NCBI GenBank assembly: GCA_034006035.1
Contig: JAVETN010000003.1
Location: forward strand, 1-64,000
Direction of reading: 5' to 3'
From: Desulforegulaceae bacterium
Lineage (GTDB): Bacteria > Desulfobacterota > Desulfobacteria > Desulfobacterales > JACKCP01
Length of the DNA stretch: 64,000 nucleotides
Shown: piece after piece, positions 1 through 64,000 of the stretch
Layout of the letters: each line of letters starts with the position of its first letter
How positions within the stretch are numbered: position 1 is the stretch's first letter
Program-made: the position numbers and the translations under genes
The notes under the pieces: generated by a model
The model's input: the letters and a program-made list of their open reading frames with translations, nothing else
The model's database searches: none
What the model was told of the DNA's origin: nothing

Positions 1-12
1 ACCAATTTCCAT
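1..12 (-). CDS. Possible start of the toxin partner of the YefM-like antitoxin (partial)
   Basis: An ATG on the minus strand starts one base after the TGA of the antitoxin gene and reads Met-Glu-Ile-Gly before the window ends. In yefM-yoeB and related modules the toxin gene follows the antitoxin with this kind of near-overlap, so a RelE/YoeB-type mRNA interferase is expected here. Only four codons are visible and nothing in them identifies the family; the call rests on gene order alone. Confidence 0.3.
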
Positions 13-13
13 G

Positions 14-256
14 TCACCAGTCAAGGTCCTCAGCACATTCTTCAACAGGAGTCTTAAATCCTTTTATTATAGACTCACGCATTCCCGGAATATTAACAAG
101 ATACATTGTTTCTTTTATAGCTTTCCAGTCGCTTTCTGAAATTAGAACCGCATTTCCTCTTTTGCCGGTTATGGTTATTGGTTCATGATTTTCAGAAGTT
201 TCATCAATTAATCTGTATAATTTTTTTCTTGCTTCTGTAACTGTCATTATTGTCAT
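14..256 (-). CDS. yefM: YefM/Phd-family antitoxin
   Basis: An 80-residue protein matching the YefM/Phd antitoxin pattern. The N-terminus MTVTEARKKLYRLIDE is the DNA-binding and dimerising segment, followed by the usual 'PITITGKRGNAVLISESDW' strand-turn-strand signature and an acidic C-terminal tail (ECAEDLDW) that would wrap the toxin. Such antitoxins neutralise a RelE/YoeB RNase and repress their own promoter. I chose the ATG at 256 because AGAGGTG lies just upstream; a longer reading to 316 adds about 20 lysine-rich residues with no ribosome site. The toxin should lie off the left edge. Confidence 0.85.
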   Translation of the reverse strand: MTIMTVTEARKKLYRLIDETSENHEPITITGKRGNAVLISESDWKAIKETMYLVNIPGMRESIIKGFKTPVEECAEDLDW

Positions 257-379
257 TTTACACCTCTTTTTTCTTTTAAAATACGGTTTGTCGTACGCAA
301 TGTCAAGGCAATACAAATGGAGTGTTTTGTTTTTTTAAAGAGTTGTTATTTTTTGCTTTTTCATCCGTGAAAATTTTAT

Positions 380-408
380 TTGACAAATAGTACATGTATA
401 AACTAAAT
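380..408 (+). promoter_or_regulatory. Sigma-70-type promoter of the hotdog thioesterase gene
   Basis: TTGACA at 380-385 is a perfect -35 box; 17 bases later CTAAAT (403-408) is a fair -10. It lies about 45 bases before the start codon at 455 and is overlapped by ATAGTACA-type operator half-sites, so repressor binding would block RNA polymerase. Confidence 0.65.
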
Positions 409-426
409 AGTAAACATGTGTACTAT
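387..426 (+). promoter_or_regulatory. Likely MarR operator, first copy (three half-sites)
   Basis: ATAGTACA (387-394) faces TGTACTAT (419-426) as an inverted repeat with 24 bases between, and a third partial half-site ATAGTA lies at 407-412 in direct orientation. The same half-site occurs in a tighter palindrome at 913-943 just before the MarR gene. The sites overlap the promoter at 380-408, which fits repression. Assignment to the adjacent MarR protein is inference from the shared motif. Confidence 0.6.
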
Positions 427-454
427 TTTAAATTAAAAAAATCAGGAGGAAAAA

Positions 455-898
455 ATGAATGCAACTTTAGAACTTTTCAAAACTTCAGGAAATGAAGCCT
501 TTACAAAAATGCTTACTGAATTTGCACCTTATTTTGGTACAATAGACCCGATGTTTGTTGAGTTAAAACCTGGATATGCAGAGGTTTTGCTTCCAAATTC
601 CAAAAAAGTTCACAATCATCTTGGAACTGTTCATGCCATTGCAATGTGCAATGCAGCAGAGCTTGCCGCAGGAACAATGACAGAGGCTTCAATACCCGAA
701 ACAAACAGATGGATTCCTGTTGAGATGACAGTAAAATACCATGCAAAGGCAAAAACAGATTTAAAAACAATTGCAGACGGCACAAAAATTGACTGGGAAA
801 AGACAGGTGAAATTAAAGTTCCTGTAACAACCTATGATGAAAATGGAAAAATAGTATTTTCAGCTGAAATAACAATGAATGTAAGTCCAAAAAAATAA
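455..898 (+). CDS. Hotdog-fold thioesterase (PaaI/DUF4442-like)
   Basis: A 147-residue single-domain hotdog protein, the usual length for PaaI/DUF4442 acyl-CoA thioesterases. The segment around residues 51-71 (HNHLGTVHAIAMCNAAELAAG) is the central hotdog helix with the Asn/His-Gly-rich entry loop that holds the thioester. It is probably a cytoplasmic enzyme that hydrolyses acyl-CoA; the substrate cannot be read from sequence. AGGAGG precedes the ATG. It has its own promoter with MarR-type half-sites and is followed by the MarR gene carrying the same operator, so the two likely form one ligand-responsive unit, perhaps sensing an acyl-CoA or aromatic acid. Confidence 0.75.
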   Translation: MNATLELFKTSGNEAFTKMLTEFAPYFGTIDPMFVELKPGYAEVLLPNSKKVHNHLGTVHAIAMCNAAELAAGTMTEASIPETNRWIPVEMTVKYHAKAKTDLKTIADGTKIDWEKTGEIKVPVTTYDENGKIVFSAEITMNVSPKK

Positions 899-912
899 TT
901 GCCTTTTTATGT

Positions 913-943
913 ATAGTACAGGTATTGTTTATATCTGTACTAT
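913..943 (+). promoter_or_regulatory. Likely MarR operator, second copy (autoregulation)
   Basis: ATAGTACAG (913-921) and CTGTACTAT (935-943) form a perfect 9-base inverted repeat with a 13-base spacer, 33 bases before the MarR start codon. The half-site matches those at 387-426 upstream of the thioesterase gene. The spacer difference (24 against 13 bases) is 11, close to one helical turn, so both could present half-sites on the same DNA face. Confidence 0.65.
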
Positions 944-975
944 ATTTAAGGGAAATTTTTTAAAGGCAGTTTAAA

Positions 976-1410
976 ATGTCAAAAAAAACTATAATTGATA
1001 AAAGAATTTTTTATAAATTAACCATATCCCAGCGTCTTTTAATGAAGCACATTGACAGGGAAACAGTTGAAGAACTTGGAGTTTCTGTTAATCAGATTGC
1101 AGCTCTTTTTTATATTTCCAAAAATGACGGATGCCTTTTCAAGGATTTGAGCAGGGTGCTTTTTCAAAATAAATCCGCAACAACTACTTTAGTTGAGCGG
1201 ATGATTAAAAATGAACTTATAATAAAAAAAAGTTCTGAAACAGACAAAAGAGCAATCCATATTTTTCTTACAGAAAAGGGCAGGCAGATAAGCAAAAAAG
1301 CAAAACCTCTTATTTCAAGGTATAATAAAAAAGTAACTGATGTTTTTGATGAAACTGAAATTGAAACTGTTCATAAATTTTTAGATTATATTATTGAAAA
1401 TTATGAATGA
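976..1410 (+). CDS. MarR-family transcriptional regulator
   Basis: A 144-residue MarR-type winged-helix regulator. The region around residues 39-80 has the helix-turn-helix (AALFYISKNDGCLFKDLSRVL, then NKSATTTLVERMIKNELI), and the wing follows with the conserved 'SSETDKRAIHIFLTEKGRQ' pattern (Asp and Arg of the D.R..... L.T..G wing). The flanking helices would form the dimer. It lies directly after the thioesterase gene, and identical half-site palindromes precede both genes, so it probably represses both and is released by a small ligand linked to the thioesterase reaction. Confidence 0.85.
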   Translation: MSKKTIIDKRIFYKLTISQRLLMKHIDRETVEELGVSVNQIAALFYISKNDGCLFKDLSRVLFQNKSATTTLVERMIKNELIIKKSSETDKRAIHIFLTEKGRQISKKAKPLISRYNKKVTDVFDETEIETVHKFLDYIIENYE

Positions 1411-1437
1411 TTGAAGCATATAATTTTGTTTGTTTTG

Positions 1438-1465
1438 CTCGTTCCAAAGCTCCTGCTTTGGAATG
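1438..1465 (+). repeat. REP-like hairpin repeat, copy 1
   Basis: A 28-base element with TTCCAAAGC (1442-1450), loop TCCT, and GCTTTGGAA (1455-1463), a perfect 9-base stem that extends by a G-T pair. It is identical to 1618-1645. It resembles the 'CTCGTTCC...GGAATG' dispersed intergenic repeats seen in many bacterial genomes, which are usually attributed to REP-type elements. Confidence 0.8.
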
Positions 1466-1552
1466 TAGTATTTTAGTAATAAAATTAGAGTGTTAAATAG
1501 ATATTGGAAATAATAAAATTGTAAAAAAGGACTTTGTGAATAAATAAAAAAC

Positions 1553-1575
1553 GCTCCCAAGGTGACCTTGGGAGC
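1553..1575. repeat. Perfect 11-base palindrome with one-base centre
   Basis: GCTCCCAAGGT (1553-1563) and ACCTTGGGAGC (1565-1575) are exact reverse complements around a single G. It lies between the two REP-like copies and shares their TTCC/CCAA style but not their sequence. No poly-T tract follows on either strand, so it is not a convincing terminator; a second repeat class is more likely. Confidence 0.65.
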
Positions 1576-1617
1576 AAGTAGTGAAAAGGTAATATGGGAG
1601 TAAGTAGTTTGATTTTA

Positions 1618-1645
1618 CTCGTTCCAAAGCTCCTGCTTTGGAATG
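1618..1645 (+). repeat. REP-like hairpin repeat, copy 2
   Basis: The 28 bases are identical to 1438-1465, in the same orientation 180 bases downstream, with the same 9-base stem and TCCT loop. It ends 16 bases from the stop codon of the lipocalin remnant on the other strand. Confidence 0.8.
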
Positions 1646-1661
1646 CAAAGAACATTAAAAT

Positions 1662-1799
1662 TTATAAATCCTCAGCATATCCGGTAAGCTCAACATATCC
1701 GGTCCCTGAAATTTTGTTACCGTTTTTAAATCCCAAAACTTTAACAGCACCTTCAAAGTATCGGATAAAAAAATCAAGTTCCTGGTCTTTTGTTTGTGT
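1662..1799 (-). pseudogene. C-terminal remnant of an AttH/CrtC-like lipocalin gene
   Basis: Read on the minus strand, an open stretch of about 45 codons ends in a TAA at 1662-1664 and contains YFEGAVKVLGF followed by GTGYVELTGYAEDL. The pattern '(W/Y)xEGAVxVxG ... GxGYxELTGYA' is the characteristic C-terminus of carotenoid 1,2-hydratase/AttH-like lipocalin proteins. No start codon or N-terminal part is present: upstream the similarity breaks near the GGTCGGACC sequence at about 1805-1815. The gene therefore looks truncated by a rearrangement. This is recognition by eye, not a database match. Confidence 0.55.
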
Positions 1800-1929
1800 T
1801 CCGGGGTCGGACCTGAGCAACCTACTGAAATACAAGAAAAAAGTTCTTAATAAAGATATTGTAAATCAGCTTAGGCTATACTTTTTCAGTTAAAATATAA
1901 AAATATCGCTTCAATAATTACAAAATGTT

Positions 1930-2019
1930 TTATCTTTGCCTTAGATAGTATATTCTTAAGTGTTTTATACATTGCTCAAGAAATATTTTATTCAATTCTT
2001 CAAGGGTAAAGGTTTTAGG
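1930..2019 (-). pseudogene. Possible transposase C-terminal remnant
   Basis: On the minus strand a short open stretch reads ...KTFTLEELNKIFLEQCIKH... and ends in TAA at 1930-1932. 'TLEELNxxFxxW' is typical of the C-terminal part of DDE integrase-type transposases. Only about 30 codons remain and the conserved Trp is absent, so this is a weak call. Its position beside the G+C-rich genes at 2086 is what makes it worth recording. Confidence 0.25.
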
Positions 2020-2085
2020 AACTAGAAGCATTCAGGCAAAAGAATTTAAATGCGGTATAAATAATCATAAAGGAAGGATTGTTTT

Positions 2086-3237
2086 ATGGATCTTATCACT
2101 ATGAAAAAATTGAAAGAAACTCTTTTAACAACACGTTCTGACCATTGTGTTTCCCTTTTCATGCCAACACATCGGGCCGGACGGGAAACTCAGCAGGATC
2201 CAATCCGCTTTAAAAATTTGCTGGCGGAAATTGAAGAACGGTTAACGGCCAAAGGCCTGCGGACAACAGAGGTGCAGGAAATTCTCAAAAAACCCCAGCG
2301 TCTGATTGACGACGGCGGTTTCTGGAGGAATCAAAGCGACGGGCTGGTGCTGTTTTTCACAAAAGACGTCTTCCATCTCTTTAGGCTGCCCATCAAGTTT
2401 AGCGAGCTGACAGTTGTCACCAACCGTTTTCATATCAAACCCCTATTGCCGCTTCTGAGCAGTGACGGCACCTTCCATATCCTGGCAATGAGTCAGAACA
2501 AGCTACGCTTGCTGGAGGGGACACAGCACACGATCCATGAAATAGACCTGGGGGATATGCCTGAAACACTTGCTGCAACTTTTCTGGATGGTTTTCCGAA
2601 AAAACAACTCCAGTCTTATTCAGGCACTCAATCAGGAGGCGGAACCGGAGCGGCCATGTTCCATGGACATGATCCCAGCGACGATACAAAGAAACATATC
2701 CAGCAATGGTTTCGCACACTTGATAAAGCGGTGGTCGATCTTCTCGCAGACACACGATCTCCTCTGGTACTGGCAGGCGTGGACAGTCTTTTTCCGCTCT
2801 ATAAAGAAGTCAATACCTACCAGCATCTAGTGGAAGAAGGTATCCCTGGAAATCCCGATAAGATGAAACCAGAAGAATTTCTCCCGCTGGCCTGGCCCAT
2901 TGTCGAGCCATTGTTTAGCAAGGAACGGGATGCAGGTCTAGCACGGTATCAACAACTGGCAGGCACTGGCCAGACTACAACTGACGTTGCCGAGGCAGTT
3001 TTGGCGGCACATCACGGGCAGATCGCAGTGCTCTTTGTCGCCGTCGGCAAACAGGTATGGGGTCGGATCGATCCAGAAAACAATCGAGTTGACCTTAATG
3101 ACACCCCGCAACATGGAGACGAGGATCTTCTGGATTCTACGGCCATTCAGACCTTGCTAAAAGGCGGAGCAGTATTTGCTGTTACACCGGAAGAAGTCCC
3201 GGGCCAGACTCTTGTCGCAGCAGTGTTGCGTCATTAA
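2086..3237 (+). CDS. baeRF family 7-like protein (archaeo-eukaryotic release factor-like domain)
   Basis: A 383-residue soluble protein. Its N-terminus, with 'CVSLFMPTHRAGRETQQDP' and then RFKNLLAEIEERL, matches bacterial proteins annotated as baeRF7, relatives of the archaeal/eukaryal peptide-release-factor and pelota fold. Middle (about 120-230) and C-terminal (about 255-380) segments fit the remaining subdomains. These proteins are thought to act on ribosomes, but the bacterial function is unproven. AAGGAAGG precedes the ATG. The coding DNA is clearly richer in G+C and in CTG/CGG codons than its neighbours, as is the next gene, which suggests horizontal acquisition of the pair. Confidence 0.7.
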   Translation: MDLITMKKLKETLLTTRSDHCVSLFMPTHRAGRETQQDPIRFKNLLAEIEERLTAKGLRTTEVQEILKKPQRLIDDGGFWRNQSDGLVLFFTKDVFHLFRLPIKFSELTVVTNRFHIKPLLPLLSSDGTFHILAMSQNKLRLLEGTQHTIHEIDLGDMPETLAATFLDGFPKKQLQSYSGTQSGGGTGAAMFHGHDPSDDTKKHIQQWFRTLDKAVVDLLADTRSPLVLAGVDSLFPLYKEVNTYQHLVEEGIPGNPDKMKPEEFLPLAWPIVEPLFSKERDAGLARYQQLAGTGQTTTDVAEAVLAAHHGQIAVLFVAVGKQVWGRIDPENNRVDLNDTPQHGDEDLLDSTAIQTLLKGGAVFAVTPEEVPGQTLVAAVLRH

Positions 3238-3378
3238 ACACAGCACTGATAAAATGAAAAAAAGACATCAACATCAAACAAACCTCAGGCTAAAAACAGA
3301 GCTTTCAGATTCAGCCAGGCTCTGTTGCCGGAGGATTTGAACAGACCATCATATTTTGGAGGCTTTTACGACTCAACC

Positions 3379-3720
3379 ATGACTATAAACTGGACACTAT
3401 TGATCATAGGTGGTTTATTCGAAACAGGATTTGCGATATGCATGGGAAAAGCACAACAGTCCACAGGAAAAGAAGCCTGGCTATGGCTGGGCCTTTTTGC
3501 CGTTAGTGTAAGTATAAGTATGTTCCTGCTCTACAAAGCAATGGGGGGAGAAAAACCCATTCCCGTGGGCACAGCATACGCAGTCTGGGGTGCCATAGGT
3601 GCCATGGGAACAGTTATCGCCGGTATTTTGCTATTCAATGAGCCAGTGACTTTCTGGCGGATGCTGTTTCTCTCAACATTACTTATTTCTGTAATCGGCC
3701 TACAGATGGTGAGTAATTGA
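3379..3720 (+). CDS. sugE: SMR-family transporter, SugE/Gdx type (guanidinium exporter)
   Basis: A 113-residue, four-helix small multidrug resistance protein. The conserved membrane Glu is residue 15 (LIIGGLFETG), and the third-to-fourth helix region reads IPVGTAYAVWGAIGAMGT followed by LLFNEPVT, the signature of the Gdx/SugE subgroup, which exports guanidinium in exchange for protons. The ATG at 3379 gives the normal family length; an upstream TTG at 3325 would add 18 residues with no membrane character. A short hairpin (CAGAGC 3297-3302 with GCTCTG 3319-3324) precedes it, but I could not fit a guanidine riboswitch. Base composition matches the gene before it. Confidence 0.85.
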   Translation: MTINWTLLIIGGLFETGFAICMGKAQQSTGKEAWLWLGLFAVSVSISMFLLYKAMGGEKPIPVGTAYAVWGAIGAMGTVIAGILLFNEPVTFWRMLFLSTLLISVIGLQMVSN

Positions 3721-3982
3721 GGATAAACAGTCCCTATAAATGGACCGATGAAAATTAATCTGTAAAAAATGGTAAATTTATAATTCTACCCAGCAAATAT
3801 AGACAAATACAAATCTGACCTTTCCCTGGTTTAACTAAATTGATTTTTAATTTTTTTGGTAATGGTTTATAAGCAGTCATTGAACCCGAACTGGAAGCAG
3901 AAATTTGACAGGACACCGTACACCGATTAATGAGACTGAGTTTAATCAATCATCCCACGATGCCGGTCAACATCACGCTTAA

Positions 3983-4726
3983 ATGAAAGACTGCAAAATG
4001 AATAATAATAAGATCTACGATGATATACACAAAGCTCTTCTCAGATATTTAGATACATATTTTATAGAAAGAAACCTGGAAAAAACCTTAAAATTATTTA
4101 ACTCACAAGCTTTTGGATTTGGCACGGGGGCAGATGAAAAAACCTCTTGCTCAAATGATCTTGAAAAATTCTTTTCTCGAGATATAAAACAAGCTCCAAA
4201 CAAGATACAATACACAATCAAAAAACTTGATATAAATTTACCTTCAAAAGACACAGGCATTACAGCCTGCGAAATAAACATTAAAACAATTATTTTAAAA
4301 CAGGAAATATCCTTTAATAATTTAAGGCTCAGCATTTTTTTTAAGAAAAATGAAAAAGAATGGTTGATAGAACACATGCATATATCCCTGCCTACTTTAG
4401 AACATGGGGAAAACGAGTCTTTTCCCATTAAAGAGTTGGAAGATAAAAACAAAGTGTTGCAAAGGCTTGTTGATGAACAAACAAAGACATTAAAAAATGC
4501 AAATGAAAAATTAGAAAAGGCAATAAAAGAAATAAAAACATTAAGAGGGATACTTCCAATTTGTTCTCATTGTAAAAAAATCAGGTCAGATGATCAAAGC
4601 TGGCATTTAATGGAAGCATATATCAGCCAACATTCAGAGGCGGAATTCAGCCATTCTATATGCCCGGACTGTGCAAAAAAGCATTATCCAGATTATGATC
4701 TTTATAAGAAAAAAAAACAAGATTAG
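3983..4726 (+). CDS. NTF2/SnoaL-like protein with coiled coil and Cys-rich signalling tail
   Basis: A 247-residue soluble protein in three parts. Residues about 10-135 look like an NTF2/SnoaL-type alpha+beta domain (IHKALLRYLDTYFIERNLEK at its start is typical). Residues about 145-190 form a coiled coil. The tail, about 188-240, carries LRGILPICSHCKKIRSDD, then HSEAEFSHSICPDCAKKHYP. That tail, with CxxC pairs that probably bind zinc, is widespread at the ends of histidine kinases and response regulators in sulfate reducers. It is probably a signalling protein; no kinase or receiver domain is present. A second ATG at 3998 is an alternative start. Confidence 0.55.
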   Translation: MKDCKMNNNKIYDDIHKALLRYLDTYFIERNLEKTLKLFNSQAFGFGTGADEKTSCSNDLEKFFSRDIKQAPNKIQYTIKKLDINLPSKDTGITACEINIKTIILKQEISFNNLRLSIFFKKNEKEWLIEHMHISLPTLEHGENESFPIKELEDKNKVLQRLVDEQTKTLKNANEKLEKAIKEIKTLRGILPICSHCKKIRSDDQSWHLMEAYISQHSEAEFSHSICPDCAKKHYPDYDLYKKKKQD

Positions 4727-4759
4727 CTCAAGACAGTTTTATCAGGATAGAAGTGAAAT

Positions 4760-5206
4760 TTAAGATTTAGAATCCTGCCTGAGGCAGTCAGGACAAACTC
4801 CGTAAAAATCAAGCCGGTTAGATGTGATTTTAAAACCAGTTTCTTTTTCGATCTCTTTTGAAAAAAGGTTAATATTTATTTTTGCATCTTTTATTTTTCC
4901 GCATTTTTCACAAATCAAATGGGGATGGGGGTTTGGATTGTAGCCATCATACCTGCTTCCCTTGTCTGCAAAACCAATTTCCATAACTTCATTGTACTCT
5001 TTTAAAAGATTTATGGTTTTATATACAGTTGCAAGACTTGTGGCAGGATAATTTTTTTTTACTTCTTTATATATAGTATCTGCAGATGGGTGTTCTTTGC
5101 TCGCGGAAAGAATTTTTACCACTGCTATTCTTTGGTTGGTAAGCCGATTTCCCTTATTCTTTATCAGCCCAATCATTTGTTCAAATCTTGAATTTGCCTC
5201 TTTCAC
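4760..5206 (-). CDS. Fur-family regulator, PerR-like
   Basis: A 148-residue Fur-superfamily repressor. The N-terminal winged helix covers residues about 10-85 (RLTNQRIAVVKIL, then SLATVYKTINLL recognition helix). The metal region is SRYDGYNPNPHPHLICEKCGKI, and a second CPDC near the C-terminus completes the structural zinc site. The His/Asp arrangement and the D-G-Y spacing fit PerR, the peroxide sensor, better than Fur, but metal choice cannot be decided by eye. The start is GTG at 5206, preceded by AGGG. AT-rich palindromic sequence (TTAAATTTAA) lies immediately upstream and could be its own operator. Confidence 0.8.
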   Translation of the reverse strand: MKEANSRFEQMIGLIKNKGNRLTNQRIAVVKILSASKEHPSADTIYKEVKKNYPATSLATVYKTINLLKEYNEVMEIGFADKGSRYDGYNPNPHPHLICEKCGKIKDAKININLFSKEIEKETGFKITSNRLDFYGVCPDCLRQDSKS

Positions 5207-5526
5207 TTTGATACCCTAGCCTTTAAAAGATTAAATTTAATAGGTTAAATTAGCCTTGATATGGCTTTATGTCAAGTTAAACAAGATTTGAAATGATTAA
5301 ACCAGTTCATGGCAATACCCCATTATTCCGGAATATTGCCATGACTTAGGAGGAGATCAAATTCTACCTTAGTACTGAATCTTGTTTTCCCTATTCAGGA
5401 AAAATTAACTTTGAAAAAGATCCAGACTTTTATTAAAAAGAAATCAGAATTAATTATTAAATTTTTTAAAGCAAAAGCAGATTTCTTTTTAATCATCACT
5501 GACTTTTTTACCCTTTGCGATAATAA
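5207..5526. other. Intergenic region with a nested palindrome
   Basis: No gene is seen. It contains the upstream region of the PerR-like gene on the left and the 3' side of the thiolase gene on the right, with the inverted repeat at 5308-5343 between them. Confidence 0.6.
5308..5343. repeat. Inverted repeat with inner palindrome
   Basis: CATGGCAATA (5308-5317) and TATTGCCATG (5334-5343) are exact reverse complements, and ATTCCGGAAT (5325-5334) is itself a palindrome overlapping the right arm. No poly-T follows on either strand, so a terminator is unlikely; an operator or a repeat element is possible. Confidence 0.6.
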
Positions 5527-6795
5527 TTAATTTTCTATTATCATGGCCATTCCCATTCCGCCGCCAATACACATGGAAACAAGGCCTTTTTTATAATTTT
5601 TCCTTTGCATTTCATGGATAATTGTAACCATTTGTCTTGCACCAGTGCATCCGATTGGATGACCTATTGAAATTCCACTGCCATAAGGGTTTGGAAATTC
5701 AGGATCAATACCAAGTTCTTCCATACACCCAAGTGCCTGGGAAGCAAAAGCCTCGTTAAGCTCAATTACATCCATATCAGAAACTTTAAGATTACTCATT
5801 TTCATTACTTTTTTTACTGCGGGAACCGGCCCAAGCCCCATATATGCAGGATCAAGCCCGCCTGAAGCAAAATTATTTATAAATGCAAGAGGAGTAAGTC
5901 CAAGCTCTTTTGCTTTTGATTCACTCATCATAAGTACAGCTGCAGCACCGTCATTTATACCAGAGGCATTACCAGCTGTAACACTTCCGTCTTTTTTAAA
6001 GGCAGGCCTAAGCTTTGCCATTTTTTCCATATCAGTTTCCATGGGCCGTTCGTCCGTATCGGCTATTTTGTCGCCTTTTCTTGACTTTATAACCATTGGA
6101 AAAATCTCTTCTTCAAAAATTTTATCTTTGATTGCCTTCATTGCCCTGTTATGGCTTAACACTGCAAGTTTATCCTGCTTTTCCCTTGAAATAGAGTAAA
6201 GGTCAGCAATATTTTCTGCTGTTATTCCCATGTGATATCCGTTGAAGATTTCATAGAGGCCATCATAAACCATAAGGTCAAAAATTTCTCCTTTACCAGA
6301 AATCTCCATTCTATGTCCCCACCTCGCTTTGGGAAGAGCAAGAGGAGCGTTTGACATTGACTCCTGCCCTCCTGCAATAACAACATCGGCTTTCCCTGTC
6401 ATTATAGAAAGTGCACCGTCTGCAATAGCCTTAAGACCTGAACCGCAAACCTTATTTACAGTATATGCACTGGTTTCATAGGAAAGACCTGCTCTTACTG
6501 TTGATTGTCTAGCAGGGTTTTGTCCCTGGGCAGCCTGTAAAACATTACCCATAATTACTTCATCTATTTTTATAGGAGTAAAAGACTCATCAAAAGATGA
6601 ACTTTCATTTTTTATTTTTGTCTGAAGTTTTACAGGACAAAATTCAGATTCTTCAAGATCAGGGCGAAGCTTAACTCTTTCAAGAACATTTTTTATCACC
6701 GCACTTCCAAGATCCACTGATGTAAAAGGCTTTAAAATACCTCCAAATGTTCCAACAACTGTTCTTACTCCAGATACTATACATACTCTTTCCAT
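5527..6795 (-). CDS. Acetyl-CoA C-acetyltransferase (thiolase)
   Basis: A 422-residue type II thiolase that joins or cleaves acyl-CoA and acetyl-CoA in beta-oxidation or acetoacetyl-CoA metabolism. All catalytic residues are visible: nucleophile Cys117 (VNKVCGSGLKA), His379 (GHPIGCTGARQ) and Cys409 (SMCIGGGMGMA), with the NEAFA motif near 347. It is about 30 residues longer than the norm because of an insertion around residues 45-74 rich in Glu, Lys and Ser, between the first helix and the 'DEVIMGNVLQA' strand. I chose the ATG at 6795, which has AAGGAA upstream; an ATG at 6813 lacks one. The cysteine-rich gene upstream ends 33 bases away and is probably co-transcribed. Confidence 0.9.
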   Translation of the reverse strand: MERVCIVSGVRTVVGTFGGILKPFTSVDLGSAVIKNVLERVKLRPDLEESEFCPVKLQTKIKNESSSFDESFTPIKIDEVIMGNVLQAAQGQNPARQSTVRAGLSYETSAYTVNKVCGSGLKAIADGALSIMTGKADVVIAGGQESMSNAPLALPKARWGHRMEISGKGEIFDLMVYDGLYEIFNGYHMGITAENIADLYSISREKQDKLAVLSHNRAMKAIKDKIFEEEIFPMVIKSRKGDKIADTDERPMETDMEKMAKLRPAFKKDGSVTAGNASGINDGAAAVLMMSESKAKELGLTPLAFINNFASGGLDPAYMGLGPVPAVKKVMKMSNLKVSDMDVIELNEAFASQALGCMEELGIDPEFPNPYGSGISIGHPIGCTGARQMVTIIHEMQRKNYKKGLVSMCIGGGMGMAMIIEN

Positions 6796-6828
6796 TATCT
6801 TTTCCTTTTTCATTTTTTATTTTTCTTT

Positions 6829-7551
6829 TTATTCTTCAATATAAAATCGCCATGCACAATACCAGTCTTCAGGGTGTTTATCTGGTGGACATCCTATGCA
6901 CTCGGTTTTAATTCTTTTGTCTATTTCCCTTGCAAAATAAGCATATTCCACAAGACCTGCAGACTTACAGGGATAATCATCAAGACCCCTTGCCTTCCTT
7001 TTTTCCTGAACCCAGCATTTATTCATCTGAAAAACCAGGCTTTTATCATTTTCCCATATTACAGACTGAGTGTTTACATTTGAATAAAGTCTTGCACCAA
7101 GTGCTTTTTCAAGGCCTTTGAGTCCTGAATTTTCAGGAATTTCCAAAAGCTTTTTAATTGATCTTGCCTCAAAAGGTGAAAAGTTTGACCAACAGGAATC
7201 ATTGCATCTTTTTGCATCATTCATTCCATGTTCAAATTCAACATCCTGAAACCATACCCCGTCATTTACAATCCAGTTTAAAGATAAAGCTTCAATGAGA
7301 CTTTCCATTTTTTCCTCTTCAAGGGATAGAAGAGGAAGGGGGATGCCTTCCATTATTTCAAAATCAAAAACCTTGCCAATTTTTTTCATCTGAATTTTAA
7401 GGCTCTTGTCAAATACCCTATAAAGAGTTTCATAGGCAATGTCATCGCCCATTTGGTGTCTTACCTCTGAAAACCATAAAAAATGATGCATAACGGTTCT
7501 GTGGATAAGATCTATAGCATACTCTGCTCTTTCTTTTTTTTTGTCTTCCAT
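6829..7551 (-). CDS. Cysteine-rich cytosolic protein, DUF6125-like
   Basis: A 240-residue soluble protein with no signal peptide. The N-terminal helix has HHFLWFSEVRHQMGDDIA, and the C-terminal third is rich in Cys: CNDSCW, NKCWVQ, YPCKSAGLVEYAYFA, CIGCPPDKHP and WYCAWRF. This fits the DUF6125 family found in sulfate reducers and loosely resembles L-2-amino-thiazoline-4-carboxylate hydrolase-type domains. The paired Cys could bind a metal or cluster. Function is unknown. The start at 7551 has AGAGG upstream; an in-frame reading to 7611 adds 20 residues without one. It is probably co-transcribed with the thiolase that follows. Confidence 0.55.
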   Translation of the reverse strand: MEDKKKERAEYAIDLIHRTVMHHFLWFSEVRHQMGDDIAYETLYRVFDKSLKIQMKKIGKVFDFEIMEGIPLPLLSLEEEKMESLIEALSLNWIVNDGVWFQDVEFEHGMNDAKRCNDSCWSNFSPFEARSIKKLLEIPENSGLKGLEKALGARLYSNVNTQSVIWENDKSLVFQMNKCWVQEKRKARGLDDYPCKSAGLVEYAYFAREIDKRIKTECIGCPPDKHPEDWYCAWRFYIEE

Positions 7552-7591
7552 TGGATAACCTCTTATTTTCTCCAGTAAAAAGAATCTTCCA

Positions 7592-7747
7592 TCATAACTG
7601 TCTTGTCGCACTTTTTAATTGAACCATGTTTTCCAAGACTAACAGAAAGGGTGCTTTAATAAAGAATCTTGCTCTATCAATCTGCCCAAGATCAAAAGAA
7701 AATGTATTTAAAATTTCATCACCATTTTCCATAACAAAATAAAACAT
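7592..7747 (-). CDS. Small ORF or gene remnant (51 codons)
   Basis: On the minus strand a 51-codon ORF reads MFYFVMENGDEILNTFSFDL and onward, ending at 7592. Its amino-acid composition looks protein-like (charged, with FFIKAPFLLVLENMV), but I do not recognise a family. The frame is open a few codons upstream (TIGAGG before the Met) and then hits a stop. There is no spaced ribosome site. It may be the tail of a decayed gene rather than a real small protein. Confidence 0.3.
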   Translation of the reverse strand: MFYFVMENGDEILNTFSFDLGQIDRARFFIKAPFLLVLENMVQLKSATRQL

Positions 7748-8015
7748 CCCGCCTGCCCCTATGGTGTTCTACGTTTTTAATCACTAGATATAAAGGTTGC
7801 AGGATCTGTGCCACAAACCATGCCTTCCAAGGCAAATAAAGGCAAACATTAGATAATAAAGGGTTTTAAGCTAAAAAGCGAAGAACAAAGAAAGCAAGTT
7901 TATGTAACAATCAAGTTACATAAACTTGCTTTAAAAAAGTGTTCCAGGCTGGAATTGGCGACGACAAAGACGGTTGTAACTAAAAGGTTACAAAAAATAA
8001 GAAACAGACCCCAAA
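7612..8015. other. Region between the DUF6125-like gene and the PAS/sigma-54 gene
   Basis: Besides the 51-codon ORF and the two hairpins, it holds the palindrome TGCCTT-CC-AAGGCA (7821-7834). No RNA gene is recognised. Confidence 0.5.
7891..7932 (-). terminator. Long hairpin downstream of the PAS/sigma-54 activator gene
   Basis: AAAGCAAGTTTATGTAAC (7891-7908) pairs exactly with 7915-7932 around a 6-base loop: an 18-base perfect stem. It lies 84 bases beyond the stop codon at 8016 on the minus strand and is followed there by CTTTGTTCTT, a broken T-rich run. Termination or 3'-end protection of that transcript is likely. A second hairpin (TTGTAAC 7974-7980 with GTTACAA 7987-7993) sits between, and its GTTAC core matches the long stem, so alternative pairing is possible. 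Confidence 0.5.
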
Positions 8016-10157
8016 CTACTCTATTCCATACTTTTTTATTTTTTCAAAAAGGGTTTTTCTATGGATACCAAGAAACTTGGCTGTTTTTATTTTCTGCCAT
8101 CGGTTTTGTTCAAGAGCTTTCAAAATAACCTTCTGCTCAAAATCACCTACCATACCCTGAAGATTTTTAGAAAAATCAATTTTTTCAGACATCTCACTGT
8201 CGCCGGTCTCAAAACTTTTAAGAATTCCAGCTTCTCCAATAGCAGCATATCTACTTATCATGTTCTGAAGCTCCCGTATATTTCCGGGCCATTCATATTT
8301 ATGAAAAGAATCCAAGATACGGCCTGGAATTACAAGTTCGTCTTCCTGCTTTAATGAAGAAAGAAAATGATCTACCAAAAGAGGAAGATCATCCATTCTT
8401 TCCCTAAGCGGGGGAAGTTTTATGGGAATAACATGAATTCTGTAAAAAAAATCTTCCCTCATATGCCTTTCCTTTACAAGATCCTTCAGACTTCTGTTTG
8501 TTGCAGCAACAATTCTTAAGTCAGGATTTCTGACTTTTGTTGCTCCAACAGGGATAAAACCAGAACCATCAATTACACGCAAAAGTTTAACCTGCATGTT
8601 AAGGCCGATTTCTCCAATTTCATCGAGAAAAAGAGTTCCCTTATCTGCTAAATCCAAAAACCCTTTTTTATCTGAATCAGCTCCAGTAAAAGCACCTTTT
8701 TTATAACCGAAAAATTCACTTTCAATCAGTTGCTCTGAAATTGCACCACAGTTTACCGGAACAAAATCGTTTTTGTTTCTTTTGCTCAGCCTGTGAATCT
8801 CTTCTGCAACAAGCTCTTTTCCAGTACCTGACTCTCCATAGATGATTACATGGGCATTTGATTCCGCAGCTTTTAAAATAAGCTCATAAACCTTCTGCAT
8901 TTTTAAGCTTTTACCAATAATATTTCCCAGCTTATATCTTTCCCGAATCGAAGACTTTAACTTTATATTCTCATTTTTAAGATTTTCAGCGTTTTCTTTT
9001 AACAGGGCTTCGTTTTGCTTTCTTTTAGTGATGTCAATAAGAATTGTTTGAACCCTGGAATTTTTGTCAAAAGGAGTTAAAAGAGGAGATGTTACACAAG
9101 AGTACCATCTATTGTCATAAGGGCTAAAAATTTCATCTTTTACTGTCTCACCACTTAAAGATTGTGAGATCTTGCACCAGGGACAGGGAGATTCAAACCC
9201 GTGAAGGAAATTAAAACATTTTCCCGGAGCACCGGTGTTACCCCTTTTTTCAAGGGCTTTATTCATAAATTCAATTTCATAATCTTCGTTAACTATGTAA
9301 ATAAGTCCGTCAAAATTTTCAACAATAACCGAAAGCTGAGATCTGTTCTCCTTTAGTTTCATTTCAGCTTCTCTTCTGTTTGTTATATCCATGAATGAAG
9401 CAATACTCTTGTCAGTGCCGGGAATCATCCCTACTCTCATATAAATATATTTCAGATCACCATCTTTATCTATCACCCTGCACTCATACTCTTCAGGAAT
9501 ATTTTTTTTATTTTTTCGTCTCCCGTAATGATAGCTCTGCATTTTTCCAACGTCATCTTTGTAAACAAAAGCTGACCATTCCATTTTATTTTCAAGCTCC
9601 TCCTTGGAAAAACCTGTGAGCTCACAAAATTTCTGGTTTGCATAAAGGATACACATCTCATAATTAATTATAATTGTTCCTGTTCCTGTATATTCAAAAA
9701 CACATTTGTACATTTCTTCATCAGAAACAAGTTTTTTAAATTTTTCATGATTGTAAATTCCAGAGTTTATTTCAAAATAAAATTCAGAAATTTTATCTAA
9801 AAATTCAGCAGCAAATTCCTTTTCAGCAGTTTCAAGAGGGACTGGGGATTCAACAACAAAATAAAGAACAAAATCCAACCTTGAATTTTCAATTTTAAAA
9901 TAATTTAAACAAGTTTTTTTTTGTAAACTAAAATAATCAACAAGGATTTTTATTTTTTCTTCTGCCTGGACATTTGAAAATTTTGGATTTTTTAAATATT
10001 TTACTTCCTGACTCTCGCTTAAAACAGCAATGTCATAAAAAGATAAATCACTGATTTCAAAAAATGAAGATAGAAATTCAACAAGGCTTTTGCTGGTTGT
10101 AGCAATATTAAAACAACTTGATAAAGGGATTAAAAAACTACTATAGAAATTTGACAT
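8016..10157 (-). CDS. PAS-domain sigma-54-dependent transcriptional activator
   Basis: A 713-residue enhancer-binding protein. Residues 1-145 are an unrecognised sensory region. PAS 1 spans about 150-262 and PAS 2 about 272-382, the latter with a CPWC motif near 325-328. The AAA+ domain covers about 410-640: Walker A GESGTGKE at 441-448, the sigma-54 contact loop GAFTGA at 488-493, Walker B TLFLDEIGE near 508-516, and FFYRIHVIPIKLPPLRER. A Fis-type helix-turn-helix ends the protein (AKFLGIHRKTLFEKIKKYG). It hydrolyses ATP to open sigma-54 promoters in response to a PAS-sensed signal. There is no receiver domain, so it is not a classical response regulator. GAGG precedes the ATG. Targets are unknown. 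Confidence 0.9.
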   Translation of the reverse strand: MSNFYSSFLIPLSSCFNIATTSKSLVEFLSSFFEISDLSFYDIAVLSESQEVKYLKNPKFSNVQAEEKIKILVDYFSLQKKTCLNYFKIENSRLDFVLYFVVESPVPLETAEKEFAAEFLDKISEFYFEINSGIYNHEKFKKLVSDEEMYKCVFEYTGTGTIIINYEMCILYANQKFCELTGFSKEELENKMEWSAFVYKDDVGKMQSYHYGRRKNKKNIPEEYECRVIDKDGDLKYIYMRVGMIPGTDKSIASFMDITNRREAEMKLKENRSQLSVIVENFDGLIYIVNEDYEIEFMNKALEKRGNTGAPGKCFNFLHGFESPCPWCKISQSLSGETVKDEIFSPYDNRWYSCVTSPLLTPFDKNSRVQTILIDITKRKQNEALLKENAENLKNENIKLKSSIRERYKLGNIIGKSLKMQKVYELILKAAESNAHVIIYGESGTGKELVAEEIHRLSKRNKNDFVPVNCGAISEQLIESEFFGYKKGAFTGADSDKKGFLDLADKGTLFLDEIGEIGLNMQVKLLRVIDGSGFIPVGATKVRNPDLRIVAATNRSLKDLVKERHMREDFFYRIHVIPIKLPPLRERMDDLPLLVDHFLSSLKQEDELVIPGRILDSFHKYEWPGNIRELQNMISRYAAIGEAGILKSFETGDSEMSEKIDFSKNLQGMVGDFEQKVILKALEQNRWQKIKTAKFLGIHRKTLFEKIKKYGIE

Positions 10158-10374
10158 TAAAACCTCTTAATATTGTTTTATCTGGTTTTCAAACTCTTCA
10201 TAAAAAACAAGTTTTTTACACCAAACTCTGTTTTGTTTAAGATTAATCCGGTTTTTTTACAAAAAACAATGTATAAAAAATAAAGATGGAATAAGAACAG
10301 GATAAAAACCAAATCATTCTGTTTAAAAATAAGGTGAACAAGAATTGGGAAAACCTAAAAGAACAGCTTTAGTA

Positions 10375-10692
10375 TCAATTACTTCTTGAATAACAAACCT
10401 CGCCCTGGCCAGAAAATATTTTAAGTTCAACTTCTTTTAAACCTTTTGGGACCGCAATTTTTTGGTTTACAAAGGGAAAGCCTGAAAACAAAACTTTAGA
10501 TTTGTTTTCAGAATAAACAACAACCTTAAAATCCGAAGTCAGACTGGTTACCCTGGTAAATTTTAAATATCCTTTTTCTCCAAACCAGACTATTTTAACG
10601 CCTTTTTCATGGGTGATACAATTAAACCCTGCAAATGCCCGGGGTAAAAAAAGTAAAGAACAAAACAAAACTAAAATTATTATTTTTTTCAT
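10375..10692 (-). CDS. Small exported protein of unknown function
   Basis: A 105-residue protein with a clear signal peptide (MKKIIILVLFCSLLFLPRAFA, cut after about residue 21). The mature part, about 84 residues, has two Cys that could form a disulfide (CITHEKG and EVCYSRS) and alternating hydrophobic residues suggesting a small beta domain. I do not recognise a family. AAAGGA precedes the ATG. It stands alone between the PAS/sigma-54 gene and the SUI1 gene. Confidence 0.6.
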   Translation of the reverse strand: MKKIIILVLFCSLLFLPRAFAGFNCITHEKGVKIVWFGEKGYLKFTRVTSLTSDFKVVVYSENKSKVLFSGFPFVNQKIAVPKGLKEVELKIFSGQGEVCYSRSN

Positions 10693-10959
10693 AATTTTTT
10701 CCTTTCTATAAGATAAATGAATTCAATAAAAATTACATTTTATAGCAAGGCTTTTAAATCAAAATCTCTTTTTTTCTTCAGTCTTTGGTAAATAAACTTG
10801 ATTTTTCCAATCTATCTTGTCAATTTCCTTAAATGATACTGAAACAAAACCAGTTAAACACCCTATATTTTTAACTGATTTATAAGCTGTTTTTTATGAA
10901 AGCTGTTTTTGTATCCAAATTTCTGCCGGACACAATTTAACTATAATATAAGGTATTTT

Positions 10960-11319
10960 TCAACCTCCTGAAATTTTAACCTTAAAGCCCATCAATTCAA
11001 GCTCTTTTTTCAATACACCCCTGTTATCTGTCTGGATTTCAATGATCTGATTTTTTACTGTTCCCCCAGAGCCAACCTTCTGCTTTAGAACTTTTGCTAT
11101 TTCCTTAAGTTCGCCTTCGTTTTTATCAAAACCCAAAACAAGGGTGACCCCTTTTCCTTTCCTTCCCTTTGTCTGCCTTAAAAGCCTTATTATGCCGTCA
11201 TTGATTATATTGAGTTCATCTTCCCGCTTTTTTTTCTTTTTATTACAGCTGCATTCAGACTCGGGTTTTTGACATCTGGGACAGATTTTTCCATGCTCTG
11301 TAGAATAAACAAGACTCAT
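10960..11319 (-). CDS. yciH: SUI1/YciH-family translation factor
   Basis: A 119-residue protein with an N-terminal zinc-ribbon-like segment (ICPRCQKPESECSC, residues about 12-25) followed by the SUI1 domain (about 45-117): KGVTLVLGF, ELKEIAKVLKQKVGSGGTVK and the closing LELMGFKVK. Bacterial YciH resembles eukaryotic eIF1 and influences start-site choice at initiation. The ATG at 11319 is two bases after the galE stop, so the two genes are translated from one message; GGAAAAGA inside the galE end serves as ribosome site. A TTG at 11325 is a poorer start. Confidence 0.85.
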   Translation of the reverse strand: MSLVYSTEHGKICPRCQKPESECSCNKKKKKREDELNIINDGIIRLLRQTKGRKGKGVTLVLGFDKNEGELKEIAKVLKQKVGSGGTVKNQIIEIQTDNRGVLKKELELMGFKVKISGG

Positions 11320-11321
11320 AA

Positions 11322-12341
11322 TCAATCTTTTCCATATCCATCAGGATTGTTTTTCTGCCATTTCCAGGCGTCTTCTGCCATTTCTTCTATTCCATACTTT
11401 GCTTCCCAGTTTAAAAACTCCCTGGCAAGACTTGTATCAGCATAGCACCTGGCAATATCTCCGGGCCTTCTTGACTCTATGGAAAATGGAATTTCTTTTT
11501 TGCAGGCTTTTTCAAATGCTTTTAAAACCTCAAGAACAGAAAATCCTTTTCCTGTACCTAAGTTTACAGCAAAAAGGCCCGGGTTTTCGCTTATTTTTTC
11601 TATTGCTTTCAGATGACCCGAAGCAAGGTCTTTTACATGAATATAATCCCTTACTCCTGTACCGTCTTTGGTTGGATAATCATCTCCAAACACTGAAAGT
11701 TTTTTTAATTTTCCCACAGCAACCTGGGTAATATAAGGAGTAAGATTATTGGGAACTCCCCTTGGATCTTCACCTATAAGACCGCTTTCATGGGCCCCCA
11801 CAGGATTGAAATATCTTAAAAGACCTATATTCCACGATTTGTCAGATTCATAAAGATCTTCTAAAATCATTTCAACCATTCTTTTTGTTTTTCCATAAGG
11901 GTTGGAAGGTTTTAAAGGAAAGCTCTCTTTAATGGGTACTTCATGGGGATCTCCGTAAACAGTAGCAGATGAACTAAAAACAATGTTTTTAACATTAAAT
12001 TCTTTCATTTTTTCTAAAAGCACAATTGTTCCTGATACATTATTTTCATAATATTTAAGGGGAAATTCTACAGATTCACCCACAGCCTTATACCCTGCAA
12101 AATGAATTATAGAATTAATATTTTCGTTTTCAAAAACTTTACTTAGAATTTTTTCGTCTCTTACATCTCCGCGAATAAAATCGAGATTTTTATTGGTAAT
12201 CTGCTCAACTTTTTTAATTGACTTTTCGCTGGAATTTTCCAGATTATCCAAAATTACAACTTCATAGCCTGAATTTAAAAGTTCAACACAAGTATGGCTT
12301 CCTATATAGCCGGCTCCGCCTGTAACAAGAATTTTACCCAT
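11322..12341 (-). CDS. galE: UDP-glucose 4-epimerase
   Basis: A 339-residue extended short-chain dehydrogenase that interconverts UDP-glucose and UDP-galactose, supplying galactose units for polysaccharide. The NAD-binding motif is [10 protein letters not shown] near residue 8, the Ser/Thr of the active site lies in [11 protein letters not shown], and the catalytic pair is in NPYGKTK (YxxxK). The substrate region [18 protein letters not shown] is typical of GalE. Length matches the family. AGGTGA precedes the ATG. It precedes yciH in the same transcript and is separated from the PEP-CTERM gene on its 5' side by a clear terminator. Confidence 0.95.
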
Positions 12342-12397
12342 TAAATCACCTGACTTTTTAGATTAAAAAATATGAAACACAATTCGTAACTTATAAA

Positions 12398-12431
12398 TAA
12401 AAAAAGGCTTTTGGTAAACTCCAAAAGCCTT
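12398..12431 (-). terminator. Rho-independent terminator of the PEP-CTERM gene
   Basis: On the minus strand AAGGCTTTTGG, a 6-base loop and CCAAAAGCCTT form an 11-base perfect stem, followed by a run of seven T with further T-rich sequence. It lies 31 bases after the stop codon at 12462 and isolates that gene from galE. Confidence 0.9.
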
Positions 12432-12461
12432 AATATTTTAATTTCTTAATTTGATTTTTAA

Positions 12462-13121
12462 TTATTTACTGAACTTTTTTCTTACAACCATTCCAAACCC
12501 TAAAAGTCCTAATCCAAACAAAACCATGGTTGAAGGCTCTGGCACAGGATCAGCAAAAAGACCAAGTTCACTAACAACAGGTGCCTTATCAAGAGTTAAT
12601 TTTGCATAAAGAGGTAGTTCTTTGTCAATACGATTCCAGAAACCCAAGCCAGTATCAAAAACCAAATCTTCAAGCTGAAGAGAAAAAAGACCCCCATTTC
12701 CAAAAGCTATGGGTAAAACCTCTTCCCAGGTTATTTCCCATCCCTTACTTCCACCAATCCCCAAAAAGCCATATTTCTTAAACCCAAAAGAATTAGCTAA
12801 AAAAGACTGTGTAAGCTCTGGGCTGTCAAAATCAAGAAAAGCTTCTATAGAGCGAATTTGCCTGTCATCCCTGTTAACTTTTTTTTCGTGTGTTCCTATT
12901 ACTCCAAGCTTGAATCTTTCAGACTCGCCCTCATTTAAAGTAAAAGAACTGCCTGGAAGATATTCGTCAATATTTCCATATAAAAACAAAGCATCCCTGG
13001 TAGCTGACGTATCAATACGAGAATCACCACCCATAACAAAAGTATAAGAATTTGAATTTGCAACTGAAACACATAAAAATAAAAACAAAAAACTAAATAA
13101 AAAGACTTTAAACTTTTTCAT
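12462..13121 (-). CDS. PEP-CTERM sorting-domain protein 1
   Basis: A 219-residue exported protein. A signal peptide (KVFLFSFLFLFLCVSVANS) starts it, and the C-terminus is the exosortase sorting signal: VPEPSTMVLFGLGLLGFGM, a membrane helix, then the basic tail RKKFSK. The exosortase is expected to cut near Pro-Glu-Pro and pass the protein to the surface or matrix. The mature part (about 20-190) is beta-rich and not recognised; it begins with a Gly-Gly-Asp-Ser segment. GGAAGG lies 7 bases before the ATG at 13121, which favours it over 13136. It has its own terminator, so it is probably a single-gene transcript. Confidence 0.85.
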   Translation of the reverse strand: MKKFKVFLFSFLFLFLCVSVANSNSYTFVMGGDSRIDTSATRDALFLYGNIDEYLPGSSFTLNEGESERFKLGVIGTHEKKVNRDDRQIRSIEAFLDFDSPELTQSFLANSFGFKKYGFLGIGGSKGWEITWEEVLPIAFGNGGLFSLQLEDLVFDTGLGFWNRIDKELPLYAKLTLDKAPVVSELGLFADPVPEPSTMVLFGLGLLGFGMVVRKKFSK

Positions 13122-13228
13122 AAAATTACCTTCCATAATAAAAACACCTTTTTTAAATTAAAATTTAAACAAATCAATATATCAACCCAAAACACCAATC
13201 AAGTTCAAATCAACATCAAATTAAAAAC

Positions 13229-13561
13229 CTAACAAACAATAGGGGATAAATATTCAAAACCATATCCATAAGAATATCCGCTTTCCGATTTAGAACAGGT
13301 TTCAGCCCGCTTTGACCACCTCAACCTTGAGTCAAGGGTTTGATGCTTCTTAAAATATTTCTCCTCACTGCCATAATCAATTATTTCAATACAATAATAA
13401 CTATCCGGATTTAATTTTTTATCCGTTTTTATATGGATTCCTCCCTTGCTATAGTTATAAGCAAATCCGTAATGGTAATTATCAGGCTCCTTGTTTGAAC
13501 AGACTTTGACAGGAAGCTGACAGTCATATCTTTCATCCACCCTGTTGTTATCTTCTTGCAT
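13229..13561 (-). CDS. PilZ-domain protein (c-di-GMP receptor)
   Basis: A 110-residue protein that is essentially one PilZ domain. The two ligand motifs are present: RxxxR at residues 7-11 (R-V-D-E-R) and the (D/N)xSxxG element as NYSKGGIHI near residue 38. PilZ domains bind c-di-GMP and commonly control exopolysaccharide production or motility. The final segment has YGYGFEYLSP. AAGGAG precedes the ATG. It lies next to a PEP-CTERM gene, in line with a biofilm or matrix role, though its partner cannot be seen. Confidence 0.85.
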   Translation of the reverse strand: MQEDNNRVDERYDCQLPVKVCSNKEPDNYHYGFAYNYSKGGIHIKTDKKLNPDSYYCIEIIDYGSEEKYFKKHQTLDSRLRWSKRAETCSKSESGYSYGYGFEYLSPIVC

Positions 13562-14064
13562 TTTTTTACTCCTTAAATTATAAAATTTTCAGCAGTGCCT
13601 CAAGCCTGTCTGTTTTTCAGGCCTATTTTGTGTAAATTCAACCTGAACCTAAGACTCACAGGGCTTGTATTTTTAAAGATAAAAGCACTCAATTAAGGTT
13701 GAAATAATTTACTTTATATTTTAGCTTAACCAATGTCAATTTTAATGCGATTACCTGGCTAGATTAAAACTTATCTTTTTTACCCCTTCTTAAATCAAGC
13801 TATAAATTTAACTATTAAAACACTTAAAAATCTTTGCTGTTAATCTATCTTTTTCCTTGAAAAGAAAGCAAAAACACAGCTTTAATCAATCGTGATTAAA
13901 AATATCTTATTAGATTCTTTTAAATCAGAATTAAAAATGATATTTAACAATATTTCTTAAACCATGAGATACTCAGATAACAATAAAAGTTTGTCTGATG
14001 ATACCAACCCTGAGACTGACAAATTAAGTGTATTCATAACAACATGAAATTTAAAGGCATTAAA
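13562..14064. other. Divergent intergenic region with a palindrome
   Basis: About 500 bases separate the PilZ gene (minus) from the coiled-coil membrane gene (plus), so it must hold both promoters. TTTAATCA (13882-13889) and TGATTAAA (13894-13901) are an exact inverted repeat around ATCG, a plausible operator. No coding or RNA gene was seen. Confidence 0.5.
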
Positions 14065-15201
14065 ATGAAATTTTTACCTCTAAAAACTGTGATTTTATGC
14101 TTTCTACTTCCGCCTCTTTTCTATGTAACAACAATTTATGGTGCAACCAGATATTTCAAATCAGGTTATGAAGAAAAAATCGAAGATATTCTTCTTTTTA
14201 ATTCCAGTGAAATTTATGAAGGACAAATTACTCTTGAAAAAGCTGTTGAAAAAAACATAAGTCAATTCAAGCAAAAAGATTTTTTTTTGAAAAAAAAACT
14301 TGTAAACATTGAAATATCTGTAATCGATAAATCCGGTAAAATTATTTACCCTACACTCCACCTTCCAGGAAGCAATATTGACCAAAACTTTAAGATAAAC
14401 GCTTCAAAAACTGCAAAAGAAAACTTTGAAATACTTGAAAAAGGGATTGAAACATTAGTTAAATGTAATCTTTCAGAAGGTCTTAAGTTTGCCAGTGCAT
14501 TAATTTATTTTACCTTGGCTTTTTCCTTTTTTTTATTTCAATACATCAAAGCTTTTAAAAATGCAGGCGAATATGAAAAGGAAAAGCTTGAACGTATAAA
14601 AAGACTTGAAAAGGAAGAAGAAAAATATAAAACCGAATTATCAACACTTGAAACTGAAAAAAGAAGCCTTGCTGAAAAAATTAACAGTCTAAATGAAAAA
14701 TACAGGGAAACAAGATCAAGTGAAGAAGAAATGCTTGATGAAATAATTTCCCTGGAAGAAAAACTAAAGTCTTTCAATGATTCACAAGACAAAAAAGAGC
14801 TGGAAATTGAAGAGCTCAAAATAAAACTTGAAGAACTTGAAAAAAAAAGAAATATAATTCACAGAAAAAAAGATTTTGATTTCCTTTCCAAAAGATTTGA
14901 AACCCTATATAAGAACGTAATAATGACAAAAAAGGCATATAATGGCTTTATCGAACTTGAAGAAGAGCTTCAAATAAAGGCTGAAGAGCTTATTCATCTT
15001 TTAAACAATGATCCTGAAAAGGTTATTATAAAAAGAAAAGTATTTTCCGGGAAAAGAAGTAAAAGCTCATCTTTTGAGGTGATATTTGGTTATAATGGTC
15101 GTATTTACTTCAGTAAAAGCAAGGGCAATAAAATAAAAGTGATTCTGATAGGCACTAAAAACACCCAAAATAAAGACATGGATTACCTCCACAATTTATA
15201 G
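14065..15201 (+). CDS. Membrane-anchored coiled-coil protein
   Basis: A 378-residue inner-membrane protein. One membrane helix lies at about residues 7-27 and a second near 146-163, with about 115 residues between that should face the periplasm. Then follows a long cytoplasmic coiled coil (about 170-285, repeated E-K-L heptads) and a compact C-terminal domain that includes SSSFEVIFGYNGRIYFSKSKG. I do not recognise a family. The ATG at 14065 has AAAGG upstream, whereas 14044 has none. Its stop is 8 bases before the AAA/OmpA gene, so the two are co-transcribed and probably form one envelope complex. Confidence 0.6.
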   Translation: MKFLPLKTVILCFLLPPLFYVTTIYGATRYFKSGYEEKIEDILLFNSSEIYEGQITLEKAVEKNISQFKQKDFFLKKKLVNIEISVIDKSGKIIYPTLHLPGSNIDQNFKINASKTAKENFEILEKGIETLVKCNLSEGLKFASALIYFTLAFSFFLFQYIKAFKNAGEYEKEKLERIKRLEKEEEKYKTELSTLETEKRSLAEKINSLNEKYRETRSSEEEMLDEIISLEEKLKSFNDSQDKKELEIEELKIKLEELEKKRNIIHRKKDFDFLSKRFETLYKNVIMTKKAYNGFIELEEELQIKAEELIHLLNNDPEKVIIKRKVFSGKRSKSSSFEVIFGYNGRIYFSKSKGNKIKVILIGTKNTQNKDMDYLHNL

Positions 15202-15209
15202 AAAAAACT

Positions 15210-16772
15210 ATGTACAAATCATTTTACAAATTAAACAAAAAACCCTTTGAAACAAAAACAGATCCTTCATTTTTATGGCTGGGAGAAAAACACAAAGAAG
15301 CCCTTGCCACTTTAAGATACGGAATCTTGAACAATATGGGCTTTCTCCTTTTAACAGGAGATGTGGGAACAGGGAAAACAACGCTTATAAATGCACTTAC
15401 AGAAAGCCTTCCTGGAAACGTAATTTATGCATATATTTCCGACCCAAATTTTGAATCGCTTGACTTTTATAATTACATTGCTTTTTGTTTAAAAATCAAA
15501 GTCGAAATAAAATCAAAGTCTGATTTTTTAATAATATTTAAAAGGTTTCTTTTAAAGGCATCTCAGGCAAACAAAAAAATACTCCTAATAATTGATGAGG
15601 CTCAACTTTTATCCCATGAACTCATTGAACAAATAAGACTTTTATCCAATATGGACAGGGGTGAAACAGATATTTTAAATATTTTTTTCATTGGGCAGCC
15701 TGAGTTTAATGAAACTCTTCTTAAAGAAGAAAACCGTGCTGTAAGACAAAGAATTTCCCTTAACTACAATATTAAGCCTTTTAACCGGAAGGAAACAAAA
15801 AAATATATTAATTACAGGCTCAAATTCGCCGGTGTAACTCACGATATTTTCTCAAATTCTGCCATAAAAAAAATTCATTCCAGCTCAGGAGGATTTCCAA
15901 GAAGAATAAACATTATCTGCGATCATTGTCTTTTGTCAGGCTTTGTAAAGGATAAAACAATAATAACCAAAAAAATTGCAGCTGAGTGTATAAAAGAATT
16001 AAGTCTTCCAAGGGAATCTCCAACAGGCAAAACCTTTAAATTAAAATTTCAGACCTCACCTGGTTTTAAAAAATTTGTTTTTTTATCAGCTGTTTTAATC
16101 TTTTTTAGTTTAATTTTCTTTGGCTCTTTAAACATGGACTCATTAAAAGGCTTTTTTCCCAAACCAATTCTAAACACCAATATCCAAAGCAAAGTTCTGG
16201 AAAAAGACAAAGAAATAAAAGTTCTTTCAGAAATTGAAACAACCAATGATTCAAATCTTGAGAAAACAGCTCCTCTTGAAACAGAACCAATTATAATCAA
16301 TGAATTAGATAATAGCTTGCCACTTAAAGAAAACATTGAGGAACCTGAAAAAGAACTTGTCAAAACCCAGGAAGACAAAGAAGAACTACTTGAACAAAAA
16401 GAGGTTTTACCCAAACTACCCCCATTTGAAGAAAAAACTTTTACTTTAAGATTCAAAAACAATACCAATTATTTTGAAGACTCAGAATTCTCAAAATTTC
16501 AAGAATGTGCCGAGGAACTTAAAAAATACCCCAATTCAAAAGCTTTAGTTTCAGGACACACTGATTCCACAGGATATAGTCAATATAATATGAAACTTTC
16601 TGAGTTTAGGGCAAATATGATAAAAGGCTATCTTATAGGAAGTGGTGTAAATCCTGAAAGAATTGAGATAAAAGCAATGGGGGATAAAAAACCTTTGGAA
16701 AAAAATTCAACACCCTGGGGAAGAAAAATGAACAGAAGAGTTGAAATTTTTATTTACCAAAATCCAAACTGA
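15210..16772 (+). CDS. Exosortase-system ATPase (TIGR03015-like) fused to an OmpA C-terminal domain
   Basis: A 520-residue fusion. Residues about 1-265 are an ExeA-type AAA ATPase, as in the XrtA/PEP-CTERM-associated TIGR03015 family: it begins MYKSFYKLNKKPFETKTDP, with Walker A GDVGTGKTT at 51-59, Walker B LLIIDEA at 125-131 and an RINIICD sensor region. A single membrane helix follows at about 289-307, then a charged linker (about 310-405), then an OmpA/MotB peptidoglycan-binding domain (about 408-518) with GHTDSTGYSQYNMKLSEFRA and RRVEIF. The protein would hydrolyse ATP in the cytoplasm and grip peptidoglycan in the periplasm. TIGR03015 proteins as I know them lack the OmpA part. The gene ends 19 bases inside the convergent protease gene. 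Confidence 0.85.
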   Translation: MYKSFYKLNKKPFETKTDPSFLWLGEKHKEALATLRYGILNNMGFLLLTGDVGTGKTTLINALTESLPGNVIYAYISDPNFESLDFYNYIAFCLKIKVEIKSKSDFLIIFKRFLLKASQANKKILLIIDEAQLLSHELIEQIRLLSNMDRGETDILNIFFIGQPEFNETLLKEENRAVRQRISLNYNIKPFNRKETKKYINYRLKFAGVTHDIFSNSAIKKIHSSSGGFPRRINIICDHCLLSGFVKDKTIITKKIAAECIKELSLPRESPTGKTFKLKFQTSPGFKKFVFLSAVLIFFSLIFFGSLNMDSLKGFFPKPILNTNIQSKVLEKDKEIKVLSEIETTNDSNLEKTAPLETEPIIINELDNSLPLKENIEEPEKELVKTQEDKEELLEQKEVLPKLPPFEEKTFTLRFKNNTNYFEDSEFSKFQECAEELKKYPNSKALVSGHTDSTGYSQYNMKLSEFRANMIKGYLIGSGVNPERIEIKAMGDKKPLEKNSTPWGRKMNRRVEIFIYQNPN

Positions 16773-17404
16773 CCTGTGCCAAGAACATAAACTCCGAGCA
16801 AAAAATTAGTTACAGAATGCGAAATTACAGGAGAAAATAAATTTTTAGTTCTATAGTATAAAAGGGCATAAACAACGCCTGCTATTATCCCGGGAAGCCA
16901 CCTATAATGCTCAAATCCGAAAGCAACTGAGACCATTATAAACGAAAACCAGGAAAAAGAAGCCACAGGAATCTTTTTAATATCAGGATCAATCAAAAAC
17001 CTAAGGGCAAAAGATCTCCAAAACAATTCCTCAATTATTGGAACAGCAAGACATCCACCAAGAAAACGAATAGATATCCACAAATAAATCTCAAATTTTT
17101 TATTACTAAGCTCAAAAGGATTTAGATAATCATCATTTCCAATTAAAGGATAGAATCCTTCAAGGCCCACCCAAACCAGAAATACAAAAACCCCTGCTCC
17201 AATCGCAACAAAATCGACTTGGAACTTTATTTCTTCTTTTATTTTTTTCCAAAAATAAAACAACACCAGGAAAACAATTAATGTTTTGGCAGGATAGATA
17301 AAAATATCATCAGCCCCTGTCAGGGGGAGAATATAAGTTAGTCCGGCAAAAACCAAAAAAGGAATAATATAGGGAAGATAATCTTTTAATATTCTTTTAT
17401 CCAT
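16754..17404 (-). CDS. CPBP-family (CAAX-like) intramembrane protease, exosortase-associated
   Basis: A 216-residue polytopic membrane protein with about seven helices. The CPBP/Abi motifs are present: IEELFWRSF (EExxxR) near residue 125, FGFEHYRW (FxxxH-like) near 163, and SHSVTNFLLG near 195. The closing LGTGQFGFW is typical of the exosortase-associated group TIGR03008. Such proteins are putative glutamic-type membrane peptidases; the substrate is unknown. It starts 4 bases after the gene at 17409-17963 and its 3' end overlaps the AAA/OmpA gene by 19 bases on the other strand. Confidence 0.85.
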   Translation of the reverse strand: MDKRILKDYLPYIIPFLVFAGLTYILPLTGADDIFIYPAKTLIVFLVLFYFWKKIKEEIKFQVDFVAIGAGVFVFLVWVGLEGFYPLIGNDDYLNPFELSNKKFEIYLWISIRFLGGCLAVPIIEELFWRSFALRFLIDPDIKKIPVASFSWFSFIMVSVAFGFEHYRWLPGIIAGVVYALLYYRTKNLFSPVISHSVTNFLLGVYVLGTGQFGFW

Positions 17405-17408
17405 AAGA

Positions 17409-17963
17409 CTATTTTTTTTCAGGTATGGTTATGTCTATATATGGAATTTTTACCGAATCGTTAACTTTTATGCTTCCATTAAGATTTTTTTCAACCATCT
17501 TTTTTATCTCATCAACACTTTCCAGCTTTCTGGATAAAACCTCATCCCGATAAAGAACACATAAGCTGTCGTCTGCAACCGAAGCGTTTATATACACTTT
17601 CCCATTGCCTTCGCCATTAAAAGATTTTTGAAGAAGTGATTTAAACACTTCAAAAAGAAGATCGTAATCAGCTTTTATCACAACCTTTCCTGCAAAATGA
17701 GCCGAGATCTCCTTATCCTTGAAATCAGGTTCTTTCACAAGGGATTGGATAAGTTTTTCAAAATTAACATTTGTTGGATTGAACTTTATCCTATTCTTGC
17801 CATAGAGAGCATCCTGAAGTTCAAGCTCTAAGGCAAAAAGCTGTAATGAAGTTTTTTCTCCTATCTCCACTTCAAATTCATCATCATCTACCAATCCCAT
17901 GGTCAATATACCATTTTGCTCTTTTATCCAGATTCCGTTTTTTAATATTTTTTTTCCTGACAT
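17409..17963 (-). CDS. Unknown protein with a possible degenerate HATPase fold
   Basis: A 184-residue soluble protein. The C-terminal half has a histidine-kinase-like layout: VVIKADYDLLFEVFKSLLQKSF resembles the N-box helix, and KVYINASVADDSLCVLYRDE resembles the following strand and turn, but the ATP-binding Asn and Gly boxes are not there. The N-terminal half (GIWIKEQNGILTMGL) looks like a small beta domain. I would call it a degenerate kinase-like or anti-sigma-like module and nothing more. GGAGG precedes the ATG at 17963. It forms an operon with the CPBP protease. Confidence 0.45.
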   Translation of the reverse strand: MSGKKILKNGIWIKEQNGILTMGLVDDDEFEVEIGEKTSLQLFALELELQDALYGKNRIKFNPTNVNFEKLIQSLVKEPDFKDKEISAHFAGKVVIKADYDLLFEVFKSLLQKSFNGEGNGKVYINASVADDSLCVLYRDEVLSRKLESVDEIKKMVEKNLNGSIKVNDSVKIPYIDITIPEKK

Positions 17964-18136
17964 TAGGATCCTCCTGAATTTATACAGCTTTGGTTGCCAA
18001 ATTTACACTGTCTTGCTTGCTTAAGCTAAAAATTAAAATAAAGACTATATTCATTGCCTAAAAAAAACAACAAAATACTTCTTTTGTCCCTGAAGATAAA
18101 TAAAACAGGATAAACCGGAAAACTAAATCAATTTTT

Positions 18137-20395
18137 CTAATCCCACTGAGGAGTCAAAATATCTGTATCATCTACAAGTTTTTCAGGAAAATTCAAAATA
18201 TTGACTTCGGGAGATTCTAAATATTCAATTGTTTTTGTTTTTGCTCCAAGCCCGTTTAAAATTACTTCAATTTCTTTTTTAATTTCACTTTTCACACCTA
18301 ATTTAAGGGCAAGTTCAAAATTTTCTTTTGCTTTTGATAATTGCCCAAGCTTAAAGCACACAAGCCCAAGATGATATTTTAAAATTGGATTTTCAGGGGA
18401 AAGAAGTTCGGCTTTTTCAAACATCCACAGACTCTGGGAATATGCACCTTTTAAATAATAAATATAGCCAAGGGTATCACAGATAAATGCCTTTTCTGAA
18501 TCAAGCTCATAAGCTTTTCTTGCATAATCAAGGGCAATATCAAGCTCTTTTTCTGAAATTGCAAGAACCCAGGCATAATTACTCATTAAAACAGAAGAAT
18601 TCTGGGTAAGTTTCAATCCTTTTTCATAAATCAAAACTGCTTTTTCAAAAGAGTTTGTCTTATAGTAATAATCTCCTAGCTCAAGAATACATTCTTTAGA
18701 GCTAGGAAATTTTTTCAGACCTTCCAGAAGAATTTTTTCTGTTTCTTTTAAATTACCTAAATCTTTATATATAGAAGCAAGTTTAAGATAAGTTCCCTCA
18801 AAGGCAAAACCTTGATCAATTGCCGTTTTCAAAAAAAACTTGGCTTTTTTAGTGTTATTTAGTTTTATGGCAAAACAGGCAAAAATATAATTGGTTACAG
18901 GATTTTTATTTACCAAAGAAATATTTTTATCCAGCTCCTCTGATGCAGCCTTTTGTTTTTCTGTCTTTATAAGAAGTGAGATATACTGAAAAAAAACTTC
19001 TTCAACAAACCCGTTTTCTTCTAAAACAGTCTTATATATAGAAATTGCAGAATCATAATCTTTTAAAGCTTCTCTAGCTCTACCAAGAAAAAAACCTGAA
19101 GATAGTTCTCTTTCAATTTCAAAGGCCTGAAAAAACAAATCTGATGCCTTTTCAAAATCTTTTTTCTCAAAAAAACAAAGACCTTTTAAAATACTGTATT
19201 TGGGATTAAAAAAATCTAACTCGCCAATCTTTTCAAGATATTTCAAGGAAAGTTCAATTTCTTTAAGTTTATAATGAAGCAAAGCCATCAAATAAAGCGA
19301 GTCCTGATGATTTGGAGAAAGGGTAAGAGCTTTTGTAAGGCTATTTTCAGCCAGCTTGAACTGACCTCCTGCAAAATAAGCAGTGCCAAGAAGAAAATTT
19401 GTATTAACAAGATAAGATTTTTTTTTACATGCGTCTTTTAAATATAAAACAGCATAGGAACTTCTACCTTTACAAAGCCAGTATTTACCCATGATCAAAT
19501 TGTAATCAGCTAAATCTTTGGATAAAAGACGTATTTCTTCAATCAGCGGCTCAGCTTTATCAAGTTCTTTAAGACTAATAAATGCATCTGCAAGAAAAAT
19601 TTTAAATTCAAGATTATCCGGATACTCCTTTACATATTGACTAAGAACTTCAGAAACTTTTTCAAACTGATTTGTTTTAAAATAAAAACTGCAAAGATGG
19701 CTTTTAAATCCAAGGTTTGACTTATCAGAAAAAACAGCTTCCAAAATATTTTTTTCTGCCAGCTCAAAATCGCCCTTAACAAAATAATAATCTGATAAAA
19801 GCAAATTCTCTTGAGGTGTTAAAATATAGTTTTTTATAATTTTTGAAATATATTTTTCTGCCTCATCTAAGTTTTTTGTTTCAACAAGCCCCATGGAAAG
19901 TTTGATAAAAGCCTTTGCACTTCCATTTGATAATAAAACAGCTTGTTTATACATTTCACAAGCTTTTTCAGCCATACCTGAAACAAGGTAAATATCTCCT
20001 GATAAAAAATAATAATCTAAATCCCCAGCCGCAAAAGAAGAAATTTCTTTAAGGAGTTTATCTGCCTTCTTTATTTCCCCTTTTATAATGTATAGTCTTA
20101 TTATATCTTTTTTTATTTCATATTGATTCGGATTTTGTTGATCTGACCGGATAAAGTATTCAAGGGCTTTATCCATATCTCCAAGCTTTAAAAAGGCTTT
20201 TCCTGCTTTATAAAGAAGGGAGGCATTGTCCGGATTCTTATGGTAGCCTCTGTTCCAACAGGCAATAGCATCATAATAAAGCTGATTTTCAAAAGCCTGA
20301 TCACCTTTATCTTCAAAATACAAACTTTCATCCTTTTTACAGGAAAAAACAAATAACAAACAAAAAAACATAAAAAACAAAGAAAGTTTTTTCAT
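18137..20395 (-). CDS. TPR-repeat lipoprotein
   Basis: A 752-residue lipoprotein. The lipobox LFVFSC ends the signal peptide at Cys19, and almost all of the rest is tetratricopeptide repeats, about 18-20 of them (for example GDKGDQAFE..., KAFLKLGDMDKALEYFIRS and ILELGDYYYKTNSFEKAVLIYEKGL). The C-terminal 35 residues, after the last repeat, are Glu/Asp-rich with PEVNILNFPEKL. It is likely a periplasm-facing scaffold for envelope or polysaccharide assembly. It overlaps the stop of the preceding gene by ATGA, so translation is coupled. It runs divergent to the PrsT-like gene at 21337, which has the same architecture. Confidence 0.85.
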   Translation of the reverse strand: MKKLSLFFMFFCLLFVFSCKKDESLYFEDKGDQAFENQLYYDAIACWNRGYHKNPDNASLLYKAGKAFLKLGDMDKALEYFIRSDQQNPNQYEIKKDIIRLYIIKGEIKKADKLLKEISSFAAGDLDYYFLSGDIYLVSGMAEKACEMYKQAVLLSNGSAKAFIKLSMGLVETKNLDEAEKYISKIIKNYILTPQENLLLSDYYFVKGDFELAEKNILEAVFSDKSNLGFKSHLCSFYFKTNQFEKVSEVLSQYVKEYPDNLEFKIFLADAFISLKELDKAEPLIEEIRLLSKDLADYNLIMGKYWLCKGRSSYAVLYLKDACKKKSYLVNTNFLLGTAYFAGGQFKLAENSLTKALTLSPNHQDSLYLMALLHYKLKEIELSLKYLEKIGELDFFNPKYSILKGLCFFEKKDFEKASDLFFQAFEIERELSSGFFLGRAREALKDYDSAISIYKTVLEENGFVEEVFFQYISLLIKTEKQKAASEELDKNISLVNKNPVTNYIFACFAIKLNNTKKAKFFLKTAIDQGFAFEGTYLKLASIYKDLGNLKETEKILLEGLKKFPSSKECILELGDYYYKTNSFEKAVLIYEKGLKLTQNSSVLMSNYAWVLAISEKELDIALDYARKAYELDSEKAFICDTLGYIYYLKGAYSQSLWMFEKAELLSPENPILKYHLGLVCFKLGQLSKAKENFELALKLGVKSEIKKEIEVILNGLGAKTKTIEYLESPEVNILNFPEKLVDDTDILTPQWD

Positions 20396-21243
20396 CTTTC
20401 AGGCCTGCCGATTATAAAAACAAGAAACAATCCAGCTAAAACAGAAAAAAAGAAAATTTCATATTTTTTGGTTTTTATAAATTTTAAAATTCCAATAAAA
20501 AATGTAAATATCCAGGGTGGCTCTGTGTTTATAACTGGGCTTTTATCCAATTTGATATTTTCTAAAAAATCTTCTTTTTCCAGATACTTATTCTCCAAAG
20601 CCGAAGAATAGCTATAACCAAAACTTTTAGCTTCAGTTTTTAAACTATTATTATTATTGATAATTGAATCAGCTATCAAATCAGCCCAGGGACTGGAATT
20701 TAAAATACCTTTGAGTTCTTTATCTATATTTGTTTTTGAAAGATAAATCTCTTTTTTGTTATTGATTGCAGGTGATTTTAATTTTTCTTTATTTTTCTCA
20801 ATAAAAAAATGCAGGCTATCCATGCTTAAAAGAACAACAGCCTTTTTTTTAATTTCTTCATACTCTTCCATGAGATTTTTAATTCTTAAATTTACTGCGA
20901 TCAGCCGATCAAGATATTGTGAAGGTTCCACAGCCTCTTTTGAAAACCGAGACAATGGAATATCTATATTTACTGAACCTGCCAAAGGTATTTTCCTTGA
21001 AGACACAAGAACAGGTGTCAAACATTTTTCATTATGAAAGTTTTCATAAACAGCATAACTGCCTGAACAAAGTTCATCTTTATTTTTTTGACAATTCAGA
21101 AAAAAAAAGGCATCATTGATATCATTTTCAGCATGCCAGCAAAAGCAACTGAATTTAAATAAAATCAGTGTAAAAAATATAAAGTAAAATCCTGAACGAA
21201 GAATATAGCTATTTATACTTTTGTCCGGTTTTTCAATTGACAT
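20392..21243 (-). CDS. Bitopic membrane protein of unknown function
   Basis: About 283 residues. A membrane helix lies near the N-terminus (SGFYFIFFTLILFKFSCF) and another near the C-terminus (IFFFSVLAGLFLVFIIG), with about 200 residues between that should be periplasmic. That part holds paired Cys (FLNCQKNKDELCSGSY) and a predicted coiled region (LRIKNLMEEYEEIKKK). No family is recognised. I chose the ATG at 21243, which has GGAA upstream. The stop overlaps the TPR lipoprotein start by four bases (ATGA), so it is the first gene of that operon. Confidence 0.5.
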   Translation of the reverse strand: MSIEKPDKSINSYILRSGFYFIFFTLILFKFSCFCWHAENDINDAFFFLNCQKNKDELCSGSYAVYENFHNEKCLTPVLVSSRKIPLAGSVNIDIPLSRFSKEAVEPSQYLDRLIAVNLRIKNLMEEYEEIKKKAVVLLSMDSLHFFIEKNKEKLKSPAINNKKEIYLSKTNIDKELKGILNSSPWADLIADSIINNNNSLKTEAKSFGYSYSSALENKYLEKEDFLENIKLDKSPVINTEPPWIFTFFIGILKFIKTKKYEIFFFSVLAGLFLVFIIGRPER

Positions 21244-21336
21244 AAAGAATGATTCCATAATAATTAACAATACTTTCGTGTTAACATAAAAAAATTAACT
21301 TTGTCCACGCTTTTTAAAATCTCCGGAGGATATAGA

Positions 21337-23610
21337 ATGAAGTTTTTAATGAGGGTTTTCTTGGCTTGTGCTCTAATTTCATTTAGTTTTGCCTGTACTG
21401 ATAAACAAACAAAAAAAGAAAGATACCTCAATAAAGGAATTAAATATTTTAGTTCAGGAGAATATAAAAACGCAGAACTTGAACTAAAGAATGCAATAAA
21501 AATTGATAATAATTATCTTGAAGCTCTTATCAAACTGGGAGAAACTTCTTTAAAACTTGGAAACCCTCAACAGGCATTTTCCATGTTTGCCCAGGCTGAA
21601 AAAATTTCACCTGAAAACAATGAAGTTTTAATAAACCTGGCAAAAATTTACTTTCTTGGCAAAAAACCTGAAGAGGCTCTTTTACGGACAAAAAAACTCC
21701 TCAGCTCAGAACCTGACAATATAGAAGGTCTGTATCTAAAAGCAGAAATTCTATTCTCGCAAAAAAACTACCTTGAAGCCGAACAATACTTTAAAAGAGT
21801 AACAAATCTTGATGAAAATCATACTTCTTCTATCCAAGGACTTGCGAAATTAAGTATAATAAACAATGATTTAGAAGCTGCTGAAAATTATCTAATAAAA
21901 GCTGTGAATACAGCACCCAATGAAAGTGGCCCAAGATATGTACTTGCAGGCTTTTATATTTCTTCAAAAGAATTTGAAAAAGCTGAAAATCAACTTATTC
22001 AAAACTCTGAAATAAAACCAAAAGACTCTGATGTCTTCCTTTTCCTTGGAAATTTTTATCTAAGAACAAATAATACTGAAAAAGCTGAAAAAGCATACAT
22101 TAAAGCTGTTGAAAATGCTCAGGATAATATACGACCCTACCTTGTTCTTGGAAGATTTTATGACATTACTCAAAAAGACGACAAAGCTATTGAAATATAT
22201 AAAAAAGCTATTGCAGCTAACCCTGATAGCCCTGATGCAAAGATTACCCTGGCAAGATTTGAATACAAAAATAAAAATATTGAAAAAGCTGAAAAAATTA
22301 CTTCTGAAATTCTTAAAAAAAGGCCAAACCTGCTCTCTGCAAGGATTCTTAAAGCTGAAATACTTCTTTACAAAAAAGAGTTCAGAGAGGGCCTTGATAT
22401 TTTAACTCAACTTGAAAAAGAAGAGCCAAATTCAGAAAGAATACAATACTTTATCGGCATTGCCTACATTGGACTTAACAGGACTGACCAGGCGGCCCCT
22501 TTTATAGTAAAAGCAATAGAGCTTAACCCGTCATATATAAAAGCAAGACTACTTTTATCAGAAATCTATATTGAACAAAAATCCTTTGCCCTTGCAAAAA
22601 ACCAAGCTGAAGAAGTTCTTAAACTCAATCCCAGAGATCTAAGAGCTTTAATGATTCTTGGAAACTCAAATCTTGCAACAGGACAAACTCAGGAAGCTCA
22701 AAAAAACTATAAAAGAATTACAGAAATAGACAATAAAAACGCCTTGGCATTTTACAACCTGGCTGTAATTAAAGCAGAAGAGCAAAACTTTGAGGAAGCA
22801 GAAAAGCTTTTAATCAAATCTGAAAGTGTTAATAAAGACTTTCTTGAGCCACTGGTTTTACTGGTTAAGATTAAAATATTCCAAAAAAAGTATAAAGAAG
22901 CAGAAAAATTATGCACCGATAAAATAAACAATTTAACAAATAACAGCCTAAAAGCTTTTGTTTTCAACTTAAAAGCCGGACTGGCCCTTGCACAAAATAA
23001 AGTTGACCAGGCAAAAAATGATTATATGGAAGCAATAAAGATTTTCCCTGACTATCTCCCTTCTTATAGTGCTCTTGCATCAATTTATCTTTCAAAGAAA
23101 AATATTGATGAAGCTAAAAATCAGTATAATAAAATACTTGAAAAAAACCCTTCATCCCCAACAACTCATATGATGCTCGGGATGATTTACGAGTCAGAAA
23201 AAGAATATAACAAGGCTGAAGAGCATTATAGAAAAGCTCTTGATGCAAACAAAGACTTTGCTCCTGCTGCAAACAATCTTGCATTTCTTCTTGCAGAGAA
23301 AAAAGGAGAATTTAACGAAGCTCTTGACTATGCATTAAGAGCAAAAAAAATAATGCCTGAAGATCCTGCTATTATGGACACCCTGGGCTATGTTTACTAC
23401 AAAAAAGAACTTTACGGAAATGCTGTTGGCGAATTTTCAGACAGCCTGAAAAAAGCTGAAAACCCTGTAGTTTATTATCACCTTGCTCTTGCGTATGAAA
23501 AACAAGGCAAACCAGAACTTGCTAAAAAACAGCTTGATCTTGCTTTTAAGCTCAGTGAAACTTTTGAAGGTTCTCAAGAAGCTAAAAAACTTTATGAAAC
23601 TCTGAATTAA
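21337..23610 (+). CDS. prsT: PrsT-like TPR lipoprotein of the PEP-CTERM system
   Basis: A 757-residue lipoprotein: MKFLMRVFLACALISFSFAC sets the lipobox cysteine at residue 20, followed by about 20 TPRs of regular length (for example GIKYFSSGEYKNAELELKNA). This layout matches PrsT (TIGR02917), which is somewhat longer, and it sits among other exosortase genes. It probably acts as an outer-membrane assembly scaffold. GGAGG precedes the ATG; a TTG at 21301 is a poor alternative. It starts divergent from the other TPR operon and leads a three-gene plus-strand operon with the LolA-like and AMIN/DUF1302 genes. Confidence 0.85.
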   Translation: MKFLMRVFLACALISFSFACTDKQTKKERYLNKGIKYFSSGEYKNAELELKNAIKIDNNYLEALIKLGETSLKLGNPQQAFSMFAQAEKISPENNEVLINLAKIYFLGKKPEEALLRTKKLLSSEPDNIEGLYLKAEILFSQKNYLEAEQYFKRVTNLDENHTSSIQGLAKLSIINNDLEAAENYLIKAVNTAPNESGPRYVLAGFYISSKEFEKAENQLIQNSEIKPKDSDVFLFLGNFYLRTNNTEKAEKAYIKAVENAQDNIRPYLVLGRFYDITQKDDKAIEIYKKAIAANPDSPDAKITLARFEYKNKNIEKAEKITSEILKKRPNLLSARILKAEILLYKKEFREGLDILTQLEKEEPNSERIQYFIGIAYIGLNRTDQAAPFIVKAIELNPSYIKARLLLSEIYIEQKSFALAKNQAEEVLKLNPRDLRALMILGNSNLATGQTQEAQKNYKRITEIDNKNALAFYNLAVIKAEEQNFEEAEKLLIKSESVNKDFLEPLVLLVKIKIFQKKYKEAEKLCTDKINNLTNNSLKAFVFNLKAGLALAQNKVDQAKNDYMEAIKIFPDYLPSYSALASIYLSKKNIDEAKNQYNKILEKNPSSPTTHMMLGMIYESEKEYNKAEEHYRKALDANKDFAPAANNLAFLLAEKKGEFNEALDYALRAKKIMPEDPAIMDTLGYVYYKKELYGNAVGEFSDSLKKAENPVVYYHLALAYEKQGKPELAKKQLDLAFKLSETFEGSQEAKKLYETLN

Positions 23611-23651
23611 AAAGTACCCTGTCAGTAAAACTGTATTTAAGGATAAAGAAA

Positions 23652-24428
23652 ATGAAACATTTCAAATTTTCACTGCTTTTATTGTTTCTAATAAGTGTAT
23701 TTGCAAAGCCTGTTTTTTCTGAAAAACTAAATGCAGAAGAAATAGCATACAAATCTTTTCATAGAGACCGGGGGACAAATTCTGTTTCATCTTCTCAAAT
23801 GGTTTTAATTGATGAAAACGGTAGAAAAAGAACAAGAAATTTTACAGTAAAAAGATATTTGGAAAACAAATTGGAACATCAGTTGATAAGATTTTTGACT
23901 CCGGCTGATATTGAAGGTACAGGATTTCTTGCCATTGAGAAAAAAGGATATGAAACCGACCAGTTTCTATATTTACCAGCCCTTCGTAGAACAAGAAGAA
24001 TTGTTTCTTCTCAAAAAGATCAGCGATTTGTCAACAGCAATTTCACATATGAAGATATGGAAAGGCACCCCTTAGAAAACTATACTTACGAGCTTCAGGG
24101 GGATGCAAAAGTAAACAATATTGACAGCTATATTCTTTTAGCTGTACCCAAACCCGGAACCCAATCCCAATACAGCAAAACAATAAGCCTGATCCACAAA
24201 GAGTCATTTACTCCGATTTTGATTAAATTTTTCAATAAAAAAGATCAACATGTAAAAACCTACAAAGTTTTAAAATTCAATAAAATTCAAGGAATCTGGA
24301 CAGAACTGACTGTTTCAATGGAAGATATTACCAAAAATCAAAAAACATATATAAATACAGAAAAGATCATTTACAATACTGATCTCAATAAAGAAGAAGT
24401 TTCTCAGAAAACACTTGAATACTATTAA
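23652..24428 (+). CDS. LolA-like outer membrane lipoprotein-sorting protein
   Basis: A 258-residue exported protein with a signal peptide ending near residue 23 (KPVFSEK). The mature part fits the LolA-like family (PF17131): YKSFHRDRGTNSVSSSQMVLID, IRFLTPADIEGTGFLAIEKKG, YLPALRRTRRIVSSQKDQRFVNSNFTYEDM and the KTISLIHKESFTPILIKFF strand are the usual landmarks. It probably carries a lipidic substrate across the periplasm. Genes of this family often pair with DUF1302 outer-membrane proteins and MMPL transporters; the DUF1302 gene follows after 15 bases and an MMPL gene lies at 31343-33613. AAGGAT precedes the ATG. Confidence 0.85.
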   Translation: MKHFKFSLLLLFLISVFAKPVFSEKLNAEEIAYKSFHRDRGTNSVSSSQMVLIDENGRKRTRNFTVKRYLENKLEHQLIRFLTPADIEGTGFLAIEKKGYETDQFLYLPALRRTRRIVSSQKDQRFVNSNFTYEDMERHPLENYTYELQGDAKVNNIDSYILLAVPKPGTQSQYSKTISLIHKESFTPILIKFFNKKDQHVKTYKVLKFNKIQGIWTELTVSMEDITKNQKTYINTEKIIYNTDLNKEEVSQKTLEYY

Positions 24429-24443
24429 AAAACTTTAAAAAAA

Positions 24444-26327
24444 ATGACAAAAACAAAATTTCCAATATTTTTTTTAATTTTTTTCTTTTGCTTTTCTGCA
24501 AATGTTTTTGCAGAAGCTTTAAGTGTTGTTCAAAATATTTCTTTTTCCAAAAAAAACAAATATGAAAAACTCACAATTTTAATAAAACATACCCCAAATC
24601 CAAATATTTTTATTCTTGAAAATCCAAAACGCCTTGTAATTGACCTTCACAATTCAAAAATACCCCAAATAATTACCAAAAAAAAGGTAAATGGAGATAA
24701 GGTAAAACAAATAAGAACCAATCAATTTAAAAAAAACACTTCAAGAATAGTTCTTGATTTAAAAAATGATGCTGATTTTGATTATAAATCAACCTTAGAT
24801 ACAAAAAAACATTTTTCCAAATTGAACGTTTTCATTCTTTCCAAAGGACAAAGTTTCCCTTTAGAAAACACAAATATTAAAACAAAAGACAAAGAAGTAG
24901 AAACAAAAGAACTGGAAAAAAAATCCCCAACTCCCCCCCTCAAGACAGAATCTCAAATCAGCGGATTTGATTTTCAAGAAGAAACAGAAGAAATAATTTT
25001 TGCTTTTGACAATTCAGCAGCAGAAGGTATTTTCAGCGAAGTTTCTTCTGCGGAAAAAAAGGATTTTAAAATTTCAGGAATTATAAAAACAAAGGCAACA
25101 AGAGATACAAAAAAATCAAGGGACAAAATAAAAAACAAAACAAGCTTTAGAAATAAAACTATTGTTGAAGCAAAATACAAAAAAACCCTTACCTGCTCAG
25201 TTCTTTCTGATTTTCTCTATTTTGGGGACAATGAAAACTTCAATGAATATGATTTTGATATTTATGAGCTGACATATAAGTATTTTGGTCCCAAAATATC
25301 TTTTTCCCTGGGTAAACAAATAATAAGATGGGGAAAAACAGATCAACTAAGCCCGGTTGACACTCTTAATCCTGAAGATATGAGAGAATTTGTGACTTCT
25401 GATTACGAAGACAGAAAAATTCCTTTATGGATGGCAGATTTAAAGCTTTTTTCAAACTTTGTTAATCTTGAGTTCTTGTATATCCCTTTTTTTAAAAAAT
25501 CAAAACACAATAATTTTGAAACCGACTGGTCAAGGTTTCCCCACCTTAAAAAAGAAGTAAAACAAAGCAGCTTACCACCGCCAGTCAAAAACTATTTCAA
25601 CAACCTTGGAATAAGCGAAAATGAGCCGGAAAATGAAAATGAATACGGAATAAGGCTTTTCAAAACAATCAAAAGCCTTGATTTTGGATTCACCTGGCAT
25701 AAATTTAATGAAGATGAGCCTTTTATTTCCAACTTTCCCATTAAGAATATAAATATCAACGGAGATTTCTCTGTTGATAAAATATCTTCTTCGATTAGTC
25801 CAGCTGACCTAACAAATGAAAAAATTGTAATGGATTATAAAAAAGCCAATGCCTATGGATTTGAATTTGAAACAATAATTTCAGGATTTGGATTAAGAGG
25901 TGAGGCTTTGTGGCAAGACAAAAAAACATTTTTAAAATCAGACCTCACATCTGTAAGAAGCCCTGTCTTTACCTATGTTTTGGGGGCTGACTACCTGGCC
26001 CCGGGGAATACATATTTTAATATTCAATTCGGTCATCAGTATTTAAACGACTATGTGGAAGAAATTATTTATGCTGACAAAAATGATTATTTTTTATTTG
26101 GAGAAATCAGCAAAGACTATCCAAATTACTGGACTAAAATAGCACTTGAGTATTTTTTATATCTAAACACAAGCTCAAAATACTTTTCTCCAAAAATTGA
26201 ATACAGCTATTTTAAAAACATAGAACTGTCTGCAGGGGCAAATCTTTTTTATGGAAACTACAAAACAGGATTTGGAAAACATCAAGATAACAGTCAGTTA
26301 TTTCTAAATGTTAGATACTTTTTCTGA
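24444..26327 (+). CDS. AMIN-domain/DUF1302 outer-membrane beta-barrel protein
   Basis: A 627-residue exported protein with a signal peptide (about 1-23, ending FAEA). Residues about 25-115 are an AMIN-type domain (RLVIDLHNSKIPQ, then VDQIRTNQFKKNTSRIVLDLKN), which binds cell-wall glycans. After a charged linker (about 145-225) comes a DUF1302 barrel: GKQIIRWGKTDQLSPVDTLNPEDMREF near residue 285 is diagnostic, and later strands are aromatic-rich to the last residue Phe. It should sit in the outer membrane and accept or insert a lipid. The AMIN/DUF1302 fusion is unusual in my experience. It is the last gene of the PrsT-like operon. Confidence 0.75.
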   Translation: MTKTKFPIFFLIFFFCFSANVFAEALSVVQNISFSKKNKYEKLTILIKHTPNPNIFILENPKRLVIDLHNSKIPQIITKKKVNGDKVKQIRTNQFKKNTSRIVLDLKNDADFDYKSTLDTKKHFSKLNVFILSKGQSFPLENTNIKTKDKEVETKELEKKSPTPPLKTESQISGFDFQEETEEIIFAFDNSAAEGIFSEVSSAEKKDFKISGIIKTKATRDTKKSRDKIKNKTSFRNKTIVEAKYKKTLTCSVLSDFLYFGDNENFNEYDFDIYELTYKYFGPKISFSLGKQIIRWGKTDQLSPVDTLNPEDMREFVTSDYEDRKIPLWMADLKLFSNFVNLEFLYIPFFKKSKHNNFETDWSRFPHLKKEVKQSSLPPPVKNYFNNLGISENEPENENEYGIRLFKTIKSLDFGFTWHKFNEDEPFISNFPIKNININGDFSVDKISSSISPADLTNEKIVMDYKKANAYGFEFETIISGFGLRGEALWQDKKTFLKSDLTSVRSPVFTYVLGADYLAPGNTYFNIQFGHQYLNDYVEEIIYADKNDYFLFGEISKDYPNYWTKIALEYFLYLNTSSKYFSPKIEYSYFKNIELSAGANLFYGNYKTGFGKHQDNSQLFLNVRYFF

Positions 26328-26409
26328 TTTCCAGATTTATCAAAGCCACCGCATTCAATCAACCCTTTGTATACTAAATATTTTTTTTTACATTTTGCTC
26401 AATAAAATG

Positions 26410-26438
26410 TTGTAATTTTTTATTATTTTATATAGTAT
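26410..26438 (+). promoter_or_regulatory. Promoter of PEP-CTERM gene 2
   Basis: TTGTAA (26410-26415), 17 bases, then TAGTAT (26433-26438), a fair sigma-70-type pair about 50 bases before the start codon. No sigma-54 -24/-12 pair was found here. Confidence 0.45.
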
Positions 26439-26487
26439 CGAACTTAACTATTATTTATTATCCAAACTTAAAAAAAAGGAAAAGACT

Positions 26488-27267
26488 ATGAAACAATCAT
26501 TTTTAGTATTTTTATTAACTTTATTTTTATGCGGGTCAGTTAGTGCTTATACTGTAAACTTTGACCCTGACGGAACAGGTTCAAATTTTTATAATGTTCA
26601 TATCATGAATTTAGGTGGTATATCTGAGGGAAATTTATACAACAGCTTTCAATCTCATATTTTCAGCTTCCAGGATAAAACAACTGGAGCATTCACAGAG
26701 ACATTTACCCAGTCACTTAATACCATCCAGGATGAATATGGTGTAGAAACAAACCTTTTTTCTAAAAACCTTTTACTAGATATCACCTTTGCAGGACAGT
26801 ATGTTAGCGACAGTGAAATTTATTTCACCAGTGGAAATGTTGTGATGTATAAAGATATGGACTCCTCTAACAACTTTGAAATTGCAAATGACACTAAAAT
26901 TGCAGAATTAAGTTACACAGAGAGCTTAGTAAGTGAGCTTACTGGTAGCCTGATAGGAGTAGGAAACGATCGTCTTTCAATGAAAATTGACATAGCTTTT
27001 ATGTTTGAAGACATTAACCCTGACTTTTGGGGAGCAACAGAGCAAGATCTTGTAGACAAAAAATGGTTATTCAGTATGGTTGGAAGTAGAATCAACCAGA
27101 CAAGTCTTTTCGACTTAGGCCCTACTACCAATGAGTATATGATAGGATGGAATGCTCCTGGATCATCAGTACAGTTTGACGCTGTTCCTGAGCCATCAAC
27201 AATGATTCTTCTAGGACTTGGTCTTCTTGGCCTTGCAGGTATCGGCAGAAGAAGAATGAAAAACTAA
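26488..27267 (+). CDS. PEP-CTERM sorting-domain protein 2
   Basis: A 259-residue exported protein: signal peptide ending at about residue 20 (GSVSAYTV), a beta-rich mature part, and the C-terminal sorting signal VPEPSTMILLGLGLLGLAG followed by GRRRMKN. The mature part has many Asn/Asp/Thr strands and no Cys, and is not recognised. AAGGAAAAG precedes the ATG, and a clean terminator follows, so it is probably a single-gene transcript. As for the other two PEP-CTERM proteins, exosortase A would be the sorting enzyme. Confidence 0.85.
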   Translation: MKQSFLVFLLTLFLCGSVSAYTVNFDPDGTGSNFYNVHIMNLGGISEGNLYNSFQSHIFSFQDKTTGAFTETFTQSLNTIQDEYGVETNLFSKNLLLDITFAGQYVSDSEIYFTSGNVVMYKDMDSSNNFEIANDTKIAELSYTESLVSELTGSLIGVGNDRLSMKIDIAFMFEDINPDFWGATEQDLVDKKWLFSMVGSRINQTSLFDLGPTTNEYMIGWNAPGSSVQFDAVPEPSTMILLGLGLLGLAGIGRRRMKN

Positions 27268-27296
27268 TTTAAAGTTTTTCAAATATCAAAATTAAA

Positions 27297-27325
27297 AGAG
27301 GGTAATTTTTTACCCTCTTTTTTTT
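27297..27325 (+). terminator. Rho-independent terminator of PEP-CTERM gene 2
   Basis: AGAGGGTAA (27297-27305), loop TTTT, TTACCCTCT (27310-27318), then a run of T. It starts 30 bases after the stop codon. Read in reverse the stem is followed by A/T-rich sequence, so it may also end the convergent gene at 27351. Confidence 0.9.
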
Positions 27326-27350
27326 ATTTTCTTTTAACTAGCAAAAAATC

Positions 27351-28472
27351 CTAGTTCTTATCAAGATAACAATTTAAAACATTATCCAGATAATTCTCAG
27401 GAAAAGGCAAATCAATATTATATTCACTCAAAAGCTTAACTGTTTTTTCATTGGAAAAAGATTGCTCTCCTTCAAGATAATCTAAAAATACAGGCAAAGT
27501 CTTTATTGCATTTTTATATTCCTTTGGAACAAAAGAACGAAGCATAGGAAGTAAAGACTTAAAAACAAAAGAAGGAATAAAAATTGTTTTTGGAATTTTA
27601 ATTCCTTTTTTAACAAAAGCTTTTTGAACTTTTTTTCTCAGGTCATAAATATATATTGATTTTTCAGGGCCAGAACATTCATGAAGAATTCTTCCTTTTG
27701 TAATATCAGTTGTGCTAGACCAAATTATTGCTTTTGCAACATAATCAACAGGGATTGTATCAAGCTTTGTTGAACCGGTTGAAGTTGTAATTCCTGAAGT
27801 CCTTTTTCCGCTCAAAAATTCACATAAATGATAAAAAATCTGGAAATGAATAATACTGCCGTCAGCAGAATTACCCACAACCATGCTGGGCCTATGAACT
27901 GTTATTGGTAAATCATACTTTTCACAATTTTTTCTTATATAATCTTCAGCATCTGCTTTTGCCTCCTCATAAGTATTGTGAAACTCTCTTTTATCAGTTA
28001 TCCATGTTTCAGGAACAGCTCCCCTTATTCTCCCTCCAACACCAACAGTACTTATAAATTCTGATTTTTTAAAACCAACGCCCTTTTCAAGGCATTTTCT
28101 TGTAAGTTCAACCAGACTTTGTGCAGAATTGACAGAATATTTTTTGGCCTCTAAAATATCAAGATTCATTCTTACATTTCCTGCACAATGAATTATGTGA
28201 GTGCAGTTGTCAGTTAGCATCTCATAGTCTGAATCACTCAAGCCAAAATTATTTAAACGAATATCTCCCTTCAACGGAAAAAACCTTTTTAATTCATCAG
28301 GTTTATCTTTTATTTTCCAATAATTATAAACCTGTTGGGTTTTTCTTTTTAAATCAGCATCATTTTTTGCAAATATCAAAAGATAAAAATTAACTTCTTT
28401 ATCTTTGATAAGCTGCTTCACAACTTCACTTCCAACAGAGCCTGTTGAACCGGTTATGAAATAATTTTTCAT
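27351..28472 (-). CDS. Thioester-reductase-like / fatty acyl-CoA reductase (SDR)
   Basis: A 373-residue extended SDR of the thioester-reductase/fatty acyl-CoA reductase type. The NAD(P) motif is GSTGSVGSEV near residue 8; THIIHCAGNVRM and the active-site region with Tyr and Lys (HNTYEEAKADAE, YxxxK) follow, then VHRPSMVVGN. It should reduce an activated acyl group to aldehyde or alcohol. It lies 13 bases after the acyl-CoA ligase at 28486, its likely partner, in one operon with the amidotransferase and MMPL transporter. AGAGGTG precedes the ATG. Confidence 0.8.
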   Translation of the reverse strand: MKNYFITGSTGSVGSEVVKQLIKDKEVNFYLLIFAKNDADLKRKTQQVYNYWKIKDKPDELKRFFPLKGDIRLNNFGLSDSDYEMLTDNCTHIIHCAGNVRMNLDILEAKKYSVNSAQSLVELTRKCLEKGVGFKKSEFISTVGVGGRIRGAVPETWITDKREFHNTYEEAKADAEDYIRKNCEKYDLPITVHRPSMVVGNSADGSIIHFQIFYHLCEFLSGKRTSGITTSTGSTKLDTIPVDYVAKAIIWSSTTDITKGRILHECSGPEKSIYIYDLRKKVQKAFVKKGIKIPKTIFIPSFVFKSLLPMLRSFVPKEYKNAIKTLPVFLDYLEGEQSFSNEKTVKLLSEYNIDLPFPENYLDNVLNCYLDKN

Positions 28473-28485
28473 GGCACACCTCTGA

Positions 28486-30264
28486 TTAGATTATTATAAA
28501 AACAGTTTGATCAATCTGAATACACTCTTTTGAAAACCCTTTTTTATCCAAAAAATCGTAAATCTTATTTATTTCAGATTCATAATTTTTTTCTATAACT
28601 TTTCTTCTTAGCTTTAAATTACTTGTCACTTCATGACTTTCTTGACTGAATTCACTAAATTTCACTATAAACCCAACTGGCTTTTTATAATCGGGTAAAT
28701 GCTTTATTTTAAAAAAGATATCATCATTAATCTCTTTTAAAATTTCGTTAATGGAAAACTTGCCTTTTTCATTAAAAAAATCTTTTGAAACAGCAAGAAT
28801 TGAAACAATGAATTTTTTTTGTGCTCCCGAAACAACAGCCTGCTCAATATATGAAATTTCTTTTATAATATTTTCAATTCCAGCAGGAGCAATCTTTCTT
28901 CCGGTTGAAGTTTTAAATACTTCTGATTTTCTTCCCTCAATAATCAAATATCCATCTTCATCTTTTCTGACAAAATCTCCTGTTGCAAAAAACCCTTCTT
29001 CATCAAAGGTAAATTCATCTTTATTCTTCCCATAATAGCCGGAAAAAAGACCTGGCCCTTTTATTAAAAACTCCCCATCCGGGGCTATTTTTATTATATT
29101 TTCAGAAAGAGGTTTGCCAACAGTACCAAACTTAAAATTTTTTGAGGTATTAATGGAATTTGGAATTATATTTTCGCTTATCCCATAAGCCTCAAGAACC
29201 AAAAAACCCATAGCATGGAATTTTTCAAGAAGCCACAAAGGCATAGGTGCGGAACCGCTTATCATATATTTAAGATTATCACCAAAAATTGACCTGATTT
29301 TTTTTAAAATCAAAGCATCAAGTATTTTGTAAATATAAAATGTTAAAAAAGGTGTTGTTTTTTTATTTCTTAGATCCGTTGAAATAATTTCACCTTTTTT
29401 TATTGAGTAATTAATAAGAAACCTGGCTACCTTACTTTTTTTGTCAATTTCTGATTGAATACCAAAATAAATTTTTTCAAAAACCCTTGGAACTCCAATA
29501 AAAATATGGGGATTTATTTGGGGAATCAATTTGGCAATTTTTTTGGGATCTTCTACAAAATAGTTATTAGCACCAATCTCAATTGCACAATAATTAATCA
29601 TTCTCTGGAAAAGATTTGCCAAAGGAAGCCAGCAAACAAGATTTGTTTCACTATTTAAATCATCAAAAGCATTAATCACAGACCTGCAAGCAGCTAAAAC
29701 CTGTTCGTGTGTATATAAAACTGCTTTTTGCTCTCCTGTTGTACCTGATGTAAAAATCATTGTAGCAGGACTTTTCAAATTTATATCAACTTCAGGAAAG
29801 GCTTTTCTTTTCAGCTGATTAAGAGAAAATATATTATTACTGGATTCAAAATCAGCTCCATCAATAAAAACAACAAATCTTAACCTATTAATAGTTTCTT
29901 TGTTTAATTTTTCCAAAAAGCTGGGATCTTGAACAATAAGTCCTTTGACAGAACAAAGGCCAACATTTTTTTCAATGCTTAAAAGATCTTCACCAGGATC
30001 AATACCAACTACAGTACCTCCGGCAATCAGTATCCCCATTTGAATATATTCCCACAAAAGAGATGTGGGAGCTATGAGAGCAATATTATCACCTAAACGC
30101 AAACCTGCATTAAACAGTTTCTCAGAAATTTCAAAGGCAGAAACATAAAATTTTGACCATGAATGCCCTTCCCATTGACCTTTTTCATTTAAAGTAAAAT
30201 GAGCCGTTCTTTCTGGCGATTTTTCAACTCTTTTTTTCAGCATATCCGGAATGTTTTTATACAT
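28486..30264 (-). CDS. Long-chain acyl-CoA ligase-like AMP-forming enzyme
   Basis: A 592-residue ANL-superfamily enzyme. The P-loop MIFTSGTTGEQKAVLYTH is near residue 168, the A5-type motif with AYGISE near 363, and TGDFVRKDEDGYL with the hinge GRKSEVFKTSTGRKIAP near 427-447. It adenylates a carboxylate, probably a long-chain fatty acid, and transfers it to CoA. Length and motifs match long-chain fatty-acid CoA ligases. AAGGGG precedes the ATG. It likely feeds the reductase next door or the acyltransferase at 33745. Confidence 0.85.
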   Translation of the reverse strand: MYKNIPDMLKKRVEKSPERTAHFTLNEKGQWEGHSWSKFYVSAFEISEKLFNAGLRLGDNIALIAPTSLLWEYIQMGILIAGGTVVGIDPGEDLLSIEKNVGLCSVKGLIVQDPSFLEKLNKETINRLRFVVFIDGADFESSNNIFSLNQLKRKAFPEVDINLKSPATMIFTSGTTGEQKAVLYTHEQVLAACRSVINAFDDLNSETNLVCWLPLANLFQRMINYCAIEIGANNYFVEDPKKIAKLIPQINPHIFIGVPRVFEKIYFGIQSEIDKKSKVARFLINYSIKKGEIISTDLRNKKTTPFLTFYIYKILDALILKKIRSIFGDNLKYMISGSAPMPLWLLEKFHAMGFLVLEAYGISENIIPNSINTSKNFKFGTVGKPLSENIIKIAPDGEFLIKGPGLFSGYYGKNKDEFTFDEEGFFATGDFVRKDEDGYLIIEGRKSEVFKTSTGRKIAPAGIENIIKEISYIEQAVVSGAQKKFIVSILAVSKDFFNEKGKFSINEILKEINDDIFFKIKHLPDYKKPVGFIVKFSEFSQESHEVTSNLKLRRKVIEKNYESEINKIYDFLDKKGFSKECIQIDQTVFIII

Positions 30265-30282
30265 ACTAAATCCCCTTTTTCC

Positions 30283-31356
30283 TTATGAAGGAAGTTCAGG
30301 ATCATAATATCCCCTTGGCTTAGTTATTTTTAAATCCTTTTCATTTATTCCAAGCCAATCCATACTTTTTTTTGCATCTTTACCAAGAAAAACCATGTTT
30401 TTGATCATAAAATTAACTATAGGAGTCATTATTTTCCAGTATACTCTGCTTGCCTTTCCATCTCTTATCAATTGAGAAAACTCTGGATGATATGGATTAT
30501 AGCCAAAAAACTTCAAATCTGAATACATCAAAAGCCAGTTAATAGGATAATTGCTGTAAATCGGATTGGCATGTTTTTTAGATTGGACAAGTCCCTTTTC
30601 AACAACAAACTTCATAACTTCATCCTGATTATAATCCCAGGCATGAAAAGGAGCCAGGTATCTTGGAAAATTTGTTCCTTTTGGATATTTATGGGGATTG
30701 TAAAAAAGCTCAATTTCCTCATCAGTAATAACATTGTCTTTAATTAATCCAGGAGGTGTCCAGTCTGTTTCACAAATTAATTTTCTTGAAAACTCATATG
30801 TCATTCTTTCCGGTTCAGGCTGTCCCGGTGAATATCCAGCTAATATCAAGGGTATATTTTTTTCTATGGCAAGTTTAATTGCATCTCCTTCAAACAATGG
30901 AGCATAAACATATGAAATAGTATAAACAGCGCCACGTTCCTCTTGATTTTTTAAAAGGTAACTGAAAATTTTTCTATAAAAACTTTCTGGTGGAGAATCA
31001 GAATAATGCCTGATATCAATTTTGCTTAAACATCTCTTAATATTTTCCTGAGCTATATCTGGAATGCTTATATTTGTAGTGTAGCCAAGAACTTTCAAGC
31101 CATATTCATATTTAAGTTTATAGGCTAAATAAAGACTGTCCTTGCCTCCGCTTATAGGAACCAGGCAATCATATTCACCCTTTCCTTTGCACTCTGAAAG
31201 TGCTTTTTCCAGGTCTTTTTTCCATTCCTGCCTTAATTGTTCATTTACTGCATAGTCTGACTTTTTATCTCCCCTGCAAAAACTGCAGATACCTGTACTG
31301 TCAATATTTGCTTCAGGAACTTTTTCAGGCAGTAGACAAATTTTACAAGACTTCAT
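30283..31356 (-). CDS. N-acetyl sugar amidotransferase-like PP-loop protein
   Basis: A 357-residue enzyme. The N-terminus has a Cys site (SCKICLLPE and ICSFC) and the PP-loop motif PISGGKDSLYLAYKL near 67, as in WbpG/PseA-type N-acetyl sugar amidotransferases, which amidate sugars with ammonia from a glutaminase partner. The substrate region (GYSPGQPEPERM, WDYNQDEVMKFV) is typical. The ATG at 31356 has GGGAG upstream and overlaps the end of the MMPL gene by 14 bases, so translation is coupled. Whether it truly acts on sugars here is inference; no HisH/HisF-like partner is seen in the window. Confidence 0.7.
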   Translation of the reverse strand: MKSCKICLLPEKVPEANIDSTGICSFCRGDKKSDYAVNEQLRQEWKKDLEKALSECKGKGEYDCLVPISGGKDSLYLAYKLKYEYGLKVLGYTTNISIPDIAQENIKRCLSKIDIRHYSDSPPESFYRKIFSYLLKNQEERGAVYTISYVYAPLFEGDAIKLAIEKNIPLILAGYSPGQPEPERMTYEFSRKLICETDWTPPGLIKDNVITDEEIELFYNPHKYPKGTNFPRYLAPFHAWDYNQDEVMKFVVEKGLVQSKKHANPIYSNYPINWLLMYSDLKFFGYNPYHPEFSQLIRDGKASRVYWKIMTPIVNFMIKNMVFLGKDAKKSMDWLGINEKDLKITKPRGYYDPELPS

Positions 31357-33613
31357 CAGCAATCTCCCTATTTTTTATTTTATATGTAAACAAAATCAAA
31401 GACGGTAAAAAAAGCAAATCCCCAATAACAGCAGTAACCATTATTATTGAGCATAAAAGACCAAAATATATGGATGGAACAAAGGAGCTGAGAACAAGGG
31501 TTCCAAATCCAATGGTTAAAATAAAAGATGAAGTGATTATTGCTTTTCCTTTATCCATAATTGTAAGATCAACAGCTTGTGAGGCAGTGGCTGATACTTT
31601 AGAATACTTGGAATAAGTAGTTAAAAAATGAATTGTGTCATCAACTGCTATCCCCAGTGCAACCGCAGCTATAAGAGCTGTAGCTGCATTTAAGGGTATC
31701 CCAAAAAAACCCATGATCCCAAAGTTGATTATAATTGGTAAAAGATTAGGTATTATACTCAGGAAGCCAAGTTTAAAAGACTTCATTATTACAAACATAA
31801 TGCTGATAATAATAAAACCCGCAATAAAAAGACTCCAAATCTGACTTCTTACCAGACTGTCTATCATAATAACATCATTGAAAACCCGTCCTGTTATTCG
31901 AACACTAAAACCATCAAAACCTGACTGCTCAATGTAAGCATTTATTTTTTGGATTATTATCTTTTGTTCTTTTGTTGAATCTTCAGAGATTCTAACAGAA
32001 ATTCGTGCATGGTCAAAATCGTTATTAATATATTCTTTTATATCATCAGAATCATAAATTAAGAGATATTGAGAAACCATCTCTCTTGATTCAGGAATTA
32101 TTAAAAAATCATCATTTTCATTGTGAAATGACTTGTTCATATCTTTTAAAAAATCAACAAAGGAAAGAGTTTTATCCACTCCTTTTATTTTGTCCATATA
32201 AGTCTGAATCTTTTCAATAACTTTTAAGGCCTCAGGCTCCTTAAAAGCATCTTCTTTTTTTCCTTGAATTGATATGTCAAAAGTTGAAAGGCCGGCAAGA
32301 TTTTCCTTGATAAATTGGTTGGATTTCTGAATATCGCTATTCTTTTTAAAATATTCTATAACATTTGTTTCTGTGCTTATATCTAAAGTAAAATAAACAG
32401 AACCAGCAATAACTGAAAATCCAATAAAATTAATGAGCATAAAATGAGATCTTACAGTTTTAGAAATTAAACCTAATAATTTATCTAGATTTAATATAGA
32501 TTTTCTTTCAACAGCTTTTTCAAATGGTACTAAAAGAAGCATTGAAGGAAGAAAAGTAAATGCAAAAACAAACTCAAAAACCATACCTATGGTAGCAGCT
32601 TTGGCAAAGTCTTTTATTGGTGGAATTTCACTTACATATAAAGATGCAAAACCAATAGCTGTTGTAAAGCTTGTCAAAAAACACGGCAAAAATAATTTTT
32701 TTAAAATAACAATGATATTTGCTCTTTTTTCACTTTTTGTTTCAAAAGAATAATTACCCAAATAAGAAAATATATGTACAGTGTCGCACAGAGCAAGTGC
32801 CATAACAAGAGGAGGAATTATTGTTGTTACATTATTGATGCTTATACCCAGATAATAAAAAACACCCATTGTGCAAATCATACACAAAGAAATGCTTGAA
32901 AAAGACAAAAAAACAAGCCATAAGTTCCTGAAAATTAAAAAAATTGCTATGGTAATAAAAAGGTAGGTTACTGGGATAAAATTTTTAAGATCCTTTTGCA
33001 TCAAATGGCTTAAATAATAATTTGTGATTGTCCAGCCACCAATAAATACTTCTCCAGTTTCAGCTTTATATTCGGCTAATTTACTTCGACATTTATTTAT
33101 TGTTTTTTTTCGATATTCACTATCCCCGGTATTTTCATAAACATAAACTATAATGGCTCCTGTTTTCCCATCTTTTGATATAAAATTTTTTTCAAACAAA
33201 GGATTGGATAAGGCTTCATCTTTCAAATTCTTTAATTCATCTTTGTCTTCCGGTATGGTTTCCAAAAATTTTTTAACAATAAAAAACTCATTTTCGCCAA
33301 GAGTATGATCAATGTTGGAAAGACTTTTTACCTCCCTTACCTCTTTTAAGCTTTCCAAATCTTTGGTTATTAATTTAATTGTTTTTAAATTCTTTGAAGT
33401 AAAAATATCTTTCTTTTTAAAAGCAATTATAAAGAACTCATCATTTTCAAAAAGTTTTTTAAAAGAATCATAAAACTTTATATCCGGATTTTGTTTATCA
33501 TGAAAATAATCTACATTATCTTCAACTTTAACCTTTCCAAGCTTGATCAAAAAAGGAAGGGTTAAGATCAAAGATAAAATGATAACTACGTACCTGTTAA
33601 TAAAGATTTTCAT
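31343..33613 (-). CDS. MMPL/RND-family lipid transporter
   Basis: A 756-residue polytopic membrane protein with the MMPL/RND plan: one N-terminal helix, a large periplasmic domain (about 30-205), a five-helix bundle (about 215-360), a second periplasmic domain (about 405-590) and a second bundle (about 600-750). The two halves share the pattern with VMALALCDTVHIF and AVALGIAVDDTIHF, where conserved Asp residues carry protons. It probably moves a lipid-like product from the inner membrane, with the LolA-like and DUF1302 proteins (23652-26327) as later stages. AGAAGG precedes the ATG. It is the first gene of the operon through 27351. Confidence 0.85.
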   Translation of the reverse strand: MKIFINRYVVIILSLILTLPFLIKLGKVKVEDNVDYFHDKQNPDIKFYDSFKKLFENDEFFIIAFKKKDIFTSKNLKTIKLITKDLESLKEVREVKSLSNIDHTLGENEFFIVKKFLETIPEDKDELKNLKDEALSNPLFEKNFISKDGKTGAIIVYVYENTGDSEYRKKTINKCRSKLAEYKAETGEVFIGGWTITNYYLSHLMQKDLKNFIPVTYLFITIAIFLIFRNLWLVFLSFSSISLCMICTMGVFYYLGISINNVTTIIPPLVMALALCDTVHIFSYLGNYSFETKSEKRANIIVILKKLFLPCFLTSFTTAIGFASLYVSEIPPIKDFAKAATIGMVFEFVFAFTFLPSMLLLVPFEKAVERKSILNLDKLLGLISKTVRSHFMLINFIGFSVIAGSVYFTLDISTETNVIEYFKKNSDIQKSNQFIKENLAGLSTFDISIQGKKEDAFKEPEALKVIEKIQTYMDKIKGVDKTLSFVDFLKDMNKSFHNENDDFLIIPESREMVSQYLLIYDSDDIKEYINNDFDHARISVRISEDSTKEQKIIIQKINAYIEQSGFDGFSVRITGRVFNDVIMIDSLVRSQIWSLFIAGFIIISIMFVIMKSFKLGFLSIIPNLLPIIINFGIMGFFGIPLNAATALIAAVALGIAVDDTIHFLTTYSKYSKVSATASQAVDLTIMDKGKAIITSSFILTIGFGTLVLSSFVPSIYFGLLCSIIMVTAVIGDLLFLPSLILFTYKIKNREIADEVL

Positions 33614-33669
33614 CTATAAACCTTCTGATTTTATTATCCTAAAAATAAAGAAACTGACCATAATTTGAG

Positions 33670-33698
33670 TTGACATTAAACATTTTAAGATTAATAAT
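33670..33698 (+). promoter_or_regulatory. Promoter of the exosortase-associated acyltransferase gene
   Basis: TTGACA (33670-33675) is a consensus -35, followed after 17 bases by AATAAT (33693-33698). The start codon at 33745 is about 40 bases downstream. The region also must hold the promoter for the divergent MMPL operon. Confidence 0.6.
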
Positions 33699-33744
33699 AA
33701 AACATTCTTTCTTTTAATTCAAACTCAAAACAGAGTAAATATTA

Positions 33745-34506
33745 ATGATAAAAAATAGCCAACAATACGGTAACTTCCGCTTTGGTATCGTTGATGACGA
33801 AAATATCAAAAAAGATACTTTCAAAATGCGTTATGAAGTTTATGTTGAAGAATTCGGATTTGAAAAAAAAGATGACCACCAAGACGGGCTTGAAACTGAT
33901 GAATTCGAAAATGAAGCAATTCATATTGCATGCCTTAACAAATCCGACTCTGTTGTCGGAACCATAAGATTGGTTCTAAACTCACCAAAAGGATTTCCCA
34001 TTGAAGCTATTCCAAACTTAACTTTTGTTAGAAAAAAACCTGACAAGGATAAAATAGCTGAAGTTTCCCGGTTAACAGTTTCAAAAGATCTTAGAAGACG
34101 CAAAGAAGATGGTGCCTATGGCATAGAATCCTACCTGACCAAAAAAGAAGGCGGTATTTTACCAGACGATGGAAAAATCCCAAAAGAAATGTTAGGAAGA
34201 AAAAATCCTATAATTATTTTAGGTCTGTGTCAGATTATGTATCATGAAAGCAAAAGAAACGGCATCACTCACTGGTATATGATAACAGAAGATAAACTCT
34301 TTTTTGCCTTAAGAAAATACGGTTTTATTTTTCATCCTATAGGTGAAAAGATTTTTTATCACGGATGGAGAACTCCCTACTTAGGCATAGTAGACGAAAT
34401 TGAAAAAGAACTTTACCGGATTGATCCCAATATGTTTGAAGTAATGATGAATGGCTTGGAACCAGAATTTTACCCTGATTTTTACAAAAAAATTAAGGGC
34501 TTATAA
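33745..34506 (+). CDS. PEP-CTERM/exosortase-associated acyltransferase (TIGR03694-like)
   Basis: A 253-residue protein of the GNAT fold, close to acyl-homoserine-lactone synthases. The AHL-synthase-like start FKMRYEVYVEEFGFEKKDD is near residue 28, then IHIACLNKSDSVVGTIRLV, AEVSRLTVSKDLRRRKED, and HWYMITEDKLFFALRKYGF. This pattern is that of TIGR03694, found only in genomes with exosortase. It likely transfers an acyl group to an amine or sugar acceptor, perhaps the product of the neighbouring acyl-CoA ligase. Its own promoter lies at 33670-33698; the ribosome site (AGAG) is weak. Confidence 0.85.
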   Translation: MIKNSQQYGNFRFGIVDDENIKKDTFKMRYEVYVEEFGFEKKDDHQDGLETDEFENEAIHIACLNKSDSVVGTIRLVLNSPKGFPIEAIPNLTFVRKKPDKDKIAEVSRLTVSKDLRRRKEDGAYGIESYLTKKEGGILPDDGKIPKEMLGRKNPIIILGLCQIMYHESKRNGITHWYMITEDKLFFALRKYGFIFHPIGEKIFYHGWRTPYLGIVDEIEKELYRIDPNMFEVMMNGLEPEFYPDFYKKIKGL

Positions 34507-34609
34507 ACAAACAAGTTCTAAAAAAACAATTCTTTTCATATTTGTATCTAAATAAATTTATATTTTATTTAAAATAGAAATAATATTTTAATAAAATTTA
34601 AGATATATG

Positions 34610-34638
34610 TTGTTTAAATCAAAAGTTTTTAATATAAT
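34610..34638 (+). promoter_or_regulatory. Promoter of PEP-CTERM gene 3
   Basis: TTGTTT (34610-34615), 17 bases, then a perfect -10 TATAAT (34633-34638), about 40 bases before the ATG at 34679. Confidence 0.6.
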
Positions 34639-34678
34639 CATTGCCATATAATTTAACAAAAAATTGAAAGGAAATGCT

Positions 34679-35473
34679 ATGAAAAGATTTTTATTAATCA
34701 TCACTGTCACATCGTTATTTTTATTGTTTTCTATTTTATCAACTTCTGCTGCACCAATAAACAATTGGAACTTTAATATCCAATATGGTTTTTCAGCCTA
34801 TAACAGTGGAGTAGAAGGACTTAACCCTAATCCTGAATACAATAACCTTCCAACAAAATTGAAGTGGGGAACTAAAGGATGGATCACAGGTACCTATTCT
34901 TCCCACAGCTCTATCTCTGTTAATCCTGGCTCAATTAACTCAACAATAGGATTGGGAGAGGAAAAAAGTGGAATAGTTTTAACACATGAAAATAATCCAA
35001 TATCCACAAGGATTTTCCACACTACAAACTATTTAGAAACAGCAACTCTTTCTTCAAAACTTACAATAACTCCTGAAGGATTAACAGGACAAAGCTGGGA
35101 TAAATATTTTGATATTCAATTTTTTGAAACACCAAATAACAGTAACCACCCAAGCGATATCTTCATGGTTTCAGGTTTCGATTCTCTTATACAAACCTTT
35201 GAAATTGAAGGCTATACTTATGAAGCAATCTTTGGTGTTGAAGACTTTGACCCATTGACTCAATATCAAAAAAGCCTATTAGGACTTGATACTTCATTGG
35301 ATTATTTTGGTTTTGTAACTCCAGAGAATCAGTCTACATCAAAAGACAGCTGGTTTTCTATAGACCTTATATCAGGCCCAGGAAATCCTGTTCCTGAACC
35401 ATCAACTTTAGTTCTTTTTGGTCTTGGGCTACTTGGTTTTGCTGGAATAATCAGAAAAAAAATTAAACACTAA
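34679..35473 (+). CDS. PEP-CTERM sorting-domain protein 3
   Basis: A 264-residue exported protein with a signal peptide (KRFLLIITVTSLFLLFSILS, cut near AAP), a beta-rich mature part and the sorting signal PVPEPSTLVLFGLGLLGFAG with a basic tail (RKKIKH). The mature part contains Gly/Thr/Ser strands and no Cys. It is not recognised as a known domain. ATG at 34679 has AAAGGAAAT upstream; an earlier TTG at 34664 does not. A hairpin at 35490-35517 lies beyond the stop. Confidence 0.85.
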   Translation: MKRFLLIITVTSLFLLFSILSTSAAPINNWNFNIQYGFSAYNSGVEGLNPNPEYNNLPTKLKWGTKGWITGTYSSHSSISVNPGSINSTIGLGEEKSGIVLTHENNPISTRIFHTTNYLETATLSSKLTITPEGLTGQSWDKYFDIQFFETPNNSNHPSDIFMVSGFDSLIQTFEIEGYTYEAIFGVEDFDPLTQYQKSLLGLDTSLDYFGFVTPENQSTSKDSWFSIDLISGPGNPVPEPSTLVLFGLGLLGFAGIIRKKIKH

Positions 35474-35489
35474 TTTTAATATCCTTAAT

Positions 35490-35517
35490 ATCCCCAGTAT
35501 TCTTCTATACTGGGGAT
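35490..35517. terminator. Bidirectional hairpin between convergent genes
   Basis: ATCCCCAGTAT (35490-35500) and ATACTGGGGAT (35507-35517) form an 11-base perfect stem with a TCTTCT loop. It lies between the stop of PEP-CTERM gene 3 and that of the minus-strand gene at 35521. No strong T run follows on either side, so it is a weaker terminator than the one at 27297. Confidence 0.55.
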
Positions 35518-35520
35518 AAA

Positions 35521-36732
35521 TCATTTCTTCAAATTTATCCTGTACAAAGGATCTCCAACTAAAACCATTTTCCATGAAATATAAGGCAGACTCACCAAAT
35601 AAGACTCTCCAAGGGACAAACCACTGGTTAGAAGATAAGCAAAAAACACTTCCGGTACAGGAAAAGACTGAACATACGGTTCTCCAACAGGTCCTATTGT
35701 AGCGGCAATTCCATTTTCTATCATTTTTTTGCACCAAACATTTGAGTTTGGATTTTTAAGGGTTGAGCACTCACTGCTTGCAATATGGTATCCTACAGAA
35801 CCTCTTTCCCAGGAAAAGGAATCAATATAGTTTGCAAGGCTGTACCATCCACAATAAATTGCTGTTTCAGGACATTCGCCTTCCTTAAAAAGTTCTTGTT
35901 CATCATTTAAAACAGTCTCCATAATTTTATTCTTTTTTATAAATTTATGAGCCTCATGGATAGATTTATCATAAAAACCATATCCTTCAACTTTTTTATC
36001 GCCGGGATATTCCCATCTTGCATCAAAATAGGCTTTTCCCTTTAACCCTTTTTTCTCTGCGAAAATGGAATCATCAACAATCCGTTTACATGACTTTGAA
36101 TCAGGACCGTCAATTCTTGAAACCATTAAAACTTCTTCTTTTTTCACAAACAACTCTTTATTAGTAAATTTGATAAAATATGGATTGGGAATCCACATTT
36201 TTAAGTCATAATCATCTTTTTTAACCAAAAAAAGCTCAGAATCAAATGAGGCTGCTCTGTCGAGTCTTCTCTTATAGTTTTGAATTTCCCGATTTATTTT
36301 ACTAAGTTCATTCTTTATTTCTATGTTGCTTTTATTTTTTTTCAATAACTGCTCAATATATCGTTTTTTACCATTAAATTTTTCCAATTGTTCTTGCTCT
36401 TCTTTTTTCAGCTCAGGGGGTGAAATTTTTAATGGAAGCCCGTAAACACTAACAATACATCTTATATTTTTATTTTTTTCTAAAAATCTTCTTATGGGGG
36501 GGATAACTTTTGTTTCATAATCTTTTCTTGTGCAGGTTTCTCTATCTGTAATCCAAAGAGTTAAAAGATTTTTTTGGGGAATATTTCTTTTTTCCATATA
36601 ATATTTTGCAATACCTTCACTTTTTGCAGCATTTTTATTTGCCAAAACAAGAACCTCTTCAGGCAAAAGTGCAAAAGCAAAAGAAATGCTCCCAAAATAA
36701 AACAAAATAAAATATTTTAAAATTCTTATCAT
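35521..36732 (-). CDS. TIGR03790-family exported protein
   Basis: A 403-residue exported protein; a signal peptide ends near FAFALLPEEV. The family pattern is clear: EEVLVLANKNAAKSEGIAKYYMEKRNIP, PPIRRFLEKNKNIRCIVSVYGLPLKI, FFAYLLTSGLSLGESYLVSLPYISWKMVLVGDPLYR. TIGR03790 proteins occur mostly in genomes with exosortase systems and are not assigned a reaction; a protease-like caspase/gingipain-type fold has been suggested by similarity but no catalytic pair is obvious here. GGAG precedes the ATG. It closes the exopolysaccharide locus on its left side. Confidence 0.8.
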   Translation of the reverse strand: MIRILKYFILFYFGSISFAFALLPEEVLVLANKNAAKSEGIAKYYMEKRNIPQKNLLTLWITDRETCTRKDYETKVIPPIRRFLEKNKNIRCIVSVYGLPLKISPPELKKEEQEQLEKFNGKKRYIEQLLKKNKSNIEIKNELSKINREIQNYKRRLDRAASFDSELFLVKKDDYDLKMWIPNPYFIKFTNKELFVKKEEVLMVSRIDGPDSKSCKRIVDDSIFAEKKGLKGKAYFDARWEYPGDKKVEGYGFYDKSIHEAHKFIKKNKIMETVLNDEQELFKEGECPETAIYCGWYSLANYIDSFSWERGSVGYHIASSECSTLKNPNSNVWCKKMIENGIAATIGPVGEPYVQSFPVPEVFFAYLLTSGLSLGESYLVSLPYISWKMVLVGDPLYRINLKK

Positions 36733-36776
36733 TTTTTCTCCGCTGTTAATAAAGACTTGCTTAAGTTTTTAAAAAA

Positions 36777-38489
36777 CTACAAATATCCAAGTCGTATAAG
36801 TTCCTGAATAACCATTTGAGCACATTCTTCAGGCGAATTTGCTGTAGTATCTATAATTACTTCAGGATTTTCAGGTATTTCATAGGGATCATCAACTCCT
36901 GTAAAATCTTTGATAAAACCTTTTTTAGCCTTTTCATACATTCCTTTTCTGTCTCTTTCTTCACAGACATTAAGAGGAGTTGATACAAATACTTCAATAA
37001 ATCCACCGCTTGGCTCAATAAGTTCTCTTATTTTTTCCCTGGTTTCTGAATATGGAGCAATGGGAGCACAAATTGCAATCCCTCTGTTCTTTGTTATTTC
37101 ATTTGCAACAAAACCAATTCTTTCAACATTTATATTTCTGTGTTCCTTTGAAAAATTAAGCTCATTTGAAAGATTTCTTCTTACTATATCACCATCTAAA
37201 AGAGTTACTGGTCTTTTGCCGATTTCCAGAAACTTAGAATAAAGAACTTTTGCAATTGTTGATTTTCCTGCACTTGGAAGTCCTGTACAAAAAATTGTAA
37301 ACCCCTGCCTTGAAGGTGGAGGATAGTTTTTTTCTATCTCTTCAAGTACTTCAGGAAAACTTGCCCAGGAGGGAATGTTTTTTCCAAGCTTTATTCTTTT
37401 TCTTATTTCTTCCCCTGAAATAGATAAAGACTGATTGGATTCTGGTATTTGGTCAATAAACTGATATTCTTCCTCAAAATATACATATCTCATTTCAGGC
37501 ACAGGAATTATATTTATTCCTATTTCTTTTGAAAGTTCATAAGTTTGTTTTTTAATCAGCTCATTATCATAAAAATATCCAGATCTATCCTTAAATATAG
37601 GGTTTGAATGGCCATGTCCCACAATCAAATCAGAACATCCGTAATTTTTTGAAATTATGGAATGAAAAAGAGCATCTTTGTATCCTGCAAATCTTAAATA
37701 AAGAGGCAAAATATTTAATCTTGAACTGTTAACAGGAAATTTATCAATTATTTTTTGGGTTGCTCGTATTCTTGTGTATCTATCAAAATCTTCGGGTTTA
37801 GTTTCTCCTGCTATTTGATGGATGAGAAGCTTTTTTTTATTTTCTTTTATTATATTCATACATAATTCAAACTGAAGTCTGTGAAGAGGATGCCTTGTTT
37901 GAAATCCTGCAATATTTTTCCATCCAGATTTTATAAATTTCTGTCTTAGCTCTGATGGTGAAAATCTTAACAATTTAAAATCGTAATGAACAGGAAGCTC
38001 TATCAGCCTAAGAGTTCCTCCAAGATAATATTCTTTTGTTTTAGTTTTGAGGTATTTTATTCCGGGATGCTGGCTGTTTTCAGTATTAAACAGCTTAATT
38101 GCTTCTTTTGATTTATCTGGTTTCCAAATATCTTCTATTTCAATTATTGCAAGCTGAAATCCTTCTTCATCTGTTAAGGCAGCCTGTTTTTGATTTTTTA
38201 CAGCTTCATAAGTTTTTTGGTCTATATCCAAACATATGGGAAGAGGCCAAAAAAGACCTGTGGAAGTTTCCATTTTTTCTAAAACAAGATCATAGTCTTT
38301 TTTGTTCATAAATCCATTGAGAGGGGAAAGACCGCCGTTGGCTATCAGTTCAAAATCAAGCATAGAACGCTTGCTGAGTGCAACCTGGACAAGCTGCCCT
38401 GCTTTTTCTTTCCGTTTTATTTTTTCATCTTCATCAGGAGTAAGGTTTAGAAGTTTTCCCTTGTATGGAGGATTAATCTTGTTTGACAT
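36777..38489 (-). CDS. Fused sulfate adenylyltransferase-like/APS kinase protein
   Basis: A 570-residue fusion. Residues about 1-385 are ATP-sulfurylase-like and about 390-568 are an intact APS kinase (Walker A GLPSAGKSTIAK; LLDGDIVRRNLS; NRGIAICAPIAPYSETR; ERDRKGMYEKA). In the first part key motifs differ from the norm: QTRNPLHRAH is QTRHPLHRLQ, and GRDHAG is GHGHSNP. The sulfurylase activity may therefore be lost or altered, with the kinase half making PAPS from APS provided elsewhere. In this locus, next to a sulfotransferase, it plausibly supplies PAPS for sulfating polysaccharide. The cell likely has a separate normal Sat for sulfate respiration. AAAGG precedes the ATG. Confidence 0.8.
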   Translation of the reverse strand: MSNKINPPYKGKLLNLTPDEDEKIKRKEKAGQLVQVALSKRSMLDFELIANGGLSPLNGFMNKKDYDLVLEKMETSTGLFWPLPICLDIDQKTYEAVKNQKQAALTDEEGFQLAIIEIEDIWKPDKSKEAIKLFNTENSQHPGIKYLKTKTKEYYLGGTLRLIELPVHYDFKLLRFSPSELRQKFIKSGWKNIAGFQTRHPLHRLQFELCMNIIKENKKKLLIHQIAGETKPEDFDRYTRIRATQKIIDKFPVNSSRLNILPLYLRFAGYKDALFHSIISKNYGCSDLIVGHGHSNPIFKDRSGYFYDNELIKKQTYELSKEIGINIIPVPEMRYVYFEEEYQFIDQIPESNQSLSISGEEIRKRIKLGKNIPSWASFPEVLEEIEKNYPPPSRQGFTIFCTGLPSAGKSTIAKVLYSKFLEIGKRPVTLLDGDIVRRNLSNELNFSKEHRNINVERIGFVANEITKNRGIAICAPIAPYSETREKIRELIEPSGGFIEVFVSTPLNVCEERDRKGMYEKAKKGFIKDFTGVDDPYEIPENPEVIIDTTANSPEECAQMVIQELIRLGYL

Positions 38490-38656
38490 TTTACAAGCCT
38501 TTATATTTTATTCTAAAATAAAGTTGGGATTGAAATATAATTTTATTATAAGCCTGACTTTCACCGGTTTCAAAAATTTAAACTTAAGTTAACTATTTAT
38601 AAAAAATACCAAGCTTCAGCTTTACACTTTTTGTTCTTTAGGTTCTTGAGTAAATA

Positions 38657-39064
38657 TCAGCTCTTTGTTTTAAAAAAATTTTTTCTCCTGATAAAACGGA
38701 AAAGAATTATCCCCAAAAAAGCTCCTGTAACATCAAGCAAAACATCTGTAAGCCCGCCGTATCTTCCAGGAATAAAAGTTTGGTGGATTTCATCAAAAAT
38801 TCCATAAATTGAAGTAATGGAAAAGCTGAAAAAAATATTTTTCCTAAAAGAAAAACCTAAACTTTGAAAAGAATACAGCCATAAAATACATAAAAAAGCA
38901 TAAAGAGGGATGTGGAGCATATTTTGAATATTGGGATCAAGCTTCATTAAAAATTCTGGTGAAGCAGAACTGCCGTCTAAGGGAATAGATGATTCTATAA
39001 AAATCAGAATCATAAATAAAATCGGAAACTTAATTTTTTTTAATATTGACATTGTATTTTTCAT
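38657..39064 (-). CDS. VanZ-family membrane protein
   Basis: A 135-residue protein with four membrane helices. The family signature YGIFDEIHQTFIPGRYGGLTDVLLDVTGAFLGI (about residues 85-118) is clear. VanZ-like proteins are common in exosortase and polysaccharide loci; the role is unknown. The start ATG overlaps the stop of the ligase gene upstream by one base (TAATG), so it is translationally coupled; an internal ATG at 39052 is an alternative. Confidence 0.8.
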   Translation of the reverse strand: MKNTMSILKKIKFPILFMILIFIESSIPLDGSSASPEFLMKLDPNIQNMLHIPLYAFLCILWLYSFQSLGFSFRKNIFFSFSITSIYGIFDEIHQTFIPGRYGGLTDVLLDVTGAFLGIILFRFIRRKNFFKTKS

Positions 39065-40419
39065 TATTTAAAAGCACTGACCTTTGAAACCACATATCTG
39101 TATTTTCCTGAAGCTTCAACAGGAATTTTATCTGTTTTTATAACCTTAACATTGATATTTGTTCCCATTCTTTTTTTAAAACCTTGAATAATTTTATTTT
39201 CTCCATCAGCCGGGAACAAATTTTTATCAATTTTTATCAATACTTCTAGATCGTGAACAGTATCCTGAATAATTTTAAACTGCCCTACCCCTTCAAGATC
39301 CCTTACAACATAGATTAAAGAAAGTGCATGCTGCCATCTGCCGTCGGGAGTTACAATAAAATCTGTTGTCCGGCCCTGAATATTTTTTATTGTTGTCCAG
39401 GTTCTTCCGCATGGACAGTTTTTATCTCCATACTTTGCAACATCACCTGTTCTGTATCTTATAAAAGGCATTCCCCAAGCATCAAGATGGGTAACAACAA
39501 CTTCACCTTCATCGCCTTCTTTCACCTCTTTGCCGTCTTTAACAAGCTCAAAAATATAATTGGAATCTATAAGATGATAATTGCCTTGTTTACACTGATG
39601 ACAAATAAATCCAGCTTCCCTGCTTCCATAGGAATCAACAACAGGAATATTTCCAAAACCTGTGCTTATAATTTCTCTTTGATGATCAAACAAAACTTCT
39701 GCAGTTGTAAAAACTGCTTTAACTCCATAATCATCAAGTTTATATCCTGATTTTTCAGCCATCTGGCAAAAAAGAGCTATTGTACTTGGATAGCCAAACA
39801 CAGAATCAGGCCTGAATTTTTTTATTTTTTTGATAATACCTGGAATTTCTTTTTCAGAAAGTTCAAAAGCACTTATCAAAAGTTCGTTTGTAAGATAATC
39901 TCTTAATTCCTTGAGTTTATCCTGCTTTGAAATCTCAAGGGGAGAACCCCAAAGATAAAGCTCTTTATCACCAATATCAACGCCCCACCAATTGTGAGTA
40001 AGCATTCTTGCTGCCTTATCAAAGGATTGCCTTCTCTTATCAAAATAAAAAATAAGAGGGCTTCCTGTTGAACCGCCGGTATTGTACCTGACAAGACCTC
40101 CAGGGCAATTATTCCATTTTAAATCTTCAAGATTATTTCTTATATCCTCTTTGGTAAGAAACGGAATTTTTTTAAAATCATCAATTTTTTCCATAAGTTC
40201 CGGCTTGAAACCAGCATCTTTAAATCTTTTTGTATAAAAAGGAATATTTTTATTTGAATGAATTAAAAGAGCCTTGAGTTTTTCAAACTTTAAGTTTTCA
40301 AGCTCTTTTTTTGGCAAATACTGTTCTTTTTCAAGAACCTTTAAGTAATCAAAAGTTTTTCTACCAAAAATTTTTTCATGTGCAGGATAAATTATTTTTT
40401 TTACAAGATTACTATGCAT
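39064..40419 (-). CDS. Phenylacetate-CoA-ligase-like adenylating enzyme (CapK/PaaK family)
   Basis: A 451-residue ANL enzyme of the short PaaK/CapK type: P-loop RYNTGGSTGSPLIFYF near residue 109, DSYGSREAGFICHQC near 259 with two Cys pairs (CHQC and CPCGRTW) that probably bind zinc, RYRTGDVAKYGD near 314, and GRTTDFIV. It activates a carboxylate. Members recur in exopolysaccharide clusters, where they may activate a substituent for transfer to sugar. AAAGG precedes the ATG. It sits 15 bases after the amidotransferase gene and leads into VanZ. Confidence 0.85.
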   Translation of the reverse strand: MHSNLVKKIIYPAHEKIFGRKTFDYLKVLEKEQYLPKKELENLKFEKLKALLIHSNKNIPFYTKRFKDAGFKPELMEKIDDFKKIPFLTKEDIRNNLEDLKWNNCPGGLVRYNTGGSTGSPLIFYFDKRRQSFDKAARMLTHNWWGVDIGDKELYLWGSPLEISKQDKLKELRDYLTNELLISAFELSEKEIPGIIKKIKKFRPDSVFGYPSTIALFCQMAEKSGYKLDDYGVKAVFTTAEVLFDHQREIISTGFGNIPVVDSYGSREAGFICHQCKQGNYHLIDSNYIFELVKDGKEVKEGDEGEVVVTHLDAWGMPFIRYRTGDVAKYGDKNCPCGRTWTTIKNIQGRTTDFIVTPDGRWQHALSLIYVVRDLEGVGQFKIIQDTVHDLEVLIKIDKNLFPADGENKIIQGFKKRMGTNINVKVIKTDKIPVEASGKYRYVVSKVSAFK

Positions 40420-40434
40420 TTTTTTCCTTTATTT

Positions 40435-42330
40435 TTAAAATCCAAACTCTTTTTTCCAGAGTGCAAACATAAAAACATTCCAGATCTGACTGCTGTAATC
40501 GTTTATTCCTCTTAAATTATTATCGTAGATTTTTCTTAGAAAATCCATATCCAAAAAATCTTCAATACCATTATTTTGACTAAACAAAGCAGCTTCAACA
40601 ACAGGTTTTAAATCAGTTTTAATCCATTTTGATAAAGGAACAGAAAAGCCTTGTTTTTTTCTGTACAAAACTTCAGAAGGAAGTCTGTTTTCATTCATTT
40701 TTTTAAATATATATTTTGATTCCTTACCATTTAATTTTAATCTTAAAGGAATAGTGGCAGCAAATTCCATAAAAACATGGTCAAGAATTGGAGATCTCAC
40801 CTCAAGAGAGTGAGCCATGCTCATCCTGTCAACCTTTACAAGAACATCTTCTGTCATATAAGTTTTAATATCAACATATTGAGCTTTGGAAACTGCATCC
40901 ATGTCTTTGGAACACTTATTAAGATAACCTAACAAAACATTTTCCGATGAAAAACCTTTGACCTTTTCTTTCATCTTAGAGCTGTAAAGGTTATCTTTTG
41001 TTTTTGAGTCAAAGTAAAAAGACATATCCCTGCAATATGAGTTTTCAAAACTATCAGAAATATTTGTTAAAAAAGTTTTAAGTCTTAAGGGACGCGGAAG
41101 AGAGTCAATTCTTGGATATATTGAAGCAAAACAAGGTAAAAAGGACTTCTTTAAAAAATCAGGAATTTTTTTTCTGATTTTATCTTCCAAATTTACCATT
41201 GAGTATCTTTTTGTGTAACCTGCGAAATTTTCATCTCCTCCATCTCCTGATAATGCAACTATTACATTTTTCCTTGTAGCTTTTGAAACATACCATGTGG
41301 GAATTGAAGATGAATCTGCAAAAGGCTCATCCAGATGCCAAACCATTTTATTAATAATATCAAGAGCATCTGCGCTGACTATTGATTCATGATGATCTGT
41401 TCCATATTGTTTTGCAACCAATGAAGCAAAAGAAAGCTCATTAAACTCTTTTTCCATAAATCCTATGGAAGAAGTTTTTACAGGTTTGTCCATAAACCCT
41501 GCCATTGAAGCAACAACAGCACTTGAGTCAACTCCTCCACTTAAAAAAGCACCTAATGGAACATCACTTATAAGCCTTATTTTAACAGCCTCATCAAAAA
41601 GCTCAGTAAGTTTTTCTATCAAGTCTGTTTCAGAAAGATTAAAAGAGCTGGTTTGAAAATTTATGTCCCAATAATTTTTTATTTTTAATTCTCCGGCAAG
41701 ATTGAATACTCCAATCTGACCGGGTTCAAGTTTTTTTATATTTTTTATTATGCTTAAAGGAGAAGGTACATAACCATATGAGAAATAAGCATCAAGAGCT
41801 TTATAATCAATTTTTTTTGGTATATCGTTAATTTCAAGAAGAGATTTAAGCTCAGATGCAAAAACAAGCCTTTTATTGTCAAAATAATAATACAAAGGCT
41901 TTTTACCAACTCTGTCCCTTGTAATTATTAGCTTTTGTTCTTTTTTATCCCAAAGCCCTATGGCAAACATTCCCCTTAATTTTTTAACAAAATCTTCCCC
42001 ATACTCAAGATATGAATAAATAATTGTTTCTGTATCGCTTTTAGTAAGAAAAGTATGACCCTTTTTTTCCAGCTTTTTTCTAAGCTCTAAATAATTATAA
42101 ATTTCACCATTAACAACCAGGCTTATTTGTCCGCTTTTATCTTGCATAGGTTGGTCACCGGTTTCAAGATCTATAATTTTAAGCCTTCTGTGACCTAAGC
42201 CGATATTTTTATCAATTAAAATTCCGCCAGCGTCAGGGCCCCGATGAACCATTACAGAATTCATTTTTTCGATCTGAGTTTTTTGAACAGGATTATTGTC
42301 TAAATTATAAATTCCGCAGATTCCGCACAT
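40435..42330 (-). CDS. XrtA-system asparagine synthase-like amidotransferase
   Basis: A 631-residue glutamine-dependent amidotransferase. Cys2 starts the class-II glutaminase (MCGICGIYN, then HRGPDAGG and VNGEIYNYLELR); the synthetase half has the PP-loop SGGVDSSAVVASM near residue 260 and LSGDGGDENFAGY. Length and layout match the exosortase A-associated group TIGR03108. It would amidate a carboxylate, probably a uronic or amino-sugar acid of the polysaccharide. The start codon overlaps its neighbour closely (gap of 5 bases to the ATP-grasp gene stop at 42336). Confidence 0.9.
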   Translation of the reverse strand: MCGICGIYNLDNNPVQKTQIEKMNSVMVHRGPDAGGILIDKNIGLGHRRLKIIDLETGDQPMQDKSGQISLVVNGEIYNYLELRKKLEKKGHTFLTKSDTETIIYSYLEYGEDFVKKLRGMFAIGLWDKKEQKLIITRDRVGKKPLYYYFDNKRLVFASELKSLLEINDIPKKIDYKALDAYFSYGYVPSPLSIIKNIKKLEPGQIGVFNLAGELKIKNYWDINFQTSSFNLSETDLIEKLTELFDEAVKIRLISDVPLGAFLSGGVDSSAVVASMAGFMDKPVKTSSIGFMEKEFNELSFASLVAKQYGTDHHESIVSADALDIINKMVWHLDEPFADSSSIPTWYVSKATRKNVIVALSGDGGDENFAGYTKRYSMVNLEDKIRKKIPDFLKKSFLPCFASIYPRIDSLPRPLRLKTFLTNISDSFENSYCRDMSFYFDSKTKDNLYSSKMKEKVKGFSSENVLLGYLNKCSKDMDAVSKAQYVDIKTYMTEDVLVKVDRMSMAHSLEVRSPILDHVFMEFAATIPLRLKLNGKESKYIFKKMNENRLPSEVLYRKKQGFSVPLSKWIKTDLKPVVEAALFSQNNGIEDFLDMDFLRKIYDNNLRGINDYSSQIWNVFMFALWKKEFGF

Positions 42331-42335
42331 AAGAA

Positions 42336-43496
42336 TTAACCCTTCAGCTTTTCGTAAATCAACGCTTTGTAAAATGAAGAAATACTTTTTAAATCTTTCA
42401 AGGATAAAATGTCATCTTTAAAGAAAAAAAGTCCTTTTAAAGCAAACACTATTTTTTCAATTTTTAAACTTTTATCTGAATAATCAAGAGGGCTGAGCCT
42501 GTTTGAAATAATATTTAATAAGTACTTAATTAAACCAGCTTTATTTGATGAAACTTCAGATGAAATTTTTAAATCAGCAGAAATATTAACTCCCATACTT
42601 TTAAGAATATAAGCAGGTTCATCATAGCCTAGAGAAAATACCTTTGCTGTTGTTCCTCCCATTCTGTTGTTTATCTCAAGAAACCAGTTTTTATTTTTAA
42701 CTTCATCATACAAAAATTCAAAATGAAAAGGTCCATAAACATCCATTGACTGAACAAATTTTTTACATTTTTCTTTTAAACTTTTATCAATCTTGTATTT
42801 TTGAATTGTTAAACTAACTCCTTCAAATTTATTTTTTACAATAAATCCTTCCAACCCAAAAACATTTCCCAGCTTATCCATTGAACCATGAACAACAAGA
42901 TTGGGAACATCCATAAAAGGCTGGGCAAGAAGATGTGAATTTAATTTTTCCAGTCCTTTAATGTAATTTTCCATTTCGTCTTGATTTTTTATAATCAGAA
43001 CTTTAAATCCCGGCTTAACAGAATCTAATTCAGAAGGCCTTAAGCATAAAGGATAGTTTGACTCAGGAATAGTTGAATAGCTCTTTTTATCTTTAGTAAT
43101 ATAGAATGTAGGTAATAAATTTAAACCTGATTTTCTGGCAGTTTCTAATTGTTTTGTCTTTGAAAGAATATTATCCATATTTTCACTAAAAAGAACTTCA
43201 AAAAAACCATCACCCAAAGTTTCAGATTTATAGAGCCATCCAGAAATTTTTTCGCTGGTAGATATTAGAAAATATTTTCTCTGTTCATTTAATGATTCCT
43301 TTATTAGCTCAATCCCTTTATCAGAAAAAACTAAATCCTGAGGAATTTTGTAAATATTTTCAATAAATTTGGATTTAGGAACAGGCTCTTTTTTATCAGC
43401 AATCCATAAAAAAAGAGTATCAATTTTATTGCAATAGCAACTTTTTAAAAAAGCCAAGGCCTGGGGAGAAAATTTTGAAATAAGCACTGTTTTCAT
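42336..43496 (-). CDS. ATP-grasp ligase 1
   Basis: A 386-residue ATP-grasp protein. The C-terminal catalytic part has HLLAQPFMDVPNLVVHG, YGPFHFEFLYD and WFLEINNRMGGTTAKVF, where the Glu and Asn residues would bind magnesium-ATP. It joins a carboxylate to an amine or thiol through an acyl phosphate. The N-terminal domain (about 1-100) is variable. Start ATG overlaps the stop of the next gene by four bases (ATGA). Its substrate is unknown; three such enzymes occur within 7 kb. Confidence 0.75.
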   Translation of the reverse strand: MKTVLISKFSPQALAFLKSCYCNKIDTLFLWIADKKEPVPKSKFIENIYKIPQDLVFSDKGIELIKESLNEQRKYFLISTSEKISGWLYKSETLGDGFFEVLFSENMDNILSKTKQLETARKSGLNLLPTFYITKDKKSYSTIPESNYPLCLRPSELDSVKPGFKVLIIKNQDEMENYIKGLEKLNSHLLAQPFMDVPNLVVHGSMDKLGNVFGLEGFIVKNKFEGVSLTIQKYKIDKSLKEKCKKFVQSMDVYGPFHFEFLYDEVKNKNWFLEINNRMGGTTAKVFSLGYDEPAYILKSMGVNISADLKISSEVSSNKAGLIKYLLNIISNRLSPLDYSDKSLKIEKIVFALKGLFFFKDDILSLKDLKSISSFYKALIYEKLKG

Positions 43497-44578
43497 TTAA
43501 CAAGCTTCTTTTTATTTAATTTTAAATACAATTTAAAGTCATCGAAAAGCAATCCTGATATTTTGGTTTTAGATGAAAAAAACTCTTTAAATTTGCACCT
43601 GGAAGGTAAAAATAAATTTTTAATACAATGATTTAAGTATCCCTGAGTATCAATCCAGACAATTTTTTTTATGTCTTTGTTTCTATTTTCTATTATTTTT
43701 TTTACTTTTTTAAAATCTCCGCGTTTATAATAATAGTCAAGAAGAGTTATATTAACTCCAAGCTTTGTTGAAATACTGTGCTGACCCCAATGTCTTGGGT
43801 TAAGCTCAATTACATAAAGCTTATCATCCTTTTTGCTTCTTATTACTTCCAGCTCAAAAATGCCTTCAACCCCAATTTCTTCAACAATCTTTTGTAATTT
43901 TGAATAAAGAAAAAGATTATCAACAGTTGTGCACATCACACCTGTGCCAAAGCCTTCAGGATACTGGATTAATTTTTGAGTTAAAAACCCCCAGAGCACT
44001 TTTCCATTTTCATCAGAATAACCACAAAAAGAATAATTTTCGTCATTTTTCTGTTCAATTATTTCTTGAACAATAATTTTGGAGTTAAAAGTTTCAAGCT
44101 TATTGTACCAATGTTTAAGCTCCAGAATATTTTTTATAAATACAGCCTTCCGGTTTTCCATAAAAGCTGACATTTCAGCTGTTTTCCATTCACCAGGAAA
44201 GCAGGGTTTAAGTATCAGGGGAAAAAAAAGATCTTTTTTTAAAATAAATTTTTTATCTAAAAGCCATGTTGTGGGAGTTAAAATATTTTTAGAAGATAAA
44301 TCTTTATAAAAAAGATATTTATCAAGTGCTATTGAAAGAGTCTTTTTTGATGTGATAAATTTATGACCAAGCTCTGACAATTTATCATAGTTTTCTAGAA
44401 TGAATATATTATCCTGATCTGTGGTGGGAACAAAAAACACATTATCAAAATCAGCTTCTTTATCAGAAATATATTTTTTAAAATCTTCAAAAAAAACTGA
44501 ATTTAATTGAGCTTTTTTCAAATCTGATAAAACACCAATTGATGTTGGATTAATTTTAGATATAAAAAAAACAGTCAT
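43493..44578 (-). CDS. ATP-grasp ligase 2
   Basis: A 361-residue ATP-grasp enzyme of the carbamoyl-phosphate-synthase-like kind. Landmarks are PLILKPCFPGEWKTAEM (ATP lysine), IVQEIIEQKNDENYSFCGYSD, and EGIFELEVIRSKKDDKLYVIELNPRHWGQHSIS, with Glu, Asn and Arg for metal and substrate. ATGA overlaps couple it to both neighbours. It resembles enzymes that condense amino acids or amine-bearing precursors; the product is unknown. Confidence 0.75.
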   Translation of the reverse strand: MTVFFISKINPTSIGVLSDLKKAQLNSVFFEDFKKYISDKEADFDNVFFVPTTDQDNIFILENYDKLSELGHKFITSKKTLSIALDKYLFYKDLSSKNILTPTTWLLDKKFILKKDLFFPLILKPCFPGEWKTAEMSAFMENRKAVFIKNILELKHWYNKLETFNSKIIVQEIIEQKNDENYSFCGYSDENGKVLWGFLTQKLIQYPEGFGTGVMCTTVDNLFLYSKLQKIVEEIGVEGIFELEVIRSKKDDKLYVIELNPRHWGQHSISTKLGVNITLLDYYYKRGDFKKVKKIIENRNKDIKKIVWIDTQGYLNHCIKNLFLPSRCKFKEFFSSKTKISGLLFDDFKLYLKLNKKKLVK

Positions 44579-45201
44579 TCTTTTAATTTTCTTTTATATG
44601 GTTTGTGAAACTTCAGCCCAAGAATATTAATAAACAAATAACTATTGTCTTGAGTCCACCCGCTGTTAATATAAGCTTTTATTGAAGATTTATTCCAGGG
44701 ATATATCAATGCCCAAATTTTTTTATAATCTTGTTCTTTTAAAGAAAAAACCAAATTCCAGATTAGAATTTTCAGGATATCATGTCCTCTGTATTTCTTC
44801 TCTACATAACTATTAAAAGAAAAAGCATTTTCAGGTTCAAGATTAATATAAGTAAAAAAGTCATCAAAATAAACTTTTTTAACACCACCCCAAGTCCAAC
44901 CCACAATATTTTCATCTATCATTCCTACAGAAAAAAAATATCCTTGAGAAAGCCTTGTATTTATATCTTTAATATTAAACGGAGGGGAAAAGTCCATTTT
45001 TGAAAAAGCATTTTCAAATTTAGAAATTAGATCATTATCTAATTCATTAATTATATAACTCTTTAGAACCTTTCCATTTTTTAAGACATACTCTTTTACA
45101 AATTTTACGCTGGAATTTTCAATATCAAAAGCAACTATTTTCATTGTTTTTTTAGAAAAAAAATATCTTTTTTTATACCATTCCAGGCTTGATATTTGCA
45201 T
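44575..45201 (-). CDS. GNAT-family acetyltransferase-like protein 1
   Basis: A 208-residue protein with a GNAT-like C-terminal half: SFNSYVEKKYRGHDILKILIWNLVFSLKEQDYKKIWALIYPWNKSSIKAYINSGW holds the acetyl-CoA loop (RGHD..L), and the terminal strand follows. The N-terminal part has NFRT-like sequence that is not diagnostic. It may N-acylate an amino-sugar. ATGA coupling to ATP-grasp 2; seven bases separate it from the hexapeptide transferase. A second, shorter start at residue 20 (MKIVAFD) is possible. Confidence 0.7.
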   Translation of the reverse strand: MQISSLEWYKKRYFFSKKTMKIVAFDIENSSVKFVKEYVLKNGKVLKSYIINELDNDLISKFENAFSKMDFSPPFNIKDINTRLSQGYFFSVGMIDENIVGWTWGGVKKVYFDDFFTYINLEPENAFSFNSYVEKKYRGHDILKILIWNLVFSLKEQDYKKIWALIYPWNKSSIKAYINSGWTQDNSYLFINILGLKFHKPYKRKLKE

Positions 45202-45208
45202 ACAAAAG

Positions 45209-45739
45209 CTAATTTTCTATAATCCTTGCAGGAACACCAACATATTTTCCAACTTTTTTGCAATCTTTTACAACATAAGACATAGCACCAATAACAATAT
45301 CTTTTTCTAAAACAACACCAGCACCTATAACAGCAGCAGTTCCAATAAAAACCCTATCTTTAATAATTGTTTTTTTTATAAAAACCCCCTTATGTGTACT
45401 ATAAATTGTCATTACATTTGGAGAAATAAAAACACTCTCTCCAATCTCAACTTCTTTTGCAATTGTTACCCCATATCTGATAACGGTATTTTTACCAATG
45501 TAATTATCTCCAGAAGATCTTACATAACTATCGATTACAACATTAGATTCAATTATTGTTCCTTTTTTTAAAAAAACATAATTTCCTATTTGTACATTAT
45601 CCCCAATTATAACTCCATCCTCAATTATACAATAACTGCCAATAGAGATATTTTTTCCAATTAAATTATAAGGACCTCTTTTAAAATTCTTATTCCACGG
45701 GGTCCATAACTTTTTTGTTAAGAAGTCTTTTTTATACAA
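45209..45739 (-). CDS. Left-handed beta-helix (hexapeptide) acyltransferase
   Basis: A 176-residue protein made almost wholly of hexapeptide repeats ([LIV]GxxxxI-type turns: ISIGSYCIIEDGVIIGDNVQIGNY, then VVIDSYVRSSGDNYIGKNT, ending IVIGAMSYVVKDCKKVGKYVGVPARII). Such trimers add acetyl groups to sugars. It starts with TTG at 45739. It stands among ATP-grasp and GNAT genes, consistent with O- or N-acetylation of the repeat unit. Confidence 0.85.
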   Translation of the reverse strand: MYKKDFLTKKLWTPWNKNFKRGPYNLIGKNISIGSYCIIEDGVIIGDNVQIGNYVFLKKGTIIESNVVIDSYVRSSGDNYIGKNTVIRYGVTIAKEVEIGESVFISPNVMTIYSTHKGVFIKKTIIKDRVFIGTAAVIGAGVVLEKDIVIGAMSYVVKDCKKVGKYVGVPARIIEN

Positions 45740-45757
45740 AAACTGTAAAATATCGAT

Positions 45758-46870
45758 TTAAAAAAATTCATGATATAATTCTTCGTACTTTTTAGTTATT
45801 TTTTTTAATGAATATTTCTTTATAATGATATTTCGGCTTTTATTTCCCATAGAAATCAACTTTTTCTCGTCCTGAATTAAATCACTAACCATTATCAGAG
45901 CATCATTTTTTTTGAATGTGTCAAACAATAAGCCATTAACCGAGTGATTTACCAAAACAGAATTACCACCAACGTTGGAAGCTACAATAGGTAAACCAAC
46001 AGACATAGCTTCTAAAACAGAACAACTTGTGCCTTCAAATAATGAGGTGTTTATATAAACATCAAAACCTGGTAAAATTTTATTTATATCATGTCTCACA
46101 CCTAAAAAAAGTACTCTATCTAGAACATCGAGTTCAGATGCTTTTCTAGACAAATTTTTTACAGCAGGACTATCTTTTCTTGCTCCAACATGAACAAAAA
46201 AAACATTTTGGTTCAAATCTCGTAGTTCTTTTAAAAGATCTATTATGAAATCAATTCTTTTAACTGGTCGGGGGACAGCCACTGTGCCAATGATAACATG
46301 GTTTAAAGGAAAACCGTTTCGTTTTTTTGCATCAAGCTTATCTTCTGGTAAAAAGAAGCTTTCGTCAACACCGTTTTCTATAACTACTAGATTTGAAACG
46401 TTAAATTTTTTACAAAAAAAATCTTTCAAGTTTTCTGAAACACATACTAATTTATCTATTCTTGGGTATAAAAATATACTTAAACACTTTCTTCTAAAAG
46501 AAAAATTTGAAAACCCGACATCCATTCCATGCTCACAGTGTATAAAATGAATGTCCTTTAAACTAATAACCCTGGCTATGAAAACAGATGGCAAAACACT
46601 CCAATTATGAGAATGTACTATGTTTATTTTATTATTTTGTAAAAATCTTAATAGCCTGATTATTGTTATAAAGCGAGAGTTACTGCTTAAACACTTAAAA
46701 TGAACTTCAGATGAAAGAAGGTTAACAGCATCTTTTCTGAAACTTTTAAGAGCACAAACAAAAACTTCAAATTTATCTTTATCAACCGAGTTGGCAAGCC
46801 TTATTACAACTTGATCTAAACCTGCTATTCCTAATGAATCAACAATATGAACAATTTTAATTTTTTTCAT
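45758..46870 (-). CDS. Family-4 glycosyltransferase
   Basis: A 370-residue GT-B glycosyltransferase. N-terminal domain starts with IKIVHIVDSLGIAGLDQVVIRLAN; the donor domain carries IIGTVAVPRPVKRIDFIIDLL and ends with the GT4 signature FEGTSCSVLEAMSVGLPIVASNVGGN (E..G..  E-x7-E-type). It adds a sugar to the repeat unit. The ATG at 46870 overlaps the GNAT stop by ATGA, which favours it over the ATG at 46894. Confidence 0.85.
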   Translation of the reverse strand: MKKIKIVHIVDSLGIAGLDQVVIRLANSVDKDKFEVFVCALKSFRKDAVNLLSSEVHFKCLSSNSRFITIIRLLRFLQNNKINIVHSHNWSVLPSVFIARVISLKDIHFIHCEHGMDVGFSNFSFRRKCLSIFLYPRIDKLVCVSENLKDFFCKKFNVSNLVVIENGVDESFFLPEDKLDAKKRNGFPLNHVIIGTVAVPRPVKRIDFIIDLLKELRDLNQNVFFVHVGARKDSPAVKNLSRKASELDVLDRVLFLGVRHDINKILPGFDVYINTSLFEGTSCSVLEAMSVGLPIVASNVGGNSVLVNHSVNGLLFDTFKKNDALIMVSDLIQDEKKLISMGNKSRNIIIKKYSLKKITKKYEELYHEFF

Positions 46871-47493
46871 AATTTTTCTATTTTCAGTAAACATTCTTTC
46901 TCAAAAAGCCTAATTATATAATGATAACCAAAAATAAAGCCTAAATAGGCCTTTCCAACATTTTTAAAACCATATTTTTTTGAAGAACTTGCAATGGCAT
47001 TATTTGTTGACAAGGAATACCCGTAAGCATATTTATATCCTTTATTAAAGAAATCACTATAAGCCATATTTCTCATTTTTGGAAAAACACCTAACCCCCT
47101 ACAGGTCTTATCAACAAAACCATTGTATGATATAATTGAATCTTCTGATACACTTACTTTTGCCCTCAAATCAGGTGAGTACAAGGAGTTAATTCCTATC
47201 CAGTAAAATCCAACAATTACATTTTCATTGGTAACGGCAATGTAGCACTTATGTCCTTCAGATATTCTTTTTATGATGTCTTCTCTTGTAAACAAAAAAT
47301 TCCATTCGGTACAAACTTTATCATGAAATTCAAGTAGTTTATCAATCAGAGCTAGCTCAAATTCTTTTAAAAAAATATTTGAAAGTACTCTATTATCCTT
47401 CGAGTAATTTTTTAAATAAAACTTCCTTACCACTATTTTTTGTACAGAAAAAAGCAATGATAAGTACCATTTTATAATTCTTTTAAGTTTCAT
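46867..47493 (-). CDS. GNAT-family acetyltransferase-like protein 2
   Basis: A 208-residue protein with a GNAT-like core: YIAVTNENVIVGFYWIGI, ISYNGFVDKTCRGLGVFPKMRNMAYSDFFNKGYKYAYGYSLSTNNAIASSSKKYGF. The RGLG loop and 'NNAIASSSKKYGF' are typical. It is a second GNAT within 3 kb, of the same length as the one at 44575 but different in sequence. It overlaps the GT at 45758 by four bases and the ATP-grasp at 47483 by 11. Confidence 0.75.
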   Translation of the reverse strand: MKLKRIIKWYLSLLFSVQKIVVRKFYLKNYSKDNRVLSNIFLKEFELALIDKLLEFHDKVCTEWNFLFTREDIIKRISEGHKCYIAVTNENVIVGFYWIGINSLYSPDLRAKVSVSEDSIISYNGFVDKTCRGLGVFPKMRNMAYSDFFNKGYKYAYGYSLSTNNAIASSSKKYGFKNVGKAYLGFIFGYHYIIRLFEKECLLKIEKL

Positions 47494-48583
47494 TGCACCC
47501 CTCTAGATTAAAATATTTTTTTAAAATTATTCTAATAACAGGAATTCTTTTTTCCTGATTTTGAACTTCATAATGTATTAACAATCCTGGCGTAGTATTT
47601 ATTTCATTAATTACACACCTTCCTCTTTGATAATTTTCAATATCACTTGTAATCAAATCTACTCCCGCAAGTTTAACTCCAGCTAGCTCAACAGCTTTTT
47701 TGGCCATTTCAACAAAATTTTGATCAATTTTATCGGTTACATCATAATAACTTCCCCCCTGATACCAGTGACAAATAGGTTGAAAGTTTACTTTAATACC
47801 TTTTTGTGGGATTGAATTTAAATTATAACCTTGTTTTCTGATAAAATTTTTTAAAGACTTAGTTATTTTTATTTTGTATAAGATTGGTCTTGTATCAGGA
47901 TCAAAGGGTTTCAAATCTCCTATTTCAAGCCTTTTTTGATTTTCCTTATCTATAAGCTGCTTAATTGAACTTTGCCCATCACAAATAACAAATGAAGGAA
48001 TTCGTTCACAGGCACTTAAAAATTCACCACAGCAAAAAAGCAATCTAAAATTATCACCGTCAATAAATTCTTCAACGATCATTTCATTTCCAAAAATTTT
48101 AACATAACTAACTGCTATAAAAATGGAAAAACTGTTTTCTAACTTGACAAAAACACCCGAAGAATCTCCTGTATCTCTAGCAGGTTTTATTACTATAGGC
48201 TTTTTTATTTCTCTAAAAAAACTAACAGCGCCAAAAAAATCCCCAGACTTTAAAATTTTATACCTTGGTACTGGGATACCGGCTTTTTTAAAAAGGTCAT
48301 AACAATATTTTTTATTGCCTGCTAAATGCAAAGAGCCCTTACCATCTAAATCTGTACCACTTTTCCAAACATTAAATTTTGTTTTTCTATTTGAAATCTG
48401 AGAAACATTATCCATAATCAATTGAAATTTTAATCCAAGATATTCAGCTTCACATTTGTAATAACTGGTTTCCAAATCTATTTTGTTACTCTCTTTATTG
48501 AAAAATTTGTCATAAATTTTAAACAAAATTACTAAAAAACAAGAAACGAAAAAATACATATTCTTTTTTATCGCATTTAACAT
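47483..48583 (-). CDS. ATP-grasp ligase 3, membrane-anchored
   Basis: A 366-residue protein with one N-terminal membrane helix (YFFVSCFLVILFKIYDKFF) followed by an ATP-grasp domain like the one of cyanophycin synthetase: GAVSFFREIKKPIVIKPARDTGDSSGVFV, MIVEEFIDGDNFRLLFCCGEFL, and AGVDLITSDIENYQRGRCVINEINTTPGLLIHYEVQ. It probably makes an amide or peptide bond to a membrane-linked sugar. GGAG precedes the ATG at 48583. Confidence 0.75.
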   Translation of the reverse strand: MLNAIKKNMYFFVSCFLVILFKIYDKFFNKESNKIDLETSYYKCEAEYLGLKFQLIMDNVSQISNRKTKFNVWKSGTDLDGKGSLHLAGNKKYCYDLFKKAGIPVPRYKILKSGDFFGAVSFFREIKKPIVIKPARDTGDSSGVFVKLENSFSIFIAVSYVKIFGNEMIVEEFIDGDNFRLLFCCGEFLSACERIPSFVICDGQSSIKQLIDKENQKRLEIGDLKPFDPDTRPILYKIKITKSLKNFIRKQGYNLNSIPQKGIKVNFQPICHWYQGGSYYDVTDKIDQNFVEMAKKAVELAGVKLAGVDLITSDIENYQRGRCVINEINTTPGLLIHYEVQNQEKRIPVIRIILKKYFNLEGCNET

Positions 48584-48620
48584 CTTAAAAAAACTCCTAA
48601 CTAAAGTCTTAATTATTTAT

Positions 48621-49598
48621 TTATAGTAGCTGCTCTGCCATTCTTTTTACGGTTGGAAATAAAGGCATTTTAAAAAAACTCTCAAAATCTTGATTATTTA
48701 ACAATTCACTCATATTTATCTTTTCAAAAGTACTAACGTTATATTTAAATTTATTTAAACTTAAAAAATCACACAACTTTTTAAATCTTGATATAATTAT
48801 TTTTCTTGGCTTACAATTTGCGTATTGAATATCCATAGAATTAATAAAGCTAAAAGAATGCATAATTATAGTAATATTTTTAATTTTAGTGTCATTTGCC
48901 CAGAGTAATACTTTTTTCATTTCATCAAAACCTGCAGCATTAATATCAAGAGGCCTGGTTCTAATTGAGTTTTTATAAATCAAGGGTAAAAAATTAGTTA
49001 TAGGAAATTCATAAATATTGTTAAAATTAACGACATCATTTGTAAATAAATTAAAAAAATCTTTTCTATTCGAACAAAAAGTAAAACTATATGAGCTGTC
49101 ATACAGAAAGCTATTTTCTTTCAGTGCCTTTAACGTATCTAAATTAAAGCCATAATTTCCTGCTCTGAAAGCAACAGGATTATTTACTCCAAATTCTTTT
49201 AAAAGCTCTTTACCTTCCTTTATCAATTCCACTTGGGTATCTAAATCATAATCATACATATTATCTGAGTAAATAAGCTTTTGAGGTTCATCAAGTTTAA
49301 AATTAAGATAGTTTGGATGAAGATGGAGCTGAACATCATGTCCTCTTTTCAAGATATACTGACAGACTTCATAATTATCTTCTTTTCCAAAATAATAATG
49401 ATTTAAAACTTCCACAAAAAAAGTAATCTTTAAACCATAGGAGTCTGCAATATCCATTATAAGAGGAATACCATAATGCTCACCAGCTATTTTTCCGTAA
49501 ATTCTTTTTTCTTTTCCAACAGGTTTTAGTAAAGGATTGGAAAATGCACCTCCTATACTTGTTTCTGTATCAACTGTTATATATATATTGGTTTTCAT
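48621..49598 (-). CDS. Polysaccharide deacetylase-like protein 1
   Basis: A 325-residue NodB-type carbohydrate esterase homolog. ITVDTETSIGG near residue 8 carries the first Asp, HDVQLHLHPNYL near 90 the metal His pair, and VAFRAGNYGFN near 142 the catalytic Arg. It would remove N- or O-acetyl groups from the polysaccharide. The stop and next start are one to two bases apart, so it is coupled to the GT at 49600. Confidence 0.8.
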   Translation of the reverse strand: MKTNIYITVDTETSIGGAFSNPLLKPVGKEKRIYGKIAGEHYGIPLIMDIADSYGLKITFFVEVLNHYYFGKEDNYEVCQYILKRGHDVQLHLHPNYLNFKLDEPQKLIYSDNMYDYDLDTQVELIKEGKELLKEFGVNNPVAFRAGNYGFNLDTLKALKENSFLYDSSYSFTFCSNRKDFFNLFTNDVVNFNNIYEFPITNFLPLIYKNSIRTRPLDINAAGFDEMKKVLLWANDTKIKNITIIMHSFSFINSMDIQYANCKPRKIIISRFKKLCDFLSLNKFKYNVSTFEKINMSELLNNQDFESFFKMPLFPTVKRMAEQLL

Positions 49599-49599
49599 T

Positions 49600-50655
49600 T
49601 TACAATATCGGCAAAATTATAGTTTTTATATTAGGCCAGGTATAATTTTTCAGCTCTTTAAAACCATTGGCTGATAAATAAGTACCAAGACCTGGGTCAT
49701 TAATCACTTTTAATATATTTGATGTTAAAGCTAGATAATCATCAGCGTTACAAAGCAGGCCTGAATAGTTGTTTTTTACCATAAAAGGAATTCCTCCTGA
49801 GTTGCTTGAAACCACAGGAAGCCCTGATGCAAAAGCTTCAAGAATAGAACCGGGAAGATTGTCAATCTTTGAAGAATTAACAAAGATATCATATTTGCTA
49901 TAAATAAAGGGTAGTTTTTTATGTTCTACTTCACCATAAAAACAAACTTTATCTTGAATACCCAATTTATTTACGAGATTTTTAAGTTCTTTTTTAAGAC
50001 TTCCCCCTCCAGCAATACCAAGCTCAGCTTCTGGAAATGATTTTTGCAGTTCATAAAAAGATTTAATAATAGTATCAATTCCGTATATTTCTTCAAGAGA
50101 ACGGGTAACAATAAGCTTTGGATTAAATTTATTTCTTTTCAAGAAGGTAAATTGATCTAAATCAGCAATATTTGGAACAATAGTTGTTTTTATTCCAAGT
50201 TCTTCCAAAAATATATTTTTCAAAAACTCTGAAGGAACAATAATATAATCTGCTTTTTTGATAATAAATCTGCAAAAAAACCGGTATTTTTTAAAAAATG
50301 ATTTTGCTCCTCCTCCTCTTGCACTTAGAATTATTTTCTTTTTATAAATTTTTATTAAAATAATTGATGGTAGTGTGATCCAGAAAAAAAAGTTATAAAA
50401 ACCAGTAAGAAAAAAAACAGTATCTGTTTTTTTAAGTTTTTTCTGCAATTTAAAAAGAAAAATTAAAACTCGTAAAAACGTTCTTACCACAGGAATTGAC
50501 TCAAAAAGTCTGAATGGACCAGAAAGAGTTATATTAGTTTCAGCTTTATCAACAATAAAACCCTCTTTTTTTAAGTTTACACAAAGCTTTTCAGCCTGAA
50601 CTGCCATTCCACCATAAGGAGGAGGAAAAGGAGAAACCACCAATATTTTTTTCAT
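49600..50655 (-). CDS. Family-4 glycosyltransferase
   Basis: A 351-residue GT-B enzyme: ILVVSPFPPPYGGMAVQAEKL at the start, KLIVTRSLEEIYGIDTIIKSFYEL and the C-terminal signature LPGSILEAFASGLPVVSSNSGGI. It transfers a sugar to a growing chain, acceptor unknown. Position between two deacetylase genes fits a polysaccharide role. Confidence 0.85.
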   Translation of the reverse strand: MKKILVVSPFPPPYGGMAVQAEKLCVNLKKEGFIVDKAETNITLSGPFRLFESIPVVRTFLRVLIFLFKLQKKLKKTDTVFFLTGFYNFFFWITLPSIILIKIYKKKIILSARGGGAKSFFKKYRFFCRFIIKKADYIIVPSEFLKNIFLEELGIKTTIVPNIADLDQFTFLKRNKFNPKLIVTRSLEEIYGIDTIIKSFYELQKSFPEAELGIAGGGSLKKELKNLVNKLGIQDKVCFYGEVEHKKLPFIYSKYDIFVNSSKIDNLPGSILEAFASGLPVVSSNSGGIPFMVKNNYSGLLCNADDYLALTSNILKVINDPGLGTYLSANGFKELKNYTWPNIKTIILPIL

Positions 50656-50671
50656 TATATTATCTAAAATC

Positions 50672-51625
50672 CTATCTTCTTTTGGATAAAAAAGGATCTA
50701 AAATTCCTGAAATTTCCAACAAATAAAATAAAGTGGGAAAATAATTTCTTAACCCCATATAATCAGAAATATTTTTTCTTTTCATGGAGTATAAATTAAA
50801 AGATTCCGTATTTGTTCCATATTCAGTTGTAACAGCATAATCATAGCCTGCTTTTTTTACAATAAACTCAATTTCTTTATTCCAGGCCCCTCTAGGATAG
50901 CAAAATCCATTAACTGGAGTTTTAACTTTTTCCTCTAATAATTTTTTAGACAAATTAACTTCTTTTTCAACTTCAGATTCACTCAAATCTGTTAAAGGTA
51001 TATGGCTTAATGTATGAGAACCTATGGAAAAGTTATGTTTACTAAGGTCTTCAATTTCTTTCCAATTCATCAGCAGCCTTTTTCCAGCATAGGCTCCAAA
51101 AGCATCCTTAAGAGTATTCAAAAAATTATCCCTGTCCTTTTCAGACATTAAATTTATTTTTTGAACAAGGAGTCTGCAAAATTTACCATCTGATTGATTT
51201 TTGCTGGAAACATCCTCAAACTGTGAATATAGTTTTTTTTGTCCTTCAAAAAAAATTATAAAGTTTTTGGTATGTTTTTTTACTAAATGAAAAAGATAAT
51301 CCCACCAATAAGGCTCATTGTTTTCTATTTGATTAACTGGAATAAAAAAAGTTGCAGGTACCTTATATTTTTTTAAAATCGGCATAGCAAGATCATAATT
51401 ATCTTTATATCCATCATCAAAAGTAATTGCTACTCTGGTGTTTGAATACTTACCTTTTCTTATTTCATCTGCTGAGATTTTCAAATCAGCAAAATCATAA
51501 AAAAAAGAAATGCTTTTTATAAGAGATTTAAAACTTGATAAATCAATTGCCATTGGGGGGATAAAATAATTTTCATTTTTTTCAACAATTCTATGAAATG
51601 TTAAAATACTCAATTTATTTTTCAT
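50672..51625 (-). CDS. Polysaccharide deacetylase-like protein 2
   Basis: A 317-residue deacetylase. NodB-type motifs: ITFDDGYKDNYDLAMPIL near residue 73 (metal Asp), IGSHTLSHIPLTDLSESEVEKEV near 202 (metal His pair), and GFCYPRGAWNKEI near 238 (catalytic Arg/Pro). It overlaps the polymerase gene by 11 bases. It is one of three deacetylases in the locus. Confidence 0.85.
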   Translation of the reverse strand: MKNKLSILTFHRIVEKNENYFIPPMAIDLSSFKSLIKSISFFYDFADLKISADEIRKGKYSNTRVAITFDDGYKDNYDLAMPILKKYKVPATFFIPVNQIENNEPYWWDYLFHLVKKHTKNFIIFFEGQKKLYSQFEDVSSKNQSDGKFCRLLVQKINLMSEKDRDNFLNTLKDAFGAYAGKRLLMNWKEIEDLSKHNFSIGSHTLSHIPLTDLSESEVEKEVNLSKKLLEEKVKTPVNGFCYPRGAWNKEIEFIVKKAGYDYAVTTEYGTNTESFNLYSMKRKNISDYMGLRNYFPTLFYLLEISGILDPFLSKRR

Positions 51626-52898
51626 TTGCTAAATCCATAATTGAATTATCAAGACATCGTTTCAAAAAAACAGGAAACAATAAAAGCCAATAAAATTCTT
51701 CTATATAAGTATGTGTCAAAAAAATAGTTGTAACAAGAAACATTACCAGAGAAAGTCTTAAAGCAAAAACCTCTAGTGCGTATTTCTCTTGCAAAACTTC
51801 ATTATCTTCTATTCTCTTTGAAACTGAAGACAAAACTCTAAAAGCATTTAAAGTCAGCAAGATTAACAAAACAAACCCCTGAACACCTAGTTCAGCTAGA
51901 CACCTGAAAAAAGTATTGTGAGTGTCTCTTCCTTCCATCTCTGGATTATAGCTACCAATTAAAAACTTAAATTTTCCTTCACCTATGCCAAAAGGGTAAT
52001 CTCTAAACATTTCCACAGCAGCAATCCAGGCATTGACTCTTCCTGCTGATGATGATCCCATTTCTTCTGTTCTAGTCTCTATGGTATCCATTCTTTTCCA
52101 AAATTTATCATCAGTAACACTTATAAAGCCTATTAAGCCTACAATTAATAAAATGATAATTTTTTTTCTGTATTTCTTTTGTGAAATTATTATTGAAAAA
52201 AAACAACCAACTGCTATTGCTAAAAATGAACCCCTAGATCTTATCAACACAAGGGTGTTAGCTATTAAAGCCGCCCCTCCAAAACATAAAACTTTTTCTT
52301 TGATATTGCCCTTCAAAAACTTTACAGCAACCCATGGAGCAATCATTAAAAAATGTGCTGCTAAAAAATTTCCTTCGCTAAAATCAGAACCGCCCCTTCC
52401 AGCATGTAAACGCCCATCAAAATACCTAAAAGACCCGTAAACTGATATTTCAAAGGCACAATAAAAAGCACTAAAAACATAAATCCATGTCATTGTATTG
52501 TAATATTTAAAATCAGTAACAATATGCGATACTAAAAATATAACAAAAAAAACTTTTAACATTTTTGTTGAGTTACTATCTGATGGCAAATTTAAACCAA
52601 TAATATCTGAAAGCAAAATTGTTAAAACAAACATAAAAAAAATTATTTCCTGGCTTTCAAACCACTTGTTAAATCTCAGTTTGGAAAAATGAATCAAAAA
52701 ACCCATAAAAATAGAAATAGATAAAAGAAATGCATATCTTGATAAAAAAGAAGGAATATAACTACTCCACCAATAACTAAGGGGATTTACATTGTAAAAA
52801 AGAATATAACCATAAGCACCAAATATAGGCCCTGATGCAATTGAAAGAACAAGGGAAGATAAAAGTATAAAAATATATAAAATAGTTTTTAAAGGCAT
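51615..52898 (-). CDS. O-antigen ligase/polymerase-like protein (probably exosortase-associated)
   Basis: A 427-residue polytopic protein with about eleven membrane helices. The segment SAGRVNAWIAAVEMFRDYPFGIGEGKFKFL near residue 286 and RDTHNTFFRCLAELGVQG are the signature of WaaL/Wzy-type enzymes and look close to the exosortase A-associated O-glycosylation ligase (TIGR03097). It would polymerise the repeat unit or transfer it to protein. The gene overlaps the deacetylase by 11 bases. Confidence 0.8.
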   Translation of the reverse strand: MPLKTILYIFILLSSLVLSIASGPIFGAYGYILFYNVNPLSYWWSSYIPSFLSRYAFLLSISIFMGFLIHFSKLRFNKWFESQEIIFFMFVLTILLSDIIGLNLPSDSNSTKMLKVFFVIFLVSHIVTDFKYYNTMTWIYVFSAFYCAFEISVYGSFRYFDGRLHAGRGGSDFSEGNFLAAHFLMIAPWVAVKFLKGNIKEKVLCFGGAALIANTLVLIRSRGSFLAIAVGCFFSIIISQKKYRKKIIILLIVGLIGFISVTDDKFWKRMDTIETRTEEMGSSSAGRVNAWIAAVEMFRDYPFGIGEGKFKFLIGSYNPEMEGRDTHNTFFRCLAELGVQGFVLLILLTLNAFRVLSSVSKRIEDNEVLQEKYALEVFALRLSLVMFLVTTIFLTHTYIEEFYWLLLFPVFLKRCLDNSIMDLANEK

Positions 52899-52938
52899 TT
52901 TTTATTCTCACTAACAAAATAAAAACTAGATTAGTTTC

Positions 52939-54387
52939 CTAATTTTTACTAAAAAACATTCTTTTTACTTGTCTAATTTCTTCCATAGTGAAAAATTTAA
53001 ACACAAAAAGAACAACAAGGTACAATATTAAAAGAAATGTTTTTATTATAATAGAAACAACCAAAGATTCATCAATACTGTTTGCAATTAGGAAAAAAGA
53101 AACAGCAGTAAAAAATAAAATAAAAAATTTAAAATATTCAAACTTTATATAATATAATTTTTGAGCAAAGAAATAAGTCAACAATGAAAGCGTAAAAAAA
53201 GTTATAAGAGTTGAAATTCCAGCCCCTATTACCCCGTAATTTTTGATGAAAAATATATTGGCTATGATATTTACCCCTGCAACTATCAATTGTATCAAAG
53301 CAATATATTTTGTCTGATACCTGTAAAGAATTCCAAAGGAAACAAAACTTGATATGCCAAAGAATATATAACTTAAAACAATTAAAGGAACAACTTCACT
53401 TCCACCCTGAAAAGAATCTGATGCTATAATAAATATTATTTCTCTTATATATACACTTATAACCAACCCTACTGAAACAACAAAAAAGTTATAATAAGTA
53501 AAAACTTTTGAAAAAATTTCTTTGCCATTTTCTTTTTTTGCTATTTCATATCGCTGAGTATCCCATATTCTAAAAATAGGCTGTGAAATAAGAACAGAGA
53601 TCATCATTCCAAATTTATATCCCAAAGAATAAAGTCCCAGTTCATTTAGTTCACAATATTTCTGAATAAAAAACCGATCTGAAAAATGAATAACAAACAT
53701 TGAAAGTGAAGCAGGAATCAGGGGAAGAGCATACTTGACCATTTCTAAAAGTTTTTTAATGCTGAATCTTAAGCGTACTCCTTTTAAAGTAACCGGTACA
53801 ACAATAACAGCATTTATACTTTTAGTGATCAGCATGCTAAGTAAAATTCCATAAACCTTCATTCCCATAAAAACAACAAACAAAATATTGAGACTCAAGC
53901 TAAGAACTAATGTCATTGTAGATAAAAAAGAATACAAAACAGATTTTTTCTGGACAATTAAATATGTCTCTGAAATTAAATATATATTTTGTATTGCAAA
54001 ACATATAAAAACCATTTGAAAAGAAAGTAAATACTCATCAGTACCTGTGACTAAAAAAGAAATGTTTTTGCTGAATAACTGAAGAACACATAAAAGAAAT
54101 ATACTTAAAATTGCGGAAAATATTAAAGCTGTTGTAAACACAGCTTCTTTATCTTCCTTAGAATCATAGTTATGGTAATACCTTATTAAGGCACCACCAA
54201 GCCTCATACCAACTATCATTCCTACAATTTCAAGGGTAAGATCAAGTAATTCCAAAACACCATAATCAGCTGGAGTCAAGAATCTTGTATAAACAGGGAT
54301 CATAAGAAATCCGATCCCTTTTTTCAAAAAATTAGCACTGCCATATATTGCACTATGCTTGATTAACTCTTTAAACTCTTTTAGCAA
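52939..54387 (-). CDS. Wzx-type flippase (polysaccharide transporter)
   Basis: A 482-residue protein with 12 or more membrane helices, a MATE/MOP-type oligosaccharide flippase: FLTPADYGVLELLDLTLEIVGMIVGMR near the N-terminus is typical of the family, as is the later run of helices (GVIGAGISTLITFFTLSLL). It turns lipid-linked repeat units across the inner membrane. It begins with TTG at 54387, 37 bases after the selenoprotein's stop. Confidence 0.9.
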   Translation of the reverse strand: MLKEFKELIKHSAIYGSANFLKKGIGFLMIPVYTRFLTPADYGVLELLDLTLEIVGMIVGMRLGGALIRYYHNYDSKEDKEAVFTTALIFSAILSIFLLCVLQLFSKNISFLVTGTDEYLLSFQMVFICFAIQNIYLISETYLIVQKKSVLYSFLSTMTLVLSLSLNILFVVFMGMKVYGILLSMLITKSINAVIVVPVTLKGVRLRFSIKKLLEMVKYALPLIPASLSMFVIHFSDRFFIQKYCELNELGLYSLGYKFGMMISVLISQPIFRIWDTQRYEIAKKENGKEIFSKVFTYYNFFVVSVGLVISVYIREIIFIIASDSFQGGSEVVPLIVLSYIFFGISSFVSFGILYRYQTKYIALIQLIVAGVNIIANIFFIKNYGVIGAGISTLITFFTLSLLTYFFAQKLYYIKFEYFKFFILFFTAVSFFLIANSIDESLVVSIIIKTFLLILYLVVLFVFKFFTMEEIRQVKRMFFSKN

Positions 54388-54424
54388 ATTAAATCCAGTT
54401 TAGTTTAATTGATAATTTAACAGA

Positions 54425-54904
54425 TTAACGATACTGAGACTTTATTACAAAAGGAAAACCAACATCTGCCATTGCACCAACTCCGCCTATAGAAACAAAA
54501 ACTTTTCGTTTCAAACCTTTTTCAATAAAATTAGCTGCCGCACGGGCCGCTGTACCTTCTCCGGGTCCTCAAGGTCAGTAAACAATAAGACATTTTTTGT
54601 TCTTTAACGGCAGTTTATTTGGATTTATTTTTGCTATCTGTCCTTCAGTAAAATGGAATGCTCCGGGAATCAAATCTTTGTTATGATAGGAAACCAAAAT
54701 AAATAAAGCCTGATTTGAATTATAAAGATTTAGAGCTGTATTGGCTGGAATTCTGGGAACCTCAGGGTAATACTTAGGGACTGCCTTTAAATACCCATGC
54801 TTAATAAGTTTTAAATTAATAGGATGAACATTCTTTGAAAAAACATTCGAAGAAAACCCAACAAATAAAACTAAAAATAAGAATATAATCTTTATTCTTT
54901 TCAT
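54425..54904 (-). CDS. Exported rhodanese-like protein with two in-frame UGA codons (probable di-selenocysteine protein)
   Basis: A 159-residue exported rhodanese homolog if two UGA codons are read as selenocysteine. The signal peptide is about residues 1-24 (IIFLFLVLFVGFSSNVFS). Then come LIPGAFHF and the strand KKCLIVY, then UGA (54575-54577) Pro UGA (54569-54571) GPGEGTAARAAANFIEKG and GGVGAMADVGFPF, to a TAA at 54425. Sec would be residues 110 and 112, where rhodaneses have their catalytic Cys (position 110) and loop. Downstream codons are perfectly rhodanese-like, so this is recoding, not decay. AAGGAG precedes ATG 54904. It is in one operon with the sulfotransferase and E1-like genes. 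Reading only to the first UGA would lose a third of the protein. What it transfers, and to what, is unknown. Confidence 0.8.
54533..54551 (-). promoter_or_regulatory. Candidate bacterial SECIS hairpin
   Basis: In the mRNA, AGC-G-GCC, loop CGUGC, GGC-A-GCU forms a six-pair stem with one mismatch. The G-U of the loop falls about 29 bases after the second UGA and about 35 after the first, inside the 16-37 window usual for bacterial SECIS elements. The stretch is far richer in G+C than the rest of the gene. A second possible hairpin (ACCUU with AAGGU around a 12-base loop) involves the first UGA directly. Folding was by eye. Confidence 0.5.
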
Positions 54905-54913
54905 ATTCACTCC

Positions 54914-55666
54914 TTATATATTATCCCGCCTTGGAAAGGTTATCTTTTCTCTTTTTAAATACCTGTATAAATAATAGTAAATAAAAGCCTTAAGTATTGA
55001 AAAAGTTCTATATCTTTTTTTAAATAAAACCCCTTTGTAAATATTTGTTAAATCTTTAAACTCAATATTTAAATTATAAATTTTATTTATTTTTTTTATA
55101 AATTCTTGAGGGTTTATAATTAGATCCTCAAAAACAAACTTATGATCAAAAAGCCCATTGTTTTCCAAATATTTCATATAACTCTTGTGATAATTAGAGT
55201 TCATTTGTCCATGCTCTTTAAAACTCATAGGAATTTTACGGCTAAGAATCAACCCTGAATAACTTTGAAAAGGATCCCTATCAATAAATATAAAATCAGC
55301 ATTATTGACTTCACTAAATTGATCCCAAAAATGTATAGTGTATGAAAGTCGTGGATCTTTCCACAACCAAGGACCATTGGCATTGCATTTATCAATAAAC
55401 TTTTGAAATATATCAGGATTAAGAGTTTTTTTGAGCTGGGAGATTTTTTCAATTGAAGGAGGTGGAATGTCATTACAATCTCTTCTGCCAAATCCTGATG
55501 CCTTCAAAATTTCAATATTTAAATCTACCAGTTCTGAGTTTTCATAAGTATCAAAATTAAGTTTTTTAGTTTCTTCCCCAAGCCAGTAACCTTGAGTGGC
55601 AATCAGTCCAGTAAGAACAGAACTTCCACTTGAACCAGTTGTAAAAACAACAATATTTTTTTTCAT
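54914..55666 (-). CDS. Sulfotransferase-family protein
   Basis: A 250-residue sulfotransferase-like enzyme. The PAPS 5'-phosphosulfate loop is FTTGSSGSSVLTGLI near residue 8, and GPWLWKDPRLSYTIHFWD with IFIDRDPFQSYSGLI near 98-135 holds the 3'-phosphate-binding Arg/Ser. It would move sulfate from PAPS to a sugar hydroxyl or amine. PAPS could come from the APS kinase at 36777. The ATG overlaps the E1-like gene stop (ATGA), and its stop is 9 bases before the Sec-rhodanese start. Confidence 0.85.
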   Translation of the reverse strand: MKKNIVVFTTGSSGSSVLTGLIATQGYWLGEETKKLNFDTYENSELVDLNIEILKASGFGRRDCNDIPPPSIEKISQLKKTLNPDIFQKFIDKCNANGPWLWKDPRLSYTIHFWDQFSEVNNADFIFIDRDPFQSYSGLILSRKIPMSFKEHGQMNSNYHKSYMKYLENNGLFDHKFVFEDLIINPQEFIKKINKIYNLNIEFKDLTNIYKGVLFKKRYRTFSILKAFIYYYLYRYLKREKITFPRRDNI

Positions 55667-56499
55667 AATGAAGCCTTAGATTTAATATATTCAAAAATTT
55701 TTCTATAAATATCCTTGTTGAGAAATGAAGTGGAGTTTTTTATTTGCATTTTATTGTCATAAAGTTCAAAATTTAAATATTTTGGATATTTAACAGCTTT
55801 TCCTTTTCCAATTATAAGCTTTATTGCTTCACTTACAATTAAGCAACCAACCATATTTGTTACAAAGTTTAGTGATCCAGAGGTTTGGTGAACAAATTTA
55901 TTATCAAACTCAATGAGTTCATCTTCAGTCATTTCTGTAATAGGTTTAACATTTTTATACTTAAACTTTCTCCAGATTTTTTCTAAAAAGCTTTCACATT
56001 CAGAATATCTATAATCAAAGGATTGAACCCTTCCCCCACTAATATTTGCATATCCATTGACTAAAGGAATTTTTCTTTTTTGAGCTGCAAGATAAAAAAG
56101 TTTACATGAAGGATAGTCTGCACTTTGTATCATAATATCTGCACCTTCTGAAAACTTGTCGATATTTGAATTTGTAACTCTATCAGTAATTTTTATTTCT
56201 ATTTCAGCATAAGGGTTAATTTCTTTTATTCTTTCTGCTGTAATATCAACTTTATATTTTCCAAGTGTTTTTGATGTTGCAAATAACTGCCTGTTCAGGT
56301 TTGTTACTTCATATTTATCCATATCAAGAAGCCTGAATTTTTTAACTCCCCATCTGGCAAAAAGTTCAGCTGTTATTGCACCAACACCGCCAAGACCAGA
56401 AATTGCAAAAGTTGTATTTCGAATTTTATTCATTGAAAAATCATCTATAAATAACGATGTCCGATTCAGCATTCCTTTGATATATTCCTGTTCTTCCAA
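55663..56499 (-). CDS. E1/ThiF/MoeB-like adenylyltransferase
   Basis: A 278-residue ubiquitin-activating-enzyme-like protein. The nucleotide loop is AISGLGGVGAITAELFARWGV, followed by DKYEVTNLNRQLFATSKTLGKYKVD (Arg and Lys of the adenylation site) and DIMIQSADYPSCKLFYLAAQ, then NGYANISGGRVQSFDY. No CxxC zinc pairs are present, unlike MoeB. It adenylates the C-terminus of a small partner protein in known relatives; no ThiS/MoaD-like gene lies nearby. I use the TTG at 56499, one base after the previous stop and preceded by AAGGG; a longer reading to 56544 would overlap the glycosyltransferase by 44 bases. Confidence 0.8.
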   Translation of the reverse strand: MEEQEYIKGMLNRTSLFIDDFSMNKIRNTTFAISGLGGVGAITAELFARWGVKKFRLLDMDKYEVTNLNRQLFATSKTLGKYKVDITAERIKEINPYAEIEIKITDRVTNSNIDKFSEGADIMIQSADYPSCKLFYLAAQKRKIPLVNGYANISGGRVQSFDYRYSECESFLEKIWRKFKYKNVKPITEMTEDELIEFDNKFVHQTSGSLNFVTNMVGCLIVSEAIKLIIGKGKAVKYPKYLNFELYDNKMQIKNSTSFLNKDIYRKIFEYIKSKASL

Positions 56500-56500
56500 T

Positions 56501-57712
56501 TTACAGCCCTTTTTTTGATTTATTATAGATGTCTTTATAAACAAAAGTAGTTTTTGACCATTTATGATTAGAATTTACCCATTTCAAACCAAACTCCTGC
56601 AATTGGTTAATTTTAGTTTCACTGTCCAATAAATCTGACAGCTTCTTTTTTAAATCAGGCAAATTTCCAGCCTTAAAAAGGAGACCGTTTTTTCCGTTAA
56701 TAATCAACTCTTTGTGTCCTCCCACATCACTTGCAACAAGAGCTTTTTTCATAGCCATTGCTTCAAGAGGTTTCAAGGGAGTAACAAGCTCTGTAAGCCT
56801 CATGGAATATCTTGGATAACAAAGAATATTTATAATTGAATATACTTCTGCAATTTTTGAATGATCTATTCTGCCCGGCATTAAGACTTTTTCATTAATT
56901 CCCAATTGATTAACAAGCTCTTCAAGCTCTTTTTTCATTTCACCTCCACCTACTAAAAGAAGAAATGCATCGGATTGAGTTTTAGATATTGATGCAAAAG
57001 CCTTTACAAGCAAATCAAGTCCTTCATACCTATAAAAAGAACCTACAAATCCAATTATTTTTTTATTTGAAAGATTCCATTCTTTTTTTAACCCGGAATC
57101 CGAAACAGCAGGTTTTAAATGTGCTGGATCAATGCCGTTAAAAACCGGGGTTATTTTATTTTTATCAATGCCTCTATTAACTAAGTCCTGCTTTATTCCT
57201 TCACAAAGAACTGCTATATGAGATGCTTTTTTGCACAAAAATGTTTCAAGGTTTCTAGTGATCTTATATTTAAAGGAATTTTCTGTATATGTGCCATGAT
57301 CCACAGCTGCATCTTCCCAGAAAGCTCTGATTTCAGATACAAAAGGAAGGTTAAATTTCTTTGCTGCAAAATATGCGGGAAATCCATTTAAAACAGGGGA
57401 ATGTGCTTGAATAATATCTGGTTTTTCAATTTTTATAATTTCTTTAATTCGCTTATAAAGCCGGCCCATCAAAAAAAGTTCATAAAAAAAAGGAATTCTG
57501 GGTTTTGCAAAACCTGTTCTATAGTATTTTATACCGTCAATTATTTCTTGTCTTGTTTTTATTGGATCTTCCAGATTTTCTTCATGTTTTGGAGAAGTCA
57601 AAACAATTGGAGCAAATCCGTTTTTTTGCTGAGCGAGAAATATATTCTGACTTCTGAATGTATAGCCACTGTGTAAAGGAAGACTATGATCAAGAATGTG
57701 AAGGATTTTCAT
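56501..57712 (-). CDS. Exosortase A-associated glycosyltransferase (TIGR04063-like)
   Basis: A 403-residue GT4 enzyme. The start MKILHILDHSLPLHSGYTFR is diagnostic of TIGR04063 (PEP-CTERM/exosortase A-associated group). Later, FVSEIRAFWEDAAVDHGTYTENS and IGFVGSFYRYEGLDLLVKAFASI, then PLKPLEAMAMKKALVASDVGGH. It adds a sugar early in the repeat unit. Its start lies 23 bases inside the heparinase-like gene, so translation is coupled. Confidence 0.95.
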   Translation of the reverse strand: MKILHILDHSLPLHSGYTFRSQNIFLAQQKNGFAPIVLTSPKHEENLEDPIKTRQEIIDGIKYYRTGFAKPRIPFFYELFLMGRLYKRIKEIIKIEKPDIIQAHSPVLNGFPAYFAAKKFNLPFVSEIRAFWEDAAVDHGTYTENSFKYKITRNLETFLCKKASHIAVLCEGIKQDLVNRGIDKNKITPVFNGIDPAHLKPAVSDSGLKKEWNLSNKKIIGFVGSFYRYEGLDLLVKAFASISKTQSDAFLLLVGGGEMKKELEELVNQLGINEKVLMPGRIDHSKIAEVYSIINILCYPRYSMRLTELVTPLKPLEAMAMKKALVASDVGGHKELIINGKNGLLFKAGNLPDLKKKLSDLLDSETKINQLQEFGLKWVNSNHKWSKTTFVYKDIYNKSKKGL

Positions 57713-59939
57713 TTTTATCCATGCTTTTTATTTTAGTTTTATTGTTTTTATCAAAAATTAAAATTTTATTGTTTATTTTAAGTTCAATATTATTTTTATT
57801 AACTTTTTTTTCATATTTTAAGTTAGATTTCTCACCTTTTGATGATGGCTTTAAAATAACCAAAAACTCCGTCTTTTTTGTTTCATCCTGTGACTGAAGT
57901 TCAAAACGCCATAGACCTGAATCAAACCATTTTTTTTCAACAGCACCGGAGCTCATATTTTTTCCATCAAGCCTTTGCTCATCTCCATCGGTTTCAACAT
58001 AAAATCTATAGTCTGGGCCGCCTATTTTTCTAATCAAGCTTTTTTCTGGAAGGATTGCTTCTATATAAAGTTTTCCATCCCCATTCTTAATTTCAAGCTT
58101 TTTATCAAAGGTTTCCAGAATACCATTAGTATAACTTCCTTTGACAATTGTTTCATTAATTGTTTCAGGCTTTGACCATGAATGCAAAAGCCACTTTTTA
58201 ACATAATTTTTTTTAACTGACTCTACAATATCATGTACTACCAAGACATCTTCTTTTATAAGATAAACCAGCTCTCTTATTGCAGATTCAGCCTTTTCTT
58301 TACTGTAAGCATTTGTCAAATCGCTTAAAATATAAACATAGTCTTCATTATCGTTCTTAAAATCAAGAATTTTACCACCTTGATACTTTAAGCCTTGTTC
58401 AAGGTTATCATAGTAGTTTTTTATGCTTGTTATTGCACTTCCGGTAGGTATAATTATTCTTTGACCTCCTCCGGAAACACAGTCATTAAAAAACTTATCG
58501 GGTTTTTGGCATTCATCTGGTGATAAAATTAAAATAGAATTTGAAGATACCGTTCTGATGTAATAATTTAATCTGTGCTCTGAAGTATACCCTCCATATG
58601 AGCCGCTGGATATAGCAAGAGGCGAATTTTTAAAAATTGTAAAATGACCTGCTTTGTAATGTCCGTGATGAGTAAAGCTATTGCCGGCAATATAGCTTAT
58701 AAAAGTATCTTGTTTAGTCCACCCGGACCTCATAAAAACCTGTCCAAAAAAATTTTCACCAAAAAGCCTGCTTTTTTTAAGATTTTCATTGGATTTTTCC
58801 AAAACCGACAAATCTTTATACTGACCGGAAATATCTTTATCAAAAGTATCAAACCATCTAAATACCGGTATCCCCCAGCGATAACCCCAAAAACAAGCCG
58901 ATGCTCCGTGCAGTGAGCTAAGGTATTTAGAAAAATCTCTGAACATTGGGTTGTAAGTTGCAAGATATAAGATATCAACGACACGCTGAGTTTCTTCTTT
59001 TAAATCGTTTCTTGGCCCTGTATCCCCAAAAAGATGAAAAAAACCATCTGATCTTGTTCCGTAAACAATCCATTCTCCAACAGAATTTAACACTTTTTTT
59101 ATTTTAAGATTTGTTACTGGATCATCAACTGCATTTAAATGGGTTAAACATGCAATAACAAAGGGATAAGCTCTGTTGTTTATCCAGTAACTGTATCCTT
59201 CTGGCCAGCCTTCTGTGATATTTATTGCTTCAAGTGCTTCTAAAAAATGAGCCTGGGATCTTTGAACAAGCTTAATATCATCTTTAGAAAAAGGATCGAA
59301 AACTACTGCTGCAACCCAGTTTGAACAAGCTATTTGAAATCTTCCATGCCACATGGACGCCGAGTTTCCATCTAACACTTCCAATGCTTTTTTTATGTAA
59401 TCTTTAAGCTTTAAGTTTACTCTAGTTCTTTCATCTAAGGTCCAATCAGGATAATCAAAAAGGAAATCATACATTAAAGCCAAATCTAAACCATTACCAT
59501 CTCCACCAGCTGCCCTTGGATACAAAACGTTTGAGTTCAGTAAAGAATCAACCCCTTCTTTTCCCGCTTCAAAATCCATTGAACAAAGCCATTTTGAAGC
59601 TTTTTTTGTATATGAATCAACAACCTTTCTATACTTTTCATCTTCAATATATTTGTTTCTTAAAAGCTCTATATGCTTGCTTGATTTAAATACCGTCCTA
59701 GGATAATCAGCCTTTATTTTTCCTGTAAGTTTATGGGTATTAAACTTTGGCTCATTATTTGTATAGTTTGTTATCTCAGCTTTGAAGTTGATTTTTTGAC
59801 TTACTTTTCTAAGTAAAGATTTGATATCTTTACTTTCAGCATTAAAGAAAAAAACTACGGCTGATAAAAAAAAGAGAATACCTAGTAAACAAAAAAAAGT
59901 AACTGATATTTTATACAGTTTTTTTAAATATTTTTTCAT
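57690..59939 (-). CDS. Heparinase II/III-like polysaccharide lyase
   Basis: A 749-residue protein with one N-terminal membrane helix (ISVTFFCLLGILFFLSAVVFF). An alpha/alpha-toroid domain (about 75-400: GGDGNGLDLALMYDFLFDYPDWTLDERTR, WHGRFQIACSNWVAA, INNRAYPFVIACLTHLN) is followed by a beta domain (about 420-700) with SFTHHGHYKAGHFTIFKNSPLAISSGSYGG, the heparinase II/III core. It would cleave a uronic-acid-containing polysaccharide, probably to process or release the locus product. It follows the TIGR03087 GT by 4 bases. Confidence 0.85.
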   Translation of the reverse strand: MKKYLKKLYKISVTFFCLLGILFFLSAVVFFFNAESKDIKSLLRKVSQKINFKAEITNYTNNEPKFNTHKLTGKIKADYPRTVFKSSKHIELLRNKYIEDEKYRKVVDSYTKKASKWLCSMDFEAGKEGVDSLLNSNVLYPRAAGGDGNGLDLALMYDFLFDYPDWTLDERTRVNLKLKDYIKKALEVLDGNSASMWHGRFQIACSNWVAAVVFDPFSKDDIKLVQRSQAHFLEALEAINITEGWPEGYSYWINNRAYPFVIACLTHLNAVDDPVTNLKIKKVLNSVGEWIVYGTRSDGFFHLFGDTGPRNDLKEETQRVVDILYLATYNPMFRDFSKYLSSLHGASACFWGYRWGIPVFRWFDTFDKDISGQYKDLSVLEKSNENLKKSRLFGENFFGQVFMRSGWTKQDTFISYIAGNSFTHHGHYKAGHFTIFKNSPLAISSGSYGGYTSEHRLNYYIRTVSSNSILILSPDECQKPDKFFNDCVSGGGQRIIIPTGSAITSIKNYYDNLEQGLKYQGGKILDFKNDNEDYVYILSDLTNAYSKEKAESAIRELVYLIKEDVLVVHDIVESVKKNYVKKWLLHSWSKPETINETIVKGSYTNGILETFDKKLEIKNGDGKLYIEAILPEKSLIRKIGGPDYRFYVETDGDEQRLDGKNMSSGAVEKKWFDSGLWRFELQSQDETKKTEFLVILKPSSKGEKSNLKYEKKVNKNNIELKINNKILIFDKNNKTKIKSMDKNENPSHS

Positions 59940-59943
59940 TTTT

Positions 59944-61137
59944 TTAATTCTCTATTAGAGATTTAAGATTGAAATCCCAGTTGTGATTTGATGTTATATA
60001 ATTTCTGGCATTTGTTCCTAACATTTCTCTCAGGTCTTTATTTTTTATGAGATTGACAACCAGTTCCGCAAATTTTTCAGCTGAATCTGCAAGATGGCAA
60101 TCTTTGTTTATCTCTAAGTCAATACCTTCAATTGCATTGGAAGTCGCAACAACAGGTTTGGCCATTGCCATTGCTTCAAGAACTTTATTTTGAACTCCCC
60201 TTGCAATTAAAAGAGGAGCAACACAAATATCTGCTGATTTATAATATATCCTTATATCATCAACAAATCCGGTTACTTTAATACCTTTAATTTTTTCCAG
60301 CTGTCTGACTTTTTTTTCAGGATTTCTTCCAACAATCATAAATTCCACATTAGATATTTCTTTTCTTATTTTTGGAAATATATCTTGTGCAAACCATTCA
60401 ACCGCTTCAATATTTGGATAATAATCCATAGCACCCGAAAACATTATCCTTATGGTATCTGCTGGCTTTTTAAATGGTTTTACCTTATCTTTATCAAAAT
60501 ATTTATAATCAACTCCATTTGGAACTATTTTTATTTTTTTTGCATCAGGATAATATTTTTTAAAAAGTTTTGCTTCAGAAACAGAAATAAAAATACTTGA
60601 GTTAAATTTTTTATTTATTTTTTTTTCCAGTGCTAAAACTCTTTTTGCTTCCTTTTCAAAGACCAGGTTTAATGGAAATTTGAATGATTTAGAGTATTGT
60701 ATCCATTTATCTGAATCAAGGTCGCAAAAATCCATTATAAGTTCGATTTTTTCTAACTTTTCATCAATAAGATATTGACCCATAACTGAAGAAAAACAAA
60801 TTATTTTGTCGTATTTGTTTTCTTTTAAAAAAACTCCCAGGCTTTTTTTGTATTTAAAATTGAAAAAATATCCCTCAGAAATACTTTTTCCTAAAATAAA
60901 AAAAATCAGACCAGTGATTTTTGATATGATTTTGTTTAATTTAATAATTTTTACTTTGTTACAATATTTTTTCAGTTCTCTATTATATCCATAATCTTTA
61001 GGATCATCAACAAAAGCTATTAAGTCAACCTTGTTATCTTTTGATAAAAATTTTATCTCATTAAACGATCTGATTTTATCCCCTTTGTTTGGAGGATAAG
61101 GTATTCGATGTGCTAAAAATAGAATGTTTTTTTTCAT
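59944..61137 (-). CDS. Exosortase-associated glycosyltransferase (TIGR03087-like)
   Basis: A 397-residue GT4 enzyme. MKKNILFLAHRIPYPPNKGDKIRSFNEIKFLS is diagnostic for TIGR03087, the PEP-CTERM/EpsH1 system group. Donor domain: IRIMFSGAMDYYPNIEAVEWFAQ and MIVGRNPEKK, then IYYKSADICVAPLLIARGVQNKVLEAMAMAKPVVAT. The ATG at 61137 has AAAGG upstream; a start at 61221 would overlap the FemAB gene by more than 70 bases and is not supported. Confidence 0.95.
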   Translation of the reverse strand: MKKNILFLAHRIPYPPNKGDKIRSFNEIKFLSKDNKVDLIAFVDDPKDYGYNRELKKYCNKVKIIKLNKIISKITGLIFFILGKSISEGYFFNFKYKKSLGVFLKENKYDKIICFSSVMGQYLIDEKLEKIELIMDFCDLDSDKWIQYSKSFKFPLNLVFEKEAKRVLALEKKINKKFNSSIFISVSEAKLFKKYYPDAKKIKIVPNGVDYKYFDKDKVKPFKKPADTIRIMFSGAMDYYPNIEAVEWFAQDIFPKIRKEISNVEFMIVGRNPEKKVRQLEKIKGIKVTGFVDDIRIYYKSADICVAPLLIARGVQNKVLEAMAMAKPVVATSNAIEGIDLEINKDCHLADSAEKFAELVVNLIKNKDLREMLGTNARNYITSNHNWDFNLKSLIEN

Positions 61138-61147
61138 AATCAAACCT

Positions 61148-62182
61148 TTATACAAGGTCTTTTGAAATAAAAGGCCCAATAATTTTTGAAACTTCCAAAG
61201 GCATTTTTTTCCAAAGTTCAATTTTTTTCTGATATTTTGGATTTGCAGGACTTAAGTTGGGAAGGCTTTCAGTATTTATCAACTCATATTGATAGGCTAA
61301 AGGTTCAGGTTTAAATCCCCAATGCTTTTTAAAGCTGAAAGAGCCTGTATTTACTTTACTTCTTCCAAAATCAAAAATATTGCACTTTTTTTCAGCTCCA
61401 AGTTTCATCAATTCCCAATACATAAAATCATTTGGCCCATAACTTCGATATGTAAAGTCTGACCCTGCGTAATATGGAATCATCTGGTTATTATAAGTAA
61501 AATATAAAACTGCTGCTGCAAGCTCATTTTTTTCTGTTTTAACTGTTAATATTCCTGAGTTTTCCTTAAATTCTTCAAGAAAGTTTTTGAAAAACCTTTT
61601 AGGAAAAACAGGGGTTCCAAGCCTGTGATAATTGAGAGAAAGAATTTTATAAAAATCATCAATCAAATGGTGCCCGTTTTCTGATTTTAAACCTGACTTA
61701 AGAGCTTTTCTTACCATAGCCCTGGATTTTCTTGGAATTTCTTTTAAATTTTTGTCATGGTCAAAAGAAATTTCTTTTTTAAAAGTATAATACAATGATT
61801 TAGTAAGAAGACCTTTTTTTTCTGCCCTGTTTCTAAGCTCAAGGTAACTTCCACCTTTGGTTTTGCATATCTCAAGTGCTGAATTAAACAGCTTTCTTTC
61901 TATAAGTTCGTTATCTGCAATTATTCCACCAATTTCAGCAAAAGGGATAGAAACAAAAAAATGACCAAACAAAAGGCTTTTAATTTCAAACACAGGGAAT
62001 ATTCCGCAAATTTTATTGCCTTTTTCTGCATAAAAATAATGGCTTTTGTGTTTAAACGTTTTTTCTACTACTTTTTTCCAGGAAGTCAGATGAAAAACAG
62101 ACCCCAGCTTATGAGATTTGATATATTCATCACAAAAGCTCTGGTTTCTTAAATTGTTTTGAACGGATTTAATTTTTATCAT
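61148..62182 (-). CDS. FemAB-like peptidyltransferase (exosortase-associated, TIGR03019-like)
   Basis: A 344-residue protein of two GNAT folds in the FemAB manner. FHLTSWKKVVEKTFKHKSHYFYAEKG, then LSLNYHRLGTPVFPKRFFKNFLEEF, AAAVLYFTYNNQMIPYYAGSDFTYRSYGPNDFMYWELMKLGAEKKCNIFDFGRSKVNTGSFSFKKHWGF are the family landmarks of TIGR03019. It likely adds an aminoacyl group or other acyl group to a surface polymer. It follows the deacetylase by 12 bases. Confidence 0.9.
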   Translation of the reverse strand: MIKIKSVQNNLRNQSFCDEYIKSHKLGSVFHLTSWKKVVEKTFKHKSHYFYAEKGNKICGIFPVFEIKSLLFGHFFVSIPFAEIGGIIADNELIERKLFNSALEICKTKGGSYLELRNRAEKKGLLTKSLYYTFKKEISFDHDKNLKEIPRKSRAMVRKALKSGLKSENGHHLIDDFYKILSLNYHRLGTPVFPKRFFKNFLEEFKENSGILTVKTEKNELAAAVLYFTYNNQMIPYYAGSDFTYRSYGPNDFMYWELMKLGAEKKCNIFDFGRSKVNTGSFSFKKHWGFKPEPLAYQYELINTESLPNLSPANPKYQKKIELWKKMPLEVSKIIGPFISKDLV

Positions 62183-62194
62183 TTTTTTATAACT

Positions 62195-63052
62195 TTAACT
62201 TACTATAGTGTTTAACTTTAAAAACTCACAGGTTTGAAATGAATTTAAAAGATTTCTTAATTTTTTTTCTGTTTTATCAAGGTTTATATAATGCCTGAAT
62301 TTAAAGCCTTTTGGAGCATCACTTACCCTTGGCTGACCCGGATCAAATTCCCAGGGATGTGCATAAAAAACAAAGGCATTATCTTTTTTTAAAACAGATT
62401 TCATTCCCATCTTAAAAAAAGGAAGCGGAAAAAGCCTGAAATAACCTCCTCCTCCAAGTGGAATAACTTTTTTTCCAAAAGTTAAATTACTTAAAGGGAT
62501 TTCATAAAAGCCATCTGAAACTTCAAAGAAAAAACCTCTTTTTTTCCATGAAGAAATATCAAGCTTTCCATATCTTCCATGCATGGAAAAATTATTATGG
62601 CTTGAATCATAAAGATAGCCTGCTTTTTTTATTGTTTCCAAGATTTCATTTGTTACAGCAAAACTTGGTGCTCTGTAACCTGTAACAGGCTTGTTGATTA
62701 AAGACTCCAGGGTTTCCTTGCTTTTTATTAAATCAAATAAAAGTTCTTTTTTATTTAAATTTGTACATAACTGATGGTTATAACCATGGGATGCTATTTC
62801 ATGGCCTCTTTTATCAATTTCTTTTACAAGCTCTGGAACAATATCTGCAAGCCAGCCTAGAATAAAAAATGTTCCTTTTACTTTAAAAGAAAAAGAATCA
62901 AGAATATCAAGTACTTTAATTGTGTTATCATAAACTCTTAATTCACGTTCTTTCCAGGATGAAAAACTTATATTTTGTTTAAAGTTTTCTACCTGAAACC
63001 AGTCTTCAACATCAAATGTTAGAAATATTTTTTTTTCTGGGTTTATTTTCAT
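62195..63052 (-). CDS. XrtA-associated polysaccharide deacetylase (TIGR03006-like, DUF3473)
   Basis: A 285-residue deacetylase. LTFDVEDWFQVENF near residue 11 (metal Asp), HEIASHGYNHQLCTNLNKKELLFDL near 85 (His pair), TGYRAPSFAVTNEIL near 125, and YAHPWEFDPGQPRVSDAPKGFKFRHYINL at the end, which is the DUF3473 tail of the XrtA-associated group. It overlaps the exosortase start by ATGA. It is the third deacetylase in the locus. Confidence 0.95.
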   Translation of the reverse strand: MKINPEKKIFLTFDVEDWFQVENFKQNISFSSWKERELRVYDNTIKVLDILDSFSFKVKGTFFILGWLADIVPELVKEIDKRGHEIASHGYNHQLCTNLNKKELLFDLIKSKETLESLINKPVTGYRAPSFAVTNEILETIKKAGYLYDSSHNNFSMHGRYGKLDISSWKKRGFFFEVSDGFYEIPLSNLTFGKKVIPLGGGGYFRLFPLPFFKMGMKSVLKKDNAFVFYAHPWEFDPGQPRVSDAPKGFKFRHYINLDKTEKKLRNLLNSFQTCEFLKLNTIVS

Positions 63053-63900
63053 ATCTTTGCTCTTTTAAAATTTTCAATGAAATCAAGAAGTAAATATAAA
63101 AGATATGTAAAACAAAGTGCTGCACCAAACACAACAATTCCAGCCATATCATGCAACAACCCATGGGCTGTTTCAGGGCTGATATAAACTGCTGCAAAGG
63201 CAGTAATTATAAGACGCAATATATTTACAGCCACGGCAATTGGAATTGCTGAAAAAAACAAAATCCATTTACTTATATTTTTCAATGGAGAAATATAAGC
63301 AAATGCACCGCTTAAAGCCAAAAGAGAAGTTAAAGATCTTAAACCAGAGCAGGCATCTACAACTTCAAGACTTGTATTAACAAGGTGTAAAATATTTCCT
63401 TCCCTTAAAACCGATAACCCAAACATTTGAATAATGCTTGTAGCTCCTGATGCTGCAAAAAGCTGCAAAGGAAACGCCAGCTTATTCCATATTATAGAAG
63501 GGATTGGAATCATCAAAAAAAGATATAAAACAGGAATAAAAACTTTTTTGAATATTTTAACTCCCAAAAACCAAATAATAAGGCCGGCAAAAGTTGTTAT
63601 CATGGAAACACGCATTACAAAAAACTCTGCTCCAAGATTTCCTGCTAAATAACAAACAAGGCCCAGACAAATAATTATTATTCCCAAATTTGATGATTTT
63701 ATTTTTGTTTGTTTTAATTCATCAAACCTAAACCAAACCATATAAATAAAAATAAAAGGAATTAAAAACCCATGGGAAAAATTGTCATCTATTGACCAGT
63801 CCTTTACAAGATTTACAATTGTATTAAAAAATACAAAACAAAAAAGGACTGTAATTATGACAAGTTGAATCAGGGCGTCTTTTTTTAGATTTAATTTCAT
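63049..63900 (-). CDS. xrtA: Exosortase A (PEP-CTERM sorting protease/transpeptidase)
   Basis: A 283-residue polytopic protein with about eight membrane helices. The exosortase triad is visible: Cys184 in EVVDACSGLRSLTSLLALS, Arg229 in AVNILRLIITA and His250 in HGLLHDMAGIVVFG. It is expected to recognise the PEP-CTERM signals seen in three proteins of this window and to process them in transit. XrtA proteins commonly carry a C-terminal EpsI/DUF3485 part; this one ends after the last helix, so EpsI is absent or separate. The gene starts at 63900 as part of an ATGA overlap with the gene cut by the window edge. Confidence 0.9.
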   Translation of the reverse strand: MKLNLKKDALIQLVIITVLFCFVFFNTIVNLVKDWSIDDNFSHGFLIPFIFIYMVWFRFDELKQTKIKSSNLGIIIICLGLVCYLAGNLGAEFFVMRVSMITTFAGLIIWFLGVKIFKKVFIPVLYLFLMIPIPSIIWNKLAFPLQLFAASGATSIIQMFGLSVLREGNILHLVNTSLEVVDACSGLRSLTSLLALSGAFAYISPLKNISKWILFFSAIPIAVAVNILRLIITAFAAVYISPETAHGLLHDMAGIVVFGAALCFTYLLYLLLDFIENFKRAKI

Positions 63901-64000
63901 GAGGGAATATACTCGTTTAAGTAAGGATAAATTTCTGAGGTAAATTCTTTTAAAATTTCAAGGGTTTTATCTCTTGTTTCATTAACAGGTGAAACAAGCC
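63897..64000 (-). CDS. Partial gene upstream of xrtA, unidentified
   Basis: The minus strand is open from the window edge to a TGA at 63897-63899, giving 33 codons that end ETRDKTLEILKEFTSEIYPYLNEYIPS. The stop overlaps the xrtA start (ATGA), so the two are in one operon. Too little is visible to name it; it should be a member of the exosortase operon. Confidence 0.5.
   Translation of the reverse strand, partial: LVSPVNETRDKTLEILKEFTSEIYPYLNEYIPS

Follow-up and report, generated by a model that had tools for sequence, protein, structure and literature searches.

A predicted exported rhodanese-fold selenoprotein with two selenocysteine codons one residue apart in an exosortase-type exopolysaccharide cluster

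Two UGA codons one codon apart within an otherwise open frame may end a gene, mark its decay or specify two selenocysteines (Sec). We analysed such a locus in a 64,000-nucleotide stretch (hereafter, the window) of the genome of a Desulforegulaceae bacterium of the sulfate-reducer type. A preliminary description of this DNA had read it as an exported rhodanese-like protein with UGA-Pro-UGA at its catalytic loop. The evidence presented below makes it almost certain that the product of this locus is an exported protein of the rhodanese fold, in whose active-site loop two predicted selenocysteines stand one residue apart.

The reading frame and the encoded protein

On the minus strand, the translation of 54904..54425 reads MKRIKIIFLFLVLF...KKCLIVY-U110-P-U112-GPGEGTAARAAANFIEKG...GGVGAMADVGFPFVIKSQYR*. 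The frame contains two in-frame UGAs only, at codon 110 (54575..54577) and codon 112 (54569..54571), and runs on to a TAA at 54427-54425, as had been described. Based on this translation, the coding bias past the UGAs and an alignment of 33 sequences, we consider 54425..54904 (minus) to be a complete selenoprotein gene of 159 residues. The proposed Sec110 corresponds to Cys in most relatives, including the nearest one, whereas at the position of the proposed Sec112 nearly all relatives whose genomes use Sec have Sec, too. The conventional ORF call (54575..54910) ends at the first UGA, which agrees with the earlier expectation that standard annotation truncates the gene; the same truncation is to be expected for other genes of this type. 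The 109-residue product of a stop at the first UGA would lack the active-site loop and everything beyond it.

Such a truncated protein, followed by non-coding sequence, is what a pseudogene or a chance frame would yield. Gene callers do produce the truncated ORF, and the 47-codon frame past UGA112 would be open by chance with P of about 0.02-0.04. However, downstream of the window's 10 genuine TGA stops, a further stop follows within 1-25 codons. The coding log-likelihood of the 47 codons is +13.0, whereas the shifted frames give -30.0 and -18.4, the rhodanese homology spans both UGAs, the read-through protein folds confidently in the model, a putative SECIS hairpin is located at the predicted spot, and the Sec machinery is complete (see below). 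What decisively raises the open frame above chance is that the corresponding site reads UGA-x-UGA in 20 distinct relatives besides the window and Cys-x-UGA in at least 79, and that the sequence downstream of it is conserved. We therefore reject decay, in line with the preliminary description, and assign very little probability to this explanation. Use of UGA as a sense codon throughout the genome is likewise rejected, given that TGA is the stop codon of 10 of the 43 other window genes. Judging from the sequence, the gene very probably encodes a genuine two-Sec rhodanese-fold protein.

The rhodanese identity is borne out by both profile and structure. The read-through protein matches PF00581 over residues 76-142 with 24.0 bits, above the gathering cut-off of 22.2, and all 33 aligned relatives match this family as well; the rhodanese-fold core spans 54428..54760 (minus). 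The AlphaFold model, built with 33 sequences, has a pLDDT of 90.4 and a pTM of 0.80, and rhodaneses come first among the structures that it matches (Z up to 13.9; Foldseek E 3e-7). In the model, the active-site loop (residues 110-116) connects a strand (105-109) to a helix (117-128), and residues 110-112 open the loop in which rhodaneses bear the catalytic Cys; thus, the placement of the UGAs at the catalytic loop holds. Export is supported by a predicted N-terminal signal peptide (54836..54904, minus), in which we recognized by eye a KRIK n-region, a hydrophobic core and a cleavage site near VFS-K; the model has a helix at residues 2-20. The protein is accordingly predicted to be periplasmic.

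The SECIS hairpin and the selenium machinery

A bacterial SECIS hairpin, AGC-G-GCC[CGUGC]GGC-A-GCU, is predicted at 54533..54551 (minus), on the basis of a covariance model (R1) and of covariation in the family. The stem consists of six pairs with one internal G-A mismatch, and the 5-nt loop (54544-54540), the second base of which is G, lies 24 nt past UGA112 and 30 nt past UGA110. According to the published model, bacterial SECIS elements are found 16-37 nt past the UGA and have a loop of 3-9 nt with a G among its first two bases, a stem of 4-16 bp and a minimum free energy of -7.5 or lower (PMC13188914). The window hairpin fits this model in spacing, loop size and loop G, whereas its folding energy of -6.6 kcal/mol (-8.6 kcal/mol with flanks) falls short of -7.5. 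The energy of the hairpin alone is not better than that of shuffled sequences, and the single-sequence z-scores, which are non-significant, were not counted as support.

The support comes from the family instead. The covariance model was built from 46 relatives, with the window gene excluded. All 46 have a 5-bp stem after UGA112 and a 5-nt loop, the second base of which is always G. Among the stem cells, 98.7% are paired and 18 are changed on both sides; three pairs change on both sides. The covariation score is 0.298, compared to 0.151 after shuffling, and 0 of 500 shuffles reach it. The main compensatory exchange is between U-A and C-G, found in 59 and 32 of 92 sequences, respectively, with a single U-G; it falls on the third positions of Ser (AGT/AGC) and Ala (GCA/GCG) codons and thus leaves the protein unchanged. 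In the 64 kb of the window, the top match of R1 is 54568-54527 (12.8 bits, E 0.074), which is where the protein alignment leads one to expect the hairpin. Within the clade of the window gene (see below), R1 scores are 40.3 bits (L174) and 39.6 bits (L077) for full matches, and 8.4 bits for L175, which has an imperfect stem like that of the window. A scan of the site against Rfam did not find SECIS families and returned one chance match only.

The genome from which the window is derived is 97.7% complete and contains the four components that the preliminary description proposed to look for: SelA (613 bits), SelB (365 bits), SelD (352 bits) and tRNA-Sec, the product of selC (81 bits), each over its curated cut-off. 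The SelD gene carries one in-frame TGA itself. We propose that UGA110 and UGA112 are both decoded by SelB and Sec-tRNA-Sec, and that the single hairpin directs the decoding of both. If true, this would be a case of one SECIS serving a pair of UGAs with three bases between them. Less full-length protein would be expected from a gene with two successive UGAs.

Relatives, known families and the exchange of Cys and Sec

Relatives were sought in the same order and phylum; the family of the window organism yielded no genome among the relatives searched. The searches retrieved homologues with a single or a double in-frame TGA where the window gene has its pair. Representing the motif by the residues aligned to positions 110 and 112, we define the following states among the 117 fetched loci: CxU (79), UxU (20, window included), CxC (16), CxS (1) and CxT (1). 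Sec-x-Cys is absent from these 117 sequences, i.e., Sec occupies the first position only where the second position is also Sec, and the second chalcogen (Cys or Sec) is kept in 115 of the 117. One more UxU member (L176) is outside this tally, bringing the UxU examples to 21. They include Deltaproteobacteria bacterium SG8_13 (L093, same place as L067), Desulfobacteraceae UBA2156 (L108, same place as L061) and a Desulfosarcina MAG (L106, same place as L065). Thus, homologues with conserved flanking sequence do exist, as does exchange between Cys and Sec at both positions, the comparison by which the preliminary description had proposed that its reading be judged; the Cys homologues keep the frame past the loop (the CxC loci, e.g., L087).

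The motif was masked in computing a tree of 119 proteins, on which the UxU label requires 14 changes, at least 8 of them forced by well-supported branches; Cys and Sec at position 110 have therefore been exchanged repeatedly. The direction is probably Cys110 to Sec110, because CxU is the common state and UxC is never seen. Position 112 is probably the ancestral Sec, and position 110 a rhodanese-loop Cys turned into Sec by a single TGY-to-TGA change, repeatedly within the family.

These data also bear on the possibility that UGA112 alone specifies Sec, and that UGA110 is a recent nonsense mutation, or a sequencing error, of a Cys codon, with a mostly truncated product. The nearest relative of the window protein (L076, 34% identity) has Cys110, as does most of the clade; neither a close UxU relative at high identity nor a near-identical sequence to confirm UGA110 was found, and the window protein as sole query retrieved no close relative among genome contigs, plasmids or PHROGs. 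Conversely, UGA is present at this exact position in 20 further sequences from many families, indicating that it is tolerated and recurrent there. Furthermore, the distance of UGA110 from the hairpin loop is within the 16-37 nt range, and the rest of the gene retains its coding bias. We consider a nonsense mutation or sequencing error at UGA110 improbable, and proceed with both UGAs as Sec codons.

The window gene belongs to a clade of eight members (support 100/95), six with CxU and two with UxU (YUPU in the window, YURU in L176), which is sister to proteins of the NCBIfam family NF041203 in the tree. This family, 'rhodanese_LYCAU, rhodanese-related (seleno)protein', corresponds to 'Rhodanese-like form 3, CxU, 1 Sec' in the 2026 selenoprotein review (PMC13188914). 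The preliminary remark that rhodanese-like selenoproteins may already be known is thus correct. NF041203 proteins are exported single-domain rhodaneses with a SECIS directly after the active-site loop, as is predicted for the window protein. However, their loop reads Tyr-Cys-x-Sec/Cys, whereas that of the window protein reads Tyr-Sec-Pro-Sec, i.e., Sec replaces the first-position Cys, and has one extra residue; GGxxAM stands in place of GGWxxW, and the window protein falls in the sister clade of exopolysaccharide (EPS) clusters. NF041203 is the best NCBIfam match of the window protein, at 23.5 bits, below the curated cut-off of 115; all eight clade members remain below it (23-67 bits), whereas other UxU proteins, e.g., G232 and G119, exceed it.

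Two further comparisons are relevant. TsoB (NF045694, rhodanese/DsbD fusion-like), given as 'form 5, UxxxxU, 2 Sec' in the same review (PMC13188914), likewise contains a rhodanese and two Sec, but at a spacing of UxxxxU rather than UxU, and it is a long fusion protein (a 572-position model). NF045694 does not match the window protein at E 0.1, and only some relatives match it, weakly. The canonical single-domain rhodaneses (GlpE, 1gmx; the YgaP rhodanese domain, 5hbl; and 3gk5) share the fold (Z 11.6-13.3) and have the catalytic loop after the same strand, but have one catalytic Cys, a shorter loop and no Sec.

A UxU rhodanese is absent among the entries covered of the review's table of 119 families or subfamilies (PMC13188914). 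We found no report of one in the literature searched; an earlier mention in the Olavius selenoproteome paper is possible. The UxU form of NF041203-related rhodaneses, which is rarer than the one-Sec form, and the sister clade of eight EPS-cluster proteins thus both appear to be unrecorded. Since the CxU relatives already form a named family, the novelty is not a Sec rhodanese in itself; it consists in the additional Sec and in the clade from exosortase/EPS clusters. The apparently unlisted double-Sec UxU active site, with 21 examples in many bacteria, is an addition to a known selenoprotein family. The repeated exchange at position 110, together with the restriction of Sec110 to proteins with Sec112, makes a clean natural experiment on the benefit of a second selenium and on the capacity of a single SECIS to act on a pair of near-adjacent UGAs.

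Several individual relatives are worth recording. In L023/L073 (G001), a UxU rhodanese domain is followed by many CxxCH motifs in one 533-residue frame, apparently a multihaem cytochrome-like fusion. The CxC homologue L043/L087 (G261), a relative within the Sec lineage, retains an intact SECIS-like hairpin (AGTGCC-GGTCT-GGCAC), and has probably reverted from Sec to Cys recently, with the hairpin as a relic SECIS. Another divergent set of Sec rhodaneses, the second one (L092, L081, L084, L025 and L072), includes both CxU and UxU, and some of its members lack an N-terminal signal by eye.

The exopolysaccharide cluster and the possible role of the UxU site

The gene sits between a sulfotransferase-like gene (54914..55666, minus; no Pfam match, named by eye) and, next downstream, a Wzx-like polysaccharide flippase (52939..54387, minus). 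Further genes on the minus strand encode a ThiF/MoeB-like adenylyltransferase (55663..56544), an O-antigen ligase/polymerase-like protein associated with exosortase A systems (51615..52898; TIGR03097, below cut-off) and, within 61148..63900, an exosortase, an XrtA polysaccharide deacetylase and a FemAB XrtA/PEP-CTERM protein (TIGR02602, TIGR03006 and TIGR03019, all over cut-off). Because of the latter three genes, we assign the cluster to the exosortase type; the polysaccharide context noted in the preliminary description is confirmed.

All eight members of the clade are in exopolysaccharide clusters. The flanks of L089 hold homologues of the window polymerase (37%), a glycosyltransferase (GT, 41%) and the ThiF-like gene, those of L091 a sulfotransferase-like gene (44% identical to that of the window) and the polymerase, which also has a homologue beside L213. 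L090 and L212-L216 are flanked by differing combinations of GTs, flippase, polymerase or deacetylase. At E 1e-6, the window cluster genes had no match in the flanks of NF041203-type relatives, most of which extend over only 1.5-6 kb. No tie between selenium use and exosortase-type EPS clusters was found in the literature searched, and the clade links the two.

The preliminary description proposed either redox chemistry or sulfur/selenium transfer for the Sec110/Sec112 site. A transferase would leave the double-Sec protein itself intact and dispute only the redox part: the protein would act as a carrier of persulfide or seleno-persulfide, as a periplasmic rhodanese might, not as a redox switch. 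The rhodanese fold and the loop position are consistent with this, with Sec112 or Sec110 at the persulfide-Cys site of rhodaneses, as are the adjoining sulfotransferase-like and ThiF-like genes. However, the loop is longer than those of 6mxv (by alignment) and GlpE-type rhodaneses and is without their usual Arg, and the second chalcogen, conserved almost throughout the family, would be superfluous for a one-Cys transferase. These same features favour a two-electron redox centre over a one-residue persulfide carrier. Hence, transfer is judged less likely and we regard it as doubtful, and redox chemistry of the UxU site, as read from motif and context, is mildly favoured.

UPU is the selenium counterpart of the CPC motif, as in Mia40. 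As a redox centre, the UxU pair in the periplasm would be a fast two-electron couple, forming a diselenide when oxidised, like the disulfide of CxC. Built on a rhodanese scaffold, it may serve the exosortase-type exopolysaccharide cluster; the motif and the gene context point to this role and to the tie with polysaccharide export. A more specific proposal, which we consider rather unlikely, is that the UxU/CxU rhodaneses of such clusters are dedicated to that machinery, which they would reduce or oxidise in the periplasm by diselenide/selenenyl-sulfide chemistry; speculatively, the target could be an active-site Cys, either in the exosortase or in another cluster protein. If true, it would give polysaccharide or PEP-CTERM export its first selenoprotein.

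A sulfur relay from ThiF to rhodanese, as in Uba4/MOCS3, was also considered and set aside: by eye, the ThiF-like protein is without a signal peptide, and the rhodanese has one. The presence of this ThiF/MoeB-like E1 enzyme in an EPS cluster is an observation in its own right, and a 55% identical counterpart occupies the same place in a distant genome, adjoining the gene of the closest relative (L089).
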